Positions 1 to 52,182 of a stretch of DNA of 52,182 bases are shown piece after piece. The stretch is taken from positions 1-52,182 of IMG/VR virus record IMGVR_UViG_3300046680_000196, one strand, 5' to 3'. The notes beneath the pieces were generated by a model. The model was given only the letters and a program-made list of their open reading frames with translations. It was not told the origin of the DNA and made no database searches. The position numbers and the translations under genes are program-made. This DNA comes from a virus. Every line of letters begins with the position of its first letter. Position 1 is the stretch's first letter.

Positions 1-104
1 TCTGAGCGTCGTCCTGACGCTCCCGGGAATCGCCTGCATAAAAGCAATGAAGGAATGAATTACTGAATAGGAAGGCTGCGGACCGGGCGCGCGACGCGCT
101 CGAG
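1..104. repeat. Terminal repeat identical to 710-813
   Basis: Positions 1-104 match 710-813 base for base and diverge at 105/814. The copy holds the 3' flank and last codons of a DGR target gene, including the conserved GC-rich end of the variable repeat. The same segment therefore follows both target genes, so either target gene and flank were tandemly duplicated or the window edge lies in an assembly repeat. Confidence 0.95.
4..22 (-). other. Hairpin downstream of VR1
   Basis: A 7-bp perfect stem (4-10 with 16-22) and 5-nt loop lie about 54 bp past the end of VR1 in coding sense. The same hairpin recurs at 713-731 after VR2. In the BPP-1 DGR a hairpin or cruciform beyond the variable repeat is needed for efficient retrohoming; a similar role here is inferred from position only. 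Confidence 0.5.
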
Positions 105-650
105 GTCCTTGCCGTAGACGCTGAGCCAGCCATCTACAAAGCCCATGCCGTAGGCGCTGCCGGCGGAGAACTGCGAGCTGGTCCAGTGGTAGCGCTTGCT
201 GAAGACATTCTTGTCGCCCAGCGTGATCTCCAGAAACGAAGCCTCGCGACGGGACATCAGATGAAAGTCCTTGTGACCCTCGCGCTCGAAGGCGGCACAG
301 AACTGTGCTGCGGGGTAGGAGTCATCTGCACCGATCAGATCGTCCGTGTTTGCTCGGCCATCCCAAGCACTCTTCGCACCGTTGAGTTCGTTGCCGTAAC
401 CACCCCATTCGAACTCTCCCTCAGCATCGGCGCCGGTTGGGACGATCAGGTAGTAGGGCTTGCCGTCGCCCGGGAACAGGCCACCGTTAACGCCACCTTC
501 GCCTGGCCAAACCTCGCCAACGGCTGGGACGCCGATCAGACTTGCGACTGGCTTTGCCGCGGCGACCATCCCGGAGAGAACTTGCAGAGCCAACTCCGGG
601 TTCGGCGTGGAGAGCGTGGTGGTTCCATCACTTACGTTAATCAGTTGCAT
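60..650 (-). CDS. DGR target protein 1, C-type-lectin-like (DUF1566-like) C-terminus
   Basis: 196 aa. The start at 650 was chosen because an AGGAG box sits 7 bases upstream; the frame stays open further but without a comparable site. The C-terminal part reads WTSSQFSA, then the diversified stretch, then ERVARPVRSLPIQ. This matches the layout of DUF1566/Lcl-type C-type lectin folds used as DGR targets. About 35 C-terminal residues are encoded by VR1 (76-176), which differs from the TR only at template adenines. I do not recognise the N-terminal about 150 residues; there is no signal peptide. It lies directly downstream of target 2 and was probably transcribed towards avd and the RT. Function is presumed to be binding of a variable ligand; the ligand is unknown. 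No tail gene adjoins it. Confidence 0.88.
   Translation of the reverse strand: MQLINVSDGTTTLSTPNPELALQVLSGMVAAAKPVASLIGVPAVGEVWPGEGGVNGGLFPGDGKPYYLIVPTGADAEGEFEWGGYGNELNGAKSAWDGRANTDDLIGADDSYPAAQFCAAFEREGHKDFHLMSRREASFLEITLGDKNVFSKRYHWTSSQFSAGSAYGMGFVDGWLSVYGKDLERVARPVRSLPIQ
76..176 (-). repeat. Variable repeat VR1
   Basis: Aligned without gaps to TR 51276-51376. There are 14 differences in 101 positions, all where the TR has T on the plus strand (A on the coding strand): 103, 104, 107, 112, 116, 118, 119, 121, 136, 142, 148, 157, 160, 161. The GC-rich end at 78-102, which would be the initiation of mutagenic homing (IMH) element, is identical to the TR. Homology ends sharply at both borders. 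Confidence 0.95.
162..288. repeat. 127-bp segment identical to the window end (52056-52182)
   Basis: The last 127 bases of the window are identical to 162-288. Both lie in the body of a DGR target gene just upstream of the variable region in coding sense, while the variable parts next to them differ (63-161 versus 51957-52055). A terminal identity of 127 bp is also a common k-mer length in short-read assembly, so the window end is probably a graph break at a repeated gene body. Confidence 0.9.
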
Positions 651-768
651 GGGATGCTCCTGTGAGCGAATTGGGCGCAGGCCGCCGGCGCTACCCGGCA
701 AGCTTCTGGTCTGAGCGTCGTCCTGACGCTCCCGGGAATCGCCTGCATAAAAGCAATGAAGGAATGAA

Positions 769-1245
769 TTACTGAATAGGAAGGCTGCGGACCGGGCGCG
801 CGACGCGCTCGAGAGCCTTGACGTCGTAGTAGAGCCAGCCAACTTCAAAGTCCACGCCGTAGGCGTTGCTGGCGGAGAACTGCGAACTCAGCCAGTGCCA
901 ACGATCCTCGCGCAGGGTGACCAGGCCTTCGGCCTTCGCTGCCATCAGCAGAGCGCCTTCGAGGTAGGACGGGATGTGCGCATCCAGCTGCAGCGCTTTC
1001 ACCGCGATATCGCTGCCGGCTTCAGCCATGGCGCGAGTGTTGGCGGCGCCGTCGCTAAGGCTTTGGGCGCCGGCAACGTCATCGCCGTACTTGCCCCAGG
1101 TGCCAATCAGCTCGTTGTCGAGCAGGACGAGTGCGCGCTCTTCGCCGTTCAACCAGTAGCGAGTGACGAAGGTGCCACCTGCGAGAGGTTGACCGCGTTC
1201 TGGCAGGTCGGCGGCGGATACGGATTGCTGTGCATGTTGAGTCAT
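769..1245 (-). CDS. DGR target protein 2, C-type-lectin-like
   Basis: 158 aa, starting at 1245 behind a GGAG box 6 bases away; an upstream in-frame ATG at 1290 lacks a clear site. The C-terminus follows the family pattern (WLSSQFSA, variable region, ERVARPVRSLPIQ) and is encoded by VR2. The N-terminal part is shorter than and different from target 1, with a tryptophan-rich segment around residues 30-60. It is therefore a paralogue with the same diversified module, not a simple copy. It is followed by the same 59-bp 3' flank as target 1, then the target 1 ribosome site, which suggests co-transcription. Confidence 0.85.
   Translation of the reverse strand: MTQHAQQSVSAADLPERGQPLAGGTFVTRYWLNGEERALVLLDNELIGTWGKYGDDVAGAQSLSDGAANTRAMAEAGSDIAVKALQLDAHIPSYLEGALLMAAKAEGLVTLREDRWHWLSSQFSASNAYGVDFEVGWLYYDVKALERVARPVRSLPIQ
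785..885 (-). repeat. Variable repeat VR2
   Basis: Ungapped alignment to TR 51276-51376 gives 13 differences. Twelve are at template adenines (T on the plus strand of the TR). One, at 814, is a coding-strand C to T change and is the only exception in the three active-looking repeats. The IMH-like GC-rich end is intact. Confidence 0.93.
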
Positions 1246-1301
1246 GGTTTTCTCCGGGTATGCGCCGCCCTCCGAAACCGGATGCAGCATGAAAGGTTGG
1301 G

Positions 1302-1967
1302 TTATTGCTTCGGTACTTTCTGGAAGAAAGCAGGGCGAGGGCCGCCGCGTTTTGCCTTGGGATAGTCGATTTGGAACTTTTCGAGGATGCGAATGAATGC
1401 TGGGAAAGTGATGCCTGCCTTTTCTCGTGCCTGGTTGCGTGTCAGGCCAAGTTCTTTGAATGCCTTGATGCGCTCTGCGTCCTTGGCGTCCTTGGCTTCG
1501 TCTACTTCGTGCGGCCTTAGATTTTGGTGGCCAATATACGTGGCAACCTGAAAGCTAAATCCGCCTTCTTTGGCGATAGTCATGAGCAGCTTTCTTGATT
1601 TGCCTGTGGCCCTCATCGCCTGCGTGTAGTTCATGGTCAGCGCGAGTTCGCGTGCCTGCTCTGTCAGCTTGTTGCGTTCCTTCAAGCGCTCAGCGGTGCG
1701 TTCGTCTCGTTCTATCTGGCGATTGGTCTTCTGCCGGGCGGCGGCTGCCGTCAGTGGCTTTGGCGGTTTTGGCGGCTCGATCTTTGCGGGGACAACTGGT
1801 TTCGGTGGCGGCTCATGTCGTTCAGGCGCCGGTTTGAAGCTCGGCCCGGACAGAACCTCAATAGTCCCTCCTTTTTCAAGCCAGTCCGCCTGTAGCAGGG
1901 CCAGCTCATGACGTTTCGGATCTAGCTCCTTGACCATGTTGATATCGCTGCTGATGTAGGCGTTCAT
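1302..1967 (-). CDS. Phage protein with helix-turn-helix-like segments
   Basis: 221 aa, start at 1967 preceded by GGTGATC. The first 30 residues are followed by a proline-rich linker (about 40-75), a charged probable coiled coil (about 75-108), and two segments that read like DNA-binding helices (NYTQAMRATGKSRKLLMTIA around 112 and GLTRNQAREKAGITFPAFIR around 174). The repeated plan of an ALTMNYTQAMRATG unit and an ELGLTRNQAREKAG unit suggests two related HTH motifs. It is the last gene of the early minus operon before the DGR targets. A regulatory or DNA-binding role is inferred; I do not recognise the family. Confidence 0.7.
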   Translation of the reverse strand: MNAYISSDINMVKELDPKRHELALLQADWLEKGGTIEVLSGPSFKPAPERHEPPPKPVVPAKIEPPKPPKPLTAAAARQKTNRQIERDERTAERLKERNKLTEQARELALTMNYTQAMRATGKSRKLLMTIAKEGGFSFQVATYIGHQNLRPHEVDEAKDAKDAERIKAFKELGLTRNQAREKAGITFPAFIRILEKFQIDYPKAKRGGPRPAFFQKVPKQ

Positions 1968-1973
1968 GGTTGA

Positions 1974-2597
1974 TCACCGTGGAATACTTGCCAGTGTTGT
2001 TTGCACCAACTCAAGGAATTTGGCGCGGCGGTCTTGCAGGCGCTTCAGCTCGTCCTTGAAGTCGTCTCGGGTCTGCCGGTAAACGATTAGCTGGCTGGCC
2101 TCGGGGAATTCTGAGCAGTAACTGATGAAGTCGACCCAGTCAGCGTCGGCACAATCAATGTGCCCAACAAGCTGCCAGCGATAAGCCGGGTCAAATGACT
2201 TGCGCTTGAGGTTGGCGTAATGCACGGCGGCAGTTACCGACTTGATCTCAAGCACGCCTTTTTCGCCGATGCGGCCGTCTGGAGAATCCCCGAACGTTCC
2301 ACAGTCAAAGAAGCCTCCGTTCGTGACATCGACGAACTCGGCGTCCTCGTAGAGCATGCGGGCGATCGGCTCCTGTTCGTGGCCACGATCCATGTGATCC
2401 GTGGAGAAACTGAACTCGGCTTTGCGCCCGGTCGCCAGTTCCAGAGCGATCTGAAGTGCGTACTTCTTCGCCGGTTCACCGAACGCCGCGCCGTCGTTGG
2501 CCATGATGCAGCCGAAGTTCGAAGCGGTGGCCTTGCCGAGTCTCAACGCCTGCCACACCTCGGTGTTTTGAGGAACGTCATGCCACACGCGATTCAT
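1974..2597 (-). CDS. YqaJ-like (lambda-exonuclease-type) recombination nuclease
   Basis: 207 aa. The start at 2597 has a GGAGGAATG box 9 bases upstream and overlaps the upstream gene by 20 bp. The N-terminus ASNFGCIMAND resembles the YqaJ signature, H73-E75 is followed by the catalytic pattern SPDG (D107), then E117-I-K119, the PD-(D/E)XK core. Enzymes of this family digest one strand from duplex ends and work with an annealing protein in phage recombination and concatemer formation. The neighbour 2578-3099 is in the place where an annealing or ssDNA-binding partner would be expected. Confidence 0.88.
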   Translation of the reverse strand: MNRVWHDVPQNTEVWQALRLGKATASNFGCIMANDGAAFGEPAKKYALQIALELATGRKAEFSFSTDHMDRGHEQEPIARMLYEDAEFVDVTNGGFFDCGTFGDSPDGRIGEKGVLEIKSVTAAVHYANLKRKSFDPAYRWQLVGHIDCADADWVDFISYCSEFPEASQLIVYRQTRDDFKDELKRLQDRRAKFLELVQTTLASIPR

Positions 2598-3099
2598 TGG
2601 CGCATTCCTCCATGAGTTGCTGCTGGTGGGCATCAGTGATGGATACGCGGGCCAGTACAGCGTCAAGATTGCCGTCGCGCTTGTAGGCTGCCTTGGCGTT
2701 ATTCCAACCCTTCTGGTTCTCTGGAGTAAGCCATGCAATGACCGGAGCCTTCGGGCTGATCCGCAATCCTTCCAGCGTCTCTTTGCCGAACTTGACGTTG
2801 CTGTCGACGTAGACAGTCACCTTGAAGCCTGCCCAGTCCTCAATGAACGGCGAGCCGGTCAACGAGCGCATGGTCTTGCTGTTGGTCGCGTTGAGGATCA
2901 TCGGTTTCAGCTTCTCGCCGGGCCGCAGCTCCCGTTCCGCGAAGTGCGCGGTGTTGAACACATCTTTCGTCTTCTTGGTTTTGTCCGTCTCCAGCGATAC
3001 CCGATTGATGGTGAGGATCGTCGGCTCGACGATATCGGCGCTGCTCAGATAGGGCGAGTCGAACGCCTTTCTGAAGTGGGTTTTCGATTCGTTGCTCAT
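2578..3099 (-). CDS. Conserved early protein next to exonuclease, possible recombination partner
   Basis: 173 aa. The start overlaps the stop of the upstream gene (ATGA at 3096-3099), and its own 3' end overlaps the exonuclease by 20 bp, so the three genes are translationally coupled. It is rich in K/T and charged residues, with no RecT, Bet or Erf motif that I recognise and no cysteines for a zinc site. The location suggests an ssDNA-binding or annealing helper of the exonuclease, but that is only inference from position. Confidence 0.75.
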   Translation of the reverse strand: MSNESKTHFRKAFDSPYLSSADIVEPTILTINRVSLETDKTKKTKDVFNTAHFAERELRPGEKLKPMILNATNSKTMRSLTGSPFIEDWAGFKVTVYVDSNVKFGKETLEGLRISPKAPVIAWLTPENQKGWNNAKAAYKRDGNLDAVLARVSITDAHQQQLMEECANESRVA

Positions 3100-3377
3100 T
3101 CTGACTCCTGATACCGCTGGTTCCAGGCTGCTTCAGCCTTTTCGTGTGCATCGGCGTGATACCACTCCTTCACATGTTCCGGCGCTACCTGTTCAATCTC
3201 GCCATCGGCATTCTTGTACTGGTTTATCGGCACAGGGCTTTCGACACGCTGTAAGAGGCCGGGAAAGGGACGGCTGTACTTGCACTGCTCACAACCGATA
3301 GAAATCCCTCGATCGTATGCAGTGACGATCGGAACAGACCCGCAAAACGGGCAGCATGACAAATTATTCATAGACAT
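3096..3377 (-). CDS. Lar-like zinc-ribbon protein
   Basis: 93 aa, start at 3377 with GGGGAG 8 bases upstream. The N-terminus contains CPFCGS (C-x2-C) and a second pair C-x2-C about 20 residues later (GCEQC), followed by a tail ending AWNQR. This is the layout of Lar/restriction-alleviation small zinc proteins of phages (typically CPFCG...C..C...AWN.R). Lar of Rac relieves type I restriction by modulating the methylase. Here the fold is well supported; the anti-restriction role is family knowledge, not shown. Confidence 0.75.
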   Translation of the reverse strand: MSMNNLSCCPFCGSVPIVTAYDRGISIGCEQCKYSRPFPGLLQRVESPVPINQYKNADGEIEQVAPEHVKEWYHADAHEKAEAAWNQRYQESE

Positions 3378-3417
3378 GACGGCTCTCCCCGCCATGCAGG
3401 CGGCGTGTGAGTTCGAG

Positions 3418-3534
3418 TTATTGAGTGATTCGGTCAGCGAGTGCGCTGAGGATCATCAGGAAGGTTAAGATGGCGAGTACAGGGAAGCTGCCGCGCCATA
3501 GGAGTAGGCAGCGGGCGAGTTGGTGGCTGGTCAT
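3418..3534 (-). CDS. Small membrane protein (38 aa)
   Basis: Starts at 3534, overlapping by ATGA the stop of the small gene above. Residues 11-30 form one hydrophobic helix (LLLWRGSFPVLAILTFLMIL) with a basic N-side. No family recognised. The start/stop overlap and the conserved operon direction support that it is translated. Confidence 0.5.
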   Translation of the reverse strand: MTSHQLARCLLLWRGSFPVLAILTFLMILSALADRITQ

Positions 3535-3647
3535 TTCGCCACCGCCACAGGAAGGTTGATCTGCTCCCGCTGAATCTCGCGCATCTCGGCGTAGATGCCC
3601 CACCAGAACACCGTGATGACTACGCAAAACCACCAGAATGGCTTCAT
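3531..3647 (-). CDS. Small membrane protein (38 aa)
   Basis: MKPFWWFCVVITVFWWG begins at 3647, seven bases after GGGGAGG, and overlaps the upstream gene stop by ATGA. Residues 4-20 are strongly hydrophobic and tryptophan-rich, followed by a charged tail. It is one of a pair of consecutive single-helix proteins of identical length. Two adjacent mini membrane proteins in an early operon could act as superinfection or lysis modulators; no homologue is recognised. Confidence 0.55.
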   Translation of the reverse strand: MKPFWWFCVVITVFWWGIYAEMREIQREQINLPVAVAK

Positions 3648-3781
3648 GGGTTGCCTCCCCAGTATTTGATCGGGATGAAGGTGTAGTTCATCTCGTCATG
3701 CTCAACGACGCGCCAGTATTCGAGGCCGTTCCGGTTGAGCAGTTCTTTGAATGTGTAGTGGCGGGTGGCGTGGATTTTCAT
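3644..3781 (-). CDS. Small conserved early protein (45 aa)
   Basis: Starts MKIHATRHYTFKELL at 3781, overlapping the stop of the 193-aa gene (3778) by ATGA; its own stop overlaps the next start. Soluble, aromatic-rich, no cysteine pairs, no recognised domain. Coupling on both sides is the main support. Confidence 0.6.
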   Translation of the reverse strand: MKIHATRHYTFKELLNRNGLEYWRVVEHDEMNYTFIPIKYWGGNP

Positions 3782-4359
3782 GGCGCCACCTGTTTGCGGT
3801 AGCCGGCCTTGTGCAGAACTTCGCAGACTTCGTAGTGGCTGGTCAGGCTTCCGGTATGTTGGAACTCGGCCAGCATGGCCTGTACGGCCTTGTCGCATTC
3901 TTCCGCCGCGATCTGCTCGGGCGTGCGGATTGGGCGGAAGCAGCCGTATGCACCTTGAGCGACTTGGAGATATTCGAACTCTGGAGGTGCATGAAAGGTG
4001 AATGCAGCCATTTCAAAAGAACCGCTCATGAAGTGGGCTATCACCGTCACTTGGTCGCCAACGCGCGGGTCTGTTGGCAAGGTTTCCTCTGGATTAAACC
4101 CGGAGAATTCGCACACCGTCCCAACCGGCGGTAGGCCTTCTCCGTTCCAAGCCGATGGTGTAATTGGATGAAAATCTGTAATTGGCGCTTCCTTTGGCTC
4201 GGCTCCTACCTCCCAGTGATTAGCATGACCAGCCCACCAGAACCTGTAAGGCTTGCCACTTTCCAACAGATACCACTGGATTCCTCCAGTGCTCGTGCAG
4301 CGCGGATCCATCCCGTAATGCGTGGCCCCTTCTGGCGCCTTACTCCAATCGATATTCAT
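3778..4359 (-). CDS. Phage early protein of unknown function (193 aa)
   Basis: Start MNIDWSKAPEGATHYG at 4359 with GAGGTGAAGG upstream. This opening and the WYLLESGKPYRFW segment are typical of small phage accessory proteins that begin 'IDWSKAPEGATHY', seen widely in phage early operons without known role. The C-terminal half (FRPIRTPEQIAAEECDKAV) resembles the tail found in many phage hypothetical proteins that are domain-swapped between phages. Function unknown. Confidence 0.75.
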   Translation of the reverse strand: MNIDWSKAPEGATHYGMDPRCTSTGGIQWYLLESGKPYRFWWAGHANHWEVGAEPKEAPITDFHPITPSAWNGEGLPPVGTVCEFSGFNPEETLPTDPRVGDQVTVIAHFMSGSFEMAAFTFHAPPEFEYLQVAQGAYGCFRPIRTPEQIAAEECDKAVQAMLAEFQHTGSLTSHYEVCEVLHKAGYRKQVAP

Positions 4360-4505
4360 GCCTTCACCTCGTACGCCACAGTCCACTCACCGCACAGGCA
4401 AGCCCGTCGCGACCATGCGTGAACGTTTTCAATGCCGGCGTCGTAGGCAAGTGACAGTGCGCCGAGCCAAGATTTATGCGTGAAAGCAAGAGTCATGCTG
4501 TTCAT
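4356..4505 (-). CDS. Small early protein (49 aa)
   Basis: Read MNSMTLAFTHKSWLGAL from 4505, with GAGGG 8 bases upstream; the stop overlaps the next start by ATGA. It contains a C-x-C pair near the C-terminus. A second in-frame ATG lies at 4496. No function recognised. Confidence 0.5.
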   Translation of the reverse strand: MNSMTLAFTHKSWLGALSLAYDAGIENVHAWSRRACLCGEWTVAYEVKA

Positions 4506-4710
4506 GGCGATTACCCTCGCGATTACGCACAGCAATCCGCCGGACGCGCTCGCAGTAGTGTTCGAATTCGTCTGAGTTGATGACGTGAACCGAGAAATAA
4601 CTGACGATCATCGTCTCGGCCTTGGCTTCGGCGATGTCGCCTTGCCCTGGAAGTAGCATCGTTCGGATGGCCGACTCGATAGCCTGAATGGCGATGGCGT
4701 GGTTGTTCAC
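4474..4710 (-). CDS. Early protein of unknown function (78 aa)
   Basis: Starts at a GTG at 4710 behind GAGGA, overlapping the stop of the upstream gene in a GTGA arrangement. The N-terminal half reads as an amphipathic helix (AIAIQAIESAIRTML), then an acidic stretch. Overlaps the next gene at its 3' end by 32 bp, a longer overlap than others in the operon. No family recognised. Confidence 0.6.
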   Translation of the reverse strand: MNNHAIAIQAIESAIRTMLLPGQGDIAEAKAETMIVSYFSVHVINSDEFEHYCERVRRIAVRNREGNRHEQHDSCFHA

Positions 4711-5132
4711 AATTCACCGTCCTCTGACTGAGCAATCAGCGCATGGTCTGCGAGTGGCTGTAGCAGCTTCTCAGCGATTTCGCCGAGCATGCCGAGCGAG
4801 TGGTCGCTGTTGCCGAGCAGCTCATCAGCAGACACCTTGTCGGCGCATCCGCGCTTGGTTTCGATCAGCATGTAGCCGAGCGATGGGGTGGGGACTTGCA
4901 AATCAGCAAGCCGGTTATTCACATGCTCATCAACCGCCAGTGCGAAGTCGCGGAAGCGAACGCCTTGCTGCGGGTTCATACGGCGCTGAAACATTACGTC
5001 GCAGCCGCGAATCAACCGCTCAGCCGCGTCATACAGCCACTCAGACCGCGCCAGATCTTCCGGCGCCTCACTCACTGGAGGCGGAAGCTTCGCGTCGTGC
5101 GCGGCCTGACAGATATTCAGTCTTGCGTTCAT
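4707..5132 (-). CDS. Early protein of unknown function (141 aa)
   Basis: Start at 5132. Mostly helical and charged; the middle (NPQQGVRFRDFALAVDEHVNN) and the C-terminal acidic tail carry no catalytic motif I know. Part of the coupled chain 5651 to 1974. Function unknown. Confidence 0.65.
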   Translation of the reverse strand: MNARLNICQAAHDAKLPPPVSEAPEDLARSEWLYDAAERLIRGCDVMFQRRMNPQQGVRFRDFALAVDEHVNNRLADLQVPTPSLGYMLIETKRGCADKVSADELLGNSDHSLGMLGEIAEKLLQPLADHALIAQSEDGEL

Positions 5133-5155
5133 GATCGCCTCCAGTAGTGGCGGGG

Positions 5156-5305
5156 TTATTCAGGTGTGCGCTTTTCTTGCTTGGCCTTGACGGCGCAGTC
5201 GGCGTGTTGAGTTCGCCAGCCGCCGGAATACCGTTCAAAGTGGCCTTGGCCGACCTCTACACGCTGATTGCAGCGGTAGCAGGTGCCGGGATGCTTGTTT
5301 CTCAT
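5156..5305 (-). CDS. Zinc-ribbon-like small protein (49 aa)
   Basis: MRNKHPGTCYRCNQRV begins at 5305, overlapping the stop of the upstream mini gene by ATGA. It has C-x2-C near residue 9 and an H-x2-C (HADC) near residue 35, a plausible zinc ribbon. Such knuckles are common in phage early proteins that bind host proteins or nucleic acid. No specific family is assigned. Confidence 0.6.
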   Translation of the reverse strand: MRNKHPGTCYRCNQRVEVGQGHFERYSGGWRTQHADCAVKAKQEKRTPE

Positions 5306-5427
5306 GCGATATACCCGCCCGGCATAGTGGTAATCACATTCTTTGGCGCGTCATGCATCCGACCTTTGGCGCAGTCGTGGACGTCGGGGTGGGGCTTGCG
5401 AGGGAGGGGTTGGGTTGTGCGTTTCAT
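5302..5427 (-). CDS. Small basic early protein (41 aa)
   Basis: MKRTTQPLPRKPHPDVHDC begins at 5427 and overlaps the upstream stop by ATGA (5424-5427). Proline- and lysine-rich N-terminus, no domain recognised. Support is the ATGA coupling at both ends. Confidence 0.5.
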   Translation of the reverse strand: MKRTTQPLPRKPHPDVHDCAKGRMHDAPKNVITTMPGGYIA

Positions 5428-5651
5428 GGCTGGCTCCGTGCTGCGAGCATGGCGTCAGCAATCTGGTACGCGACCTGTGCCGAGCCGTGGATATTCGATT
5501 CATTAATGTTCATGCAGACCAGCGCCTTGGCCGCGAAGTAATCGCGCAGGCTCATGCCTTCCTGCGATCGGTTTTGCTGAGAATCCGAGAATTCCCCGTT
5601 TTTTGAAAACGGCCGAGCGAACGCCGGCCCGCCATCATTTTTCGTGCTCAT
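5424..5651 (-). CDS. Conserved phage early protein (75 aa)
   Basis: Start ATG at 5651 with GGAGGTG 6 bases upstream (a GTG at 5654 is in frame). The segment GMSLRDYFAAKAL and the end AYQIADAMLAAR are a recurring pattern in phage accessory proteins of Enterobacteria and Pseudomonas phages, function unknown. First gene after the terminator at 5672-5700, so read-through or a separate promoter must supply transcription. Confidence 0.75.
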   Translation of the reverse strand: MSTKNDGGPAFARPFSKNGEFSDSQQNRSQEGMSLRDYFAAKALVCMNINESNIHGSAQVAYQIADAMLAARSQP

Positions 5652-5671
5652 CACTCACCTCCAGCCGCAAA

Positions 5672-5700
5672 ATAAAAAGCCCGACCTAAGCCGGGCTTTA
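5672..5700. terminator. Bidirectional intrinsic terminator
   Basis: AAAGCCCG-acctaag-CGGGCTTT with A-runs and T-runs on both sides can fold on either strand. In minus direction it would stop PL transcription before the early operon unless antitermination acts. Confidence 0.7.
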
Positions 5701-6118
5701 CTCACTCACGCAGACCTCCCTACGTGAGAGTGAATGCGCCTCCTGCTGGAGGGCTTGGCTGTCTGTTACATGGCTGCAAATCCTCCGCGTGGCCGTATAG
5801 GTTCGTGCGCCGTCCAATCGGGCGCTTGCAGCTGTACCTGCATGGGGGTGTGATCTGCGCGGAAGGCAAGCCCCGCTTTGCGCCTCTGAGTGCGCCCCCT
5901 CAAGCCACGCTCCGGTGATTTCTCACTGCCTGGTCGTGGTCTCGCGTTCCTCCCGAGGTTGCGAACCCTCGCTTTTCGGCTAGCTGCCAGCGCCTTAATG
6001 TCTGCTGGCGGTTCAGATCACACTCCGATGCACCCTATCTAAACGAGTTTTCCCAGAGAGATATCGGGCCGATTTACGTCAGGCGGACGCGCGACGAAGA
6101 TCAAAAGCAATAAATGAA
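5701..6118 (-). other. Interval without a confident gene; long open minus frame
   Basis: On the minus strand one frame is open from 6017 to a stop at 5766, but has no ATG until 5843 (25 codons left) and only a TTG at 5903. Its end reads RADHTPMQVQLQAP and PIRPRGGFAAM. This C-terminal pattern recurs in short hypothetical ORFs of Pseudomonas mobile elements, as far as I recall, and resembles ash-type leader regions. It could be a conserved structured RNA or a leader peptide rather than a protein. GGAGG precedes an ATG-TAA at 5766-5771. Confidence 0.35.
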
Positions 6119-6598
6119 TTACTGAATAGGCAATCTGCGGACAGGGCGGACGAGCCGCTCGTCGCTCTTGCCGCAGTAGTAGATCCAGCCATCTCCGAAG
6201 TCCACGAGGAAGGCGTCGTCGGCGGAATACTGCGAACTCGACCAAACCCAGCCAGTCAGCCTACCGTTGAGGTTCAGCCATATCTCATAAAGCTCGGCAG
6301 CGGCGGGAAGGTAGAAGTCGGCATGACCTTCTGCCTTGTGCTCGTAGGCGGCAACTGCTGCTGGGTATTCACCATCGGAATCAACCAGTGCGGCGGTGTT
6401 GGCCATCCCATCGATCAGGCTGCTGGCTGGCGACAGGTCGCCGTACGGACCCCACTCAAAACTGCCCAGCTCATCACCAAGGATCAGGTGGTAACTCGAC
6501 TATGTACCGCGTGCAGGCATTACGCCTGCGTAAATTCCGCCTTGTCCTAGCCAAACCTCACCAATGGCAGGTGGCTGAATACTCTGCGCTGTGTTCAT
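6119..6598 (-). pseudogene. Fourth DGR target gene, interrupted by an in-frame amber codon
   Basis: The reading frame starts at 6598 (ATGA overlap with the upstream gene, AGGAAAT nearby) and runs to 6119, 159 codons plus stop, with a single TAG at 6500-6502 after about 32 codons. Both halves stay in the same frame and align with target 1: GEVWLGQGG before the stop, then FEWGPYGDL, ANTAALVDSD, WSSSQYSA and RLVRPVRRLPIQ after it. So this is a full-length paralogue with one nonsense mutation, or a gene read by suppression. Its repeat carries many non-adenine changes, including the homing end, so it is unlikely to be a current target. Confidence 0.85.
6135..6235 (-). repeat. Degenerate variable repeat VR4
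   Basis: Ungapped against TR 51276-51376 there are 23 differences, 13 at template adenines and 10 elsewhere (for example 6143, 6149, 6150, 6154, 6155 inside the GC-rich homing end). It was once diversified by this or a related TR but has since drifted, or belongs to a diverged DGR lineage. Confidence 0.8.
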
Positions 6599-6855
6599 GT
6601 TGATTTCCTGTCGGGTTGTTGTGGCTTTCGAATGCCTCCCGGGGTTTGAGAGGCATTTGTAAAGCCAGATGGCGGTCCGGAAACAGCCAGATGCCATCTG
6701 TATTTAGCCGGCCACTCGCTACTGGCGCAGTCACAGGCTTGATTCTCAAATTGTTTTTCCAGCCGCGACCCTGTCCGCCAGAAAACTGCTTTCGGTGCTT
6801 TACGCTGCACACCCGGGTCAGTTGCCAACCCTCTGAACCGTTGAGGCCGGTTCAT
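6595..6855 (-). CDS. First PL-operon protein, unknown function (86 aa)
   Basis: The frame is open to an ATG at 6918, but that ATG overlaps the PL -10 box, so translation must begin inside; MNRPQRFRGLATDPG at 6855 with AAGG 6 bases upstream is the best choice. The stop overlaps the start of the broken DGR target by ATGA. A very basic protein with ALATDPGVQRK-like opening, a pattern I recall from Pseudomonas hypothetical proteins. An alternative frame (6558-6812) is also open, so coding is not certain. Confidence 0.5.
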   Translation of the reverse strand: MNRPQRFRGLATDPGVQRKAPKAVFWRTGSRLEKQFENQACDCASSEWPAKYRWHLAVSGPPSGFTNASQTPGGIRKPQQPDRKST

Positions 6856-6916
6856 CGCTGCCTTGTTGCGGCGGGTCTTGTCAGTCCCTGGCCGGTGTTT
6901 CGTTCGGCTTGAGGTC

Positions 6917-6945
6917 ATTTAAGCTTGCTTAAAAGGCTACGTCAA
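6917..6945 (-). promoter_or_regulatory. Promoter PL
   Basis: On the minus strand TTGACG (6940-6945), 17 bases, TTAAAT (6917-6922). The -10 box lies within the first operator (6919-6932) and the -35 box within the second (6942-6955), so repressor would block it. It would drive the minus-strand operon. Confidence 0.75.
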
Positions 6946-6977
6946 GCATGCTTACTAAAAAAATTTAGCATGCTTAA
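6919..6977. promoter_or_regulatory. Left operator cluster (three repressor sites)
   Basis: Three 14-bp near-palindromes fit TTAAGCATGCTTAA: 6919-6932 (TTAAGCTTGCTTAA), 6942-6955 (TCAAGCATGCTTAC), 6964-6977 (TTTAGCATGCTTAA), spaced 22-23 bp centre to centre. The same sequence recurs three times between repressor and Cro-like genes. This is the OL half of a lambda-type control region. Confidence 0.85.
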
Positions 6978-6989
6978 TCATGGTGCGAC

Positions 6990-7013
6990 AAAAAGCCCGC
7001 GCTAGGCGGGCTT
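6990..7013 (-). terminator. Terminator of the repressor gene
   Basis: On the minus strand AAGCCCGCC-tag-CGCGGGCTTTTT lies just after the repressor stop (7041) and before PL. It would separate repressor transcription from the PL operon. Confidence 0.75.
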
Positions 7014-7040
7014 CAGTGACAAATCTATTAGACGTTCGGT

Positions 7041-7769
7041 TTAGATGTCTCCGTCGAAACTGTGGGCTACGTATCTCCCGATGACGGATACATGCTCAAG
7101 CTGGTCAGGGTTCAGACTTTCATCTGGATTCTTCGCGGAGTTGTCGGAGCGAATGATAAGGCCTCCGTCGAATCTTTTATATAGCCGCTTGATACGCAAT
7201 TCGTTGCCGTACCGGATCCCATAAACCTTACCGTCCTGAATTGCGGTGTTGCTTAAGTCAAGTGTGACCTTGGATCCCTCCGGGAGTGTTGGCTCCATCG
7301 ATTCGCCAGTGATTATGAAGTCTGAAAGATTCTTGGGGTTCAGCCGCTTTCGCCTAATCCAATCCATCCGATATGCGTTTCCCTGATCCTGGTGCACTTC
7401 CTCTATCACCATTTCTCCCGTCCCTGCTGCAAATCTCACCTCAATGCGAGGCACGATAATGAACTGGTCATTTGGAAGATCCTCAGGCGCTTCCCACGCA
7501 ATAACATTTTGCCCCGGAGTGAATGGTTCCGGGACTCCCTCACCAGTCGCGATCCACCTTGCGCTAACTCCTGACTCTGAAGCCAGGGCGAAAAGGTTCT
7601 CTGGTTTTATAGATGCGGTTTCGCCAGTCGTCCACTGAGTAACGGCGGATGGGGACACACCGCAGCGCTTCGCCATCTCGCTTTTAGAGAGCTTGCTGTG
7701 CTCGATCGCCAATGCCACCCGCTCATGCCGACCGGCAGGCTCTGAAACATCTCGTCCGAAAAAATTCAT
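7041..7769 (-). CDS. CI/LexA-like prophage repressor with autoprotease
   Basis: 242 aa from ATG 7769 (AGGG 8 bases upstream). Residues about 15-60 form a helix-turn-helix (SKSEMAKRCGVSPSAVTQW). The C-terminal half is an S24 peptidase: cleavage site Ala115-Gly116 (FAAGTG), nucleophile Ser157 (ITGESMEP) and base Lys194 (ELRIKRL), 37 residues apart as in LexA. RecA-stimulated self-cleavage would induce the prophage. It is divergent from the Cro-like gene, with three palindromic operators between them and three more beyond its 3' end. Confidence 0.95.
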   Translation of the reverse strand: MNFFGRDVSEPAGRHERVALAIEHSKLSKSEMAKRCGVSPSAVTQWTTGETASIKPENLFALASESGVSARWIATGEGVPEPFTPGQNVIAWEAPEDLPNDQFIIVPRIEVRFAAGTGEMVIEEVHQDQGNAYRMDWIRRKRLNPKNLSDFIITGESMEPTLPEGSKVTLDLSNTAIQDGKVYGIRYGNELRIKRLYKRFDGGLIIRSDNSAKNPDESLNPDQLEHVSVIGRYVAHSFDGDI

Positions 7770-7789
7770 TTGCAAGCCCTAGAAAAAAG

Positions 7790-7860
7790 TTAAGCGAGCT
7801 TAATTCCGTCGAGGTTAAGCATGCAGTGCCGTCTTGCGCTTGCTCATTAAGCATGCTTAA
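7790..7860. promoter_or_regulatory. Right operator cluster (three repressor sites)
   Basis: Sites 7790-7803 (TTAAGCGAGCTTAA), 7815-7828 (TTAAGCATGCAGTG, right half degenerate) and 7847-7860 (perfect TTAAGCATGCTTAA). They sit between the repressor and Cro-like genes. The perfect site overlaps the PR -10 box, so it is the likely strongest repression site. Confidence 0.88.
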
Positions 7861-7862
7861 AT
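7834..7862 (+). promoter_or_regulatory. Promoter PR
   Basis: TTGCGC (7834-7839), 17 bases, TTAAAT (7857-7862), the same -10 sequence as PL. It would start transcription about 20 bases before the Cro-like gene and is covered by the 7847-7860 operator. Confidence 0.6.
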
Positions 7863-7886
7863 TCAACCAAACTAAGTGGAGCACTT

Positions 7887-8081
7887 ATGAAAAAGACTGA
7901 GGTTTTAAACCACTTCAAAGGCGTCAGTAAGGTTGCTGAGGCTCTGGGCATTAGCCCTGGAGCGGTTTCTCAGTGGCCTGAATCGGTGCCTCCCCTTCGC
8001 CAGCTTCAGTTGCAGGCGATCACCGGCGGCGCACTCAAGGCATCCGAAGATGCCATGCGCTTCCTTACCCCTGCTGCTTAA
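7887..8081 (+). CDS. Cro-like repressor
   Basis: 64 aa, ATG at 7887 preceded by GGAG. MKKTEVLNHFKGVSKVAEAL followed by GISPGAVSQW is a compact helix-turn-helix of the Cro/YdaS type (DNA-binding antirepressor of lambdoid phages). It is divergent from the repressor with the shared operators between. It is expected to bind the same palindromes and turn off repressor synthesis in lytic growth. Confidence 0.85.
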   Translation: MKKTEVLNHFKGVSKVAEALGISPGAVSQWPESVPPLRQLQLQAITGGALKASEDAMRFLTPAA

Positions 8082-8110
8082 CCAATTCGAACAACCAAGG
8101 AGCCTCACCA

Positions 8111-8305
8111 ATGGCAGATGAACCACGGAAAAACAAAAAGCATGTCAACCAACTGAAGGTGCTGCTCGATGACGAGTACGAAGGCCTTCTGGACTATGCG
8201 GCACAAATTCACAGAACCAAAAAGGGCGTACTTGCCCGAGAGGTTTTGAAGTCTTGGCTCCATGACCTTGTTGGCAAGTCTATCCGCGATGACCGTGCGG
8301 CCTGA
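8111..8305 (+). CDS. Ribbon-helix-helix (Arc-like) regulator
   Basis: 64 aa. Basic N-terminus, then HVNQLKVLLDDEYEGLLDY and a second helix (GVLAREVLKSWLHDL), the beta-helix-helix plan of MetJ/Arc proteins. Its position after cro suggests a role like CII or an autoregulator. Three GGGACC repeats at 11-bp period directly downstream (8318-8345) are a candidate binding array. Confidence 0.7.
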   Translation: MADEPRKNKKHVNQLKVLLDDEYEGLLDYAAQIHRTKKGVLAREVLKSWLHDLVGKSIRDDRAA

Positions 8306-8317
8306 AGCAAAACAGTA

Positions 8318-8345
8318 GGGACCCAGCAGGGACCCGATAGGGACC
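8318..8345. repeat. Three GGGACC(C) direct repeats, 11-bp period
   Basis: GGGACCC at 8318-8324 and 8329-8335 and GGGACC at 8340-8345 are exactly 11 bp apart, about one helical turn, so all face the same side. They lie in the 49-bp gap between two small genes, just before the ribosome site of the second. Operator-like. Confidence 0.7.
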
Positions 8346-8354
8346 GGAGGCCGT

Positions 8355-8549
8355 ATGCCAGATGAGAAGGGCATGGAGCTTGGAGAGTTGCTTGATCCGG
8401 AAGAGTTGGAATTGCTGGAGGCGGAGGCGGCAAAGCGCGGGATGTTGCCGCATGAGCTGGCAAAGCTTGGAATCCAGCAAGAGCTGAACAGAAGGACAAG
8501 GCCGAGAGCCATGACAGGAACGATTCAAGCGTTCCGCAAGAAGACGTAA
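8355..8549 (+). CDS. Small acidic early protein (64 aa)
   Basis: Start at 8355 with CCGGAGG 6 bases upstream. Highly acidic leucine-rich N-terminal helix (LGELLDPEELELLEAEAAK), basic C-terminus ending FRKKT. It could be an RHH-like or helical dimer protein. No family assigned. Confidence 0.65.
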   Translation: MPDEKGMELGELLDPEELELLEAEAAKRGMLPHELAKLGIQQELNRRTRPRAMTGTIQAFRKKT

Positions 8550-8614
8550 ATCCAAAGCACAAAAAAGCCACCGGGCAAGGGTGGCTGATTCGATAACACA
8601 ACGTGAGGTCGATT

Positions 8615-8845
8615 ATGAACCATCAGCCAGTGTTCATCAATACCCCAAGTCATATGCCTTTGATCCAGCCAGTCGCTGGTCCATGGCCCGTCTACACGAC
8701 ATTTAAGACATTGCCAGAGCAAGACCGCTGGTACATGTACGAATCCGCCAAGGCACACCGCAAGCTCCTCGAGCAGAGCGGCTTCGAAATGTCCGAAAGC
8801 TACGACGAATTCATCAAACGCGTCACCGATGAACTGGAAATTTGA
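8615..8845 (+). CDS. Early protein of unknown function (76 aa)
   Basis: ATG at 8615 with GAGGTC upstream was preferred over 8603. The sequence is soluble with an aromatic centre (RWYMYESAKAHRKLLEQSG). It is directly followed by the replication initiator, with start codons almost touching its stop. Function unknown. Confidence 0.65.
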   Translation: MNHQPVFINTPSHMPLIQPVAGPWPVYTTFKTLPEQDRWYMYESAKAHRKLLEQSGFEMSESYDEFIKRVTDELEI

Positions 8846-8847
8846 CC

Positions 8848-9681
8848 ATGCATTATTTCAAAAGAAACATCGGTGACTATCACAAAAAGGCTGGCCGTCT
8901 TTCCATGACTGAGCACGGCGCGTACACGCTTCTGCTCGACGCGTGCTATGACCGTGAGCGCTTCCCAACTCTCGAGGAAGCTCTGGACTGGTGCTGGGCA
9001 CGATCTGACGAAGAAGTGACTGCGGTTACCTTCGTCCTGAGCAAGTTCTTTGATCTTGTTGACGGTCGTTATGTCCAGGCGCGCATTCAGGATGAAATCA
9101 ACAGCTATCACGCCATGGCCTTGAAAAACAAGGTGATTGCTGAAAAGCGTGAATCCGACAAACGCACGAAGCGTGAACTGGATAGCACGAAGCGTGCACG
9201 CGACGTACACGAACCGGCACCTAACCAAGAACCAAGAACCACTAACCAAGAACCAAAAGATCAAGATCAAAAGATTTGCGCCGCTACCGCTGCGCCTGGT
9301 CAGGTCGAAGATCCGAAGGACTCCTCAGGGGCTGTCCAGCCCAAGGCCAGTAAGGGCACCCGCTTAGCCAGCGACTGGGCGCTTCCTGAAGCATGGCGCG
9401 CTTGGGCCGTTGATGCCCGCCCAGAACTCGGCGTTGTCGGTATTGATCTCGAAGCTGACAAGTTTCGCGATCACTGGCATTCCGCAACCGGCGCCAAGGC
9501 CACCAAGGCTGATTGGCTTGCCACCTGGCGAAACTGGGTCCGTAACGCGCACGCACCTCGCAATGTCCACGCGTTCCCTGTGAAATCTGCCTTCACCAAC
9601 CTGCCGCAAGTAAACGCCGCCGAGATCCGCGCCCGCACTGCCGAGAATGAACGTCTGGGGGTGCGCCGTGCGAACTTCTAA
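8848..9681 (+). CDS. YdaU-type (DUF1376) phage replication initiation protein
   Basis: 277 aa from ATG 8848 (a TTG at 8842 is in frame). The opening HYFKRNIGDYHKKAGRLSM and GAYTLLLDACYDRE are the DUF1376 signature. The domain spans about residues 1-95, then a low-complexity linker with Asn-Gln-Glu-Pro repeats (about 125-150), then a C-terminal domain with WRAWAVD and FRDHWHS. This family occupies the lambda O position. The linker-coding DNA has two sets of 21-bp-period repeats that may be the origin. DnaC-like and DnaB-like genes follow. Confidence 0.85.
   Translation: MHYFKRNIGDYHKKAGRLSMTEHGAYTLLLDACYDRERFPTLEEALDWCWARSDEEVTAVTFVLSKFFDLVDGRYVQARIQDEINSYHAMALKNKVIAEKRESDKRTKRELDSTKRARDVHEPAPNQEPRTTNQEPKDQDQKICAATAAPGQVEDPKDSSGAVQPKASKGTRLASDWALPEAWRAWAVDARPELGVVGIDLEADKFRDHWHSATGAKATKADWLATWRNWVRNAHAPRNVHAFPVKSAFTNLPQVNAAEIRARTAENERLGVRRANF
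9164..9271. repeat. Iteron-like repeats inside the initiator gene (candidate origin)
   Basis: GCACGAAGCGTG occurs at 9164-9175 and 9185-9196 (CACG/CGTG arms). CTAACCAAGAACCA occurs at 9221-9234 and 9242-9255. Both pairs repeat at exactly 21 bp. An A-rich AGATCAA doublet follows at 9258-9271. Lambda and relatives carry their origin iterons inside the O gene in the linker-coding region, as here. Confidence 0.5.
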
Positions 9682-10465
9682 ATTCGGCCTTGAGCCGCGG
9701 GTAAAGACTCGCAACGACCACTGCGAAGCGCATGGTCAATATGATCGCCGGCTCGTCGAGGCATTCGATGGTGCCAGCAAGGTGATTGGCTGCCCGAACT
9801 GCTATTGGGAGAGCATCCACACCTCTGACGATAAATCTCAAGACCACATCGACGCGGTTGCTCTGAAACGGTGGGAGGCCACCAACGCATCGCTGTTCGC
9901 TACCGGAATCGCGCAACGCTTCCGTGCCTGCTCACTGGATAACTACCGGACTGATATCGACGGTCAGGCTGTGGCGCTCGATTTGTGCCGCGCCTACGTG
10001 AATCAGTTCGAGGAGAACTTTGCCGCGGGGCGATGCCTGCTGATGCTCGGCAACTTCGGCAACGGCAAGACACACCTCGGCTGCTCGATCTTGAAGGCGG
10101 TGGTAACGCAATACGGCGCGCATGGGCTGTATGCGCCGGCGCCGGACATCATCAGTGCAATCAAGGCGACCTTCAACAAGGGTTCTGCGGACACCGAACA
10201 GGAAATCATGGCCGAGCTGTCGAGTGTCGACCTGCTGCTGATCGACGAACTCGGTGCCCAGGGTGGGACCGAGTTCGAGCGCAACTCGCTGCACACGATC
10301 ATCGACATGCGCTATCGCAAGATGCTGCCGACGATCATCACCTCGAACCTGCCATCCGCCGAGCTTTCAACCTACATCGGCGACCGGGCGCTTGATCGTC
10401 TGCGGGAGAACGGCGGTCACGCCATTGTCTTCGACTGGGAATCCAGCCGCGGGGGTGATCAATGA
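9668..10465 (+). CDS. DnaC-like helicase loader ATPase
   Basis: 265 aa from GTG 9668 (GGGGG upstream); an ATG at 9647 is in frame. A C-x2-C pair (GCPNCYWE) near the N-terminus is followed by an AAA+ core with Walker A GNFGNGKTH and Walker B LLLIDELG, and sensor-1-like TIITSN, the IstB/DnaC plan. It overlaps the initiator by 14 bp and the helicase by 4 bp. Role: loading the following DnaB-like helicase at the phage origin. Confidence 0.9.
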   Translation: MRTSKFGLEPRVKTRNDHCEAHGQYDRRLVEAFDGASKVIGCPNCYWESIHTSDDKSQDHIDAVALKRWEATNASLFATGIAQRFRACSLDNYRTDIDGQAVALDLCRAYVNQFEENFAAGRCLLMLGNFGNGKTHLGCSILKAVVTQYGAHGLYAPAPDIISAIKATFNKGSADTEQEIMAELSSVDLLLIDELGAQGGTEFERNSLHTIIDMRYRKMLPTIITSNLPSAELSTYIGDRALDRLRENGGHAIVFDWESSRGGDQ

Positions 10466-11829
10466 GCCGCGAACTCTTCAGCGTAGAGGCTGAACACGGC
10501 GTGCTCGGCGCACTCATGCTGGATGCCTCTCTATTCGAGGATATTACCAGCAAGGTTCAAGCGTCTGACTTCTACTTCCAAGATAACGCAGCGCTTTATC
10601 AGGCAATCGTCGAGTGTCATGCGAGTGGAGATCCGATTGACGCGGTCACCGTGGGGCTTTCGCGCCCAGCATTGCCAAGCGGTGAAAACACGCTGGCATT
10701 CGCCGCGGAGATCGCCAAGAACGTGCCGAGCTCGGCCAACTGGAAGACATACGCCCGCCACGTCATGGAGCGCGCCGTATTGCGTCGCCTCGTGGATGCC
10801 GCAGCCGCGGTCACTGACATGGCATTTGAAGATGCGCCATTGTCGGACGTGATCGCCAGCGCACAGCAGGCAATGGCGGATCTCCGTGATTTGGACGACG
10901 GCGAATCGGACTACAAGCGCCTGGACGAGATCATCGGGAAGAACATCGACGTGCTGGACGACAAGTTCAATCGCCGGGTTCCCGCGGGCATTCAGACCGG
11001 GCTCGCCGATCTCGACAAGATGATCAAGGTGCTGAAGCGCAAGACCGTGACGGTGATCGGCGGACTTCCGGGCAGCGGGAAAACAACACTGGGAATGCAG
11101 ATCTGCCAGCGCGTAGCGCTGAATGATATCGGCACTGCATTGGTGTTCAGCCTCGAAATGCCAGAGGAAGAGCTGGGCAACCGTATGCTCGCCTCGGTCG
11201 GGTCTATCGACTTTGGCCGGATCGATATCGGCACGACGATGGAAGACGAGGACTGGCCGAAGCTTACGTCTGCCGTAAACAAAATACAGGGTAGGCCGCT
11301 GTTCGTCAGTGACGCGGCGGGCCAGACCCTTTCAAAGATTCGCAGCACCGCGCGCATCGTGCAGAAGAAGCACGGCCTAGCGATTCTGGCCATCGACTAT
11401 ATCGGCCTGATCAAGTCGGAAGAGCGCGCACAGAACCGCACCGCCGAGCTTTCGAAGATATCTACCGGGATCGTCAATCTGGCAAAGGAACTCAACGTTC
11501 CCATCGTCCTGCTGGCCCAGCTCAATCGTGAATCCACCAAGCGCCCCGGCAAGAAGCCGATCGCCAGCGACTTGAAGGACTGCGGCCAGATCGAAGCGGA
11601 CGCCCACATGATCCTTCTCGTTCACCGCGACGGTGAAACAGAGGAAGGCCAGAACGGCGTCACCGAAATCATCATGCCCAAATGCCGACATGCGCAGGTC
11701 AATAGCTGCCTCGTCCAGCAACAGGGGAAATTCTTGCGATTCGTCAACTTTGCCGGGGCCAGAGAAATCAGCCAGGAAGAAGTCGAGATGGGCCGTGGCT
11801 TTGGGATCAAGAAAGGGGAGAAATTCTGA
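10462..11829 (+). CDS. DnaB-like replicative helicase
   Basis: 455 aa, start overlapping the loader stop by ATGA. N-terminal DnaB domain (SVEAEHGVLGALMLD, about 1-110), linker, then RecA-type core with Walker A GLPGSGKTT (about 200), ALVFSLEMPEEEL, Walker B region AILAIDYIGLI, and LLAQLNRE (about 350). Length matches bacterial DnaB. It is the fork helicase of the phage. Confidence 0.95.
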   Translation: MSRELFSVEAEHGVLGALMLDASLFEDITSKVQASDFYFQDNAALYQAIVECHASGDPIDAVTVGLSRPALPSGENTLAFAAEIAKNVPSSANWKTYARHVMERAVLRRLVDAAAAVTDMAFEDAPLSDVIASAQQAMADLRDLDDGESDYKRLDEIIGKNIDVLDDKFNRRVPAGIQTGLADLDKMIKVLKRKTVTVIGGLPGSGKTTLGMQICQRVALNDIGTALVFSLEMPEEELGNRMLASVGSIDFGRIDIGTTMEDEDWPKLTSAVNKIQGRPLFVSDAAGQTLSKIRSTARIVQKKHGLAILAIDYIGLIKSEERAQNRTAELSKISTGIVNLAKELNVPIVLLAQLNRESTKRPGKKPIASDLKDCGQIEADAHMILLVHRDGETEEGQNGVTEIIMPKCRHAQVNSCLVQQQGKFLRFVNFAGAREISQEEVEMGRGFGIKKGEKF

Positions 11830-12047
11830 TGGCCGATGACATCGATATCGCGCAAGAGCGCATAGAGGCCGACATTGCCCACCGCATTGCATCGCGCACC
11901 GTTTACACCGGCATCAGCGCCAAAGAGTGCGAGGAGTGCGGAGAGGAAATTCCCGAGAATCGCCGCGCTGCGGTGAAGGGCGTGAAGCTTTGCGCGCCTT
12001 GTGGGGCTTTGGTGGAGCTGAAGGCGAAGGGAGTGCGCAGATTATGA
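11829..12047 (+). CDS. DksA/TraR-type C4 zinc-finger protein
   Basis: 72 aa. Helical N-terminus, then CEECGEEIP and CAPCG, the C-x2-C-x17-C-x2-C zinc finger of TraR/DksA proteins. Small phage members of this family can bind RNA polymerase in the secondary channel as TraR does; that role here is family knowledge only. Stop overlaps the next start by ATGA. Confidence 0.85.
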   Translation: MADDIDIAQERIEADIAHRIASRTVYTGISAKECEECGEEIPENRRAAVKGVKLCAPCGALVELKAKGVRRL

Positions 12048-12217
12048 CTGCCCCCTTCTTTTTGATTGTGCCGTTCATTTCTTCCAGCGGTGGAGCAGCG
12101 ATGACCTCGACGCCAATGGAATCTATGGGCATTTGCGAGTTCGCCGCCGCTCAAGTCCAAAAGCTAGAAGGAGCGCTTTCAAATATCCGCACTCAGTGCG
12201 TGCGAGGTGAAGAATGA
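12044..12217 (+). CDS. Small phage protein (57 aa)
   Basis: Begins MTAPFFLIVPFIS at 12044 in an ATGA overlap and ends in an ATGA overlap with ninB. The first 15 residues are hydrophobic, the rest is helical (CEFAAAQVQKLEGAL). Function unknown. Confidence 0.6.
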   Translation: MTAPFFLIVPFISSSGGAAMTSTPMESMGICEFAAAQVQKLEGALSNIRTQCVRGEE

Positions 12218-12681
12218 GCAACGTCATCATCAAGCCTCGCCACTTCTGGTCTGCCGGCGCCAGTCGAATTCGCGACGTGTTCAAGCTGGCCTTCCAGTTC
12301 GCCGCCGAGCTGTCCGTCTCCAGCGCCGTCGAGATCATCGTCCGCCCGGTGAAGTCTCGTCGCACCCTGGAACAGAACGCCAAGCTCTGGGCGATGCTGG
12401 GCGACATCTCTCGCCAAGTTGATTGGCCGGTAAATGGAGTAATGCAGAAGCTCGACAGCGAGGACTGGAAAGCCCTGATGACCGCAGCGGCCCGGCAAGA
12501 GATCCGTATGGCTCAGGGCATCAACGGGGGCGTGGTCATGCTGGGCGAAAGCACCAAACGCATGACCGTTGCCGAGCTTGGCGACGTGATCGAGTGCATG
12601 TACGCCTTCGGCGCCGAGAAAGGCGTGGTCTGGAGCGAGCCAAAAGGGCAGATGCCAGAGACTTGGGAGGCGGCAGCATGA
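12214..12681 (+). CDS. ninB: NinB-like recombination protein
   Basis: 155 aa. The segment VKSRRTLEQNAKLWAMLGDI and DWKALMTAAARQE are hallmarks of NinB (Orf family of lambda). Lambda Orf/NinB binds ssDNA and substitutes for RecFOR in loading strand-exchange proteins. It sits in a nin-like region with NinG downstream, overlapping neighbours by 4 bp each side. Confidence 0.88.
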   Translation: MSNVIIKPRHFWSAGASRIRDVFKLAFQFAAELSVSSAVEIIVRPVKSRRTLEQNAKLWAMLGDISRQVDWPVNGVMQKLDSEDWKALMTAAARQEIRMAQGINGGVVMLGESTKRMTVAELGDVIECMYAFGAEKGVVWSEPKGQMPETWEAAA

Positions 12682-12947
12682 ACCAGTTCAAGCCGGGCGA
12701 TCTCGCGCTTACCATCGTTGACGACCCTGAGATCCCAGCCTACAGCGTCGTCACGCTCTACTCTGCCATCAAGAAGGGCGAGGACTGCCTGACATGGGAC
12801 GACAAGCCCTCAGTGGCAAAGGAGGATGGCTGGTTCGTCATCCATCCGAATGCTGCCGACGAACGTCTCTATGCCGAACGAGAGTTGATGCCGCTCAAAG
12901 GGGAATTTCAGCCCGAGCAGCAGAAGTCGCTGGAGGTGGTCGAGTGA
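12678..12947 (+). CDS. nin-region protein of unknown function (89 aa)
   Basis: Start at 12678 in an ATGA overlap. N-terminus FKPGDLALTIVDDPEIP reads like a small beta-barrel (SH3-like) protein, C-terminus acidic. Common position between NinB and NinG in Pseudomonas phages; role unknown. Confidence 0.7.
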   Translation: MNQFKPGDLALTIVDDPEIPAYSVVTLYSAIKKGEDCLTWDDKPSVAKEDGWFVIHPNAADERLYAERELMPLKGEFQPEQQKSLEVVE

Positions 12948-13216
12948 GCCTTATCAGTTGCTTTACCGATGATGAGTTGCTTGAGGAGCTGGTTCGTAGA
13001 CGCAACAGCAACAAAAGCAATAGGCAGCCTGCCAGATGGTGTGAGGAGTGCCTGAATTTCCGCCCATGGAGTGAAAAAAGCGAAGTTCCTACTGAATACA
13101 ACCCGTGTTCCAAGAAGCATCAGATGGACTTTCATACTCCAACCGCATGGCAATCGCCGGAATGCTTCGGCCATTACCGAACCATTTGCACAGACCGACA
13201 GGAGTGCCCGCAGTGA
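12944..13216 (+). CDS. Cysteine-rich nin-region protein (90 aa)
   Basis: GTG start at 12944, GTGA overlap with the previous stop. Cysteines in CEEC, NPCS, ECFG and TICT, with a histidine in between, give a probable zinc-binding module preceded by an acidic helix (DDELLEELVRRR). Function unknown. Confidence 0.65.
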   Translation: MSLISCFTDDELLEELVRRRNSNKSNRQPARWCEECLNFRPWSEKSEVPTEYNPCSKKHQMDFHTPTAWQSPECFGHYRTICTDRQECPQ

Positions 13217-13809
13217 GCCTCCCGTCGAAACCCCGCAAACCCAAGAAGTGCCAGAACCCGGCCTGCTGCGAGTCATTCGTTCCATTTCGCACTGGTCAGA
13301 ACGTATGCAGTCCTCGCTGTGGTCTGGCGATGAAGGCTGTGAATCAGGAGAAGGCGCGTAAGGCACTGTCGCAGCTCGACCGCGCCGAAATCAAAGTTCG
13401 CAAAGAGGCCCTGAAAATTCGCGGCGACTACATGCGTGAAGCGCAAAAAGCGTTCAACGAATTCATCCGGGTTCGTGACCAGCTCGCCGGGCATGCCTGC
13501 ATCTCCAGTGGTCGGCCATTGGACTGGGCCGGTAACGCGGTTGACGCCGGCCATTACCGTTCCGTGGGCGCCGCACCGCACCTGCGCTTTGACGAGCGCA
13601 ACTGTCACGCCCAGAGCAAGCAGGACAACCGCTACCTGTCTGGTAACGCAATCGACTACCGCATCGGCCTGATCAAGCGCATCGGCCTGCTTGCAGTGGA
13701 AGAACTTGAGGCCGATCAGTCGGTGCGCAAGTACACCATCGAAGACCTCAAGGCCATCACCGCCGAATACCGCGCCAAGACCCGCGAACTCAGGAGAGCA
13801 GCCGCATGA
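13213..13809 (+). CDS. ninG: NinG (Rap-like) recombination endonuclease
   Basis: 198 aa from GTG 13213, GTGA overlap. N-terminal zinc motif CQNPAC...CSPRCG, then a basic helix, then DAGHYRSVGAAPHLRFD and NCHAQSKQDNR, the NinG/Rap signature with the HNH-like core. Lambda Rap is a structure-specific nuclease acting on recombination intermediates. It completes, with the exonuclease and NinB, a phage recombination set. Confidence 0.92.
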   Translation: MSLPSKPRKPKKCQNPACCESFVPFRTGQNVCSPRCGLAMKAVNQEKARKALSQLDRAEIKVRKEALKIRGDYMREAQKAFNEFIRVRDQLAGHACISSGRPLDWAGNAVDAGHYRSVGAAPHLRFDERNCHAQSKQDNRYLSGNAIDYRIGLIKRIGLLAVEELEADQSVRKYTIEDLKAITAEYRAKTRELRRAAA

Positions 13810-13916
13810 ATCTCGTCCACTTCTACTTCGGATTTCTGTTGGTACTCGGGGGCGGCCTGCTCGAACTCAGCCGCTATTTGTGGCGCAAGGACAAGGCTCT
13901 GCGGGGTGTGAAATGA
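13806..13916 (+). CDS. Single-pass membrane mini protein (36 aa)
   Basis: MNLVHFYFGFLLVLGGGLLE from 13806, overlapping ninG and the next gene by ATGA on both sides. One N-terminal hydrophobic helix and a basic tail (RYLWRKDKALR). Too short for many gene callers but coupled on both sides. Confidence 0.6.
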   Translation: MNLVHFYFGFLLVLGGGLLELSRYLWRKDKALRGVK

Positions 13917-14215
13917 ATATGCGCGAAGAGTTTGAGTTGGCATATGTCGAGGGCTTGGTGCGGCGATGCGGCGAAGGCTTCCGGTCGACGGCATTGTGTT
14001 CGCTTACTGAAAAGCGCCCAGACGGCGAGTACCGAGATTATACGGACTTCATTGCATGGTGGGCTTGGCAAGCCTCCCGCGAATCGCTGGTGATTGAGTT
14101 GCCAAGGGCAAAAAACATCTTGCCGCATGATGCCGATCGAGAGTCGGCGTGGGACGTTTGCAAGGATGCATGCATTGACGCAATCGAAGCCGCCGGCCTG
14201 AAGGTGAAGCTATGA
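13913..14215 (+). CDS. Phage protein of unknown function (100 aa)
   Basis: Start at 13913 (ATGA overlap). FIAWWAWQASRESLVIELP is a recurring motif in small phage proteins of this region (compare 'WWAWQASR'), with DACIDAIEAAGLKV at the end. No known activity. Confidence 0.7.
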   Translation: MNMREEFELAYVEGLVRRCGEGFRSTALCSLTEKRPDGEYRDYTDFIAWWAWQASRESLVIELPRAKNILPHDADRESAWDVCKDACIDAIEAAGLKVKL

Positions 14216-14457
14216 ACTGGCTCCCGATCACCTGCACCGTCTGCACGCTCATCTGCCTTGCCTGGTTCTTTCTCGAAGGCCACGTCATCAATTTCGTGAG
14301 GTCACGGAAAAGATCAGACGTAGTCAACTTCGATCTGGACCGGATGAAAGAGTCCCTGAAAGGTCCGTTCTACGAGTTGCCACACGGGCTCACGAAAGAA
14401 GAGCTACGAGCACACCTGATCGCCCACGCCAGAAGCATCGAGGAGCGTCAGCCATGA
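14212..14457 (+). CDS. Membrane-anchored small protein (81 aa)
   Basis: ATGA overlap at the start. Residues 4-21 are a hydrophobic helix (LPITCTVCTLICLAWFFL), the remaining 55 are soluble and end in a helix KEELRAHLIAHARSIEER. Unknown function. Confidence 0.65.
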   Translation: MNWLPITCTVCTLICLAWFFLEGHVINFVRSRKRSDVVNFDLDRMKESLKGPFYELPHGLTKEELRAHLIAHARSIEERQP

Positions 14458-14663
14458 ACTGGACACCAATAGGCGAAAGCAAGCGCTGCATTTCGTCCGA
14501 TGAGGGCTATCTGATCAGCAAGTATTCGCTGGAGGAGGGTTTTGCCTATATCGCGCGCACTCCGTCTCCAGCCTCGAAGCTTTTGACCGTCGGCACCGAT
14601 CTGGACACGGCCAAGGCTGCATGCGTCACACATATTGAATCGACAAAAGGGAAGGCCGCATGA
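14454..14663 (+). CDS. Phage protein of unknown function (69 aa)
   Basis: ATGA overlaps at both ends. The pattern MNWTPIGESKRCISSDEGY...TAKAACVTHIES is seen in short phage hypothetical proteins (a beta-rich fold with a C-terminal helix). No activity assigned. Confidence 0.65.
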   Translation: MNWTPIGESKRCISSDEGYLISKYSLEEGFAYIARTPSPASKLLTVGTDLDTAKAACVTHIESTKGKAA

Positions 14664-14992
14664 ATCCGATCGACATGATTCCGTTGATGACCACCAATGT
14701 ACCGGCGGCAGGCAAGTCGTGGGGTGACATCTGCCGAGAAGGTCAGGCCAATCAGGACGCATGGGTTGCTGCCTTGAGAGAACAAGGTGTAAGTGCCGCC
14801 CACCCCGATGATGGATGGGTGAATCGCACAACAAACGAAATCAATTTTGTGTATCCGCAGTTCAAAGATGACCTACAGCCTGGGTCTCTTGTCGCACTCG
14901 GCTGGCCTGACCGTCACCGCCTTGTTGAACTTACAGGACTCAAGGTTACGAAGTTCGGCAGCAACATCTGGACTTTCCGGAGTGCTCAATAA
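14660..14992 (+). CDS. Phage protein of unknown function (110 aa)
   Basis: ATGA overlap with the previous gene, TAATG overlap with the phosphoesterase. Contains DGWVNRTTNEINFVYPQF and GSLVALGWPDRHRLVEL. No catalytic motif; unknown. Confidence 0.65.
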   Translation: MNPIDMIPLMTTNVPAAGKSWGDICREGQANQDAWVAALREQGVSAAHPDDGWVNRTTNEINFVYPQFKDDLQPGSLVALGWPDRHRLVELTGLKVTKFGSNIWTFRSAQ

Positions 14993-16131
14993 TGGCCGAA
15001 CGCAAAGTCACCGACGAGCAGCTTGTCGAGGCCTTCAAGACCATGAGCCTCTCTCAAGCTGCCAAGCACTTCGACATGGGTCAGCGCAGCATCGAGAAGC
15101 GCAAGGCGAACCTGATCCGCAAAGGATGGAGCCCCGAGCACGATATGACCCACATCGTCCCGGACGGGTTCAAGCTGAAGGGCACGTCGAGCCTGTACAA
15201 GGAGGGCGTCAAGGCGCCGGTACTTCAATGGGTGAAGACCTCTTCGGACGAGCAGCGTCAGCGCGAACTGATGGAGGCCGCCATTGCTGCGATGGGTGAA
15301 GACCTGCCGCGCATGGTGTTCTCCCCAGCGCCAGCAGCCTGCAATACCGACCTGCTGAACTGCTACGTAGTCACGGACTACCACCTCGGACTTTTGTCCT
15401 GGCACGAGGAAACGGGTGCCGACTACGACCTGAATATTGCCGAGCAGCAGCTTGTCGCATGGTTCGCCACGGCCATTCACATGGCACCGGATGCTGAGAT
15501 TGGCGTGTTTGCACAGCTCGGCGACTACCTACACTGGGACGGCCTCGACGCCGTGACGCCAGCCAGCAAGCATCTGCTCGACGCTGACACCCGGTTCCAG
15601 AAGCTGGTGCGCGTGGCGATCCGGGTAACTCGCCGCGTCGTCGACATGCTGCTGACCAAGCATCAGCGCGTTCACGTCCTCATGGCCGAGGGTAACCACG
15701 ACACCGCTAGCTCCATCTGGCTGCGCGAATGGTTCTCGGCAATCTACGAGAACGAGCCGCGCATCACTGTTGATCGTAGCCCTGACCCGTACTACTGCGT
15801 CGAGCATGGGCAGACCAGCCTGTTCTTCCACCATGGGCACAAGAAAAAGCCGGCGAGCGTATCTGACGTGTTCGTTGCCAAGTTCCGCGACGTCTTCGGC
15901 CGCACTCAGCACAGCTACGCACACCTCGGCCACCTGCACCACGTCGACGTCAAGGAAAATAACCTGATGATCGTCGAGCAGCACCGCACCCTGGCCGCGC
16001 CTGATGCCTACGCAAGCCGTGGCGGTTGGATCAGTGGCCGAGACGCCAAGGTCATCACCTACCACAAGCAATACGGCGAGGTAGGGCGCCTGACGATCAA
16101 CTCTGACATGTTGAAAGCGGGGGCGGCATGA
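14992..16131 (+). CDS. Calcineurin-like metallophosphoesterase with N-terminal HTH
   Basis: 379 aa. Residues 1-40 read as an HTH (TDEQLVEAFKTMSLSQAAKH). The C-terminal 260 residues carry the five metallophosphoesterase blocks: TDYHLG, GDYLHWDG, EGNHDTAS, FFHHGHKKK, LGHLHH. Such fused proteins are found in Pseudomonas phage replication regions. The substrate (nucleic acid or nucleotide) is unknown. Confidence 0.88.
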   Translation: MAERKVTDEQLVEAFKTMSLSQAAKHFDMGQRSIEKRKANLIRKGWSPEHDMTHIVPDGFKLKGTSSLYKEGVKAPVLQWVKTSSDEQRQRELMEAAIAAMGEDLPRMVFSPAPAACNTDLLNCYVVTDYHLGLLSWHEETGADYDLNIAEQQLVAWFATAIHMAPDAEIGVFAQLGDYLHWDGLDAVTPASKHLLDADTRFQKLVRVAIRVTRRVVDMLLTKHQRVHVLMAEGNHDTASSIWLREWFSAIYENEPRITVDRSPDPYYCVEHGQTSLFFHHGHKKKPASVSDVFVAKFRDVFGRTQHSYAHLGHLHHVDVKENNLMIVEQHRTLAAPDAYASRGGWISGRDAKVITYHKQYGEVGRLTINSDMLKAGAA

Positions 16132-16829
16132 AGACGTGTTCTACATGTGGGGCTGATAAGGCCCTCGATGAGTACCACGCCGATAAGACAAAGCCTGACG
16201 GTCGAGCTCCCCGCTGCCGTCAGTGCTGCTCGGAGCGGAAAAGGGCGAAGTACGCGAGCAATCCAGCGGCAGCACAGGCGAAGCGTCGGGCGGACTACGA
16301 GAAGAACCGCGAGCGCACGCTGGCGACCAATGCTGCCAGCCGGGCAAGGAATGCGGAGTCAGTGCGTCTTAGCAAGAAGGTACATTACGAGCGCGTGAAA
16401 CTTGATCCTCAGTGGCAGGCAAAGCAAAGGGCGATGCGCGAAAGGACCAAGGAAGAGAAGAGCGCATATGACAAGGCGTACCGGGCTGCTCGGCCCGAGC
16501 AGAACGCAAGGAACGCAATCGCCTGGGTAATGCGTAACCCGTATAAGCGCAAGACCATCTCCAAGGCGTACAAGGCTCGGCGCCGGTGCCAGGAAGCCGG
16601 CGGCGACAGCGCTGCAGCGATCCACTCCTGGGAGCTGGCGGCCGTAAAGGTCTGCTACTGGTGCCAAAAGTCCTGTGAAGAGAAGTATCACGTTGACCAT
16701 TACGAGCCGCTTGCCCGTGGCGGTAAGCACGTCATCGCCAATCTGGTGATCGCCTGTCCGAGCTGCAACCTGAAAAAGAACGCCAAAGACCCGTACGCCT
16801 TTGCCGCATCCTTGGGGAGATTATTCTGA
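16128..16829 (+). CDS. HNH endonuclease with zinc fingers
   Basis: 233 aa, ATGA overlap. N-terminal CSTCG...CRQCC zinc knuckle, long basic helical middle, C-terminal CYWCQKSC, then YHVDHYEPLARGGKH (H-N-H core) and CPSCNLKKN. Typical of phage HNH enzymes either acting as homing-type nucleases or in recombination or packaging. It sits in frame with the operon spacing, so it is probably a phage gene rather than a free-standing homing invader. Confidence 0.88.
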   Translation: MKTCSTCGADKALDEYHADKTKPDGRAPRCRQCCSERKRAKYASNPAAAQAKRRADYEKNRERTLATNAASRARNAESVRLSKKVHYERVKLDPQWQAKQRAMRERTKEEKSAYDKAYRAARPEQNARNAIAWVMRNPYKRKTISKAYKARRRCQEAGGDSAAAIHSWELAAVKVCYWCQKSCEEKYHVDHYEPLARGGKHVIANLVIACPSCNLKKNAKDPYAFAASLGRLF

Positions 16830-17374
16830 TGACTTACCGCAATGTCGTATCCGCAGTGGTGCGCGCTCTGGCCGCCGAGACCATCAACTCGGCCGGTGGA
16901 TGTGATTTTGAACCGAAGGTGCAGTGCGCTAAGCAGAAAGGGGAGATCGTCGGGAAGGAGGCTGCTTTCCTGACCGACTGCTGGGTATTCGGTCGACTGC
17001 ACAAGGGGCTGGAGGCTTCGCAGTGGCGCGCGCTGGTGGCCAAGTTCTCCACGCACACCGATCGTAAGCATGCGGCCATTGCTGAGCTCACGCGGGCTAT
17101 CCGCTCGCCTGCGCCTGAGCGTTTCCGCCATTGCGCCGTTGTCACCTGGGCGTTGCCGAAGCTGGCAGGCGTGGAGGGCAAGCGCTCGACGAATGTGCTG
17201 CCGGCTGGTTGGTACGAGATGGACAACTGGACGGATGAACCGCACCCGATCAAAACCCAGGAGCGGTGGCGCCGGGACATTCGCAAGAGTCTGGAGTCAG
17301 CAGTGGACGAGGCTTTGCAGGCTGCTCAAGAAATTCTCGATCATGAATGCTTAATTGGCACAGAAGCTGCTTGA
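16829..17374 (+). CDS. Candidate late-gene antiterminator (Q position)
   Basis: 181 aa, last gene of the rightward early operon. No strong motif; contains HCAVVTWALPKLAGVEGKR and two cysteines near residues 25-32. Assignment rests on place: immediately downstream, overlapping its stop, is a TTGACA/CATTAT promoter followed by two terminators, the PR'-tR' order served by Q proteins. Could instead be an unrelated protein. Confidence 0.5.
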   Translation: MTYRNVVSAVVRALAAETINSAGGCDFEPKVQCAKQKGEIVGKEAAFLTDCWVFGRLHKGLEASQWRALVAKFSTHTDRKHAAIAELTRAIRSPAPERFRHCAVVTWALPKLAGVEGKRSTNVLPAGWYEMDNWTDEPHPIKTQERWRRDIRKSLESAVDEALQAAQEILDHECLIGTEAA

Positions 17375-17400
17375 CACTGATTGAGCCAGTGAGCCATTAT
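17371..17400 (+). promoter_or_regulatory. Late promoter (PR'-like)
   Basis: TTGACA (17371-17376), 18 bases, CATTAT (17395-17400). It is the best sigma-70 match in the region and leads into terminators 17442-17469 and 17523-17550 before the late genes, as in lambda PR'. Confidence 0.65.
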
Positions 17401-17441
17401 CTACCCATCCTGTCGATCTTGCGCGTTAGGGATTGACACTG

Positions 17442-17469
17442 AAAGCCCGACCCATGCGCCGGGCTTTTT
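17442..17469 (+). terminator. Intrinsic terminator (tR'-like)
   Basis: AAAGCCCG-acccatgcg-CCGGGCTTTTT, about 45 bp past the late promoter -10. Confidence 0.75.
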
Positions 17470-17522
17470 GGTTTGTAGAATCAACCAACGCCGACTGCCC
17501 GCACATGCGGGACCAATTTCAA

Positions 17523-17550
17523 AGCCTCGCCATCGTGCGGGGCTTTTTCG
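17523..17550 (+). terminator. Second intrinsic terminator before the late genes
   Basis: AAGCCTCGC-catc-GTGCGGGGCTTTTT, imperfect stem followed by T-rich tail, just upstream of the tRNA-like gene. Confidence 0.6.
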
Positions 17551-17556
17551 TTTTCT

Positions 17557-17632
17557 GCCGCTTAAGCATTGACGGCGATGCAGCTCGCTCGTAACGAGAC
17601 GACACCAGGTTCGAATCCTGGAGGCGGCACCA
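17557..17632 (+). tRNA. tRNA-Thr-like gene, anticodon CGT
   Basis: 76 nt with encoded CCA. Acceptor 17557-17563 pairs with 17622-17628 (one G-T), D stem GCAT/ATGC with GG in the loop, anticodon stem with four pairs and a G-A mismatch at the outer pair, loop CTCGTAA, 5-nt variable loop, T arm CCAGG-TTCGAAT-CCTGG. Positions 8 and 14 are A and T, the reverse of the usual T8-A14. CGT would read the Thr codon ACG. It may be functional, to boost late translation, or slightly degenerate. Confidence 0.75.
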
Positions 17633-17722
17633 CCTACTTTCCGATACACCGCTCCCCGGCGGTCTTGGCCGCCCACTGACGGCCCTTTTATTTAACGCAT
17701 GCAACTGATAGAGGTCGAGCGC

Positions 17723-18049
17723 ATGGAATTCATTCATCGCCTGCTCGACAAAGCTGACTTGATCCTCGCGGGTATCGTGGGAGCGGTTGTTGCCAGCCTC
17801 TGGCACAAGGACGATCTGACGGACTGGCGGTCCTGGGTGATTTTCCTCATCACCGGTATCGCCTGTGCGTTTTACCTAACCGGGATCGTATGCACCAAGC
17901 TCGACGTGACCGACCCCAACAACGTGGCGGGCGTCGGCTTCCTCTTGGGTGCCTTTGGCGGGTCGATGATGACCGCCATCAACCGCGCCATTAAAGCCGC
18001 TGACCTTTGGGCGCTGGTTCGCTCGAAGTTCGGGGGAGGCAACCCATGA
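17723..18049 (+). CDS. Putative holin-like membrane protein
   Basis: 108 aa from ATG 17723, which has GAGG 8 bases upstream; an ATG at 17699 is in frame. Hydrophobic segments at about 14-28, 38-60 and 70-90 and an amphipathic end. First gene of the late operon, where Pseudomonas phages often carry a holin. Two or three membrane spans fit a class I-II holin; not proven. Confidence 0.6.
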   Translation: MEFIHRLLDKADLILAGIVGAVVASLWHKDDLTDWRSWVIFLITGIACAFYLTGIVCTKLDVTDPNNVAGVGFLLGAFGGSMMTAINRAIKAADLWALVRSKFGGGNP

Positions 18050-18387
18050 ACCTTCAAACGCTTAGCACGACCTTTATCGCCATGATCGCCCTATGGGCCA
18101 TGTGGTGCGTTCTGAGTCACAGGGTGAGAGACGGCATTGTCGGGAAAGTCATTTACGCGGCAATCGCGGTATCAGGTTTCGCCATCGCAACTCGGGGCGA
18201 GACGGTGTTCTTCACTCCCAGCGCGGCCGGCGTCACCTTTCATGGAGCGCTTGCCTTGGCTGGCCTGAGGCACTGGTTCGTGGCCAATCACTGGGCCCGC
18301 GTCAAAGCCTGGCTGTGCCGATACCTGCACTGCGAGCAATGCCTGAACGAGCCAACAGCGCCACGCAATCGGGCGGGTGACAAATGA
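18046..18387 (+). CDS. Membrane protein of late operon start (113 aa)
   Basis: ATGA overlap with the previous gene. Hydrophobic helices at about 7-23 and 36-50, C-terminal cysteine cluster (LCRYLHCEQCLNE). Paired with the holin candidate, it could be a second lysis membrane factor. No family recognised. Confidence 0.6.
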   Translation: MNLQTLSTTFIAMIALWAMWCVLSHRVRDGIVGKVIYAAIAVSGFAIATRGETVFFTPSAAGVTFHGALALAGLRHWFVANHWARVKAWLCRYLHCEQCLNEPTAPRNRAGDK

Positions 18388-18770
18388 AAACCGCGCTTGC
18401 TTGGATCATCCACAGCATTCTTCCCGCATGGATTGCGAAAATCTTCGTAGAGGCTCCAACCATGTCCGAATTGCCAGATGCAGTACAAACCGCGCTCGCT
18501 CCAGCGGCCGAAATGACTGTGAACGATCTGCAAGCTGCGCTCGTTCCAGTTGCTCCCGCTCCCACCCCTGCAACTGACTATGTGGCTCTGGCCGCAACCG
18601 TCGTGAAGGTCGTCGACCCTGCCGCCGCACCAGCAGCTGACGCAGTCCTCGCCTTGGACGCCATGATCCCAGCCGGCACCATCGGCAAGCTCGAAACCAT
18701 CCTCGGTGCACTGGGCCACGAACTGCCTGGGTTCTGGGCTGAAGCTGTAGCGCTGGCCAAGAAGGCTTAA
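18384..18770 (+). CDS. Alanine/proline-rich late protein (128 aa)
   Basis: ATGA overlap gives start 18384 with a hydrophobic, amphipathic N-terminus (ALAWIIHSILPAWIAKIF). An internal ATG at 18462 has GAGG 8 bases upstream and may give a 102-aa soluble form. The body is Ala/Val/Pro-rich (VPVAPAPTPATDYVALA). Dual starts could mimic holin/antiholin pairs. Function unknown. Confidence 0.6.
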   Translation: MKTALAWIIHSILPAWIAKIFVEAPTMSELPDAVQTALAPAAEMTVNDLQAALVPVAPAPTPATDYVALAATVVKVVDPAAAPAADAVLALDAMIPAGTIGKLETILGALGHELPGFWAEAVALAKKA

Positions 18771-18893
18771 GAGTTAAACCAAAGGGTGCCTGGCTTCGTG
18801 CGGGCGCCACTCTCTACACGCAATAAATTGCTCGAATAGACCGGGAACGCTAGGAATATTGGCAATTGATTGCAGCCCATCACGGTGAACGAC

Positions 18894-19061
18894 ATGGCCA
18901 AGACTTTCCAGTTGCAGGCCTATCTCCCGTGGTGGTTCGTGCTTTACCTGAGGGCCGTGTATGTCGTTGCCTGGGTGATCGGCATGGAGGCGGATGACGA
19001 CAAGCTCACCCAGCAGGCCAAGAAGGCCATCCGGTTCCGCAAGATCGAGGTGATCCCATGA
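18894..19061 (+). CDS. Small membrane protein (55 aa)
   Basis: ATG 18894 with GGTGA close upstream. Central hydrophobic helix (WWFVLYLRAVYVVAWVIGM) then a charged tail. Stop overlaps the next gene by ATGA. The 120 bp before it hold no gene. Confidence 0.6.
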   Translation: MAKTFQLQAYLPWWFVLYLRAVYVVAWVIGMEADDDKLTQQAKKAIRFRKIEVIP

Positions 19062-19501
19062 CGACCATCGCCTACAAAGACGGCGTGATCGCCTATGACG
19101 GTCGTATCACCCGTGGCAATCAGATCGTTTACGACGACTTCGACAAATGCCTTGAACGTGATGGCGTCAGGTTCGTGTGCTCTGGGTCGACTGCTGATTT
19201 CGAAGGCATCATCAGTGCCTACTTCGGGACCGAGGCAAACAACTGCAGCGCGGTCGCCTTAATTGTCTCTGATGGTGTGGTGTGGCACTCCGCCGTAGAT
19301 GAGAACACCGGCTTCTGGAAGGCGGCCCTGATGCTCGACAAGCCCTACGCATTAGGCAGCGGATCGGAGCATGCCCTTACAGCAATGGACATGGGCGCAA
19401 CTGCCTACCAAGCCGTAGAGATGGCCATGAAGCGCGATAGCTGCACTGGCGGCAAGATCAGGACGCTCACCGTGAAGTCGTCAGAGCTTGCCGCCGGGTG
19501 A
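19058..19501 (+). CDS. Proteasome/HslV-like Ntn hydrolase-fold protein
   Basis: 147 aa. After Met removal the N-terminus would be TTIAYKDGVIAYDGR, matching the Thr-nucleophile opening of proteasome beta/HslV proteins, with later ALGSGSEHALTAMDMG and AVEMAMKRDSCTGG typical of that fold. Such proteins occur in phage packaging regions. A protease role in head maturation is possible but not shown; no ATPase partner is seen. Confidence 0.78.
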   Translation: MTTIAYKDGVIAYDGRITRGNQIVYDDFDKCLERDGVRFVCSGSTADFEGIISAYFGTEANNCSAVALIVSDGVVWHSAVDENTGFWKAALMLDKPYALGSGSEHALTAMDMGATAYQAVEMAMKRDSCTGGKIRTLTVKSSELAAG

Positions 19502-19502
19502 T

Positions 19503-19832
19503 TTAGCTGCGAAAAGCTCCGACTTGCTGTGGCATAGCTGGGAACCACAGCCAGTCGCCATCCTGCATCGGATTATTGAAGTTGCGCTTCACCTCGAACA
19601 CGCGATCATCGCCATTGTTGCCTCTTACCGACAGGATGTACGCCGACTGCCAGCCCTTGAATGGTTCGGTCTTTAGGCCAAGCCATCCTGCGCGCAGCAC
19701 GACAGCGCTTGTATTGTCAGCGCCGGTGTAAATGGTCCGCTCGCCCGGGTTGAAGGTGAATGGGATGTCGGTCAATCGAACCGGCTCATCATCAGATGTA
19801 TAGGCCTCAATGGCCGCAGTATTTAATCCCAC
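19503..19832 (-). CDS. Minus-strand cargo gene (moron), unknown function
   Basis: 109 aa from GTG 19832, which has AAGGAG 8 bases upstream. It is the reverse of all its neighbours, fits exactly between 19501 and the terminase small subunit, and has its own promoter candidate. The sequence is beta-rich (PFTFNPGERTIYTGADNTSAV, ending WFPAMPQQVGAFRS). No known motif. Such antisense units in late operons usually serve the prophage. Confidence 0.7.
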   Translation of the reverse strand: MGLNTAAIEAYTSDDEPVRLTDIPFTFNPGERTIYTGADNTSAVVLRAGWLGLKTEPFKGWQSAYILSVRGNNGDDRVFEVKRNFNNPMQDGDWLWFPAMPQQVGAFRS

Positions 19833-19863
19833 GATGCTGCTCCTTGCGTTTAGTTGACCACCA

Positions 19864-19892
19864 CCAATACCGGCAACGGGCCCCCATTTCAA
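19864..19892 (-). promoter_or_regulatory. Promoter of the minus-strand cargo gene
   Basis: On the minus strand TTGAAA (19887-19892), 17 bases, TATTGG (19864-19869), about 32 bp before the GTG start. Confidence 0.45.
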
Positions 19893-19907
19893 GCATCAGA
19901 GAATGCC

Positions 19908-20507
19908 ATGACAACCAAGCAACCCGACTGGGAGGCCATCGAACGAGCCTACCGGGCCGGTGCGCTTTCCATCAGAACCATTGCCGACCGTAACGGCATC
20001 AGCGACACCGCAATCCGCAAGAAGGCCAAAGCGTCTGGATGGGCACGAGACCTTTCCGAGCAGGTTCGTAAAGAGGTTCGCAACAAGCTGGTTCGCGGTG
20101 AGGTTCGCGATGAGCAATGTGCGAACCCTGAGCGTGATGCCGAGATCGTCGAAGAGGCTGCTGAGGAAGGCGCCAGGGTTGTTCGCAGTCATAGACGTGA
20201 TGTTCGCAAGGCCACGAACCTTGCGAACCTGTTGATGGATGATCTGCTGACGACAATCCAGCAGCGAGAAGCCATCGAGGACACAATCGAGGAAGAGACG
20301 AAAGGGGACAGCAACGGTATGCGCCGGGCGACGATGCTTTCCGCTGTCAGCCTGCCGAGCAATGCCAAGACCCTGTTTCAGCTTTCGTCGGCAATGAAGA
20401 ACCTGCAGGTCCTTGAGCGCCAGGCATTCGGCTTGGACGACAAAGAGCAGCCCGGAGACTCGGACGAACTGTCCAAACTGATGGACGATCTATCGAAGGA
20501 AGCCTGA
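19908..20507 (+). CDS. Terminase small subunit
   Basis: 199 aa from ATG 19908 (19854 in frame without good site). N-terminal HTH (WEAIERAYRAGALSIRTIAD, GISDTAIRKKAKASGWARDL), a charged coiled middle with repeated VR(K/G)EVR, and a helical C-terminus. It recognises phage DNA ends for packaging; the large subunit follows one base after its stop region. Confidence 0.88.
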   Translation: MTTKQPDWEAIERAYRAGALSIRTIADRNGISDTAIRKKAKASGWARDLSEQVRKEVRNKLVRGEVRDEQCANPERDAEIVEEAAEEGARVVRSHRRDVRKATNLANLLMDDLLTTIQQREAIEDTIEEETKGDSNGMRRATMLSAVSLPSNAKTLFQLSSAMKNLQVLERQAFGLDDKEQPGDSDELSKLMDDLSKEA

Positions 20508-20508
20508 C

Positions 20509-21993
20509 ATGAAGCCCGAGCATCTGAAGCTGCTCCGGGATAAGCGCTGGCGCCTGAACAACCTGTACTTCATCACCGACAAGCAGGGTAAGAAAGTCCG
20601 CTTCAAGATGACGGACGAGCAGATCGAGTATTTCGATGGCCTGCATACCCGCAATATCATCCTTAAGGCTCGCCAGCTCGGCTTCACCACCGAGTGCTGC
20701 ATCATCCAGTTGGACGCGGCCCTGTTCGAGTCGGCTAAGTGCGCGCTGATTGCCCACACGCTGAACGACGCCAAGCGCCTGTTCCGCGAAAAGGTGAAGT
20801 ACGCCTACGACAACTTGCCGCTTGAGATCCGCAAGGCCAACCCGGCGCGCAACGACGCCTCCGGTGAGCTGGTATTCAACAAGGGCGGCTCGATTTACGT
20901 TTCCACCTCTTTCCGGGGTGGCACGCTGCGTTACCTGCACGTCTCCGAGTTCGGGAAGATCTGCGCCAAGTTCCCGCATAAGGCCCGCGAGATTGTCACC
21001 GGCGCCTTCGAGGCGGTGGCCACCGACTGTTTCGTTACGATCGAATCGACGGCGGAGGGTAGGGCGGGCTACTTCTTCGACTACAGCCAGAGCGCGGAGA
21101 AGCAGCAACTTTCAGGCGTACCCCTGGGCTTGCTGGACTGGAAGTTCTTCTTTTTCAGCTGGTGGAAGAACAAGGATTATCGGCTCGACCCCGAAAACGT
21201 CGTCATTCCGCAGCGCCTGACCGACTACTTCAACGAACTGCACGCCAAGCATGGCATCCACACAGATGCCGGCCAGCGCGCCTGGTACGCTGCCAAGGAA
21301 AAGACCCTCGGCGACGACATGAAGCGGGAGTACCCGTCCCTGCCTGCCGAAGCATTCCAGCAGTCGGTGGAAGGCGCGTACTACGCCAAACAATTCGCCA
21401 AGCTCTACTCCAGTCAGCGTATCGGCGTTGTGCCGAACAATGCTCACCAGCCGGTAATGACGTTCTGGGACATCGGTGTCGGCGACTCAACGGCCATCTG
21501 GTTCGTGCGTCAGATCGGCACTGAATACCACGTAATCGACTACTACGAGAACTCAGGCGAAGGCTTGCGGCACTACATGAAGGTGCTCAAGGACAAGGGC
21601 TACACCTATTCCGAGCACTGGGGGCCGCACGACATCGAGAACCGTGAGTTCGGCAGCGATGCCAAGAGCCGCAAGGACATCGCCAAAGAGGGCTATGTGA
21701 TCGACGGCGAGAAGTACTCAATTGCCTTCGAGGTAGTCCCAAAAACCGGCGTGGATGACGGCATCGAAGCGGCGCGTGAAATCCTGCCACTCTGCGTCTT
21801 TGACTCCTCTCACTGCGAGACTGGCATCAGCCACCTTGAAAACTATCGCAAGGAATGGGACGAAAACCGTGGCTGCTGGAAGGACAAGCCATTTCATGAC
21901 AGCACCTCGCACGGTGCCGATGCCTTCAGATATTTCGCAGTGGCGAAAACCAAGCGCGTTCGCAAAACAACCATCCGCCCATTCTCCGCATAA
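20509..21993 (+). CDS. Terminase large subunit
   Basis: 494 aa. ATPase with adenine/Walker A region LKARQLGFTTE (about 58) and Walker B LHVSEFGKI (about 147). The C-terminal RNase H-like nuclease shows FWDIGVGDSTAIWF (about 325) and HGADAFRYFAV at the end. Motor and nuclease for head filling. Codon use and length are typical; head-full versus cos type cannot be told from the sequence alone. Confidence 0.95.
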   Translation: MKPEHLKLLRDKRWRLNNLYFITDKQGKKVRFKMTDEQIEYFDGLHTRNIILKARQLGFTTECCIIQLDAALFESAKCALIAHTLNDAKRLFREKVKYAYDNLPLEIRKANPARNDASGELVFNKGGSIYVSTSFRGGTLRYLHVSEFGKICAKFPHKAREIVTGAFEAVATDCFVTIESTAEGRAGYFFDYSQSAEKQQLSGVPLGLLDWKFFFFSWWKNKDYRLDPENVVIPQRLTDYFNELHAKHGIHTDAGQRAWYAAKEKTLGDDMKREYPSLPAEAFQQSVEGAYYAKQFAKLYSSQRIGVVPNNAHQPVMTFWDIGVGDSTAIWFVRQIGTEYHVIDYYENSGEGLRHYMKVLKDKGYTYSEHWGPHDIENREFGSDAKSRKDIAKEGYVIDGEKYSIAFEVVPKTGVDDGIEAAREILPLCVFDSSHCETGISHLENYRKEWDENRGCWKDKPFHDSTSHGADAFRYFAVAKTKRVRKTTIRPFSA

Positions 21994-22005
21994 CTGGATT
22001 ACGCC

Positions 22006-23391
22006 ATGAGCAATAGCGTTCGCAAACGCTCCGCCAAAATCGAAGCGATGGCGGACTGCTGGCCCATGATCAAGGCACTCCTTGGCGGGACCGGCAAGAT
22101 GCGGGAAGCAGGTATAACCTACCTCCCGCGATGGCCGAATGAGGATTCGGGCTTCTATGACGCCCGTCTGAACACAGCCACACTGTTCCCGGCCTTTGCC
22201 AGAACCATAGACGTGCTTTGCGGCAAGCCATTTTCCCGTCCGCTCACATATGGAAAGGACACGCCGAAGACGATCCTCGACTACTGCGAGGACATCGATC
22301 TCCAAGGGCGCAACATGCACTCCTTTGCCGCCAGCATCACGGAAGAGGCGATGGCCTACGGGATCTGCGGAATTCTCGTTGATTACCCGAAGGCTGAAGG
22401 TATCAAAAACAAGGCGGACGAGGTCAAGGCCGGTGTCCGACCATACTTTGTGCAGATCTGCGCCGACAGCCTGCTTGATTACGCCTCTGAGCGCATCAAA
22501 GGCGTAGAAACCTTCACCATGCTGCGCTTTCTGGAGCTCGTTACCGAAAAGGTTGATGAGTTCAGTGAGCAACAGATCGAGCAGGTACGCGTGCTTTACC
22601 CTGGCAGATGGGAGACCTACCGCGAGAAAAAGAATTCGGAAGGTGATCTCGAGTGGATTTTGCATGAACAAGGCACATCAAGCCTCACCAAAATCCCGTT
22701 TGTTCCGGTCTACGGCAAGCGGCTCGGTTTCATGCATGCCATGCCGCCATTGCGAGAGTTGGCGTTCATGAACGTCGAACATTGGCAGTCGAAGTCTGAC
22801 CAGCAGACGATTTTGCATGTCGCGCGGGTGCCCATCCTATTTGGAGTGGGCTTCGGTGAGGACGACAACATCACAGTGGGGGCGGCTACAGCCGTTACGT
22901 CAGACAAGATCGGCGCCACGCTCACCTACGTCGAGCACACTGGAAAAGCCATTGAGTCCGGGCGTGTCTCGATTCTCGACATCGAGGACCGTATGCGTCA
23001 GGTCGGGGCGGAGCTGCTGGTCATCAAGCCTGGCAAGATCACCGTAGCGCAGACCTTATCCGACAACGAGCCGGGAATGTGCGCTCTACAGCGAATTGCC
23101 CAGGACGTCGAGGACTCACTCGACCAAGCCATGCAGCTCATGGCTGAGTGGATTGGCGAGAAAGAAGGCGGCCATCTGTCAATTTACAAAGACTTCGGCG
23201 CCGCATCGCTCGCCGAGGCCTCTGCTGATTTGCTCCTTGAAATGAACGTTGCCGGCGTGCTCTCCAACGAAACTCTGTTCAGCGAGATCCAGCGTCGCGG
23301 CATGGTCAAGGACGGCATTACCTGGCAACAGGAGCAGGATCGCATCAAGACACAACCGACAAAGCAAGGCGTGACGCTCCCGGGCGTTTAA
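22006..23391 (+). CDS. Portal protein (DUF4055 family)
   Basis: 461 aa. RTIDVLCGKPFSRP, HSFAASITEEAMAYG and GILVDYP are typical of DUF4055 portal proteins that occur after the terminase in many siphoviruses and myoviruses. It forms the dodecameric ring at the packaging vertex. Followed by a terminator. Confidence 0.9.
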   Translation: MSNSVRKRSAKIEAMADCWPMIKALLGGTGKMREAGITYLPRWPNEDSGFYDARLNTATLFPAFARTIDVLCGKPFSRPLTYGKDTPKTILDYCEDIDLQGRNMHSFAASITEEAMAYGICGILVDYPKAEGIKNKADEVKAGVRPYFVQICADSLLDYASERIKGVETFTMLRFLELVTEKVDEFSEQQIEQVRVLYPGRWETYREKKNSEGDLEWILHEQGTSSLTKIPFVPVYGKRLGFMHAMPPLRELAFMNVEHWQSKSDQQTILHVARVPILFGVGFGEDDNITVGAATAVTSDKIGATLTYVEHTGKAIESGRVSILDIEDRMRQVGAELLVIKPGKITVAQTLSDNEPGMCALQRIAQDVEDSLDQAMQLMAEWIGEKEGGHLSIYKDFGAASLAEASADLLLEMNVAGVLSNETLFSEIQRRGMVKDGITWQQEQDRIKTQPTKQGVTLPGV

Positions 23392-23408
23392 CCGAGTAAC
23401 CGAACACA

Positions 23409-23434
23409 GCCCTGGCATCCGCCGGGGTTTTTTT
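23409..23434 (+). terminator. Intrinsic terminator after the portal gene
   Basis: CCCTGGC-atc-GCCGGGG followed by seven or more T, in the 100-bp gap before the scaffold gene. Confidence 0.7.
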
Positions 23435-23494
23435 ATGGGCGCGATTCCGGATGGATAGCGCCGCGCCGGGCCGGATGGCCTACCAAAGGGTTGG

Positions 23495-24259
23495 ATGACC
23501 AGTATGAAACTGAAAATCGACGAAGAAGGCCACGTAGTAGTTGTAGATGGCAAGCCTGTTTATGTGAACGACGATGGCAAGGAAATCGCTTTCGATGCCG
23601 TAGGCACCGTGGCGACGATCAGCCGCCTGAACGCTGAAGCAAAGACCAATCGCGAACGCGCTGAGGGTGCCGAAGGCGCTCTGAAGAGCTTTGAGGGGAT
23701 CACCGATCCTGCCGAGGCTCGCAAAGCACTGGAAACGGTGAAGAACTTCGACGCTAAAAAGCTGGTGGATGCCGGTGAAGTCGAAAAGGTCCGTGCTGAG
23801 GCAATCAAAGCAGTCGAAGACAAATACGCCCCAATCATTGCAGAGCGCGATTCGCTGAATGCCGCTCTTGTGACTGAAAAGGTTGGCGGCAGCTTCGATC
23901 GATCCAAGTTCATCTCCGACAAGTTGGCAATCCCCTCCGACCTCGTGCGCGCGCGCTTCGGCGAGCAGTTCAAGGTCGAAGGCGGCGAGGTCGTGGCCTA
24001 CGACAAAGCCGGCAACAAGCTTTTCAGTCGAAGCAACCCAGGCGAAGTCGCCAAGTTTGACGAAGCCCTGGAACTTCTCGTCGACAGCTACCCCTACCGC
24101 GATCAAATCCTCAAAAGCTCGGGCGCCAGTGGCGGCGGGGCTTCTGGAGGCGGTGGCGCTGCGGGCGGCACAAAAACACTCTCTCGCGCCCAGCTCGAAG
24201 CACTCCCCGCTGCCAAGCAGATGGAGGCAATCAAGGCTGGCGTCACGCTTACTGATTAA
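23495..24259 (+). CDS. Capsid scaffold-like protein
   Basis: 254 aa, ATG 23495 (AAAGGG close upstream) or 23504. Acidic N-terminus (IDEEGHVVVVDGKPVYV), long coiled coil (about 45-130), then a glycine/serine-rich tail and a short C-terminal helix. This arrangement (DUF6651-like) is that of scaffolds encoded directly before the coat gene. Confidence 0.8.
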   Translation: MTSMKLKIDEEGHVVVVDGKPVYVNDDGKEIAFDAVGTVATISRLNAEAKTNRERAEGAEGALKSFEGITDPAEARKALETVKNFDAKKLVDAGEVEKVRAEAIKAVEDKYAPIIAERDSLNAALVTEKVGGSFDRSKFISDKLAIPSDLVRARFGEQFKVEGGEVVAYDKAGNKLFSRSNPGEVAKFDEALELLVDSYPYRDQILKSSGASGGGASGGGGAAGGTKTLSRAQLEALPAAKQMEAIKAGVTLTD

Positions 24260-24273
24260 AGGAACTCATCCAA

Positions 24274-25398
24274 ATGGCCAACACCCTTACCAGCCTGGCG
24301 CCCGACCTGTTCGAGTCGCTCGACATTGTTTCTCGCGAAATGGCAGGCTTCATCCCGTCCGTAACTCTGGATGCCACCGCTGAGCGTGCCGCGCTCAACC
24401 AGGCGATCCGCATCCCAATCACCCCGGCGCAGGCTGCCGAAGACGTAACCCCTGGGCAGTTGCCTCCTGATGATGGTGATCAGAGCATCGGCAACACCCC
24501 GTTCAGCATTACCAAGTCCCGCATGGTTCCGTTCCGCTGGACCGGCGAAGAGCAAAAGGGCGTGAATACCGGTCCAGGCTACGCAAACATCCGTCTTGAT
24601 CAAGTGACCCAGGCTGTGCGAACCCTGGTGAACGAGATGGAGGTTGATCTGGGCAAGCTGGCCTATGCGGCATCCCGCGCTTCGGGCGCCGCAGGCACCA
24701 CCCCATTCGCCACCAACTTGGGTGATACCGCTCAGGCGCTCAAGATTCTGAAAGACAACGGCGCCCCGCAAAGCGATCTCCAGTGCGTGATCGATACCAC
24801 GTCTGGCGCTTCGCTGCGCACCTTGGCTCAACTGACCAAAGCGAACGAAGCCGGAACCACTGCCGTGCGTGCGCAGGGCACCCTTATCGAGCTGCACGGG
24901 TTCAAAATTCGTGAGTCCGCTGGCGTTCAGGTCCACACCCCAGGTACTGGTGCAAGCTATGTCACCAACGGTGCGCTCGCCATTGGTGCGACCACGATTC
25001 CTGCGCAAACCGGTACCGGCACTATTGTTGCTGGCGACGTTGTCACCATCGGCGCCTTCAAATATGTCGTGGCCACCGCGCTGTCTGGCGGCTCGTTCAC
25101 CATTGGCGCTCCTGGTCTGCGCGCAGCTGTTACTTCCGGATCGACCATCGCCGTGGCTTCCGCCTTCACTGCAAACTTTGCGTTCTCGCGCTCCGCAATC
25201 ATCCTGGCAACCCGCGCACCTGCGCTGCCGGAAGAGGGCGACATGGCCGATGACCGCATGATGATCACCGACCCACGTACCGGCATGACCTTCGAGTTTG
25301 CGATGTACAAGCAATACCGTCGCGTTCGCTACGAAGTTTCTGCCGCCTGGGGCTGCGTGAACGCCAAGCCGGCTCACACCGCAATCATGCTGGGCTAA
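24274..25398 (+). CDS. Major capsid protein (P22 coat-like)
   Basis: 374 aa, AAGGAAC upstream. SREMAGFIPSV, RVPI-like IRIPITPAQAAEDV, GNTPFSITKSRMVPFRW and LVNEMEVDLG match the P22 gp5-type coat family. An inserted beta-rich stretch (about 225-290, ALAIGATTIPAQTGTGTI) resembles an I-domain or small added domain. It builds the icosahedral shell with the preceding scaffold. Confidence 0.9.
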   Translation: MANTLTSLAPDLFESLDIVSREMAGFIPSVTLDATAERAALNQAIRIPITPAQAAEDVTPGQLPPDDGDQSIGNTPFSITKSRMVPFRWTGEEQKGVNTGPGYANIRLDQVTQAVRTLVNEMEVDLGKLAYAASRASGAAGTTPFATNLGDTAQALKILKDNGAPQSDLQCVIDTTSGASLRTLAQLTKANEAGTTAVRAQGTLIELHGFKIRESAGVQVHTPGTGASYVTNGALAIGATTIPAQTGTGTIVAGDVVTIGAFKYVVATALSGGSFTIGAPGLRAAVTSGSTIAVASAFTANFAFSRSAIILATRAPALPEEGDMADDRMMITDPRTGMTFEFAMYKQYRRVRYEVSAAWGCVNAKPAHTAIMLG

Positions 25399-25443
25399 TC
25401 GAATTGGCCGCTGGGAGACTGGCGGCCAATCATGGAGAAAATC

Positions 25444-25614
25444 ATGGCTAAAAAATCAGATGGCACCGATGACGATGCAGTTGAAGAGATCGCATACGTC
25501 ACCATGGTGCGAGACGCTGACATCTACGATGCCCCGCATACCGCGCAGGTTCACCCCGACGAAGTGCAGAACTACTACTCCGGTGGCTGGGTACCAGCGA
25601 AAGAGGCTGAGTAA
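25444..25614 (+). CDS. Small acidic head-region protein (56 aa)
   Basis: ATG 25444 follows GGAGAAAATC; a longer in-frame start at 25432 lacks a site. Acidic first 20 residues, then VTMVRDADIYDAPHTAQVH and a C-terminal GGWVPAKEAE typical of short head-tail region proteins. Function unknown. Confidence 0.7.
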   Translation: MAKKSDGTDDDAVEEIAYVTMVRDADIYDAPHTAQVHPDEVQNYYSGGWVPAKEAE

Positions 25615-26007
25615 ATGCTAACTGATCAGCAATTGGCCGACGTCCGTCGCTTCATTGGCTATCCGATGCTTGGTGACACCATTGCTGACAATAGCCGAGA
25701 CCTGGCTTACGGCTGGGTCTCGCCCGGCACCTGGCAAACGCTTTATCACCGCCTCTCGACTTTGCGGCCCGAGGAAGAAGCTCGGATCACCACGTTTCTG
25801 ACGACCCTTTCCGGTCTTGAAACTGCGGTCACTGATTCAACCGAGAATCTCGATACCGATCAGGCCGCGGTCTGGGTGCACAACAAGAACGAAGTGTCTG
25901 ACCGCATGAAGCTTTATCGGCTCTGGCGGCGTGAACTCTGCTCGTTCATTGGCATTGCGCCCGGACCGAGTCTTGGCAATGGCGGTACTCGAATCTCCAG
26001 GAGCTGA
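25615..26007 (+). CDS. Head-tail connector-like protein (130 aa)
   Basis: Starts at 25615, immediately after the previous stop. Helical protein (DQQLADVRRFIGYPMLG, WQTLYHRLSTLRPEEEARIT, MKLYRLWRRELCSFIGI). The fourth-gene-after-coat position is that of the adaptor or head completion protein. Family not certain. Confidence 0.75.
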   Translation: MLTDQQLADVRRFIGYPMLGDTIADNSRDLAYGWVSPGTWQTLYHRLSTLRPEEEARITTFLTTLSGLETAVTDSTENLDTDQAAVWVHNKNEVSDRMKLYRLWRRELCSFIGIAPGPSLGNGGTRISRS

Positions 26008-26008
26008 T

Positions 26009-26647
26009 ATGGACGGCACAAAGCTCCAGGCCAAGATTTACAAAGGATACGGGCAGGCCGCCAAGCGAATCGGTTTCGACTACCAGCAATTCCGCGCTAC
26101 GAGCGCCAGTAACCCGCTGATGTCAACCGCATTGCAGACGCTGCCTGCGTCGTTCACCACGAATTTCAACTACTCGGCGCCGAACAAGTACGGCCAAGCC
26201 ACTTGGCTGGGCCTGTTCGACGCGCGCACGTTCCAGCCGGGCGACTTTCTGGTTGGGCATCAGGGCACGTTCTTTGTCGCTGCGATGCAGGACACGCTGC
26301 CGATCTACTGCGTGCAAACGAACCGGGTTGTCTCGGTGTTGCGTGTAGGAATGGATCCTGGCGTTGGCCTTGGTGGCTGGGCAGGCGATACACCAGCCAG
26401 TGAGGCGCCGCTGATGCAGGGATGGCCTGCCAGCGTCTTGCAGGGCACGAAAGGCGAGGCGAACCCGGCGAATCTTCCGGGCGATGTCCGGACCCCTTGG
26501 TGGGCAATCCTCATGCCGGCTTGGCCGGGGATCGTGCTGCGCACCAGCGACATCATCCGCGACGAATTGGGCCGCAAGTACGTGATCTCGAGTGCTGAGC
26601 TGACGGACATGGGGTGGAGATGCACGGCAATGCAGGTACAGGTGTGA
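26009..26647 (+). CDS. Head-tail joining protein (212 aa)
   Basis: ATG 26009 with AGGAG 6 bases upstream was chosen over 25931, which overlaps the previous gene. Contains KIYKGYGQAAKRIGFDYQQF and a beta-rich body (GDFLVGHQGTFFVAAMQ). Similar proteins precede tail-terminator genes in Pseudomonas myophages. Exact role uncertain. Confidence 0.72.
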   Translation: MDGTKLQAKIYKGYGQAAKRIGFDYQQFRATSASNPLMSTALQTLPASFTTNFNYSAPNKYGQATWLGLFDARTFQPGDFLVGHQGTFFVAAMQDTLPIYCVQTNRVVSVLRVGMDPGVGLGGWAGDTPASEAPLMQGWPASVLQGTKGEANPANLPGDVRTPWWAILMPAWPGIVLRTSDIIRDELGRKYVISSAELTDMGWRCTAMQVQV

Positions 26648-26648
26648 T

Positions 26649-27470
26649 ATGGCGAGTCTAACCGACGTACTGAAACAGGTCGCGGCGCAGATAGCAGCGA
26701 TCGCCTATCCGAACGGAACCGGACAACCCAGCGCGGCCGGCATTCCACTCCGGGTGTATCCGGGCTGGCCAGTGCCGAACGTGCTTGAGACTGATTTGGC
26801 TTCTGGCGCCGCGCACATCAGCGTCTATGCGGCAGGGAAGGATAGAAAGACCACGCGCTACATCGGCAGAGAATGGACGCCACTGACGACCCCGACCCAC
26901 ACCGTTGTCATGACGGTGGCTGGATCGGTCGTAACGCTATCCGGGACCATCAGCCTGCAAAACCTGATGATCAACCTGAATGGCGTCAGCTACGTTTACG
27001 CCATGCAGCTCACCGACACGCTGACGAGTGCCGCCACTGCGTTGTCTTCAATGATCCCTGGCGCTTTCAGCTCCGGTCCGGTAATCACGCTCACGGGCGC
27101 TCACAGCGTCTTTTCGCGGGTTGGTGGTTTCGGCTTGGCCTACAAGGAGACAAAGCGTCAGGAGCAATCGGTGCAGATCATCGTATGGGCGCCGACGCCT
27201 GCTGCGCGTGACGCCGTCGCCAGTCCGATCGATTCGGCGCTGTCCGATGGCAACAGCATCAACTTCACCGACGGTTCATTCGGCATTATCCGGTCGTCTG
27301 GCTCATTGATGTCGGACCAGCTACAGAAGTCAGACCTGTACCGCATTGACCTGTTCTACAGCATCGACTACGCCACAACCCAGACCCAACAGCCTGCCGA
27401 GGTCATCGCCCCGGTGCTGAACATCGTCAACGCCCAATCCGGGCAACCCATTAAAACGCTCAACCCTTGA
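26649..27470 (+). CDS. Tail terminator or tail completion-like protein (273 aa)
   Basis: Begins MASLTDVLKQVAAQIAAIAY with an N-terminal helix, then IPLRVYPGWPVPNVLE, and a C-terminal part (SPIDSALSDGNSINFTDGSF, SDLYRIDLFYSIDYATT) like tail terminators of contractile phages. The extra central beta domain (about 95-160) makes it longer than usual. Acts at the head-tail interface. Confidence 0.7.
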   Translation: MASLTDVLKQVAAQIAAIAYPNGTGQPSAAGIPLRVYPGWPVPNVLETDLASGAAHISVYAAGKDRKTTRYIGREWTPLTTPTHTVVMTVAGSVVTLSGTISLQNLMINLNGVSYVYAMQLTDTLTSAATALSSMIPGAFSSGPVITLTGAHSVFSRVGGFGLAYKETKRQEQSVQIIVWAPTPAARDAVASPIDSALSDGNSINFTDGSFGIIRSSGSLMSDQLQKSDLYRIDLFYSIDYATTQTQQPAEVIAPVLNIVNAQSGQPIKTLNP

Positions 27471-27478
27471 GGCCCGAC

Positions 27479-27673
27479 ATGGACTCCGATACCCCAGATA
27501 GCCCCGTGACCGCGCCGGCCTCGAAGGCTAAAGCAGCATCCCCCTTCAAGCTGACTGTCAAGTTCGCCTTTGCTGACTACCAAGTCGGCCAAGTAATCAC
27601 CGATGCCGATGAAGTCGCCGCCGTTCTGGCCGGCGAGTGCGCGGGCAACGTCCTGAAAGTCGCCAACGCCTAA
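27479..27673 (+). CDS. Small tail-region protein (64 aa)
   Basis: ATG 27479 after GAGG. FKLTVKFAFADYQVGQVITD then DEVAAVLAGECAGNVLKV, a pattern found before tail sheath genes (DUF2635-like position in Mu-type phages, here longer). Role unknown. Confidence 0.7.
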   Translation: MDSDTPDSPVTAPASKAKAASPFKLTVKFAFADYQVGQVITDADEVAAVLAGECAGNVLKVANA

Positions 27674-27693
27674 CAGGCGAAACCCACACACAA

Positions 27694-27721
27694 GAAGCCG
27701 CCCATTGAGGCGGCTTTTTCA
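27694..27721 (+). terminator. Intrinsic terminator before tail sheath
   Basis: GAAGCCGCC-cattga-GGCGGCTTTTTC in the 61-bp gap before the sheath gene. Confidence 0.7.
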
Positions 27722-27734
27722 TTAGGAGGACGCC

Positions 27735-29291
27735 ATGCCCATTTACCCGGCAGGCAGCTTGAACACGGCGGCGCTCCAAGCCCCGGATCTCTATATCCAG
27801 ATCGTTCCGCCAAAAACGCGCTACATCAATGGCGTCCCGACCGACATCCTCGGTATCGTCGGGATTGCTGACTGGGGTCCAGTGAACAGCGCGACATTGA
27901 TCGGCTCGCCCGGTGATTCATCGCAGAAGTTCGGCAGCCAGACCGTGCGCAAGTACGACCTGTGCACTGCTCTGGCTGTCTCGATTCAGCTCGGCGCCTC
28001 GAACATCCGCGCTGTGCGCGTCACTGATGGTACCGATACCGCCGCTACCAGCGCGCTGAAGGACACTGCGGCCGCCACGGGTGCCACGCTGACCGCTTAC
28101 TACACCGGCACGCTCGGCAACTCGCTCAGCGCCACGCTGGCTACAGGTTCGGCTGCTTCAAGCTGGAAGCTGACCATTTCGCTCCCCGGCGTATCGCCTG
28201 AAGTGTTCGACAATATCACCGGCTCTGGGCTGGCTCTCTGGCAGAACATCGTCAGCGCCGTGAACAACGGTCAGTCGGGAGTGCGTGGCCCCTCACAGTT
28301 GGTCGTGGCCACCGTCGGCGCGACCACCTTGGCGCCTGTGGCAAGCACCCAGACGGTGGTGTTCACCACGGGCACCTCGGGCAACACCACGATCACCGAC
28401 GCGGTTCTGGTAGGTGTGGACGGCGTTACCGGCTCGACGCGCAAAGGCATGTACGCCCTGCGCGGCAGCGGCGCTCAGGTTGCGAACCTCGTTGACCTGA
28501 CTGATGGTACCCAGTGGCCAACCATGCTGACCTATGGCCTGTCCGAAGGCTGCTACATGATCACCCAAGGTGTTGCAGGTGCTTCCTACACCACCGTTGC
28601 TACAGCACTGACCACTGCCGGCTGTGACAGCTACGCGCTGAAGGTCATGGTGGGTGACTGGGTGTACTGGCAGGACCAAGTGAACGGCCAACAGCGCATG
28701 ATTGCGCCGGCCACCTTCGCCGCTGCCAAGATCGCCGCGCTTTCGCCGAACCAAAGCCCGCTGAACAAGCCGATCACCAACGCGGTTTCGACCCAGCGCA
28801 ACCTGTCGCAGCAGCCATACAGCGTCGCCGAGATTGGTGCGATCAACCAAGCGCGCCTGGACGTGATCACCAACCCATGCCCTGGCGGCAGTTACTTCGG
28901 CCATCGTTCCGGCCTGAACTGCTCCAGTAACTCGGCGGTGAACGGCGACAACTACACCCGGATGACAAATTTCATCTCGCTGACTATCGCCGCATCATTC
29001 GGTGGCGTGATCGGCCAGTTGCAAACCCCGGATGTCCGCCGCACCACCAAGTCGACCATGGAGAGCTTCCTGCAGACCCTGGCTCAGCAAGGGATGATCG
29101 GCGACGTCAACGGCGGACCGGCGTTCTCGGTGCAGATCGATGCGTCGAACAACCCTGATGCCCGTGTAGCTCTCGGCTATATGCAGGCCGACGTGCAGGT
29201 CAAGTACCTGTCCGTGATCCGCTACTTCCTCGTCAATCTCGAGGCCGGCCAGTCCGTCACCGTCGTTACATCCGCCACCCCGCGCTCCTAA
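27735..29291 (+). CDS. Tail sheath protein
   Basis: 518 aa, TTAGGAGGACGCC before the ATG. N-terminal IVPPKTRYINGVPTDILGIV, G-rich beta region, and C-terminal KSTMESFLQTLAQQGMIGD and VKYLSVIRYFLVNLEAGQSV match phage tail sheath C-terminal domains. This proves a contractile tail (myovirus morphology). Confidence 0.95.
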   Translation: MPIYPAGSLNTAALQAPDLYIQIVPPKTRYINGVPTDILGIVGIADWGPVNSATLIGSPGDSSQKFGSQTVRKYDLCTALAVSIQLGASNIRAVRVTDGTDTAATSALKDTAAATGATLTAYYTGTLGNSLSATLATGSAASSWKLTISLPGVSPEVFDNITGSGLALWQNIVSAVNNGQSGVRGPSQLVVATVGATTLAPVASTQTVVFTTGTSGNTTITDAVLVGVDGVTGSTRKGMYALRGSGAQVANLVDLTDGTQWPTMLTYGLSEGCYMITQGVAGASYTTVATALTTAGCDSYALKVMVGDWVYWQDQVNGQQRMIAPATFAAAKIAALSPNQSPLNKPITNAVSTQRNLSQQPYSVAEIGAINQARLDVITNPCPGGSYFGHRSGLNCSSNSAVNGDNYTRMTNFISLTIAASFGGVIGQLQTPDVRRTTKSTMESFLQTLAQQGMIGDVNGGPAFSVQIDASNNPDARVALGYMQADVQVKYLSVIRYFLVNLEAGQSVTVVTSATPRS

Positions 29292-29310
29292 GCGCTGAAC
29301 CACTTCCCAG

Positions 29311-29333
29311 CCCGGCCTAGCGCCGGGTTTTTC
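29311..29333 (+). terminator. Intrinsic terminator between sheath and tube
   Basis: GCCCGGC-ctag-CGCCGGGTTTTTC. A sheath-tube terminator could tune relative amounts. Confidence 0.65.
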
Positions 29334-29347
29334 ATTTGGAGAATGCC

Positions 29348-29779
29348 ATGCCCGGTCAAGGCGGATACAACACAGGGAAGGATGTCGCCATCGACATCAA
29401 CACCCCGACGGGGCCGATCCGGCTCCCGAAGATCATGAACTTCGACTCGAAGCCGAAGGTAACCAACCAGGAAATCACCCCGCTCAACGGTCAGACCGAT
29501 GAGCTGATGATCCCCAAGGGTTGGACCGGAACCTTCGAGGCCGAACGCGTCGATTCCACCCTTGACGATTGGTGGGCGACCTTCGAAAGCAACTACTACG
29601 CCGGCATCAATCAGGACCCTGCAACCATCACCGAGACCATTCAGGAGATCGGCGGTGGCGAAACCCGGTACCGGTACACGCACGTCGTTCTGAAGCTCGA
29701 AGGCGCCGGCAAGAAGGAAGGCGATAAGACGATTCGTCAGTCGATGTCCTTCACTGCGCGCCGTCGCATCAAGGTTTAA
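29348..29779 (+). CDS. Tail tube protein
   Basis: 143 aa from ATG 29348, GGAGAATGCC upstream. Beta-barrel type sequence (DVAIDINTPTGPIRLPKI, MIPKGWTGTFEAERVDSTL, RYTHVVLKLEGAGKKEGD). Follows the sheath, the normal place for the Mu gpM-like tube subunit. Confidence 0.88.
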   Translation: MPGQGGYNTGKDVAIDINTPTGPIRLPKIMNFDSKPKVTNQEITPLNGQTDELMIPKGWTGTFEAERVDSTLDDWWATFESNYYAGINQDPATITETIQEIGGGETRYRYTHVVLKLEGAGKKEGDKTIRQSMSFTARRRIKV

Positions 29780-29869
29780 ACCGTTATGCATGGCAGCCCG
29801 GCAGGGCGCGGGCCTCGTCAACCCGCACGCCATGCACCTTTGACGACTCGCTGACCAGAGGAATTACCC

Positions 29870-30277
29870 ATGGCTACTGTAAAAGTTACCGAAGCTGCTG
29901 CGCCGGTTCATGTTGATCAAAAACCAAAATTCACGTCGATTCAGGACAGTCGCGGCCGGACCATCCAGCTGCGCACCTTGGATCCGCTGCAGAAGTCCCG
30001 ACTCGTCATCGCGGTAGGCGCTGATCTCGCCTCGAACAATGTCTACATGGGCGCCTTTGCGTTAGTTGCAGCGTCGGTTGTCTACATTGATGATCAAGGC
30101 TTCGGCCTGCCGCAGACCGTCAAACAGGTCGACTCCATGCTCGCAGAGCTGGGCGCCGAAGGCATGGAAGCCATCGAGAACCACATGCTTGCAGAGCACA
30201 AAGCTGCTCAAGAAAAAGCTGAGGCCCAGGCCAATTCCGACGCGCTCAGCGCCGAGCAGGCCGCCGCAAAAAACTAA
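29870..30277 (+). CDS. Tail assembly chaperone, short (G-type) product
   Basis: 135 aa, AGAGGAATTACCC upstream. Contains FTSIQDSRGRTIQLRTLDPL and a helical C-terminus ending EQAAAKN. It lies between tube and tape measure, as do lambda G/GT-type or Mu gp41-type chaperones. The last codons GCA AAA AAC followed by TAA form a -1 slippery site, leading to a longer product. The 90-bp gap before it has a large inverted repeat (tgcatggc/gccatgca). Confidence 0.85.
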   Translation: MATVKVTEAAAPVHVDQKPKFTSIQDSRGRTIQLRTLDPLQKSRLVIAVGADLASNNVYMGAFALVAASVVYIDDQGFGLPQTVKQVDSMLAELGAEGMEAIENHMLAEHKAAQEKAEAQANSDALSAEQAAAKN

Positions 30278-30459
30278 CAGAGGACTCCGATTTTCGCAGC
30301 CGATGCTGGCTGGTGAAGAACGGAGTTCCTTTTGACCGTGTTTTTGACTGTGGGCCGTTATCCGACTACGAGCGCATGGCGTTCTCCATCATTTTCTCGG
30401 AAATCGAGGGCGGCGGCGTTTTCAACTGGCGCACTTTAACATTCGATGAGAAGGAATGA
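29870..30459 (+). CDS. Tail assembly chaperone, -1 frameshift (GT-type) product
   Basis: If ribosomes slip one base back at 30268-30274, translation continues CTA ACA GAG from 30274 to a TGA at 30457-30459, adding 61 residues and giving 196 aa. The extension (RCWLVKNGVPFDRVFDCG, SDYERMAFSIIFSEIEGG) looks like a genuine domain and has no start codon of its own until an internal ATG. A hairpin (CAGCC/GGCTG, about 30298-30313) lies downstream. Known family practice: GT products bind tape measure. Confidence 0.8.
30268..30274 (+). promoter_or_regulatory. Programmed -1 frameshift heptamer A AAA AAC
   Basis: The zero-frame codons are gcA AAA AAC TAA, the ideal X XXY YYZ arrangement, with the stop codon directly after. 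The -1 frame stays open for 61 codons. Confidence 0.82.
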
Positions 30460-30462
30460 CCC

Positions 30463-30945
30463 ATGGACTTCAAAGATCTCGGCAGCCTGGCGCTGCATAT
30501 GGCCACTGCCGAGGTGGCGATGCTGGAAAGCCTGGAGGCCGGTCTTGAAGCGTGTGCGGTGAAGATCCAGAAGACCGCCGAGGCTGAGATCGGGCACTAC
30601 CAGTCAGGTATTGGCCCATTCCCAGCTTGGGCGGACCTGGCGGAGTCGACGGAGACGCAGAAGGCGAAGATGGGGTATCCGGCCGATGCGCCACTTGAAG
30701 CCTCTGGCGAGATGGGGCGCAGCTTTACCCATGTCACTCACGGGCTTGAAGCGGTGATCGGCTCAACGGACGAGAAGATGTTCTACCACGAATTCGGCAC
30801 GCTGAAGATGCCGGCGCGCCCGGTGCTTGGGCCTGCTGTGTTGCGCAACAAGGAGTACATCCGGCGGGTATTGGGAGCTGCGACGGTCAGCGGCTTGATC
30901 GGCGGCGTCGGCATCCACAAGGCACTTGGGTACAGTCTAGATTAG
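30463..30945 (+). CDS. Phage virion morphogenesis (gp10/gpG-like) protein
   Basis: 160 aa, start four bases after the frameshift product's stop. AVKIQKTAEAEIGHYQ, PFPAWADLAESTETQKAKMG, GEMGRSFTHVTHG and FHEFGT-like YHEFGTLKMPARPVLGPA are characteristic of HK97-gp10/Mu gpG-type tail completion proteins. It lies unusually after the chaperone and before the tape measure. Confidence 0.75.
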   Translation: MDFKDLGSLALHMATAEVAMLESLEAGLEACAVKIQKTAEAEIGHYQSGIGPFPAWADLAESTETQKAKMGYPADAPLEASGEMGRSFTHVTHGLEAVIGSTDEKMFYHEFGTLKMPARPVLGPAVLRNKEYIRRVLGAATVSGLIGGVGIHKALGYSLD

Positions 30946-31409
30946 CGCTTGCTCAAGAAGGCTTTTGGCATCCAAAAAGGCTTTTTATCAGCGCCGGATA
31001 CCCAAATAGAGCCACCTTCCTCAGGGTTATTCATGACTGTTACCGCAATCTTCGCCCTGCCTTTTGAACATAGCGCTTGCGCTTGATCATATGTGTCAAC
31101 GCCGGCAGCTGAGCGCAGGTTGTCCACCATTTGCTTTGACTCGCCATCAAATTCAGGCTCGCCAGTTTTCGGTGAGATATTTGGCAGCTTTCCAGTCATT
31201 TGGTAGATGACAGACATCAGGCCAAGCGTAGTGCTGATGTACTCAGAAAGCTCTCTTGTCGGGCATGCGAAATAAAAATCGTTTTTGGTGGCATACGTGA
31301 TTGCCCTGTCACCAGGATTGCATGAAGAAATCAAACAAGTCGTGCTTAAGTCGCCAGCGAACGAAACCGAAGTGATTGCAGCGCCAATAAGAAAAATCCA
31401 TTTTTTCAT
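30942..31409 (-). CDS. Secreted minus-strand cargo protein (155 aa)
   Basis: ATG 31409 (GGGGTGATC upstream). N-terminal signal peptide (KKWIFLIGAAITSVSFAGD) with predicted cleavage after SFA, then four cysteines (CLISSC, ACPTR, ALCSKGR) that could form disulfides in the periplasm. It lies antisense between two tail genes, coupled to a small membrane protein upstream. Such pairs in phages are typical candidates for superinfection immunity or lysogenic conversion. No family assigned. Confidence 0.75.
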   Translation of the reverse strand: MKKWIFLIGAAITSVSFAGDLSTTCLISSCNPGDRAITYATKNDFYFACPTRELSEYISTTLGLMSVIYQMTGKLPNISPKTGEPEFDGESKQMVDNLRSAAGVDTYDQAQALCSKGRAKIAVTVMNNPEEGGSIWVSGADKKPFWMPKAFLSKR

Positions 31410-31411
31410 GA

Positions 31412-31600
31412 TCACCCCGTGATAACTGCGAAGAGAATGCAGAGGAAAGCGATAAGCGCGCCACCTGCGAAGATCGCCACCAAGCTGCTGGCAGTGAAGA
31501 GAAGAAGCGCATTCTGAATGCCAAGCTTCGGCTTCTTCTGTGCCCCTACTTCGTGCAGGTGCTTCCCGCGCCACTCGTACGTCTTGTACCCATTTGCCAT
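31412..31600 (-). CDS. Small membrane cargo protein (62 aa)
   Basis: MANGYKTYEWRGKHLHEVG begins at 31600 with GGGTGAATC upstream. Cytoplasmic basic first 27 residues, then one long hydrophobic region (ALLLFTASSLVAIFAGGALI and on to the end). It precedes the secreted protein by two bases. Probably an inner-membrane partner of it. Confidence 0.7.
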   Translation of the reverse strand: MANGYKTYEWRGKHLHEVGAQKKPKLGIQNALLLFTASSLVAIFAGGALIAFLCILFAVITG

Positions 31601-31631
31601 GTGATTCACCCACAGAATAGGAATTGTCATT

Positions 31632-33536
31632 ATGGCATTTGAGGCGTATTCCGTCGCCGTCAAGCTGTCGCTGATCAACCACGTCAGCGCAGGCATGCTG
31701 ATGATCAGCAAAAGCCTGACAACAGCCGGCCAAGATGTCGATAAGTTGAACTCTAAGCTGGCGTCTATCGGTAAGCAAGGCGCTATTGGGGGCCTCATGG
31801 TCGCCGGCGGCCTTGGTATTGCCGCGATGTTCAAAGGTCCGCTTGAAGAGGCCTCGAAGTTCCAGAACGAGATCGAGCGCTTCCGTTCTCTCGGCCTGGG
31901 CGACAAGGTGACCAATGACGCGGTGAAGTTCGCCAGTGGTATGGACACCTATGGCACCAGTATTCGCGAGAACCTGGGCCTGCTACGAGATGCGCAGACC
32001 GTATTCGGCGACTTCCATGAAGCGCAGATGGTCACGCCGCTGCTGGCCAAGATGAAGTTCGCCAACGCCGCCTTATATGGGGATGAAGGCGGCGCGATGA
32101 AAGACAAAGCCTTCATGGACATGCTGAAGGTTATTGAAATGCGCGGTGGCCTGGCGAGCGAGGATGCTTTCTATAAGCAAGCCAACATGATCCAGCAGGT
32201 TCAGACCGCGACTGGCGGCCGCGTCAGCGGTAATGAATACTTGAACCTGATCAAAACCGGCGGCGTTGCAGCCAAAGGCATGAAGGACGCTAACTTCTAC
32301 TACAACATGGAGCCTTTAGTTCAGGAAATGGGCGGCTTCAGGGTCGGTACAGGCCTGATGTCTGGCTATCAGAACCTTGTACAAGGCCGCACAACGCAGC
32401 GTGCTGCCATGGAATTGATGCGTATTGGGATGCTTGATCCGGACAAGGTCGAGTACGACAAGACCGGAAAAATCAAGCAAATCAAGCCGGGCGCTGTGAA
32501 AGGCACCGACACCATGATTGAAGACCCATATGCATGGATGAAGAACGTGATGCTTCCGGCTTTTGCAGCCAAGGGGATCACTGAAAGACAGGCAGTTCTC
32601 AATGAAATTGGCGCGATCTTTACCAATCGCACAGCTTCTAATGTGTACTCAACCATGTACACGCAAATGGCGAACATAGATAAAAACATCAAGCTCAACT
32701 CCGGCGCCGCCGGCATCAATGAGCTGGAAGAAAACGCCAAGAAGACCATGACTGGCAAGCTCATCGAGCTGAACAAGAAGTGGACCGACCTGCAGCTCAA
32801 GCTTGGCGACGTTATTCTGCCGCTGGCTATACGGGCGCTGGACAAGCTGAACCCGATGCTCAAGGACTTGGCCGGCTGGATGGAGAAGAATCAGGGCACA
32901 GTGAAAGGTTTGTCGTATGCATTACTAGGGCTATCCGCATTCCTCATCGGTGGCGGTCTGATCAATATGCTGATCGCCGCCGCGCGCGGCTTCCAGATTC
33001 TTGGGTCTGCGCTGCTGATGAACCCGATAGGCTTAGTTATTGTTGGGATCGCGGCTGTGGCGTTCCTGCTCTGGAACAACTGGAAGGAGATCAGCTCATC
33101 GCTGAAACTCGTCTGGGGCGACATGAAGACCATGTTCGTCAAGCTGTTTGAGGGCGACATCATCGGCGCGTTCAAGTCATTCGCGCTGGCGTTCCTCACC
33201 GGATGGCAGACGGTCTTCAACACGCTGATCGCAGGGGTGAACCTCGTTCTGCCAGCATCGATGCAGATCTCGAAGACGACTTTCGCCGATGACCTGCGTG
33301 CCAAGGATGCGCCGCGTCAGGCGTGGTCGCCTCTTGTGGCTCCAGTCCCAGGCAAGTCTGGCGCCGATGGGCAGCAGAACATCAACTTGTACATCGACGG
33401 CAAGAAAGTCAGCGACGTGGTGATCCAGCGCATGGCGAAGGAAGCCGCCAAACCAAGGACAGGAACGCAGGGCTTCGACCCAAACCGCAGCATGCTGATG
33501 CCAGGAACCCCGAGCGCAGCCTATCCAAGGGGATAA
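31632..33536 (+). CDS. Tail tape measure protein
   Basis: 634 aa. Helical N-terminal half, hydrophobic stretches about 430-500 (ALLGLSAFLIGGGLINMLIA, GLVIVGIAAVAFLLWNNW), low cysteine, C-terminal NLYIDGKKVSDVV and a Pro/Gly tail. Length would match a short contractile tail (roughly 95 nm at 1.5 angstrom per residue, by the usual rule). Confidence 0.9.
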   Translation: MAFEAYSVAVKLSLINHVSAGMLMISKSLTTAGQDVDKLNSKLASIGKQGAIGGLMVAGGLGIAAMFKGPLEEASKFQNEIERFRSLGLGDKVTNDAVKFASGMDTYGTSIRENLGLLRDAQTVFGDFHEAQMVTPLLAKMKFANAALYGDEGGAMKDKAFMDMLKVIEMRGGLASEDAFYKQANMIQQVQTATGGRVSGNEYLNLIKTGGVAAKGMKDANFYYNMEPLVQEMGGFRVGTGLMSGYQNLVQGRTTQRAAMELMRIGMLDPDKVEYDKTGKIKQIKPGAVKGTDTMIEDPYAWMKNVMLPAFAAKGITERQAVLNEIGAIFTNRTASNVYSTMYTQMANIDKNIKLNSGAAGINELEENAKKTMTGKLIELNKKWTDLQLKLGDVILPLAIRALDKLNPMLKDLAGWMEKNQGTVKGLSYALLGLSAFLIGGGLINMLIAAARGFQILGSALLMNPIGLVIVGIAAVAFLLWNNWKEISSSLKLVWGDMKTMFVKLFEGDIIGAFKSFALAFLTGWQTVFNTLIAGVNLVLPASMQISKTTFADDLRAKDAPRQAWSPLVAPVPGKSGADGQQNINLYIDGKKVSDVVIQRMAKEAAKPRTGTQGFDPNRSMLMPGTPSAAYPRG

Positions 33537-33539
33537 ACG

Positions 33540-34523
33540 ATGAGCTTTACGAGCTTCCTGGACAATTTCGCTCCGGGCGGGGACCCGTTTGCCACCCGGT
33601 TGATCGTTGGCGACTTTGAGTTCTCCGGACTGGAGGTTCCAGAGTCGGTGACGATCGGTGCCAAGCAGCAGTTGGTGGTGCACAAACTGGTCGGTGGCAA
33701 GCGGATCGTTGATGTCCTTGGTCTGGACTACAAGAACATCCGCTGGTCCGGCTGGATGACCGGCGCGACCGCTGGGGATCGGGTAATCGAACTCGAAACC
33801 CTTCGGGACGCCGGCTTGCCTCTCAGCTTCAATATGGACGGCTACTACTTCAGCGTCATGATTGAGGACTTCGAGGCGAGGTTCGAACACGTTTATCGGC
33901 GCTACTACAGCATTGATCTTCTGGTCGTTTCTCGCCTAGATGCGCCGGTCACCGAAAACGCGCTGGCCGGCACCCTCGACAACCTGATCAACAGCGACGT
34001 GAGCGAATCGCTCGGCCTCGCCAGCATCATCAACTCGGACGCTGTGACCAGCAGCATCAACACCGTCAAGGACGCCGTGTCGCAGGTGCAGGGCTTTGCC
34101 AATGCCACCATCGACACGGTGCAGACGGTGATTCGCCCTCTGGTAGCCGCGCAGGCAGTTGTGCAGTCGACGATTGCCCAGGTCGGCGCGTCAGTGAACG
34201 ACATCACCACGCTCGGCGGCCTGATCCCCGGTAACCCAGTATCGACCGCAGCAAACAACGTGCTTCGCCAAGGCGCTGCACTGACTCAGCTCGCGCCCCT
34301 GTATCAGATGCAGAGCGTCTTGGAGCGGATGCAGAAGAACGTGCTCGCCGGCCCGCTGGCAAACGGCACGTCCAGTGTCACTACCAGCAACTCGACCCTC
34401 CAGAAAGTGGCGGCCGACAGCTACGGCGACCAGTCGCGGTGGACGGAAATCGCCGCTGCAAACAGCATTATCGATCCTCAACTCGACGGCATCCAGACGA
34501 TCAAAATCCCAGTAGGTGAATAG
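33540..34523 (+). CDS. Mu gp43-like baseplate or DNA-circularisation-type tail protein with LysM end
   Basis: 327 aa. N-terminal beta domain (LIVGDFEFSGLEVPESVTIG, IRWSGWMTGATAGDRVIELE), a hydrophobic helical middle with repeated coiled segments, and C-terminal DSYGDQSRWTEIAAANSIID, a LysM/gpX-like module binding peptidoglycan or the tail hub. Position after the tape measure equals Mu gp43. Confidence 0.78.
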   Translation: MSFTSFLDNFAPGGDPFATRLIVGDFEFSGLEVPESVTIGAKQQLVVHKLVGGKRIVDVLGLDYKNIRWSGWMTGATAGDRVIELETLRDAGLPLSFNMDGYYFSVMIEDFEARFEHVYRRYYSIDLLVVSRLDAPVTENALAGTLDNLINSDVSESLGLASIINSDAVTSSINTVKDAVSQVQGFANATIDTVQTVIRPLVAAQAVVQSTIAQVGASVNDITTLGGLIPGNPVSTAANNVLRQGAALTQLAPLYQMQSVLERMQKNVLAGPLANGTSSVTTSNSTLQKVAADSYGDQSRWTEIAAANSIIDPQLDGIQTIKIPVGE

Positions 34524-35630
34524 ATGGACCTGAATACGGCCGAGACAGAACAAATCGTCCGGCAGGTAGTCGGCCGTCTGCTGCTCAACGGGGTAGAGGT
34601 TCCGTTTGTGTCATGCGAGATCGACAGCAACGCCTTTTACTCGGCGGACACGTTCTCTGTGGTGTTTGCGCGGACTGAAATGCCGCCGCCGTACAACACT
34701 GTGCAGTGGTGGGGCGCGCAAACATCGATCGAGGTTTCAATTTCCATCGGTTTGTTGGGCCAAGGTGTTGAGGATTGGCGCGAGCTGATCGTCGGCACCG
34801 TGGACAGACTCAATATTCATATGAGCAAGTTCGAGGTAAGCCTCGACGGCCGCGACTACACCAGCAAGTTCATCGATACGAAGACCAACGAGAAATTCGC
34901 CAACATGACCACCAGTCAGGTGGCCACGCTGCTGGCGAATCGGCGCGGACTGAAACCAGTTGTCACTGCGACCACAACTCAGGTCGGCGGAATCACCAAA
35001 TGGGACCACGCGCACGTCACTGACGAGCGCACAGAGTGGGACCTGTTGGCGTACTTCGCCGGGCTGGACGGATTTCAGGTCTATGTGATCGGCAACGAAC
35101 TGCATTACGAGCCTGCCCTGAACCCTGACACCACTGATCAGTACCTGATCAAGTGGGTAGAGCCTGGCGCATTGGCCTATCCGCAGTGCAACACCTCTGA
35201 TGATCTGGCCTTTGAGCGAGATCTGACCTTGGCGAAGGGTGTGACAGTGCAGGTGCTGTCGTGGAATGACGGCAAGACAGTCAAAGCCACGTACCCGACC
35301 AACTCTGCGAAAGGCATCTCGCCCGGGCAGGCGACGGCCAAGCGGCAGGTCTACGAGATCAAGCGCAACGGCCTCGACCAGAACGCGGCGCAGCAACTGG
35401 CGCAGAAGATCCACAAACAGATCACCGACCACGAAATGCGCGTGTCCGGATCACTGCCGGGCGACAACTCGCTGATGCCGAACACAATCGTGCGCGTTGA
35501 GGGTACTGGCTCAGGGTTTGACCAGCTCTATTACGTCGACTCTGTGCGCAGATCTTTGAGCTTCGAGTCTGGCTACAAGATGAGCCTGACGGCCAAGAAT
35601 CATAACCCCAACTCAATGGTGCAGCCGTGA
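34524..35630 (+). CDS. Baseplate hub protein (Mu gp44 / P2 gpD-like)
   Basis: 368 aa. Starts directly after the previous stop. VEVSISIGLL-like IEVSISIGLLGQGVEDWREL, SLDGRDYTSKFIDTKTNEKF and ATKRQVYEIKRNGL plus TIVRVEGTGSGFDQLYYVDS are typical of gpD hub proteins (gp27-like fold). Confidence 0.88.
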   Translation: MDLNTAETEQIVRQVVGRLLLNGVEVPFVSCEIDSNAFYSADTFSVVFARTEMPPPYNTVQWWGAQTSIEVSISIGLLGQGVEDWRELIVGTVDRLNIHMSKFEVSLDGRDYTSKFIDTKTNEKFANMTTSQVATLLANRRGLKPVVTATTTQVGGITKWDHAHVTDERTEWDLLAYFAGLDGFQVYVIGNELHYEPALNPDTTDQYLIKWVEPGALAYPQCNTSDDLAFERDLTLAKGVTVQVLSWNDGKTVKATYPTNSAKGISPGQATAKRQVYEIKRNGLDQNAAQQLAQKIHKQITDHEMRVSGSLPGDNSLMPNTIVRVEGTGSGFDQLYYVDSVRRSLSFESGYKMSLTAKNHNPNSMVQP

Positions 35631-36211
35631 GCCTCCAACAACTGACGAATGCGCTACACCAGACCCAGACGACTGACGCAACCGGGTCGCGCTCTGGAAC
35701 TATCACCAGCTATGACAAGGACAACGGCGTCGTCAAGGTTGCTATTCAGCCTGAAGGCCGTGAAACCAATTGGCTAAAACTGGATTGCCCAGCCGTCGGT
35801 AATGGCTGGGGGGTTCAATTCGGTCCGCAGATCGGCGATGAGGTCACTGTCGAGTTCGATTCATTCGATCCCAACAGTGGAAGGGTAACGGCGCGCCACA
35901 CGAATAGCTTGAATCTCGCAATGCCAGTCCCGTCCGGCGAAATCTGGATGGTTCACAAGTCTGGCGCGTTGCTCAAGTTCAACACGGACGGGACCGTCTC
36001 GCTGCATTCAGGGGTCGCAATCAACTACGACGCCCCAGCGCACCACTTCACCGGCGGCCCAGTCACGATGGACCACACGCTGACAGTTACTGACAGCACA
36101 GGTGTTGTAGTGACTGGTGGCGATGTCAAGGCCGACACCATCAGCCTAAAAACTCACCGCACAAGCGGCGTCACCGCTGGTGGCGGGACTTCTTCGGTGC
36201 CAATCCCATGA
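35627..36211 (+). CDS. Baseplate spike protein (gpV / Mu gp45-like)
   Basis: 194 aa, GTG start overlapping the hub stop (GTGA). OB-fold region (GTITSYDKDNGVVKVAIQPE, GVQFGPQIGDEVTVEFD), then beta-helix part (HHFTGGPVTMDHTLTVTDST) and a GGGTSSVPIP end. It forms the membrane-piercing spike. Confidence 0.88.
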   Translation: MSLQQLTNALHQTQTTDATGSRSGTITSYDKDNGVVKVAIQPEGRETNWLKLDCPAVGNGWGVQFGPQIGDEVTVEFDSFDPNSGRVTARHTNSLNLAMPVPSGEIWMVHKSGALLKFNTDGTVSLHSGVAINYDAPAHHFTGGPVTMDHTLTVTDSTGVVVTGGDVKADTISLKTHRTSGVTAGGGTSSVPIP

Positions 36212-36573
36212 AAGACCTGAACCACTACCCCGGAGACGATCTTTCACTGTCCCCGACCGGAAGCTTGTCGCCGGTCGAGGGCATGGAGAGAGGCAAGCAA
36301 AGGATTCTGCGCAGATTGATCACCAACCCAGGCGATTACCTGTTTCATCCTGAATATGGGGCAGGGCTTGGCCGCTACGTCGGCGCCCTGATGAATATTC
36401 CGGAAATCATCGCGAATATCAGAGGGCAGATATTGCTTGAGGATTGCGTGGCTAAGAAGCCCGCGCCAGTGATTTCTGTCACACCATCAAACGACACCAT
36501 TTCCGTCAATATCAGTTACACCGACTCCCCGCTTGGAGAGCCGGTGACGCTTTCGTTCGAGGTAAATCGCTGA
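36208..36573 (+). CDS. Baseplate wedge protein (Mu gp46 / gpW-gp25-like)
   Basis: 121 aa, ATGA overlap. RGKQRILRRLITNPGDYLF and HPEYGAGLGRYVGAL are the hallmark of the gp25/GPW family (EYGxGL). It connects the sheath to the wedge. Confidence 0.88.
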   Translation: MKDLNHYPGDDLSLSPTGSLSPVEGMERGKQRILRRLITNPGDYLFHPEYGAGLGRYVGALMNIPEIIANIRGQILLEDCVAKKPAPVISVTPSNDTISVNISYTDSPLGEPVTLSFEVNR

Positions 36574-36574
36574 T

Positions 36575-37702
36575 ATGGCATCTCTCAATGTCAAGGACTT
36601 CACCACGCTGGTGCGTGATCAGGTGACAGCCATTCAGGGGCGTGCCGCTGGGCTGGTGGATTTCACCATAGGCTCTCTGCTGCGGGCGATCACAGAAAGC
36701 AATGCCAGTGTCCTCCAATGGCTCCAGCAGTTGATTGTTACGCTGCTGGCCACCACGCGCGCATCGACGTCATCCGGCGCAGATCTCGATTCTTGGATGG
36801 CTGATTTCGGCTTTTATCGCCTGTCTGCAAGCTTTGCCACTGGCAGCGTAACCTTTTCAAGATTCACGCCGACCAACTCTGCATTGATCCCGATCGGCGC
36901 GCTGGTTAGTTCGACCGATGGCTCGCAGCAGTATTCGGTGACCATCGATACTACGAACGTGCTCTATAACGCCACGCTCGGCGGTTATCTGGTGCCGGGT
37001 GGCACCGCATCGGTCACTGTGCCGGTGATTGCCAGTACCGCAGGTGCTGCTGGGAACGCTTTGATCGGGACTGTAACTGTCATCGTCGGATCCATCAGCG
37101 GCATTGATACCGTGAATAACTCTGCGGTATTCACCAATGGTGTTGATCCAGAGACGGACGAAGCATTCCGGGCAAGGTTCGTGCTCTGGGTTCAGTCCTT
37201 GTCGAAGGCAACGAAGGCAGCCATTCAATATGCGCTTTCCTCGATGCAGCAGGGCGTCTCCTACACGCTGACAGAGAACCAGGACTACAGCGGCAACACT
37301 CTGTATGGCTACTTCTATGCAGTCGTTGATGACGGCAGTGGGGCGCCTTCAGGATCGTTTTTGGTGAATGCTGCCGCCGCCATTGAGCCGGCTCGAGGCT
37401 TCACGACCCGATACGGTGTTTTCGGCCCGGTTCTGGTGACCGCTAACGTCGGGATGACCATCACCACCGATGCTACGGTCACCCACAGCGTCGTTGTGGC
37501 GCAGGTCACCATGGCGATTCAGGCTTATATCGCCGGGCTGAAGCTTGGTCAGATCTTGCCTTTCACACAGCTGGCAGCTATTGCCTACTCGGTCAGCCCG
37601 TCCATCACCAACGTCTCCGGCGTACTGCTCAATGGCAGTACCGCCGATCTCGCGTCGACAAATAAACAGGTCATCAGACCAGGCACAGTGACGGTGGCTT
37701 AA
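36575..37702 (+). CDS. Baseplate J-like protein (Mu gp47)
   Basis: 375 aa. TLVRDQVTAIQGRAAGLVDF, SVLQWLQQLIVTLLATTRAS, DLDSWMADFGFYR and GVDPETDEAFRARFVLWVQS are typical of baseplate J proteins. C-terminal part gives VSPSITNVSGVLLNG. Confidence 0.92.
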   Translation: MASLNVKDFTTLVRDQVTAIQGRAAGLVDFTIGSLLRAITESNASVLQWLQQLIVTLLATTRASTSSGADLDSWMADFGFYRLSASFATGSVTFSRFTPTNSALIPIGALVSSTDGSQQYSVTIDTTNVLYNATLGGYLVPGGTASVTVPVIASTAGAAGNALIGTVTVIVGSISGIDTVNNSAVFTNGVDPETDEAFRARFVLWVQSLSKATKAAIQYALSSMQQGVSYTLTENQDYSGNTLYGYFYAVVDDGSGAPSGSFLVNAAAAIEPARGFTTRYGVFGPVLVTANVGMTITTDATVTHSVVVAQVTMAIQAYIAGLKLGQILPFTQLAAIAYSVSPSITNVSGVLLNGSTADLASTNKQVIRPGTVTVA

Positions 37703-38359
37703 ATGAGTGTTGGCGATCAGACAGACATGTTCGGCCGGCTCAAAAACCTCTTACCGCTGGGCTGGTTCGGCGACAACAACCCTATCAGGGACGCGCTTCT
37801 GTGGGGGTATGCCCAAGCGCTTTCATGGGGGTTCACCCTTTATCTCTACGCCAAGGACCAGACGCGAATCAAATCAGCCACTGATGGCTGGCTTGACCTG
37901 ATTGGGCTGGACTTCTTCGGCAACAACCTGATTCGGTTCTCGACCCAGCTCGATCCGAGCTATCGAAACCGCATCTTGATCAACATATTCCGCGAGCGCG
38001 CTACTCGGCGCGGCATGAGTCAAGTGCTGTTCGACCTGACCGGGCGCTATCCGCTGATCATTGAACCAGCAAAGCCTGACGACTGCGGGTGCCTGGGGCT
38101 GACGCTTGGCCTTGGTATCGCAGGGCCCCTCGGCTCCACGAGCTGTCCTTATCAGGCATTCGTGACCGCCTACAGACCTACAGGCAGCGGAGCGGCCAAT
38201 TGGCCGGGTATCCATACGAATTGGTTTGGGCTTTCAGTCACTAGCGGACTGGTCCCAAGCACGCAGCTTTCCCCCGCAGTATCCGACGCCGACATTGTGG
38301 CCGCTATCGAAGCCACAAAGATGTACGGGTCAACGATCTGGTACCGGATCACCAACTGA
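37703..38359 (+). CDS. Baseplate/tail protein (gpI / Mu gp48-like)
   Basis: 218 aa, starting immediately after gpJ stop. WLDLIGLDFFGNNLIRF and DPSYRNRILINIFRERATRR match tail protein I-like wedge components that anchor the fibre. Followed by a strong terminator and the fibre gene. Confidence 0.82.
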   Translation: MSVGDQTDMFGRLKNLLPLGWFGDNNPIRDALLWGYAQALSWGFTLYLYAKDQTRIKSATDGWLDLIGLDFFGNNLIRFSTQLDPSYRNRILINIFRERATRRGMSQVLFDLTGRYPLIIEPAKPDDCGCLGLTLGLGIAGPLGSTSCPYQAFVTAYRPTGSGAANWPGIHTNWFGLSVTSGLVPSTQLSPAVSDADIVAAIEATKMYGSTIWYRITN

Positions 38360-38378
38360 AACCACTCATTCAACTCTA

Positions 38379-38403
38379 TGCCCGCCTTGTGCGGGCTTTT
38401 TTT
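38379..38403 (+). terminator. Intrinsic terminator before the fibre gene
   Basis: GCCCGC-cttgt-GCGGGCTTTTTTTT, with the fibre ribosome site immediately after. Confidence 0.75.
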
Positions 38404-38413
38404 TGGGGATTCC

Positions 38414-39877
38414 ATGGACAGACAGATTGTTTACCCGGGCCAGATCCTGCCGGAAACCAGCCTTCTTCAGATGACGAAGGACACCATGATCGGAGCGGCC
38501 AAGCTTGCTTCTGCGCTGCTCGGAACCAGCACCATGGCGACCGGTTTTGCGGTAACGCCAACAGGCCCAGCATCCCTACAGGTTCTGTGCGCTCCGGGCG
38601 AGATCTATAGCCTTACCGCCATCGACGCCTTGGCATTTTCGACTCTGCCGGCCGATACCACCCACTCGATTCTCAAGCAGGGGATCATGCTGGATGGCGT
38701 CACGCTTAGCTGTGCGGCCCCAGGCACGACTGGGCAGTCGATCAACTACCTCGTTCAGGTCACGTACCAGGATTCCGACTCGACGCCTGTACTGCTGCCT
38801 TATTACAACAGCGCCAACCCGTCTATGCCATACAGCGGCATGGGTAATAACGGCCTGACCCAAAACACCGCCCGCAAAGGAATTGCTGTCGTAGCAGTGA
38901 AGGCGGGCGCCTCTGCGGCCACTGGCACCCAAGTCACTCCGTCTCCTGATGCGGGTTACATCGGCCTGTATGTCGTAACGGTCGCGTTTGGCCAGACCAC
39001 CATCACGTCCGGGAACATCACCACCGCACCGAATGCGCCGCTGATCAATAGCACGCTTCATGGCTTGACCCCTGTGTTCTCCGTGAACCCATCTGTTCCT
39101 GTCGCGACTGTTGCCGCTCACGCCGTGACCTTCGGGCAGATCTCTGGTCTTGTAGGATCGGTGCGAAACCTTCGCTGCTCGGTCGCCGCCACTTCGGCAT
39201 CAGCCACCATCACCGCAGACGAAATCATCGTTGAGTCCGCGCTGGGCGGGTTGCGCTACTGCCTGTCGTCCTTCAACAAGACGATCAACCTCGGCGGCAC
39301 AGGCGCCGGCGGCATGGATACCGGCACGGCGACCGCGAACGGCTTCGTCGGCATCTATGCAATCTACAACCCGACTACGCAGGTTTCAGCGCTCCTGGCC
39401 ACGATGGAAGCCTCTGCTGTTCTGCCAAGTGTCTACGGGGGCGCGAATATGCCTGCCGGATACACGGCTTCGGCTCTGATCTCGGTTGCGCCGATCAGCG
39501 CCACGATCGGGCAGTTTGCACAGTTCTTCCAGTTGGACCGGTATATCGATTACCTAGGCGTTGGGGTTCTTACCAGCAGCACGGCCATTGTGACGGGTCA
39601 GGCGCGCGGCTCAACAGGGATTCCTTATAGCGCGAAGTTCGTGAGTGGTTTCAACCAGGTTGGTAACTCTGCCGCGACAGCTGTATCGCAGATCCTGACG
39701 TCTACGCCGGTCTCGACAGTAGGTGGTCAGTTCAACTCCTGCAACGTTACTGCCGGCTCGTCGCAAGCTATTCCGTTCCGAGTCGCCATTTCCGTTCCGC
39801 AGAATATTTACCAGACCACCACCAGCGGGGCTGGCACTCCGAGTTTCACGATCAGTGTGAAGTCCTACGAATTCTGA
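38414..39877 (+). CDS. Tail fibre or spike protein (not a DGR target)
   Basis: 487 aa from ATG 38414 with GGGGATTCC upstream. N-terminal MDRQIVYPGQILPETSLLQM attaches to the baseplate; the rest is Ala/Gly/Thr/Ser-rich beta sequence with an end resembling a shallow beta domain (NIYQTTTSGAGTPSFTISV). No variable-repeat homology at its 3' end, so host-range diversification is not by the DGR in this gene. Confidence 0.8.
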   Translation: MDRQIVYPGQILPETSLLQMTKDTMIGAAKLASALLGTSTMATGFAVTPTGPASLQVLCAPGEIYSLTAIDALAFSTLPADTTHSILKQGIMLDGVTLSCAAPGTTGQSINYLVQVTYQDSDSTPVLLPYYNSANPSMPYSGMGNNGLTQNTARKGIAVVAVKAGASAATGTQVTPSPDAGYIGLYVVTVAFGQTTITSGNITTAPNAPLINSTLHGLTPVFSVNPSVPVATVAAHAVTFGQISGLVGSVRNLRCSVAATSASATITADEIIVESALGGLRYCLSSFNKTINLGGTGAGGMDTGTATANGFVGIYAIYNPTTQVSALLATMEASAVLPSVYGGANMPAGYTASALISVAPISATIGQFAQFFQLDRYIDYLGVGVLTSSTAIVTGQARGSTGIPYSAKFVSGFNQVGNSAATAVSQILTSTPVSTVGGQFNSCNVTAGSSQAIPFRVAISVPQNIYQTTTSGAGTPSFTISVKSYEF

Positions 39878-39885
39878 GGTGCATC

Positions 39886-40074
39886 ATGATTGCCGAGTTT
39901 TCAGACGCCACTAAGCCTGTCATCACCGGAATCTTCAGTTCTCCGCAGCCCACTGAATGTGTGCCTTTTCAGGATGAAGTTTTTGCAGACGACCCGCGTT
40001 ATAAGGCTTGGTGGGATAATTTATTGCCAGGGACGATAACTGGCGATCTTCCGATTCCAACCGGTAAAGGCTGA
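39886..40074 (+). CDS. Small fibre-associated protein (62 aa)
   Basis: GAGGTGCATC before the ATG. FSDATKPVITGIFSSPQPTE and YKAWWDNLLPGTITGDLPIP resemble short proteins encoded behind fibre genes in Pseudomonas phages, possibly tail fibre chaperone remnants. No activity known. Confidence 0.65.
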   Translation: MIAEFSDATKPVITGIFSSPQPTECVPFQDEVFADDPRYKAWWDNLLPGTITGDLPIPTGKG

Positions 40075-40145
40075 TTTTCCCTCGCTTCTGTTGATCGAAA
40101 TCCATATCATCGCCAGCTAAGCAATCATATTTGGCTGGCGGTGAG

Positions 40146-41264
40146 ATGGAGCGAGTTGTGAAGGAACGGGATGGAAGCGTAGATGTTCTCCGTGGCCTTG
40201 GTATTCTTTTGGTCGTATCCGGTCATGCCAGCAGTGGATCAGGTCTATATCAATTTTCACCGTATTCTTTCCACATGCCGTTATTCTTTTTTATTTCAGG
40301 GCTGTTCTTCTCTGAGCTTAAAATAGAAAGAGTATCGCATGTTCTTTTGAAGAACATCAGATCTTTACTTTTGTACTCGACTGGATTTTATTTCTTTTAT
40401 GCATTTATGTGTATGGCGATATCGAGCATTGGGTTCAAGGCTTTTGATGAGCCGTTTTCCTTGCAGGCTATCTTCCTGAATCAGTTCGTTACAGGCGGGG
40501 CTTACAAGTTTACTTCTGCATACTGGTTTATCCCTTGTCTTTTTTTCGTTAAGATTTATTTTTCAGTAATTCACGTACGACTTGCATCGGCTGTTAACTC
40601 AATACGTTTCGAAGCTTCGCCAGCAGTTTTTTTTGCTGTCTATTTAATTGTTGCGTTTTTGGCTGTCGTATATAGTTTCAAAATGTATGCTGCCAATAAT
40701 GTGCAGTGGCCAGAGGTGCAGGGCTTGCGTGTAGCCTTCGCTGCATTTTTTTATTATCTCGGATTCCTGTTTGCAAAATACAGGCTTCAGCGCTTTGCAA
40801 GCCATGCGATGACTATTGCTATTCTTTTTATAGTTCAGCAACAGCTGTGGGTGTACTCTGGAAACCTAGATTACTGGATGCAGGTCTCTAAATTTCAGTC
40901 AGCCTATTTGCCTGTCATTACCAGCACGATTGCTATCGTGTTTTTTTACGGGTTATCCGTAATAGCCTCAAAGAATGAGTCGTGGGTTAAAGTAGTTGGG
41001 TACATAGGAAAGAATTCCTTCCCGATACTTCTTCACCATTTGTTTGGATTCTTCGTTATCAACGCGATTCTTTGTGCGCTTGGTGTGATAACCCCGGCCG
41101 ACGTGAAAAGTCAGTATTTCCAATATGACACTGTGCATTCCTGGCCTTTTTATATTGGTGGTGCAGTTATTTACTCGTTGGCGTTTGATCGATATGTAGT
41201 TGTGCCACTGAAAGATCGCGTGAAGGGGCGACGTTTTATGAGACGCTTTAAAAACACTGCGTAG
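40146..41264 (+). CDS. Acyltransferase-3 membrane protein (O-antigen modification candidate)
   Basis: 372 aa from ATG 40146 (frame also open to a TTG at 40131). DGSVDVLRGLGILLVVSGHA is the acyltransferase-3 signature, with about ten hydrophobic helices and the PLFFFISGLFF motif. The gene is clearly AT-richer than all neighbours, with runs of T, indicating acquisition from another source. O-acetyltransferases of temperate phages change lipopolysaccharide and exclude related phages; this role is inferred. Confidence 0.88.
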   Translation: MERVVKERDGSVDVLRGLGILLVVSGHASSGSGLYQFSPYSFHMPLFFFISGLFFSELKIERVSHVLLKNIRSLLLYSTGFYFFYAFMCMAISSIGFKAFDEPFSLQAIFLNQFVTGGAYKFTSAYWFIPCLFFVKIYFSVIHVRLASAVNSIRFEASPAVFFAVYLIVAFLAVVYSFKMYAANNVQWPEVQGLRVAFAAFFYYLGFLFAKYRLQRFASHAMTIAILFIVQQQLWVYSGNLDYWMQVSKFQSAYLPVITSTIAIVFFYGLSVIASKNESWVKVVGYIGKNSFPILLHHLFGFFVINAILCALGVITPADVKSQYFQYDTVHSWPFYIGGAVIYSLAFDRYVVVPLKDRVKGRRFMRRFKNTA

Positions 41265-41280
41265 CCATTGTTGAGAACAT

Positions 41281-41307
41281 TAAAACCCGCTTCGGCGGGT
41301 TTTTTAT
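41281..41307 (+). terminator. Intrinsic terminator after acyltransferase
   Basis: AAAACCCGC-ttc-GGCGGGTTTTTTAT separates the cargo gene from the lysis genes. Confidence 0.78.
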
Positions 41308-41322
41308 TGTCTGGAGAAAAGT

Positions 41323-41403
41323 ATGCCAATCACCGCGCAGCAGTTGCTGCAGAGCCTTCCGAACGCCTGCCGACGTGCCGACGTTTTCATGCCCGGAGTT
41401 TGA
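41323..41403 (+). pseudogene. Remnant of a GH19-type endolysin N-terminus (26 codons)
   Basis: ATG 41323 has a perfect GGAGAAAAGT upstream and reads MPITAQQLLQSLPNACRRAD to a stop at 41401. MPITAQQLLQ-LPNA is the start of many Pseudomonas phage GH19 (chitinase-like) endolysins as I know them. Here the frame ends after 26 codons and a GH24 gene follows 3 bases later, so the old lysozyme appears replaced. Its ribosome site may now serve as a leader. Confidence 0.6.
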
Positions 41404-41406
41404 CAA

Positions 41407-41886
41407 ATGCGCATTTCACAAAATGGCATCTCTGTACTGAAGCACTTCGAAAGCTGCTCGCTATCGGCTTACCCAGATCCGGCCACCGGTGGTGCACCAT
41501 GGACGATTGGCTGGGGACATACCGGGCCGGAAGTCGTGCGCGGCCTCGTTTGGACTCAGGCCAAGGCAGACGCTCAGTTACTGAATGACCTCGCATCGCG
41601 AGAGATGGCAGTTTCCTGCGCGGTGACCACCAGTATCAGTCAAGGACAGTTCGACGCTTTGGTTGACTTTGCCTACAACCTAGGCATTGGCAACTTTCAA
41701 CATTCCACGCTGCTCCGACTGATCAACGCCGGCGATATGGACGGCGCCTTTGCACAGTTCGCACGCTGGAATCGGGCAGCAGGTGTTCCGATGCGAGGTC
41801 TGACCCGGCGTCGTGCCGCTGATGCCGCGCTGTTCGCCGGGAAGACCGGAACCCAAGCGATCGCCATCGGAGTGGCTGCCGCATAA
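41407..41886 (+). CDS. GH24 endolysin (T4-type lysozyme)
   Basis: 159 aa. LKHFESCSLSAYPDPA gives the catalytic Glu (residue 15), and GGAPWTIGWGHT the Asp/Thr region of muramidases; DFAYNLGIGNF and ARWNRAAG follow. No signal peptide or membrane anchor, so release needs a holin; candidates lie far upstream at 17723-18770. Cleaves peptidoglycan glycan strands. Confidence 0.92.
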   Translation: MRISQNGISVLKHFESCSLSAYPDPATGGAPWTIGWGHTGPEVVRGLVWTQAKADAQLLNDLASREMAVSCAVTTSISQGQFDALVDFAYNLGIGNFQHSTLLRLINAGDMDGAFAQFARWNRAAGVPMRGLTRRRAADAALFAGKTGTQAIAIGVAAA

Positions 41887-41935
41887 GCCCGCTGCATCAA
41901 CCTCTGTTCACCCCAAACCCATCAGGTACATCATC

Positions 41936-42148
41936 ATGAAATCAGCTCTCTTCGCTGGGTCGCTTTTTGCTGCCTGTATTTTGTCCGCTTGCTCCGCCAT
42001 TCCGCAGGGCAGTACACCTCTGCCGCAGATCGTGACTGGTTACTGCGCACTGCCTATTCCAGATCGCGCACTGAACCGCGCTGTCATCAACAGCCTGCTG
42101 CTGCCGAACTCGGTGGCGATCACTTGCGCAGCGGACAGCGGGAAATGA
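41936..42148 (+). CDS. Small lipoprotein, possible o-spanin
   Basis: 70 aa. Signal peptide with lipobox LSAC (Cys19), then a proline-containing 50-residue mature part with two further cysteines. Lies after the endolysin where an Rz1-like outer-membrane spanin is expected. No overlapping i-spanin (Rz) is visible, so the assignment is tentative. Confidence 0.7.
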   Translation: MKSALFAGSLFAACILSACSAIPQGSTPLPQIVTGYCALPIPDRALNRAVINSLLLPNSVAITCAADSGK

Positions 42149-42633
42149 GCGATGTAGGTGGCGCCTTGGCCTATCCCTACATCGGCAACGGGCCGGGGCA
42201 GTTCTCCCTGATCCCATTGCTGCGCCCGTACAAGGTCGGAGAGTGGGTTGTCATGGAAGACTTCGGCTACCTGCGCAAGGACGGAAGCTACCAGCATGTA
42301 CCGAAGTATTTTATCACTGACCTTGCTTCGATCCCGTGGCTTGCTGAGCCGATGTTCAACAGCACTGACAGCCGCCTGCCGGGGATCGTCCACGATGCCA
42401 GCTACTGCTTCAATCAACAGCCCAAGGCGTGGTGCGACAGCATGCTCTACGAAATGCTGCAGGTGACCGGCGCGCCTCTGATCCAGAGCCATCTGATTTA
42501 TGCAGGTGTTCGGGTCGGTGGCGCATCACGTTATGCGGCCTGCAAGGGCGGACCGAAGAATGAAGACTTCGCCTGGGAGCTGATGGGGGGCGATGAGGTG
42601 GCACTGTACAAGAGCGCCTACCATCTAGCCTGA
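42145..42633 (+). CDS. DUF1353-like phage protein
   Basis: 162 aa, ATGA overlap with the lipoprotein. YKVGEWVVMEDFGYL, FITDLASIPW and GIVHDASYC, with YEMLQVTGAP, are DUF1353 features. The family (phage gp16-like) has an uncharacterised role, often near lysis or tail genes. Last plus-strand gene before the attachment region. Confidence 0.8.
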   Translation: MSDVGGALAYPYIGNGPGQFSLIPLLRPYKVGEWVVMEDFGYLRKDGSYQHVPKYFITDLASIPWLAEPMFNSTDSRLPGIVHDASYCFNQQPKAWCDSMLYEMLQVTGAPLIQSHLIYAGVRVGGASRYAACKGGPKNEDFAWELMGGDEVALYKSAYHLA

Positions 42634-42693
42634 TGGATGTTGTGCAAGCTTCATTTTGGGGGTTGTGTTCAGTCGGCAGAACGCCGGAGGAGG

Positions 42694-42715
42694 GTGCGTG
42701 ACTTTTGCGTGACTC
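42694..42715. repeat. 22-bp direct repeat, left of attP core
   Basis: Perfect copy of 42901-42922, each made of two GCGTGAC units separated by TTTT. Flanks the tRNA-like core on one side; the other copy lies 50 bp on the other side, by the integrase. Arm-type integrase or excisionase binding sites are the natural guess. Confidence 0.75.
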
Positions 42716-42803
42716 TCTCACGCACTTGTAAGCTCTTGTGGGCATTCGGTTGCAGCGAGCGCCAATGATTACGGGCAAAACAAAGGGCCTTACAATGGTC
42801 CTG

Positions 42804-42853
42804 CGTGCATGGGGTGCTAGGGGTCGAGTGTTCGAATCACTCCGTCCCGACCA
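42804..42853. other. Candidate attP core: 3' half of tRNA-Pro(GGG)
   Basis: The 50 bp read as a tRNA 3' half: anticodon loop with GGG, a T arm GAGTG-TTCGAAT-CACTC, acceptor strand CGTCCCG, discriminator A and CCA. CGTCCCG demands a 5' strand CGGGACG, the tRNA-Pro type, but no 5' half exists upstream. A tRNA 3' half next to the integrase is the classic attP core, restoring the host gene on integration. Confidence 0.8.
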
Positions 42854-42869
42854 TATTTTTCAATGACTT

Positions 42870-42897
42870 AGCCCAATCCTCTCAGGTTGGGCTTTTT
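42870..42897. terminator. Bidirectional terminator between late operon and integrase
   Basis: AGCCCAA-tcctctcagg-TTGGGCTTTTTC between convergent genes. Confidence 0.72.
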
Positions 42898-42900
42898 CAT

Positions 42901-42922
42901 GTGCGTGACTTTTGCGTGACTC
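42901..42922. repeat. 22-bp direct repeat, right of attP core
   Basis: Second copy of the 42694-42715 sequence, between the terminator and the integrase stop codon at 42932. Confidence 0.75.
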
Positions 42923-42931
42923 CTCGATTTT

Positions 42932-44110
42932 TCACGCCTGTTTCCTCTTCAAGATCGTCAGCACCGGTCCACGCGAATCGGTTGCTGATACCATGTTCGC
43001 AGCTTCAATCAGATGCCCGAGCTCGGCGCCCGAGTAGTGACTGGTGATGCTGCCGTTCTTGTGGCCCAGAAGTGCCTTGCGGTCTTCCTCGGTTACGCCT
43101 GCTGCGCGCAGCCGACGGCCAAACGTGTGTTTGAGGTCATGAATCCTTATGGATGCATAACCTGGGTGAGCGGGGCGAAGGTTTTCCTCCTGCCAGAGTT
43201 TCGCCGCTCTCACCCGCGCCTTCTTCCAGGCCGAGTCGTTCATCCGGTGTATTGCGTTGCCGTTGTAAGGGAAAACCCAATCCTTGCTCAGGCCGCGCTG
43301 CTGCTCGATGATCGATTTGGCCACGTTGTTGAGCACGACCAGTCGCTCATCACCGTTCTTCACCCCGGACCGTTCGTGTCTGCCGCCGAAATCAGCCGGG
43401 ATCAGAAACACGCTGGTCCCGAGTTCCGGCACCGAAATCTCCCAATCCCACCTCAGCTTGCAAACTTCCTGCTCCCGCGTGCCGGTGTTCACCTTGAACA
43501 GCGCCATCGTTTGCAGGTGGGCCGGCAACTCCCCAAAGAGAATCGACTGCTCCTGCCATGACATCGGGTACGGCTTGCGGCTCGACTTCTTCTCTTCCAG
43601 CTTCGTGAGCATCGGCACGCTATCCAGCCACGGCCTGCGCTCATCATCTCGCCACTTCCTGGCACACAACGACAAAACCCGAACCACACGCTCGATCGAG
43701 ATATTCACCGTCCTGTTGCTGACTCCCTTCTTTATTGTCCCGTCCTCCAGCTTCTTGGTCGCCAACCTGTCCTTGATAAACGGCGCTAGAGCCTGGTCAT
43801 CAATATGGGTCAGCGGCAAGTGACCTATGAATGGGTGAAGCTGTGCAAGGTGGTGCCCCGACAGTTTGATCGAGGGCTGATCCTTGAACTCTAAAAGGAA
43901 GCGCTCCGCTGCCTCCTCCCAAAGCCTTACCGTCTTAACTCCATACACCTTCTGCTGGCGAACCTGCTCCATCCTGAAAATCAGGTAGCGCTCGGCTTCT
44001 TCCCTGTCACCAGTTCGAGTGCTTTCATAAAGGCGTTCTCCGTTGATCTTCTTGTCGATATGCCAGATACCTTTCCTTTGAGAGAGGCCTGTGATCGATT
44101 TTCGCGCCAT
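42932..44110 (-). CDS. int: Tyrosine-recombinase integrase
   Basis: 392 aa. N-terminal arm domain (AITGLSQRKGIWHIDKKING-like, about 1-45), core-binding SAM-like helix region (about 75-190), catalytic domain with Arg in NTGTREQEVCKLRW, HDLKHTFGRRL (His-x-x-Lys-His variant of the HxxRH box) and the LLGHKNGSITSHYS tail, which gives the final His and Tyr. It mediates recombination at the tRNA-Pro half beside it. Convergent to the late operon. Confidence 0.95.
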   Translation of the reverse strand: MARKSITGLSQRKGIWHIDKKINGERLYESTRTGDREEAERYLIFRMEQVRQQKVYGVKTVRLWEEAAERFLLEFKDQPSIKLSGHHLAQLHPFIGHLPLTHIDDQALAPFIKDRLATKKLEDGTIKKGVSNRTVNISIERVVRVLSLCARKWRDDERRPWLDSVPMLTKLEEKKSSRKPYPMSWQEQSILFGELPAHLQTMALFKVNTGTREQEVCKLRWDWEISVPELGTSVFLIPADFGGRHERSGVKNGDERLVVLNNVAKSIIEQQRGLSKDWVFPYNGNAIHRMNDSAWKKARVRAAKLWQEENLRPAHPGYASIRIHDLKHTFGRRLRAAGVTEEDRKALLGHKNGSITSHYSGAELGHLIEAANMVSATDSRGPVLTILKRKQA

Positions 44111-44370
44111 GATTTATCTCCTTTCTGGCGCTCGCTGCGGGGCAATTGTTGCTCCGGGGCGCGTTTTTTATCAATGGACTTAGCTTCGACGTATGCTGAG
44201 GCCCAGTCGTCCAGCTCCTGCCGGTCAAATCCGACGCCGCGCTCGCCGATGGGGAATTCGTGAACGTGAGGGCGCACCTCGGCGTCGAACACCGCACGGC
44301 ACATGCCCAGATATGCGGGTGCCTGTTTGGCCCGGATGAAGCGGGGTAGCAGGGCGAGTTCTGCACTCAT
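43981..44370 (-). CDS. AlpA/excisionase-like protein overlapping the integrase
   Basis: 129 aa. LLPRFIRAKQAPAYLGMCRA and VRPHVHEFPIGERGVGFDRQ followed by ELDDWASAYVEAKS are a winged-helix MerR/AlpA-type sequence, known from Pseudomonas genes upstream of integrases. The last 43 codons overlap the integrase start by 130 bp in another frame; both readings look like real protein. Likely a directionality factor. Confidence 0.8.
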   Translation of the reverse strand: MSAELALLPRFIRAKQAPAYLGMCRAVFDAEVRPHVHEFPIGERGVGFDRQELDDWASAYVEAKSIDKKRAPEQQLPRSERQKGDKSWRENRSQASLKGKVSGISTRRSTENAFMKALELVTGKKPSAT

Positions 44371-44795
44371 GGCGTCTCCTTACTGATGGCCTTGTAGCCG
44401 TCGATCTCGGCCATGTCCCGGTCATAGGATCGGCGCGTGACTGGGTGCATGTCGTCCGGCTGCTGGCCGTGGTACTTCTGGAGTACTTCGCCTTCGAGCG
44501 ATGCCGTACATTCGGCCAAGGCCTTGCGCAGCTCATCAATGGTGATGCGTCGACTCCACATCGGATCGCCCGGTACCGGCACGAGCGGAGTAGTCTGGTC
44601 GATCATTGACCGGATGCGGCCCAGCAGCTTGGTGTTCTCGGCCTTCAGCGCCCTCATCTGCCCGGCGATATGCTCCTCCAGCGACATCTGGTCCCGCTGC
44701 CAGTCGCGCTCGTCGTGTGCGTAGCCGAATCGAGTGCAGAGTGACCGGTGGAAGTTCTTGAAGCTGGCGTGTGTTTCCTGAAACAGGTTTCTCAT
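44367..44795 (-). CDS. Phage protein of unknown function (142 aa)
   Basis: Overlaps both neighbours by ATGA. Helical N-terminus (SFKNFHRSLCTRFGYAHDE), coiled coil about 40-70, then a linker and HGQQPDDMHPVTRRSYD. Unknown role; first of the small chain between integrase and RT. Confidence 0.65.
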   Translation of the reverse strand: MRNLFQETHASFKNFHRSLCTRFGYAHDERDWQRDQMSLEEHIAGQMRALKAENTKLLGRIRSMIDQTTPLVPVPGDPMWSRRITIDELRKALAECTASLEGEVLQKYHGQQPDDMHPVTRRSYDRDMAEIDGYKAISKETP

Positions 44796-44974
44796 GGCTC
44801 GACCTCTTCAGCTTCCTTCTCCATGCGCTCAAGGCGAGCGCTGAGCTTGAACAGGAGATCGCGATGGTCCTGCGCATCCATGACAGGTATGGCGACGAAG
44901 AGAATCCCCGCCTTGACCATCTCGTTGGCTGCTTCAATCGCGATCCGAAGTTGTACTGGGCTGGCTCGATTCAT
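44792..44974 (-). CDS. Small protein with coiled C-terminus (60 aa)
   Basis: ATGA overlaps at both ends. LRIAIEAANEMVKAGILFVA then KLSARLERMEKEAEEVEP; a short hydrophobic helix plus a charged helix. The hydrophobic middle resembles DUF-type phage early proteins; unknown. Confidence 0.6.
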   Translation of the reverse strand: MNRASPVQLRIAIEAANEMVKAGILFVAIPVMDAQDHRDLLFKLSARLERMEKEAEEVEP

Positions 44975-45315
44975 GGCTCGACCCCAAGACGAACGACTGT
45001 CGCGATCTCGGTGTAGGCCGCATAGGCATCATCGGAGTTCTGGAAGGACAGGACGATCGAGTATTTACCGCCGGATTGCTCGAGGGTGTTGAAACTCTTG
45101 CCCAGCAACAGCCCGACCGACTTCCGTCCATTCTTGAATCCATCGGCGTCGGCGTTTGCCACGTCAGTGGTCGTTTGGGTCGTAAGCCCGCCGCGCAGAT
45201 GCTCAATCATCTGCGCCTGATGGGCGATGGTGGCTTGGGCCTTCTCCAGTTCCGCGGCATAAATCCGGCCGGCGTCCGGGTGCCCTGTAGTCATGTAGGG
45301 ATCGATTCCGCTCAT
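44971..45315 (-). CDS. Phage protein of unknown function (114 aa)
   Basis: Start ATG 45315 with GGAGAAAAAT upstream was preferred to the GTG at 45327. N-terminal helix (AAELEKAQATIAHQAQMIEH), C-terminal beta part (KYSIVLSFQNSDDAYAAYTE). No recognised family. Confidence 0.65.
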   Translation of the reverse strand: MSGIDPYMTTGHPDAGRIYAAELEKAQATIAHQAQMIEHLRGGLTTQTTTDVANADADGFKNGRKSVGLLLGKSFNTLEQSGGKYSIVLSFQNSDDAYAAYTEIATVVRLGVEP

Positions 45316-45524
45316 ATTTTTCTCCACGCTGCAGCCGACACCCGCGCCCAGCGCTCCTGAGTGACGATGATGAAATTGCGAATACCCGTCATGACCTTGT
45401 GCATCTCGCCGTCGAACTCGACGAACTGGCCGGCCTTGCGGTGCTCTGGCACACGGTCGATGACGTCGAGCAACTTGCCCGGGGTGCCGTCGGAGTTCTG
45501 GGCGTGAATGTCATACGCTGCCAT
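45312..45524 (-). CDS. Phage protein of unknown function (70 aa)
   Basis: GAGGTGGAACGCC before the start. Small beta-rich protein (GQFVEFDGEMHKVMTGIRNF) ending ARVSAAAWRKI. Overlaps neighbours by 4 and 14 bp. Confidence 0.6.
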   Translation of the reverse strand: MAAYDIHAQNSDGTPGKLLDVIDRVPEHRKAGQFVEFDGEMHKVMTGIRNFIIVTQERWARVSAAAWRKI

Positions 45525-45705
45525 GGCGTTCCACCTCGATGCGTTTCTGAATGCCCACCCGATACCCTTCAGGTCGGAGCGCGGCGGTCTTTTCGATATT
45601 GGCGATGACCCGCTCGACGCCGCCGAAGATCGGGTCTACCTGGCGCCCGTCCTTGAGCAGTTGATCGGCCAGATTCCAGCCTTCTCTTTCTTCAATGCGA
45701 GACAT
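45511..45705 (-). CDS. Phage protein of unknown function (64 aa)
   Basis: GGAG 6 bases before the start. Soluble, basic C-terminus (GIQKRIEVERHGSV). No domain recognised. Confidence 0.6.
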   Translation of the reverse strand: MSRIEEREGWNLADQLLKDGRQVDPIFGGVERVIANIEKTAALRPEGYRVGIQKRIEVERHGSV

Positions 45706-45716
45706 GAGGTGCTCCG

Positions 45717-46457
45717 TTAATCGAAGTCGTGGATGAGGACTGGCCGTGCGGCCGGGATCGGTTCGAGTGTTGCGAGGTTGAGCAGGGTGAAGTAGCCGCG
45801 ATCTGGCATCCAGCCAGCGGTGTCGATGTGGATTACGTTGCCGAGAGTCTCGGGCGATCGCAGAGGGGTGTGGCCAACGACCATGGCGCGCAAGCCTTCA
45901 ACACCTCCCATCTCACTCTGTTCGATCCGTCGGCGCGACCACATGCAACTGTTCTGCACTAGTTTCAGGCGCTTGTTGCTCTCCGGGGATTCCAGCTCGG
46001 CGCGCAACTGGCCCCAAGATGGGAATGGGCAATCCGCGTGCACGATCCCGATGAGGCCCAGCGCCGTATCTACCTCAATGGCAATCGGCAATTCGGCGAA
46101 CTGTATTGCGAATTCACGTTGCTCGTCCCACGCAAGCCCGGCAAACCATGAGCCGCCGTTGTAAACCCAGTTTTCCGTGTCGCAGGTGTCGAAGCGAACC
46201 ACGTAATCGTCATGGTTGCCGCGCACTGGGTGGAACCACGGCTTGGCCAGCCAATCCAGCACATCGCGGCATTCAGGGCCACGGTCAACCAGATCGCCGA
46301 CGCTGAAAAGCCGGTCGACGACAGGGTCAAACCCTGCCGCATCCAGCGCTGCCTGCAACCGAGTGAAATGCCCATGAATATCGCCGACCGCGAAATCTCG
46401 GCCGACCGTGTTCATGGCGAAGCGCTTCACGCGCGACACCTCGATTGTTTCGAGCAT
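45717..46457 (-). CDS. Serine/threonine-phosphatase-like metallophosphoesterase (lambda PP type)
   Basis: 246 aa from ATG 46457 with GGAG 8 bases upstream; ATG 46415 is an alternative. FAVGDIHGHFTRL, FSVGDLVDRGPECRD, HPVRGNHDDYV and VVGHTPL are the metal-ligand blocks of the lambda NinI-type phosphatases. It may dephosphorylate proteins of the host or phage. It is in the integrase-proximal operon, not the nin region. Confidence 0.9.
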   Translation of the reverse strand: MLETIEVSRVKRFAMNTVGRDFAVGDIHGHFTRLQAALDAAGFDPVVDRLFSVGDLVDRGPECRDVLDWLAKPWFHPVRGNHDDYVVRFDTCDTENWVYNGGSWFAGLAWDEQREFAIQFAELPIAIEVDTALGLIGIVHADCPFPSWGQLRAELESPESNKRLKLVQNSCMWSRRRIEQSEMGGVEGLRAMVVGHTPLRSPETLGNVIHIDTAGWMPDRGYFTLLNLATLEPIPAARPVLIHDFD

Positions 46458-46502
46458 GCGAAGTTCTCCATGCCGCGCGTGGCGGCAGAAGGTGGTGATG
46501 GG

Positions 46503-47153
46503 TTAATCGGCGTCTTCTTCGTCTTCTGGCCAGCCCTTCAGGTCTCGCGCCCAGGCCGTCCACTGCTTGCGTTGCTCGTCGCTCATTTCGTTCCAGCGCC
46601 CAGCAACCTCCGACGAAACCACTCCCCCTGCCTTGAGATGCACGGTTCCGCAGTTGCTACCGAGATCTTCGTCCGCATAACGAACAACGATTTCGTCATC
46701 TGGATGGAGTTTCGAAAGCTCTGTCAGAACCGGAATCGGACACGACCACGCGGTATCGAACGAGAGTTCGCCGGCATCCAGCTCAATCACCTGGTCGTAG
46801 GCGTTCCACTTTGTTCCCCAAACGTCCCGGGCGAAATCCAGCGAGTGGAAGTGCCCAGACGATCGCTTGTTGCGCAGCATCTGGATGAATTGCTCGAAGC
46901 ATTCTTCGCTCAGTTGCAACACGTCGGCCTCTGTGCGGTTACGCCGCTCAAGCCCCGCAATCAAAGGATGATCGTGGAGCGGCTGAGCAGTGATCGCTTC
47001 CGCCGCGGTCTCGGCCTGCCCGCTGATGCCGCCCCAAGGGAACACCCCTCGAAAGGGAAGGATGGTGTTGAAATCGATTTTGCCGCTTTCGTTGATCAAC
47101 GACTTCAGGACGTGCGCTGGCGCGCGCACCTTATTGGTCACATGGTTTGGCAT
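46503..47153 (-). CDS. DUF1281/YubB-like (ferredoxin-fold) phage protein
   Basis: 216 aa from ATG 47153, GAGGAATTC about 12 bases upstream. MPNHVTNKVRA, FNTILPF, WGTKWNAYDQ and FDTAWSCPIPVL are the hallmarks of the Api92/DUF1281 family that occurs on phages and plasmids, with a ferredoxin-like fold. Role unknown. Ends in an acidic tail (GWPEDEEDAD). Confidence 0.85.
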   Translation of the reverse strand: MPNHVTNKVRAPAHVLKSLINESGKIDFNTILPFRGVFPWGGISGQAETAAEAITAQPLHDHPLIAGLERRNRTEADVLQLSEECFEQFIQMLRNKRSSGHFHSLDFARDVWGTKWNAYDQVIELDAGELSFDTAWSCPIPVLTELSKLHPDDEIVVRYADEDLGSNCGTVHLKAGGVVSSEVAGRWNEMSDEQRKQWTAWARDLKGWPEDEEDAD

Positions 47154-47209
47154 GGCAATAGAATTCCTCGCCCGCCGTACACCGGCAGGCTGTTGAGTTG
47201 GGGGAGGGG

Positions 47210-47527
47210 TTACTGCTGGATGAGTTCGGCAGGCACGCTCAGCGAGGGTCCGAGCTTGGCGAATACCACGGCGCGGAACACTGCGACAGTTCGGGTTTCG
47301 CCGGGCTGGCGGTTGAACGGGTCGTTGGTCATGTCGGCCAGCCACGGGTGCTGGTGGCCGACATCGACCCAGACGCCGTACTTCGTGATCAGTTGCTCGG
47401 CGTCGGGCAGGGCGAAGAGCTGTAGTTGGCCGGTGCTGGGTTGCGGATCGCCCTCAATCGCGTTTATTGCCCAGTCCAGCGCCGGTCCGGTCAGTTCCAC
47501 GGTTCGGACGCTGACCAAGTGGCTCAT
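47210..47527 (-). CDS. DUF2591 (NinX-like) phage protein
   Basis: 105 aa, ATGA overlap with the upstream gene. VRTVELTGPALDWAINAIEG and PFNRQPGETRTVAVFRAVVF match DUF2591/NinX of lambdoid phages, function unknown. Confidence 0.82.
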   Translation of the reverse strand: MSHLVSVRTVELTGPALDWAINAIEGDPQPSTGQLQLFALPDAEQLITKYGVWVDVGHQHPWLADMTNDPFNRQPGETRTVAVFRAVVFAKLGPSLSVPAELIQQ

Positions 47528-47886
47528 CGCCGGCGGCCTTTGGCTCGCTCGGCCAGCTCACAGTCGACCGCCAGTTTCAGCAGGTTTCGCGTGGTTGACC
47601 TGAAGCCGCCCGTGTCTGGATATCCCTCTGATTGGTGGCCGTCGGGGTGGGCTTCGAACGGCCCATGCCAGCACCAATTCATTTTCCAATCAGCCCACAC
47701 CGTGTAAGCATCCATCCCTTCGCCCCAGTAGTCGGTGCCCCCGCCAACACTCAGGCAATGCCTGACGCTCGAATTCTGGTCGTAAGCCAGTTCGGATTTC
47801 TCATCGTCTCGCCATGCCTTGCCATACAGCGCGGGGTGGAGCTGAACGAGGCGCTTACTGAGCTTTTTCTCGATGCGTGCTTTCAT
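47524..47886 (-). CDS. Phage protein of unknown function (120 aa)
   Basis: ATG 47886, AGGGGG upstream; GTG 47892 possible. Tryptophan-rich centre (YTVWADWKMNWCWHGPFEAH, PDGHQSEGYPDTG) reads like small phage proteins of the DUF6-type hydrophilic kind; no assigned domain. Coupled upstream to an 18-codon mini ORF. Confidence 0.65.
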   Translation of the reverse strand: MKARIEKKLSKRLVQLHPALYGKAWRDDEKSELAYDQNSSVRHCLSVGGGTDYWGEGMDAYTVWADWKMNWCWHGPFEAHPDGHQSEGYPDTGGFRSTTRNLLKLAVDCELAERAKGRRR

Positions 47887-47939
47887 CGCCACGGCCCCCT
47901 GTAGATCAGGTAGGCCATGTAGAGCGGGGCGAAGATCAT
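47883..47939 (-). CDS. Micro-ORF, 18 aa hydrophobic peptide
   Basis: MIFAPLYMAYLIYRGPWR, with ATGA overlaps to the genes on both sides. Hydrophobic with a basic end. Support is only the double coupling; no ribosome site is evident beyond the upstream gene's translation. Confidence 0.4.
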   Translation of the reverse strand: MIFAPLYMAYLIYRGPWR

Positions 47940-48172
47940 GGCGTCACCTTTTTCAATATCGTGCGGCGGCCTTCGTGATCGATTTGCGAAACAACTTTGC
48001 GTACGACGAGTTGATCCATCAGGCGGCACGCGCTGCCATAGCAAATCTTGAAGTGGCGCTGCAGTGCGGAAATAGACGCGCGGCCAGATTCGCGCACGAA
48101 CGCTTCGGCCTGTATTGCCCGCTCTTCAGCATCAGCTTCGAGTTGAGCTATCAATTGTTGGGCTTCATTCAT
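47936..48172 (-). CDS. FtsK-gamma-like winged-helix protein
   Basis: 78 aa. N-terminal coiled helix (AQQLIAQLEADAEERAIQAE), then RASISALQRHFKICYGSACR and LMDQLVVRKVVSQID, which matches the gamma (KOPS-binding) domain of FtsK/SpoIIIE translocases. No motor domain is present. A free-standing gamma domain on a phage could bind KOPS-like DNA sites, interfere with or recruit FtsK, or act as a regulator. Confidence 0.75.
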   Translation of the reverse strand: MNEAQQLIAQLEADAEERAIQAEAFVRESGRASISALQRHFKICYGSACRLMDQLVVRKVVSQIDHEGRRTILKKVTP

Positions 48173-48244
48173 GAGGCAATACCTGTCCTTGCCGCTATAG
48201 CGGCTGACTTTGAAGGGGGAGGGATTTACAACTGAAGGGATGAA

Positions 48245-48286
48245 TCAGCGGACGTAGACGAAGTAGAACCAGGTGAGGGCGATCAT
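48245..48286 (-). CDS. Micro-ORF, 13 aa hydrophobic peptide
   Basis: MIALTWFYFVYVR, starting in an ATGA overlap with the stop of the 216-aa gene. Aromatic, membrane-type peptide; the following 70 bp to 48172 hold no gene. Could be a leader. Confidence 0.3.
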   Translation of the reverse strand: MIALTWFYFVYVR

Positions 48287-48933
48287 TTCCGCTCACCATT
48301 CAGCGCAGCGGTGGCGTCGAGGCAGGCGTTCCACTCTTCAGCCAGCATATCAGCGGCGCCGCACTTCCCGATTCGTGCGTGGTAGTGCTCTGGTGTTCTG
48401 CGCTCAGGCAGCACCATCGAGACCGGCGCTGGCGGGGCGGTGAACAGCGGTCGCCATTCCCAATAACCCGGCTTGTCCGTGAAGAACCATGGCTCTTCGG
48501 CGCTGTGCCTAGCCTGGTAGCAAACCGGCTCGCCCCTCCCACTCTCTAGTTCCTGCACGCGCGCCTCCAACCTCGCAATCGTTTCGCGGCGCTGGAAGTC
48601 CAGGTTTATTGCCTTGTTCAGCTTGTCTTCGAGCTGGGCGATGGTGGATTGCAGGGCGGCGAGTTCGGGCGCAGGGATATTTCGGTAGGCAGTCGGATGC
48701 GCGTAGAGCGGTTCGGAACTATTGTTTCGCTTTGAGCGAGTGAATATCGCTTTCTGATCTTCGTCAAAGCGCATCCACGCTACCGGAACAGGCACTTGCC
48801 GCTCGACCGCTGGCGCATCGAGAAGGGTGCGCAGCTCCTTCCATGCGTCCACGTAGGCTTTTGTTCCCATGTCGCCGATTATTGCCTCAATCGTCGACCG
48901 CGACACGCCGTCAATCGTTGGGTTATTGGTCAT
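48283..48933 (-). CDS. Phage protein with coiled coil (216 aa)
   Basis: ATG 48933 with AAGGAG 6 bases upstream; a TTG at 48939 is in frame. VPVPVAWMRFDEDQ and EPLYAHPTA at residues 50-80 and PGYWEWRPLFTAPP resemble the modular phage 'EPLYAHP' / 'PLFTAPP' proteins of unknown role, with a coiled coil at about 90-130. Very common swap partner family in phage early operons. Confidence 0.75.
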   Translation of the reverse strand: MTNNPTIDGVSRSTIEAIIGDMGTKAYVDAWKELRTLLDAPAVERQVPVPVAWMRFDEDQKAIFTRSKRNNSSEPLYAHPTAYRNIPAPELAALQSTIAQLEDKLNKAINLDFQRRETIARLEARVQELESGRGEPVCYQARHSAEEPWFFTDKPGYWEWRPLFTAPPAPVSMVLPERRTPEHYHARIGKCGAADMLAEEWNACLDATAALNGERK

Positions 48934-48935
48934 GG

Positions 48936-49169
48936 TCAAACTCCTTTCGGCTCAAGCCTTTCGAGGCGATCACGCAAGCTGTTGATCTCGTCTTGATACT
49001 GGTCAGCCAAGGTTGTCAAGTCGTTGAAGTTGACCCAGTTCCCGTGCTTTTCCGGAACCCGGATAACGCTTCCTTTTTCGTCCTCGCCGCCGCGCCAGAA
49101 GTTGAATCGAGGCAATTCGTGAATCTTGTCCCACATGTCGTACCCTTCACGCGTTTCAATATTTCTCAT
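48936..49169 (-). CDS. Phage protein of unknown function (77 aa)
   Basis: ATG 49169 with GAGGC upstream was preferred over 49241, which lies inside the upstream gene. MRNIETREGYDMWDKIHELP then a C-terminal helix (QYQDEINSLRDRLERLE). No family recognised. Confidence 0.6.
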   Translation of the reverse strand: MRNIETREGYDMWDKIHELPRFNFWRGGEDEKGSVIRVPEKHGNWVNFNDLTTLADQYQDEINSLRDRLERLEPKGV

Positions 49170-49584
49170 GACTTTCTGCCTCGGGGTTGGGGTTGAGGGC
49201 GGCGTCGATTTTTCTGCAGTCTGCCGCAGAAACGTGATCATCGACCCAGGCTTGACGAAGCATTACTAACAGCTCCGCAATGCGCTGCTCGTCGGCAGCA
49301 ATCTGATCATGCAGCGAGTTGATCACCTCGACCGAAGCCTGTACGCCAGCCTCAGCCGTATCGGCGCGCAGGCGTTGGGCGTCGAAATCGGACTGAAGTT
49401 TTCTCAGTTCTGGGACTGCCGATATAAGTTCCCGCAGAGGAACTGACCAAGATTTAACGGTCTCGCCGCCGGCCCATGGCTTACCGCCGGCAATCCTGAA
49501 GTTGTTCAGGTAGCAACAGTGCAACTTGCCTTCCCACTTTACGACTTCAAGTTGGAACCTCGGATCTTCTTTCACTTCACTCAT
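49156..49584 (-). CDS. Phage protein of unknown function (142 aa)
   Basis: Starts MSEVKEDPRFQLEVVKWEGK at 49584, in an ATGA overlap. Beta-rich first 45 residues (CCYLNNFRIAGGKPWAGGET), then a long coiled coil to the C-terminus. Unknown role. Confidence 0.65.
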   Translation of the reverse strand: MSEVKEDPRFQLEVVKWEGKLHCCYLNNFRIAGGKPWAGGETVKSWSVPLRELISAVPELRKLQSDFDAQRLRADTAEAGVQASVEVINSLHDQIAADEQRIAELLVMLRQAWVDDHVSAADCRKIDAALNPNPEAESHEKY

Positions 49585-49661
49585 GACATGCACCATTGAA
49601 TAAGTTGCGGCCAGCCGGCCATGGCTAGGCCGAGGATTGCGAAGAGGGTTTGGGGGATCAT
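49581..49661 (-). CDS. Micro-ORF, 26 aa membrane peptide
   Basis: MIPQTLFAILGLAMAGWPQL and on, one hydrophobic helix, GGTGG before the start, ATGA overlaps with the genes at both ends. Confidence 0.45.
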   Translation of the reverse strand: MIPQTLFAILGLAMAGWPQLIQWCMS

Positions 49662-49729
49662 GACAACCACCAATACCCAAACGGCAGCCAGAAGGTGACG
49701 ATGCAGAGCAGTCCGTACTTGATAATCAT
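49658..49729 (-). CDS. Micro-ORF, 23 aa membrane peptide
   Basis: MIIKYGLLCIVTFWLPFGYW and on, hydrophobic, ATGA overlaps upstream with 49726-50028 and downstream with the 26-aa ORF. Two hydrophobic micro-ORFs in a row repeat the pattern at 3531-3647. Confidence 0.42.
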   Translation of the reverse strand: MIIKYGLLCIVTFWLPFGYWWLS

Positions 49730-50028
49730 GTTGAAGCCCTCTCGGCCCTGAGCCGGGCCTGGAACGTTGAGCGGTGGAAGCCGATGTGCTGCTCCACGTC
49801 GTACCAAGTAGAGCCGTGAGCGCGCATATCCAGCGCCATGGATAGGTAATGCTCAGTACATTGCCGTGGCTTGCCCTTGTTCCCGAGAACGATCCCGGCC
49901 GCATTCAGGTAGTACACGACCGTCGCATAGGGTCTTCCGATAGCCTCTGCGATGACGGAGGCCTTGTTGCCGAGCGCATGCAGGCTGAAAATTTGCCCTA
50001 CCTCATCTCGAGACAGTTTCGTTTTCAT
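49726..50028 (-). CDS. Helix-turn-helix protein (100 aa)
   Basis: ATG 50028 behind GGAGGAATC. MKTKLSRDEVGQIFSLHALG, NKASVIAEAIGRPYATVVYY is an HTH of the homeodomain-like type, and a second HTH-like block follows (STWYDVEQHIGFHRSTFQAR). DNA-binding regulator of unknown target; overlaps the upstream zinc protein by 26 bp. Confidence 0.7.
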   Translation of the reverse strand: MKTKLSRDEVGQIFSLHALGNKASVIAEAIGRPYATVVYYLNAAGIVLGNKGKPRQCTEHYLSMALDMRAHGSTWYDVEQHIGFHRSTFQARLRAERAST

Positions 50029-50164
50029 GATTCCTCCGCGCATGTTCCTGCTGCCGGGCCTTGCTGCACTTGTCGCTTCGGCACTGGTTTCTCGGCTTCT
50101 GGCAATAGGTGCAGAAAAACCCCAGCTCCAAATAGCCGGCGTTGAGCTTTCCTTTGGATGACAT
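50003..50164 (-). CDS. Small zinc-finger-like protein (53 aa)
   Basis: MSSKGKLNAGYLELGFFCTY from 50164 with GGAGG just upstream. Cysteines C-x2-C and C-x4-C (CTYC, CRSDKC) and a very basic tail with several Arg. Immediately downstream of the RT stop (50176) on the same strand. The RT operon thus continues into this chain. Confidence 0.6.
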   Translation of the reverse strand: MSSKGKLNAGYLELGFFCTYCQKPRNQCRSDKCSKARQQEHARRNHENETVSR

Positions 50165-50175
50165 GAGACCTCCAG

Positions 50176-51333
50176 TCATTTCTTCGGATAGGTTTTGGTG
50201 AGGGAGCCATTGACGCTATATCCGCGCTTTAGCACGACGTTGGCCAGCTTCTCGCGGTCTTTCTCGCTGTGGCTGGCCTGACTGAGCAGACCGAAGTAAC
50301 TGTTGGCGGTTTCGCGCAGATCCTCGGCGGGTGCCGCAGCGGTCCGTTTCAGTGCCTGGGCTAGTGATCGCTTCCGCGTGGTCCGCCGCCAGGGCTTGAT
50401 GACGTGTCCAACGAAGTCGACGCCTCGGTCCACCGGTTGAAGGATGGTCTTCGTCGGATTCAGCTTGGCGCCGAGGGTCGACAGGAACAATTCAACCTCG
50501 GCCTTCCAGGCGTTCAACTGTTGTGGCGAATCATGCAGGAACACGAAGTCGTCGACGTAGCGGACGTAATGCTTGGCGCCGAGCCGGTGCTTGGCAAACT
50601 GATCCAGCGCGTCGAGGTAGACGTTGGCGAAGAACTGCGAGGAAAGGTTGCCGATCGGCAGGCCTAGGTGCGCCGGTTGCGCTGTCAGGCGCTTGTGCTG
50701 CGGCACCCGGTTGAACAGATGGGCGGGGCTGCGCAACACGTAATCTTCGCGCGGGTCGTGCATCAGGATCGTTTCGGCCAGCGACAGCCACCAAGGCTCG
50801 GTGATCTTCTTGGCCAGCTGATGGCGCAGCACCTGCTTATCGATCGCGACGAAGAAGTTGGCGAGATCGCACTTGAGGTAGAAGATCGGCTTCGCCCAGT
50901 TTTGGCTGGCGCTGCGGATCTTCGATTCAAGGCGTTTCGCGGCGTACAACGTGCCGCGCCCTGGGATGCACGCACAACTGTCCGCTATGAAGCTGGCGTA
51001 GAAGCGCGGTGCCACATGGTTGTACATAAGGTGGTGGACGACGCGATCCCGGAACGCTGCTGCCCAAACCTCGCGGGCTTTCGGTCGGGTGACCACGAAG
51101 CAGATGGAGCGGCCTGGCCGGTAGGTGCCGGCGATCAGGTCGTCGTGGAGCTCCAGCAAGTTGATCTCCATATCCTTCTCGAAGTACCGGGCGCTCGCGG
51201 TGTTCCGCTTGTTCCGGCGGCAGTCGTAATACGCTTGGACGAGATCTTCGAACTGGAAGGGTGCAACACTTAAATCTGCGGACCGGGCGCGCGACGCGCT
51301 CGTTGTTCTTGTCGTTGTTGTTGAGCCAGCCAT
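50176..51333 (-). CDS. DGR reverse transcriptase
   Basis: 385 aa if translation starts at ATG 51333. RT blocks: FRDRVVHHLM, YLKCDLANFFVAID (Asp156, palm), GLPIGNLSSQFFAN (225-237, with the SQ of DGR enzymes instead of SP) and YVRYVDDFVF (YVDD 259-262, catalytic), then GVDFVGHVIKPW. No maturase domain. It copies the TR RNA and misincorporates at adenines, with Avd. Strikingly, ATG 51333 lies inside the TR, and no good ribosome site or later conserved ATG is seen, so the true start is uncertain. Confidence 0.92.
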   Translation of the reverse strand: MAGSTTTTRTTSASRARSADLSVAPFQFEDLVQAYYDCRRNKRNTASARYFEKDMEINLLELHDDLIAGTYRPGRSICFVVTRPKAREVWAAAFRDRVVHHLMYNHVAPRFYASFIADSCACIPGRGTLYAAKRLESKIRSASQNWAKPIFYLKCDLANFFVAIDKQVLRHQLAKKITEPWWLSLAETILMHDPREDYVLRSPAHLFNRVPQHKRLTAQPAHLGLPIGNLSSQFFANVYLDALDQFAKHRLGAKHYVRYVDDFVFLHDSPQQLNAWKAEVELFLSTLGAKLNPTKTILQPVDRGVDFVGHVIKPWRRTTRKRSLAQALKRTAAAPAEDLRETANSYFGLLSQASHSEKDREKLANVVLKRGYSVNGSLTKTYPKK

Positions 51334-51376
51334 CTTCAAAGTCCATGTCGTAGGCGTTGTTGGCGGAGAACTGCGA
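51276..51376 (-). repeat. DGR template repeat (TR)
   Basis: The 101 bp read in coding sense FSANNAYDMDFEDGWLNNN and DKNNERVARPVRR, with the AAC codons typical of DGR templates. It has 27 adenines on the coding strand; 21 of these are changed in at least one of VR1-VR3. It lies between avd and the RT core and overlaps the start of the RT frame. It is transcribed but not translated as lectin, as no start and no gene body precede it. Confidence 0.95.
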
Positions 51377-51545
51377 CCTATCAAGCTATCTACATCGCCT
51401 TGCCGAAGGCGGAACCGATCAGCAAGGAAACTGCACAAGACCTACGCGGACGCTTTAGACCGGCGGTATCTTTTGTGTGCATGGCGGTGACCCAGAGGCC
51501 AGCGGCTCGACCAGATTTTGCGCACAGGCGCGAGAGCCTTGGCCC
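51377..51545 (-). other. avd-TR spacer, no gene
   Basis: 169 bp between the avd stop and the TR. No supported gene. In DGRs the RNA flanking the TR contributes to priming and RT/Avd binding, so this and the TR-RT junction are likely part of the functional template RNA. Confidence 0.5.
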
Positions 51546-51899
51546 TCACCCAGCGGGCGCGGTTGCGGACTTCTTCCAGGCATTTGCCTGTCGACCTACA
51601 GATGCCGTTAACTTCATTGCTTTGGCGTGCTGCCCTTTACTGATCAGCGCTTTATTGGTAAGCGCTCGCAGCAAGTAATTCAGCATCCAAATGCTTTCCA
51701 GTAGGAGGTTCAGGTGGGGCAGCTTGTCTCGCGACATGTTGGCCCGACCAATCAGCACCAGAACCTGCAGACACTCGTCTCGAATCTTCGCTCCTACGAC
51801 CTGTTTAAGGTCGCGAGGGATGTTGCGCACCAGGTCGAGCGACATGCCAAGCAGTTCTTCTGCAACCTTGTGGATCTCCAGATCCATGTGAAGGGCCAT
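51546..51899 (-). CDS. avd: DGR accessory variability determinant (Avd)
   Basis: 117 aa from ATG 51899 with AAGGAGG upstream. All-helical, basic protein (DLEIHKVAEELLGMSLDLV, NIPRDLKQVVGAKIRDECLQ, RDKLPHLNLLLESIWMLNYL), in keeping with the pentameric four-helix bundle Avd family, usually about 120-130 aa. It binds the RT and template RNA and is needed for mutagenic cDNA. Lies between VR3 target and TR. Confidence 0.9.
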   Translation of the reverse strand: MALHMDLEIHKVAEELLGMSLDLVRNIPRDLKQVVGAKIRDECLQVLVLIGRANMSRDKLPHLNLLLESIWMLNYLLRALTNKALISKGQHAKAMKLTASVGRQANAWKKSATAPAG

Positions 51900-51920
51900 C
51901 CTGGCCTCCTTGAAAAGCGA

Positions 51921-51936
51921 GGGCGCTATCGCGCCC
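51921..51936 (-). other. Hairpin downstream of VR3
   Basis: GGGCGC-tatc-GCGCCC, a 6-bp GC stem with a GATA loop on the coding strand, about 34 bp after the end of VR3. It differs in sequence from the hairpins after VR1/VR2 but keeps the feature. It overlaps the region just before avd. Confidence 0.55.
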
Positions 51937-51956
51937 ATGAATGAAGGATTGAAGGA

Positions 51957-52182
51957 TCAAATAAATCGTCTGCGGACCGGGCGCGCGACGCGCTCGCTGC
52001 CCTCGTCGTAGCCGTAGAGCCAGCCACCTACAAAGACCAAGACGCAGGCGTCGTTGGCGGAGAACTGCGAGCTGGTCCAGTGGTAGCGCTTGCTGAAGAC
52101 ATTCTTGTCGCCCAGCGTGATCTCCAGAAACGAAGCCTCGCGACGGGACATCAGATGAAAGTCCTTGTGACCCTCGCGCTCG
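51957..52182 (-). CDS. DGR target protein 3 (5' end cut off by window)
   Basis: Only the last 75 codons are present: FHLMSRREASFLEITLGDKN and WTSSQFSA (identical to target 1 upstream of the variable part), then the variable stretch from VR3 and ERVARPVRRRFI. The start lies beyond 52182. It precedes avd. It differs from target 1 at the C-terminus (RRRFI against RSLPIQ) and 3' flank, so it is a real additional gene or the true end of the gene whose body is at 162-650. Confidence 0.85.
   Translation of the reverse strand, partial: EREGHKDFHLMSRREASFLEITLGDKNVFSKRYHWTSSQFSANDACVLVFVGGWLYGYDEGSERVARPVRRRFI
51970..52070 (-). repeat. Variable repeat VR3
   Basis: Ungapped with TR 51276-51376: 15 differences, all at coding-strand adenines of the TR. 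The GC-rich homing end is identical to the TR. It is the avd-proximal target repeat. Confidence 0.95.

Follow-up and report, generated by a model that had tools for sequence, protein, structure and literature searches.

The DGR of phage BPP-1 is built from a reverse transcriptase (RT), the accessory protein Avd, and a TR/VR pair; it mutates adenines and places its VR at the C terminus of the target, in a C-type-lectin-like domain. The usual explanation of phage DGRs is that they let tail proteins switch receptors, and, to our knowledge, all the well-studied ones act on a receptor-binding protein. Viral DGR targets were classed as structural or unknown by Roux et al. Putative conflict systems of multicellular bacteria are also DGR diversified, and their targets are reported as probably acting in conflict, not attachment (PMC10907252); as described there, those systems are chromosomal and bacterial, unlike the phage early genes considered here. 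For Burkholderia phage Magia (MT701587), described as a myophage, genes 47 and 57 were named as possible DGR targets in 2021, and adaptation or a change of host range was proposed, without remark on the early position of these genes (PMC7883833). A literature search of incomplete coverage found no description of early-operon DGR targets as a class.

Here we analyzed a stretch of viral DNA of 52,182 nucleotides (the window; IMG/VR record IMGVR_UViG_3300046680_000196), the source of which is a temperate lambdoid Pseudomonas-type phage. The window contains a complete DGR, comprising RT, Avd, an RT-15 RNA with the TR, targets T1 and T2, a truncated target T3, and a decayed target T4, with all parts on the minus strand and spread over both contig ends. 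The RT, Avd, TR/VR, adenine mutagenesis, and C-terminal VR in a C-type-lectin-like domain are shared with BPP-1; whereas BPP-1 diversifies one tail-tip protein (Mtd), in the window two to four genes are diversified, all of the early operon and facing the other way from the tail genes. A repeat of ~132 nt is present in five copies (54-185, 763-894, 6113-6244, 51254-51385, and 51948-52079), and the adenine-rich copy, at 51254-51385, is that of the template repeat. The TR itself was delimited to 51276-51380 (minus strand); it adjoins the RT and shows the donor pattern in its differences from the VRs. The RT gene (50176-51246, minus strand; true start uncertain, near 51250) matched RVT_1 (E 5.1e-15) and phrog_1423 (E 2.8e-115), and the motifs IGNLSSQ and YVDD were read in its sequence. 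Avd (51546-51938, minus strand; 130 aa) matched bAvd (PF22296, E 1.7e-15) and phrog_3206, annotated as Avd protein of DGR (E 1.1e-28). The RT-15 RNA (51374-51562, minus strand; Rfam RF03018, 163.5 bits, E 1.8e-39) overlaps the end of avd and the 5' end of the TR and probably forms the leader of the template RNA; in phage Cruim01 this RNA is annotated at the equivalent place, between avd and TR. Assignment of the RT to a DRT family, on the basis of PADLOC matches, was rejected: the matches reflect the common RT domain, and the presence of Avd, TR, and VRs decides for a DGR.

The targets matched phrog_4245, with the profile covering their C-terminal parts. T1 (60-650, minus strand; start codon at 648-650, stop at 60) encodes 196 aa (E 1.2e-30) and has its C-terminal VR at ~54-185; T2 (769-1245, minus strand) encodes 158 aa (E 3.7e-23), with its VR at ~763-894; T3 (51968-52181, minus strand; E 3.6e-07; VR at ~51948-52079) is truncated where the window ends, leaving just its 3' part; and T4 (6119-6598, minus strand; E 2.8e-16), the first gene after OL, is decayed, with one in-frame stop. 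The T4 copy is intact in a relative, L011. Long open frames run antisense to the targets at 186-665 and 895-1365 (plus strand). VR-TR mismatches were counted over a 102-nt core with 28 TR adenines and 74 non-A positions. The T1 VR was changed at 15 of the 28 adenines and at none of the 74 other positions (p 1e-10), and the T3 VR gave the same counts (15/28 and 0/74); T2 was changed at 13/28 adenines and 1/74 other positions, and the decayed T4 at 13/28 and 10/74. Summed over the near targets of relatives, 2078 of 4544 adenines were changed, versus 290 of 11256 other bases. A DNA hairpin lies downstream of the VR, with 7-bp stems at T1 and T2 and a 6-bp stem at T3, and none was found at T4. Stems of at least 6 bp followed the VR in 62 of 66 avd-proximal targets, compared with a mean of 4.5 after the TR and in shuffles, and the hairpin was weaker in distal targets (at least 6 bp in 22/67).

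At its end, the window repeats positions 162-288 exactly over 127 nt (the constant part of T3 equals that of T1), so the contig break lies inside T1 sequence. From this end identity, assembly seems to have broken off at a repeated word; circular closure of the contig is reasonable, and T3, as a second tandem copy of T1, may lack some of its sequence. The 3' flank of T1 is the same as that of T2 over 104 nt, and relatives have the order T2-T1-avd, with T1 carrying the avd-side flank. The simplest reading is that unequal crossover recently produced a tandem duplication, although the arrangement may instead be an assembly or population chimera; the main conclusions are independent of this question.

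Along the minus strand, the upstream half of the gene order runs from cI (7769-7041) through OL, T4 (6598-6119), early genes, g1302, T2 (1245-769), and T1 (650-60) to the contig end, past which follow T3, Avd, the RT-15 RNA, TR, RT, more early genes, and the integrase (44110-42932). The cI gene (7041-7769, minus strand) encodes a CI-like repressor (phrog_4, E 1.8e-39). T1 and T2, 118 nt apart and both on the minus strand, are downstream of g1302 and of a YqaJ-type recombination exonuclease (1974-2600, minus strand; PF09588, E 1.4e-13), and the target operon also carries a gene for a Lar-like restriction alleviation protein (3096-3395, minus strand; phrog_599, E 7.1e-06). A tyrosine integrase (42932-44110, minus strand; PF00589, E 2.4e-13) lies at the promoter-distal end of this leftward operon. 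The initial annotation had placed the targets after the recombination genes on the minus strand and near the integrase after circular closure, and both placements were borne out; RT, Avd, and integrase follow one another on this strand when the contig ends are joined. Elsewhere in the window, a tRNA-Thr (CGT) gene (17557-17632, plus strand) lies between the replication and packaging genes.

The control region upstream of T4 resembles that of a lambdoid PL operon. Operators like TTAAGCATGCTTAA gave eight matches in the window, versus 1.08 expected. Three, at 6919-6977, form the OL cluster (6917-6977, minus strand) and match the sites beside cI, and two are OR operators between cI and cro (7790-7860); the same five sites are present in L011. 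A candidate PL, TTGACG-N17-TTAAAT (6945-6917, minus strand), which was read by eye and is absent from the list of the automatic scan, overlaps the OL group. A terminator-like hairpin follows cI (6975-7030, minus strand; -18.4 kcal/mol, z -2.8, then a T-run), and a stronger, tL1-like hairpin follows T4 (5676-5699, minus strand; z -5.3), as expected for an antiterminated early operon. The targets are downstream of OL and have the strand and direction of the recombination genes and integrase. This organization suggests that the target operon is expressed early from PL under CI control; because CI operators stand at the operon head and a hairpin follows cI, early lytic expression, with low expression in the lysogen, is predicted.

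We consider it highly probable, from gene order and control signals, that the targets are early-operon proteins and not tail proteins. As we envisage it, RT, Avd, and the targets would be made together early after infection or induction, once CI leaves OL; the targets would be soluble binding proteins acting in the cytoplasm, and VR diversity would allow phage lineages to bind differing host or competitor macromolecules. Their most plausible purpose would be counter-defense or host takeover, like the Lar-like gene of the same operon. That the targets have a cytoplasmic counter-host role may be true or false with about equal probability, and counter-defense is the likeliest use, roughly balanced by all the alternatives together. 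The full statement, namely, a recently active temperate-phage DGR diversifying early-operon lectin-like proteins with a cytoplasmic counter-host role, would likewise have an even chance of being right. The early neighbors in relatives include methyltransferases or a host nuclease inhibitor; their association with the targets, like that of the Lar-like gene, is only suggestive, because such neighbors are common in early operons. Weighing against a counter-host role are the lack of any indicated ligand and an empty PADLOC result for the targets (no defense-family match for T1 or T2, with models that cover defense, not counter-defense), as well as the tail-placed homologue and tail-like fold relatives described below.

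The same control signals bear on the prophage-stage role that the initial annotation had put forward, in which the targets, produced in the lysogen, would protect the host by binding parts of superinfecting phages or of other invaders. Such a role would suit the early-left location, where immunity or exclusion genes are often found; the first target also adjoins cI in many relatives, phage Haboob has a glycosyltransferase in the place next to cI, and many copies reside in bacterial genomes. However, the CI operators at the operon head (three OL sites) and the terminator-like hairpin after cI predict repression in the lysogen, and no defense-family match was obtained. Prophage-stage expression of the targets thus appears less likely than early lytic expression, and a protective role in the lysogen, which now looks less likely than first written, is doubtful.

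The location of the targets was next compared across relatives. Viral contigs scanned with the RT gave 142 relatives, from which 80 loci were kept, and a further 38 loci came from bacterial genomes, every one of them Pseudomonas; 119 RT-bearing loci were counted, with kinship ignored. Upstream of the RT, avd was found in 118/119 loci and targets in 114/119. CI was upstream on the RT strand in 51 of the 119 loci and recombination genes in 45, neither ever being upstream on the opposite strand, and the integrase was downstream on the same strand in 45 loci and on the opposite strand in 4. In 21 cases, a distance of 3 to 10 kb separated a target from the RT, frequently placing it close to CI; these distal targets were still adenine diversified (287/607 adenines versus 44/1493 other bases). 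No virion probe matched within up to 10 kb on either side of the RT in the 119 loci; the probe set, made up of structural genes of the window plus two from phage Bise, could miss unrelated tail genes, so tail families were also located in 30 complete records. Among these records, Baseplate_J was opposite the DGR strand in 12/12 and Phage-tail_3 in 16/16, and a tail marker was opposite in all 25 distinct records having one; the tape measure profile PF10145 placed almost nothing. These distributions support the early-operon location as a rule of this DGR clade and agree with the original placement of the targets outside the tail module, within an early PL-type operon, a rule that holds in >100 relatives. 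In a sample of 199 Pseudomonas species genomes, the RT was present in 16 and a phrog_4245 protein in 20. Two phage records, U9 and Paride (L008 and L010), have genes annotated opposite the homologue's strand. A second DGR stretch, ~91% identical, is present at the far end of the record of L031 (G007; L151:7635-9533); the repeated VR/TR copies at the two ends of this record, considered as VR variants within the population, instead reflect this second cassette.

The structural genes of the window (sheath, tape measure, baseplate, and fiber) are on the plus strand. As initially annotated, the tail fiber (38378-39877, plus strand; phrog_11518 tail fiber, E 3.7e-35) has no VR, since the window repeat search found no copy of the ~132-nt repeat in it. 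The targets are on the early strand, in contrast to the BPP-1 type, in which the target is a late-operon tail or receptor-binding gene. Moreover, the targets do not follow tail type. Their constant parts were 97% identical between L024 (Baseplate_J) and L025 (gpJ-like Phage-tail_3), 94% between L031 (baseplate and sheath) and L070 (gpJ-like), and 93% between L043 and L063; identity outside the VR was 92 to 97% between phages with different tail types. Cruim01 is described as a siphovirus. A tail-tip part is expected to travel with its tail, so near-identical targets with different tails speak against such a part.

The fold of the targets was modeled with T1. The AlphaFold2 model had a mean pLDDT of 84.3, falling to ~60 in part of the VR, and aligned to the C-terminal domain of Legionella Lcl (8q4e) with Z 7.9 over 107 residues (VIA-align); a Z score below 8 is weak alone, but the profile (E 8.4e-06) and model agree on a putative C-type-lectin-type fold (Lcl_C/DUF1566-like). 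A Foldseek comparison of the model to the PDB yielded nothing significant, and the link to Lcl_C comes from the profile search and VIA-align. As an adhesin, Lcl is collagen-like and exported; T1, which resembles its C-terminal domain by fold and profile, lacks collagen-like repeats and an export signal. The viral structure matches to T1 include the D3 protein and also tail-like proteins. In Halomonas phage QHHSV-1, a target homologue lies in the tail module (L100:7836-8465), the only tail-placed one seen. Because of these tail-like matches and this homologue, fold alone does not reveal where the protein acts. The initial annotation had also taken the missing signal peptide to point inside the cell. 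The observation stands (a hydropathy of 1.6 within the first 38 residues was reached by 1 of 178 targets of relatives), but the argument does not: phage virion proteins, BPP-1 Mtd included, have no signal peptide either, so its absence does not separate cytosol from virion.

These data can be set against a role in the virion, in which targets made early would end up as minor tail or decoration proteins and bind host receptors in the manner of BPP-1, differing just in an unusual placement of the genes. Precedent among well-studied phage DGRs favors it, as do the QHHSV-1 tail-module homologue and the folds related to tail-like proteins, and the missing signal peptide fits it equally well. On the other hand, the targets were opposite the tail-gene strand in 25/25 records, no virion gene was detected nearby in the 119 loci, control is of the PL type, and nearly the same targets occur with gpJ-like (siphovirus-type) and baseplate-type tails. 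Virion decoration, which the initial annotation had allowed as a minor role, is therefore unlikely.

In the RT tree, the window, its relatives, Cruim01, SC_8, Haboob, LPPA56, QDWS, and Magia lie on one side of a branch with 100/99 support. Seven other phage DGR RTs, 31 to 36% identical, lie beyond it and adjoin tail or virion genes where annotated. The DGRs of ACA1, FP_Lagaffe, BalMu-1, phiARM81mr, Vibrio 1F273_PE002, and Bise share the RT family and Avd with the window but, unlike it, are in tail modules and adjoin tail or virion genes; the upstream gene in ACA1 is annotated as antireceptor and as homologous to a Vibrio phage one. The RT of VP585, the genes of which are unnamed, groups with that of ACA1. 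Within the clade, Magia has an RT 64% identical to that of the window, Avd, and lectin-fold targets, which are shorter (~120 to 126 aa); gp57 adjoins the repressor, and gp47 follows the RecT operon, upstream of the integrase. Because intermediate RTs are unsampled and branches are long, early placement may extend beyond the clade or be confined to part of it. At the level of sequence, the data demonstrate an adenine-specific DGR, selection on the target scaffold (see below), an early location conserved over the RT clade, and independence from tail type. We propose only tentatively that, throughout this clade, which comprises temperate phages of Pseudomonas, Burkholderia, and Shewanella, the DGR diversifies intracellular early binding proteins against variable host (defense) factors. 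With a large clade of diversified early-operon proteins, kept as fixed versions by DGR-less phages such as D3, an intracellular use of a DGR becomes open to direct test; cultured phages with this DGR are Cruim01, Haboob, LPPA56, Magia, and QDWS.

Diversification is recent. Between the window and the near-identical phages L011, L012, and L013, the constant parts of T1 and T2 differ by 0 to 1 nt, while the VRs differ at 12 to 20 of 102 nt, nearly all at TR adenines; near-zero change beside such VR change indicates recent activity. Within their groups, 157 of 174 VRs encode distinct protein versions (101/111 and 56/63). Such diversity might serve the phage itself if the targets bound phage early proteins, for example, and VR differences tuned decisions between phages. 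The targets do adjoin repressor and recombination genes, and for cyanobacterial DGRs a tuning of regulatory proteins has been proposed (PMC7517822). However, nearly every VR differs between phages with equal neighbor genes, which is hard to square with one conserved phage partner, and self-regulation is very unlikely.

The VRs also carry a record of constraint. None of the 174 VRs had an in-frame stop. Adenines in CAG, AAG, and GAG codons were changed in 0 to 2% of these VRs, compared with up to 87% for AAC codons. This contrast between neighboring adenines demonstrates, as a codon pattern, purifying selection that keeps the fold of the target scaffold, which argues that the target protein is made and used.

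Homologues without a DGR add to this picture. An early-region homologue close after cI, with no DGR in the stretch seen, was found in phi_D3, D3 (gp68), FBPa42, and PAN70. D3 gp68 (phi_D3 CDS0077; phrog_4245) is 56% identical to T2 over 123 residues and lies in the first region after cI; no RT was seen nearby, and, unlike the window targets, it is not DGR diversified there. Two intact targets are present in L014, L015, and L018, with no avd or RT detected, and Medea1 and Aurca01 keep two tandem targets, with no RT found in either; these five appear from gene content to be cases of DGR loss with targets kept. Because DGR-less phages keep a fixed homologue, the target protein seems to be useful without continuing mutation. 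The idea that the DGR is a largely idle passenger, its targets without current use and its VR variety only a record of mutation, could draw on the decay of T4 and on these phages with targets but no detected RT, yet it is scarcely credible given that scaffold codons are hardly ever mutated, stops are absent from the 174 VRs, and DGR-less phages keep fixed homologues.

Two minor observations concern these homologues. The homology of D3 gp68 (L153:44080-44640) to T2 stops where the VR-like part begins, and phi_D3, with a genome one base longer than that of D3, keeps the full frame; a discrepancy of one base in the D3 record, real or erroneous, is likely. A T2 homologue is also present in the jumbo phages Paride and MIJ3 (L010 and L154); that of Paride lies among small genes of unknown function.
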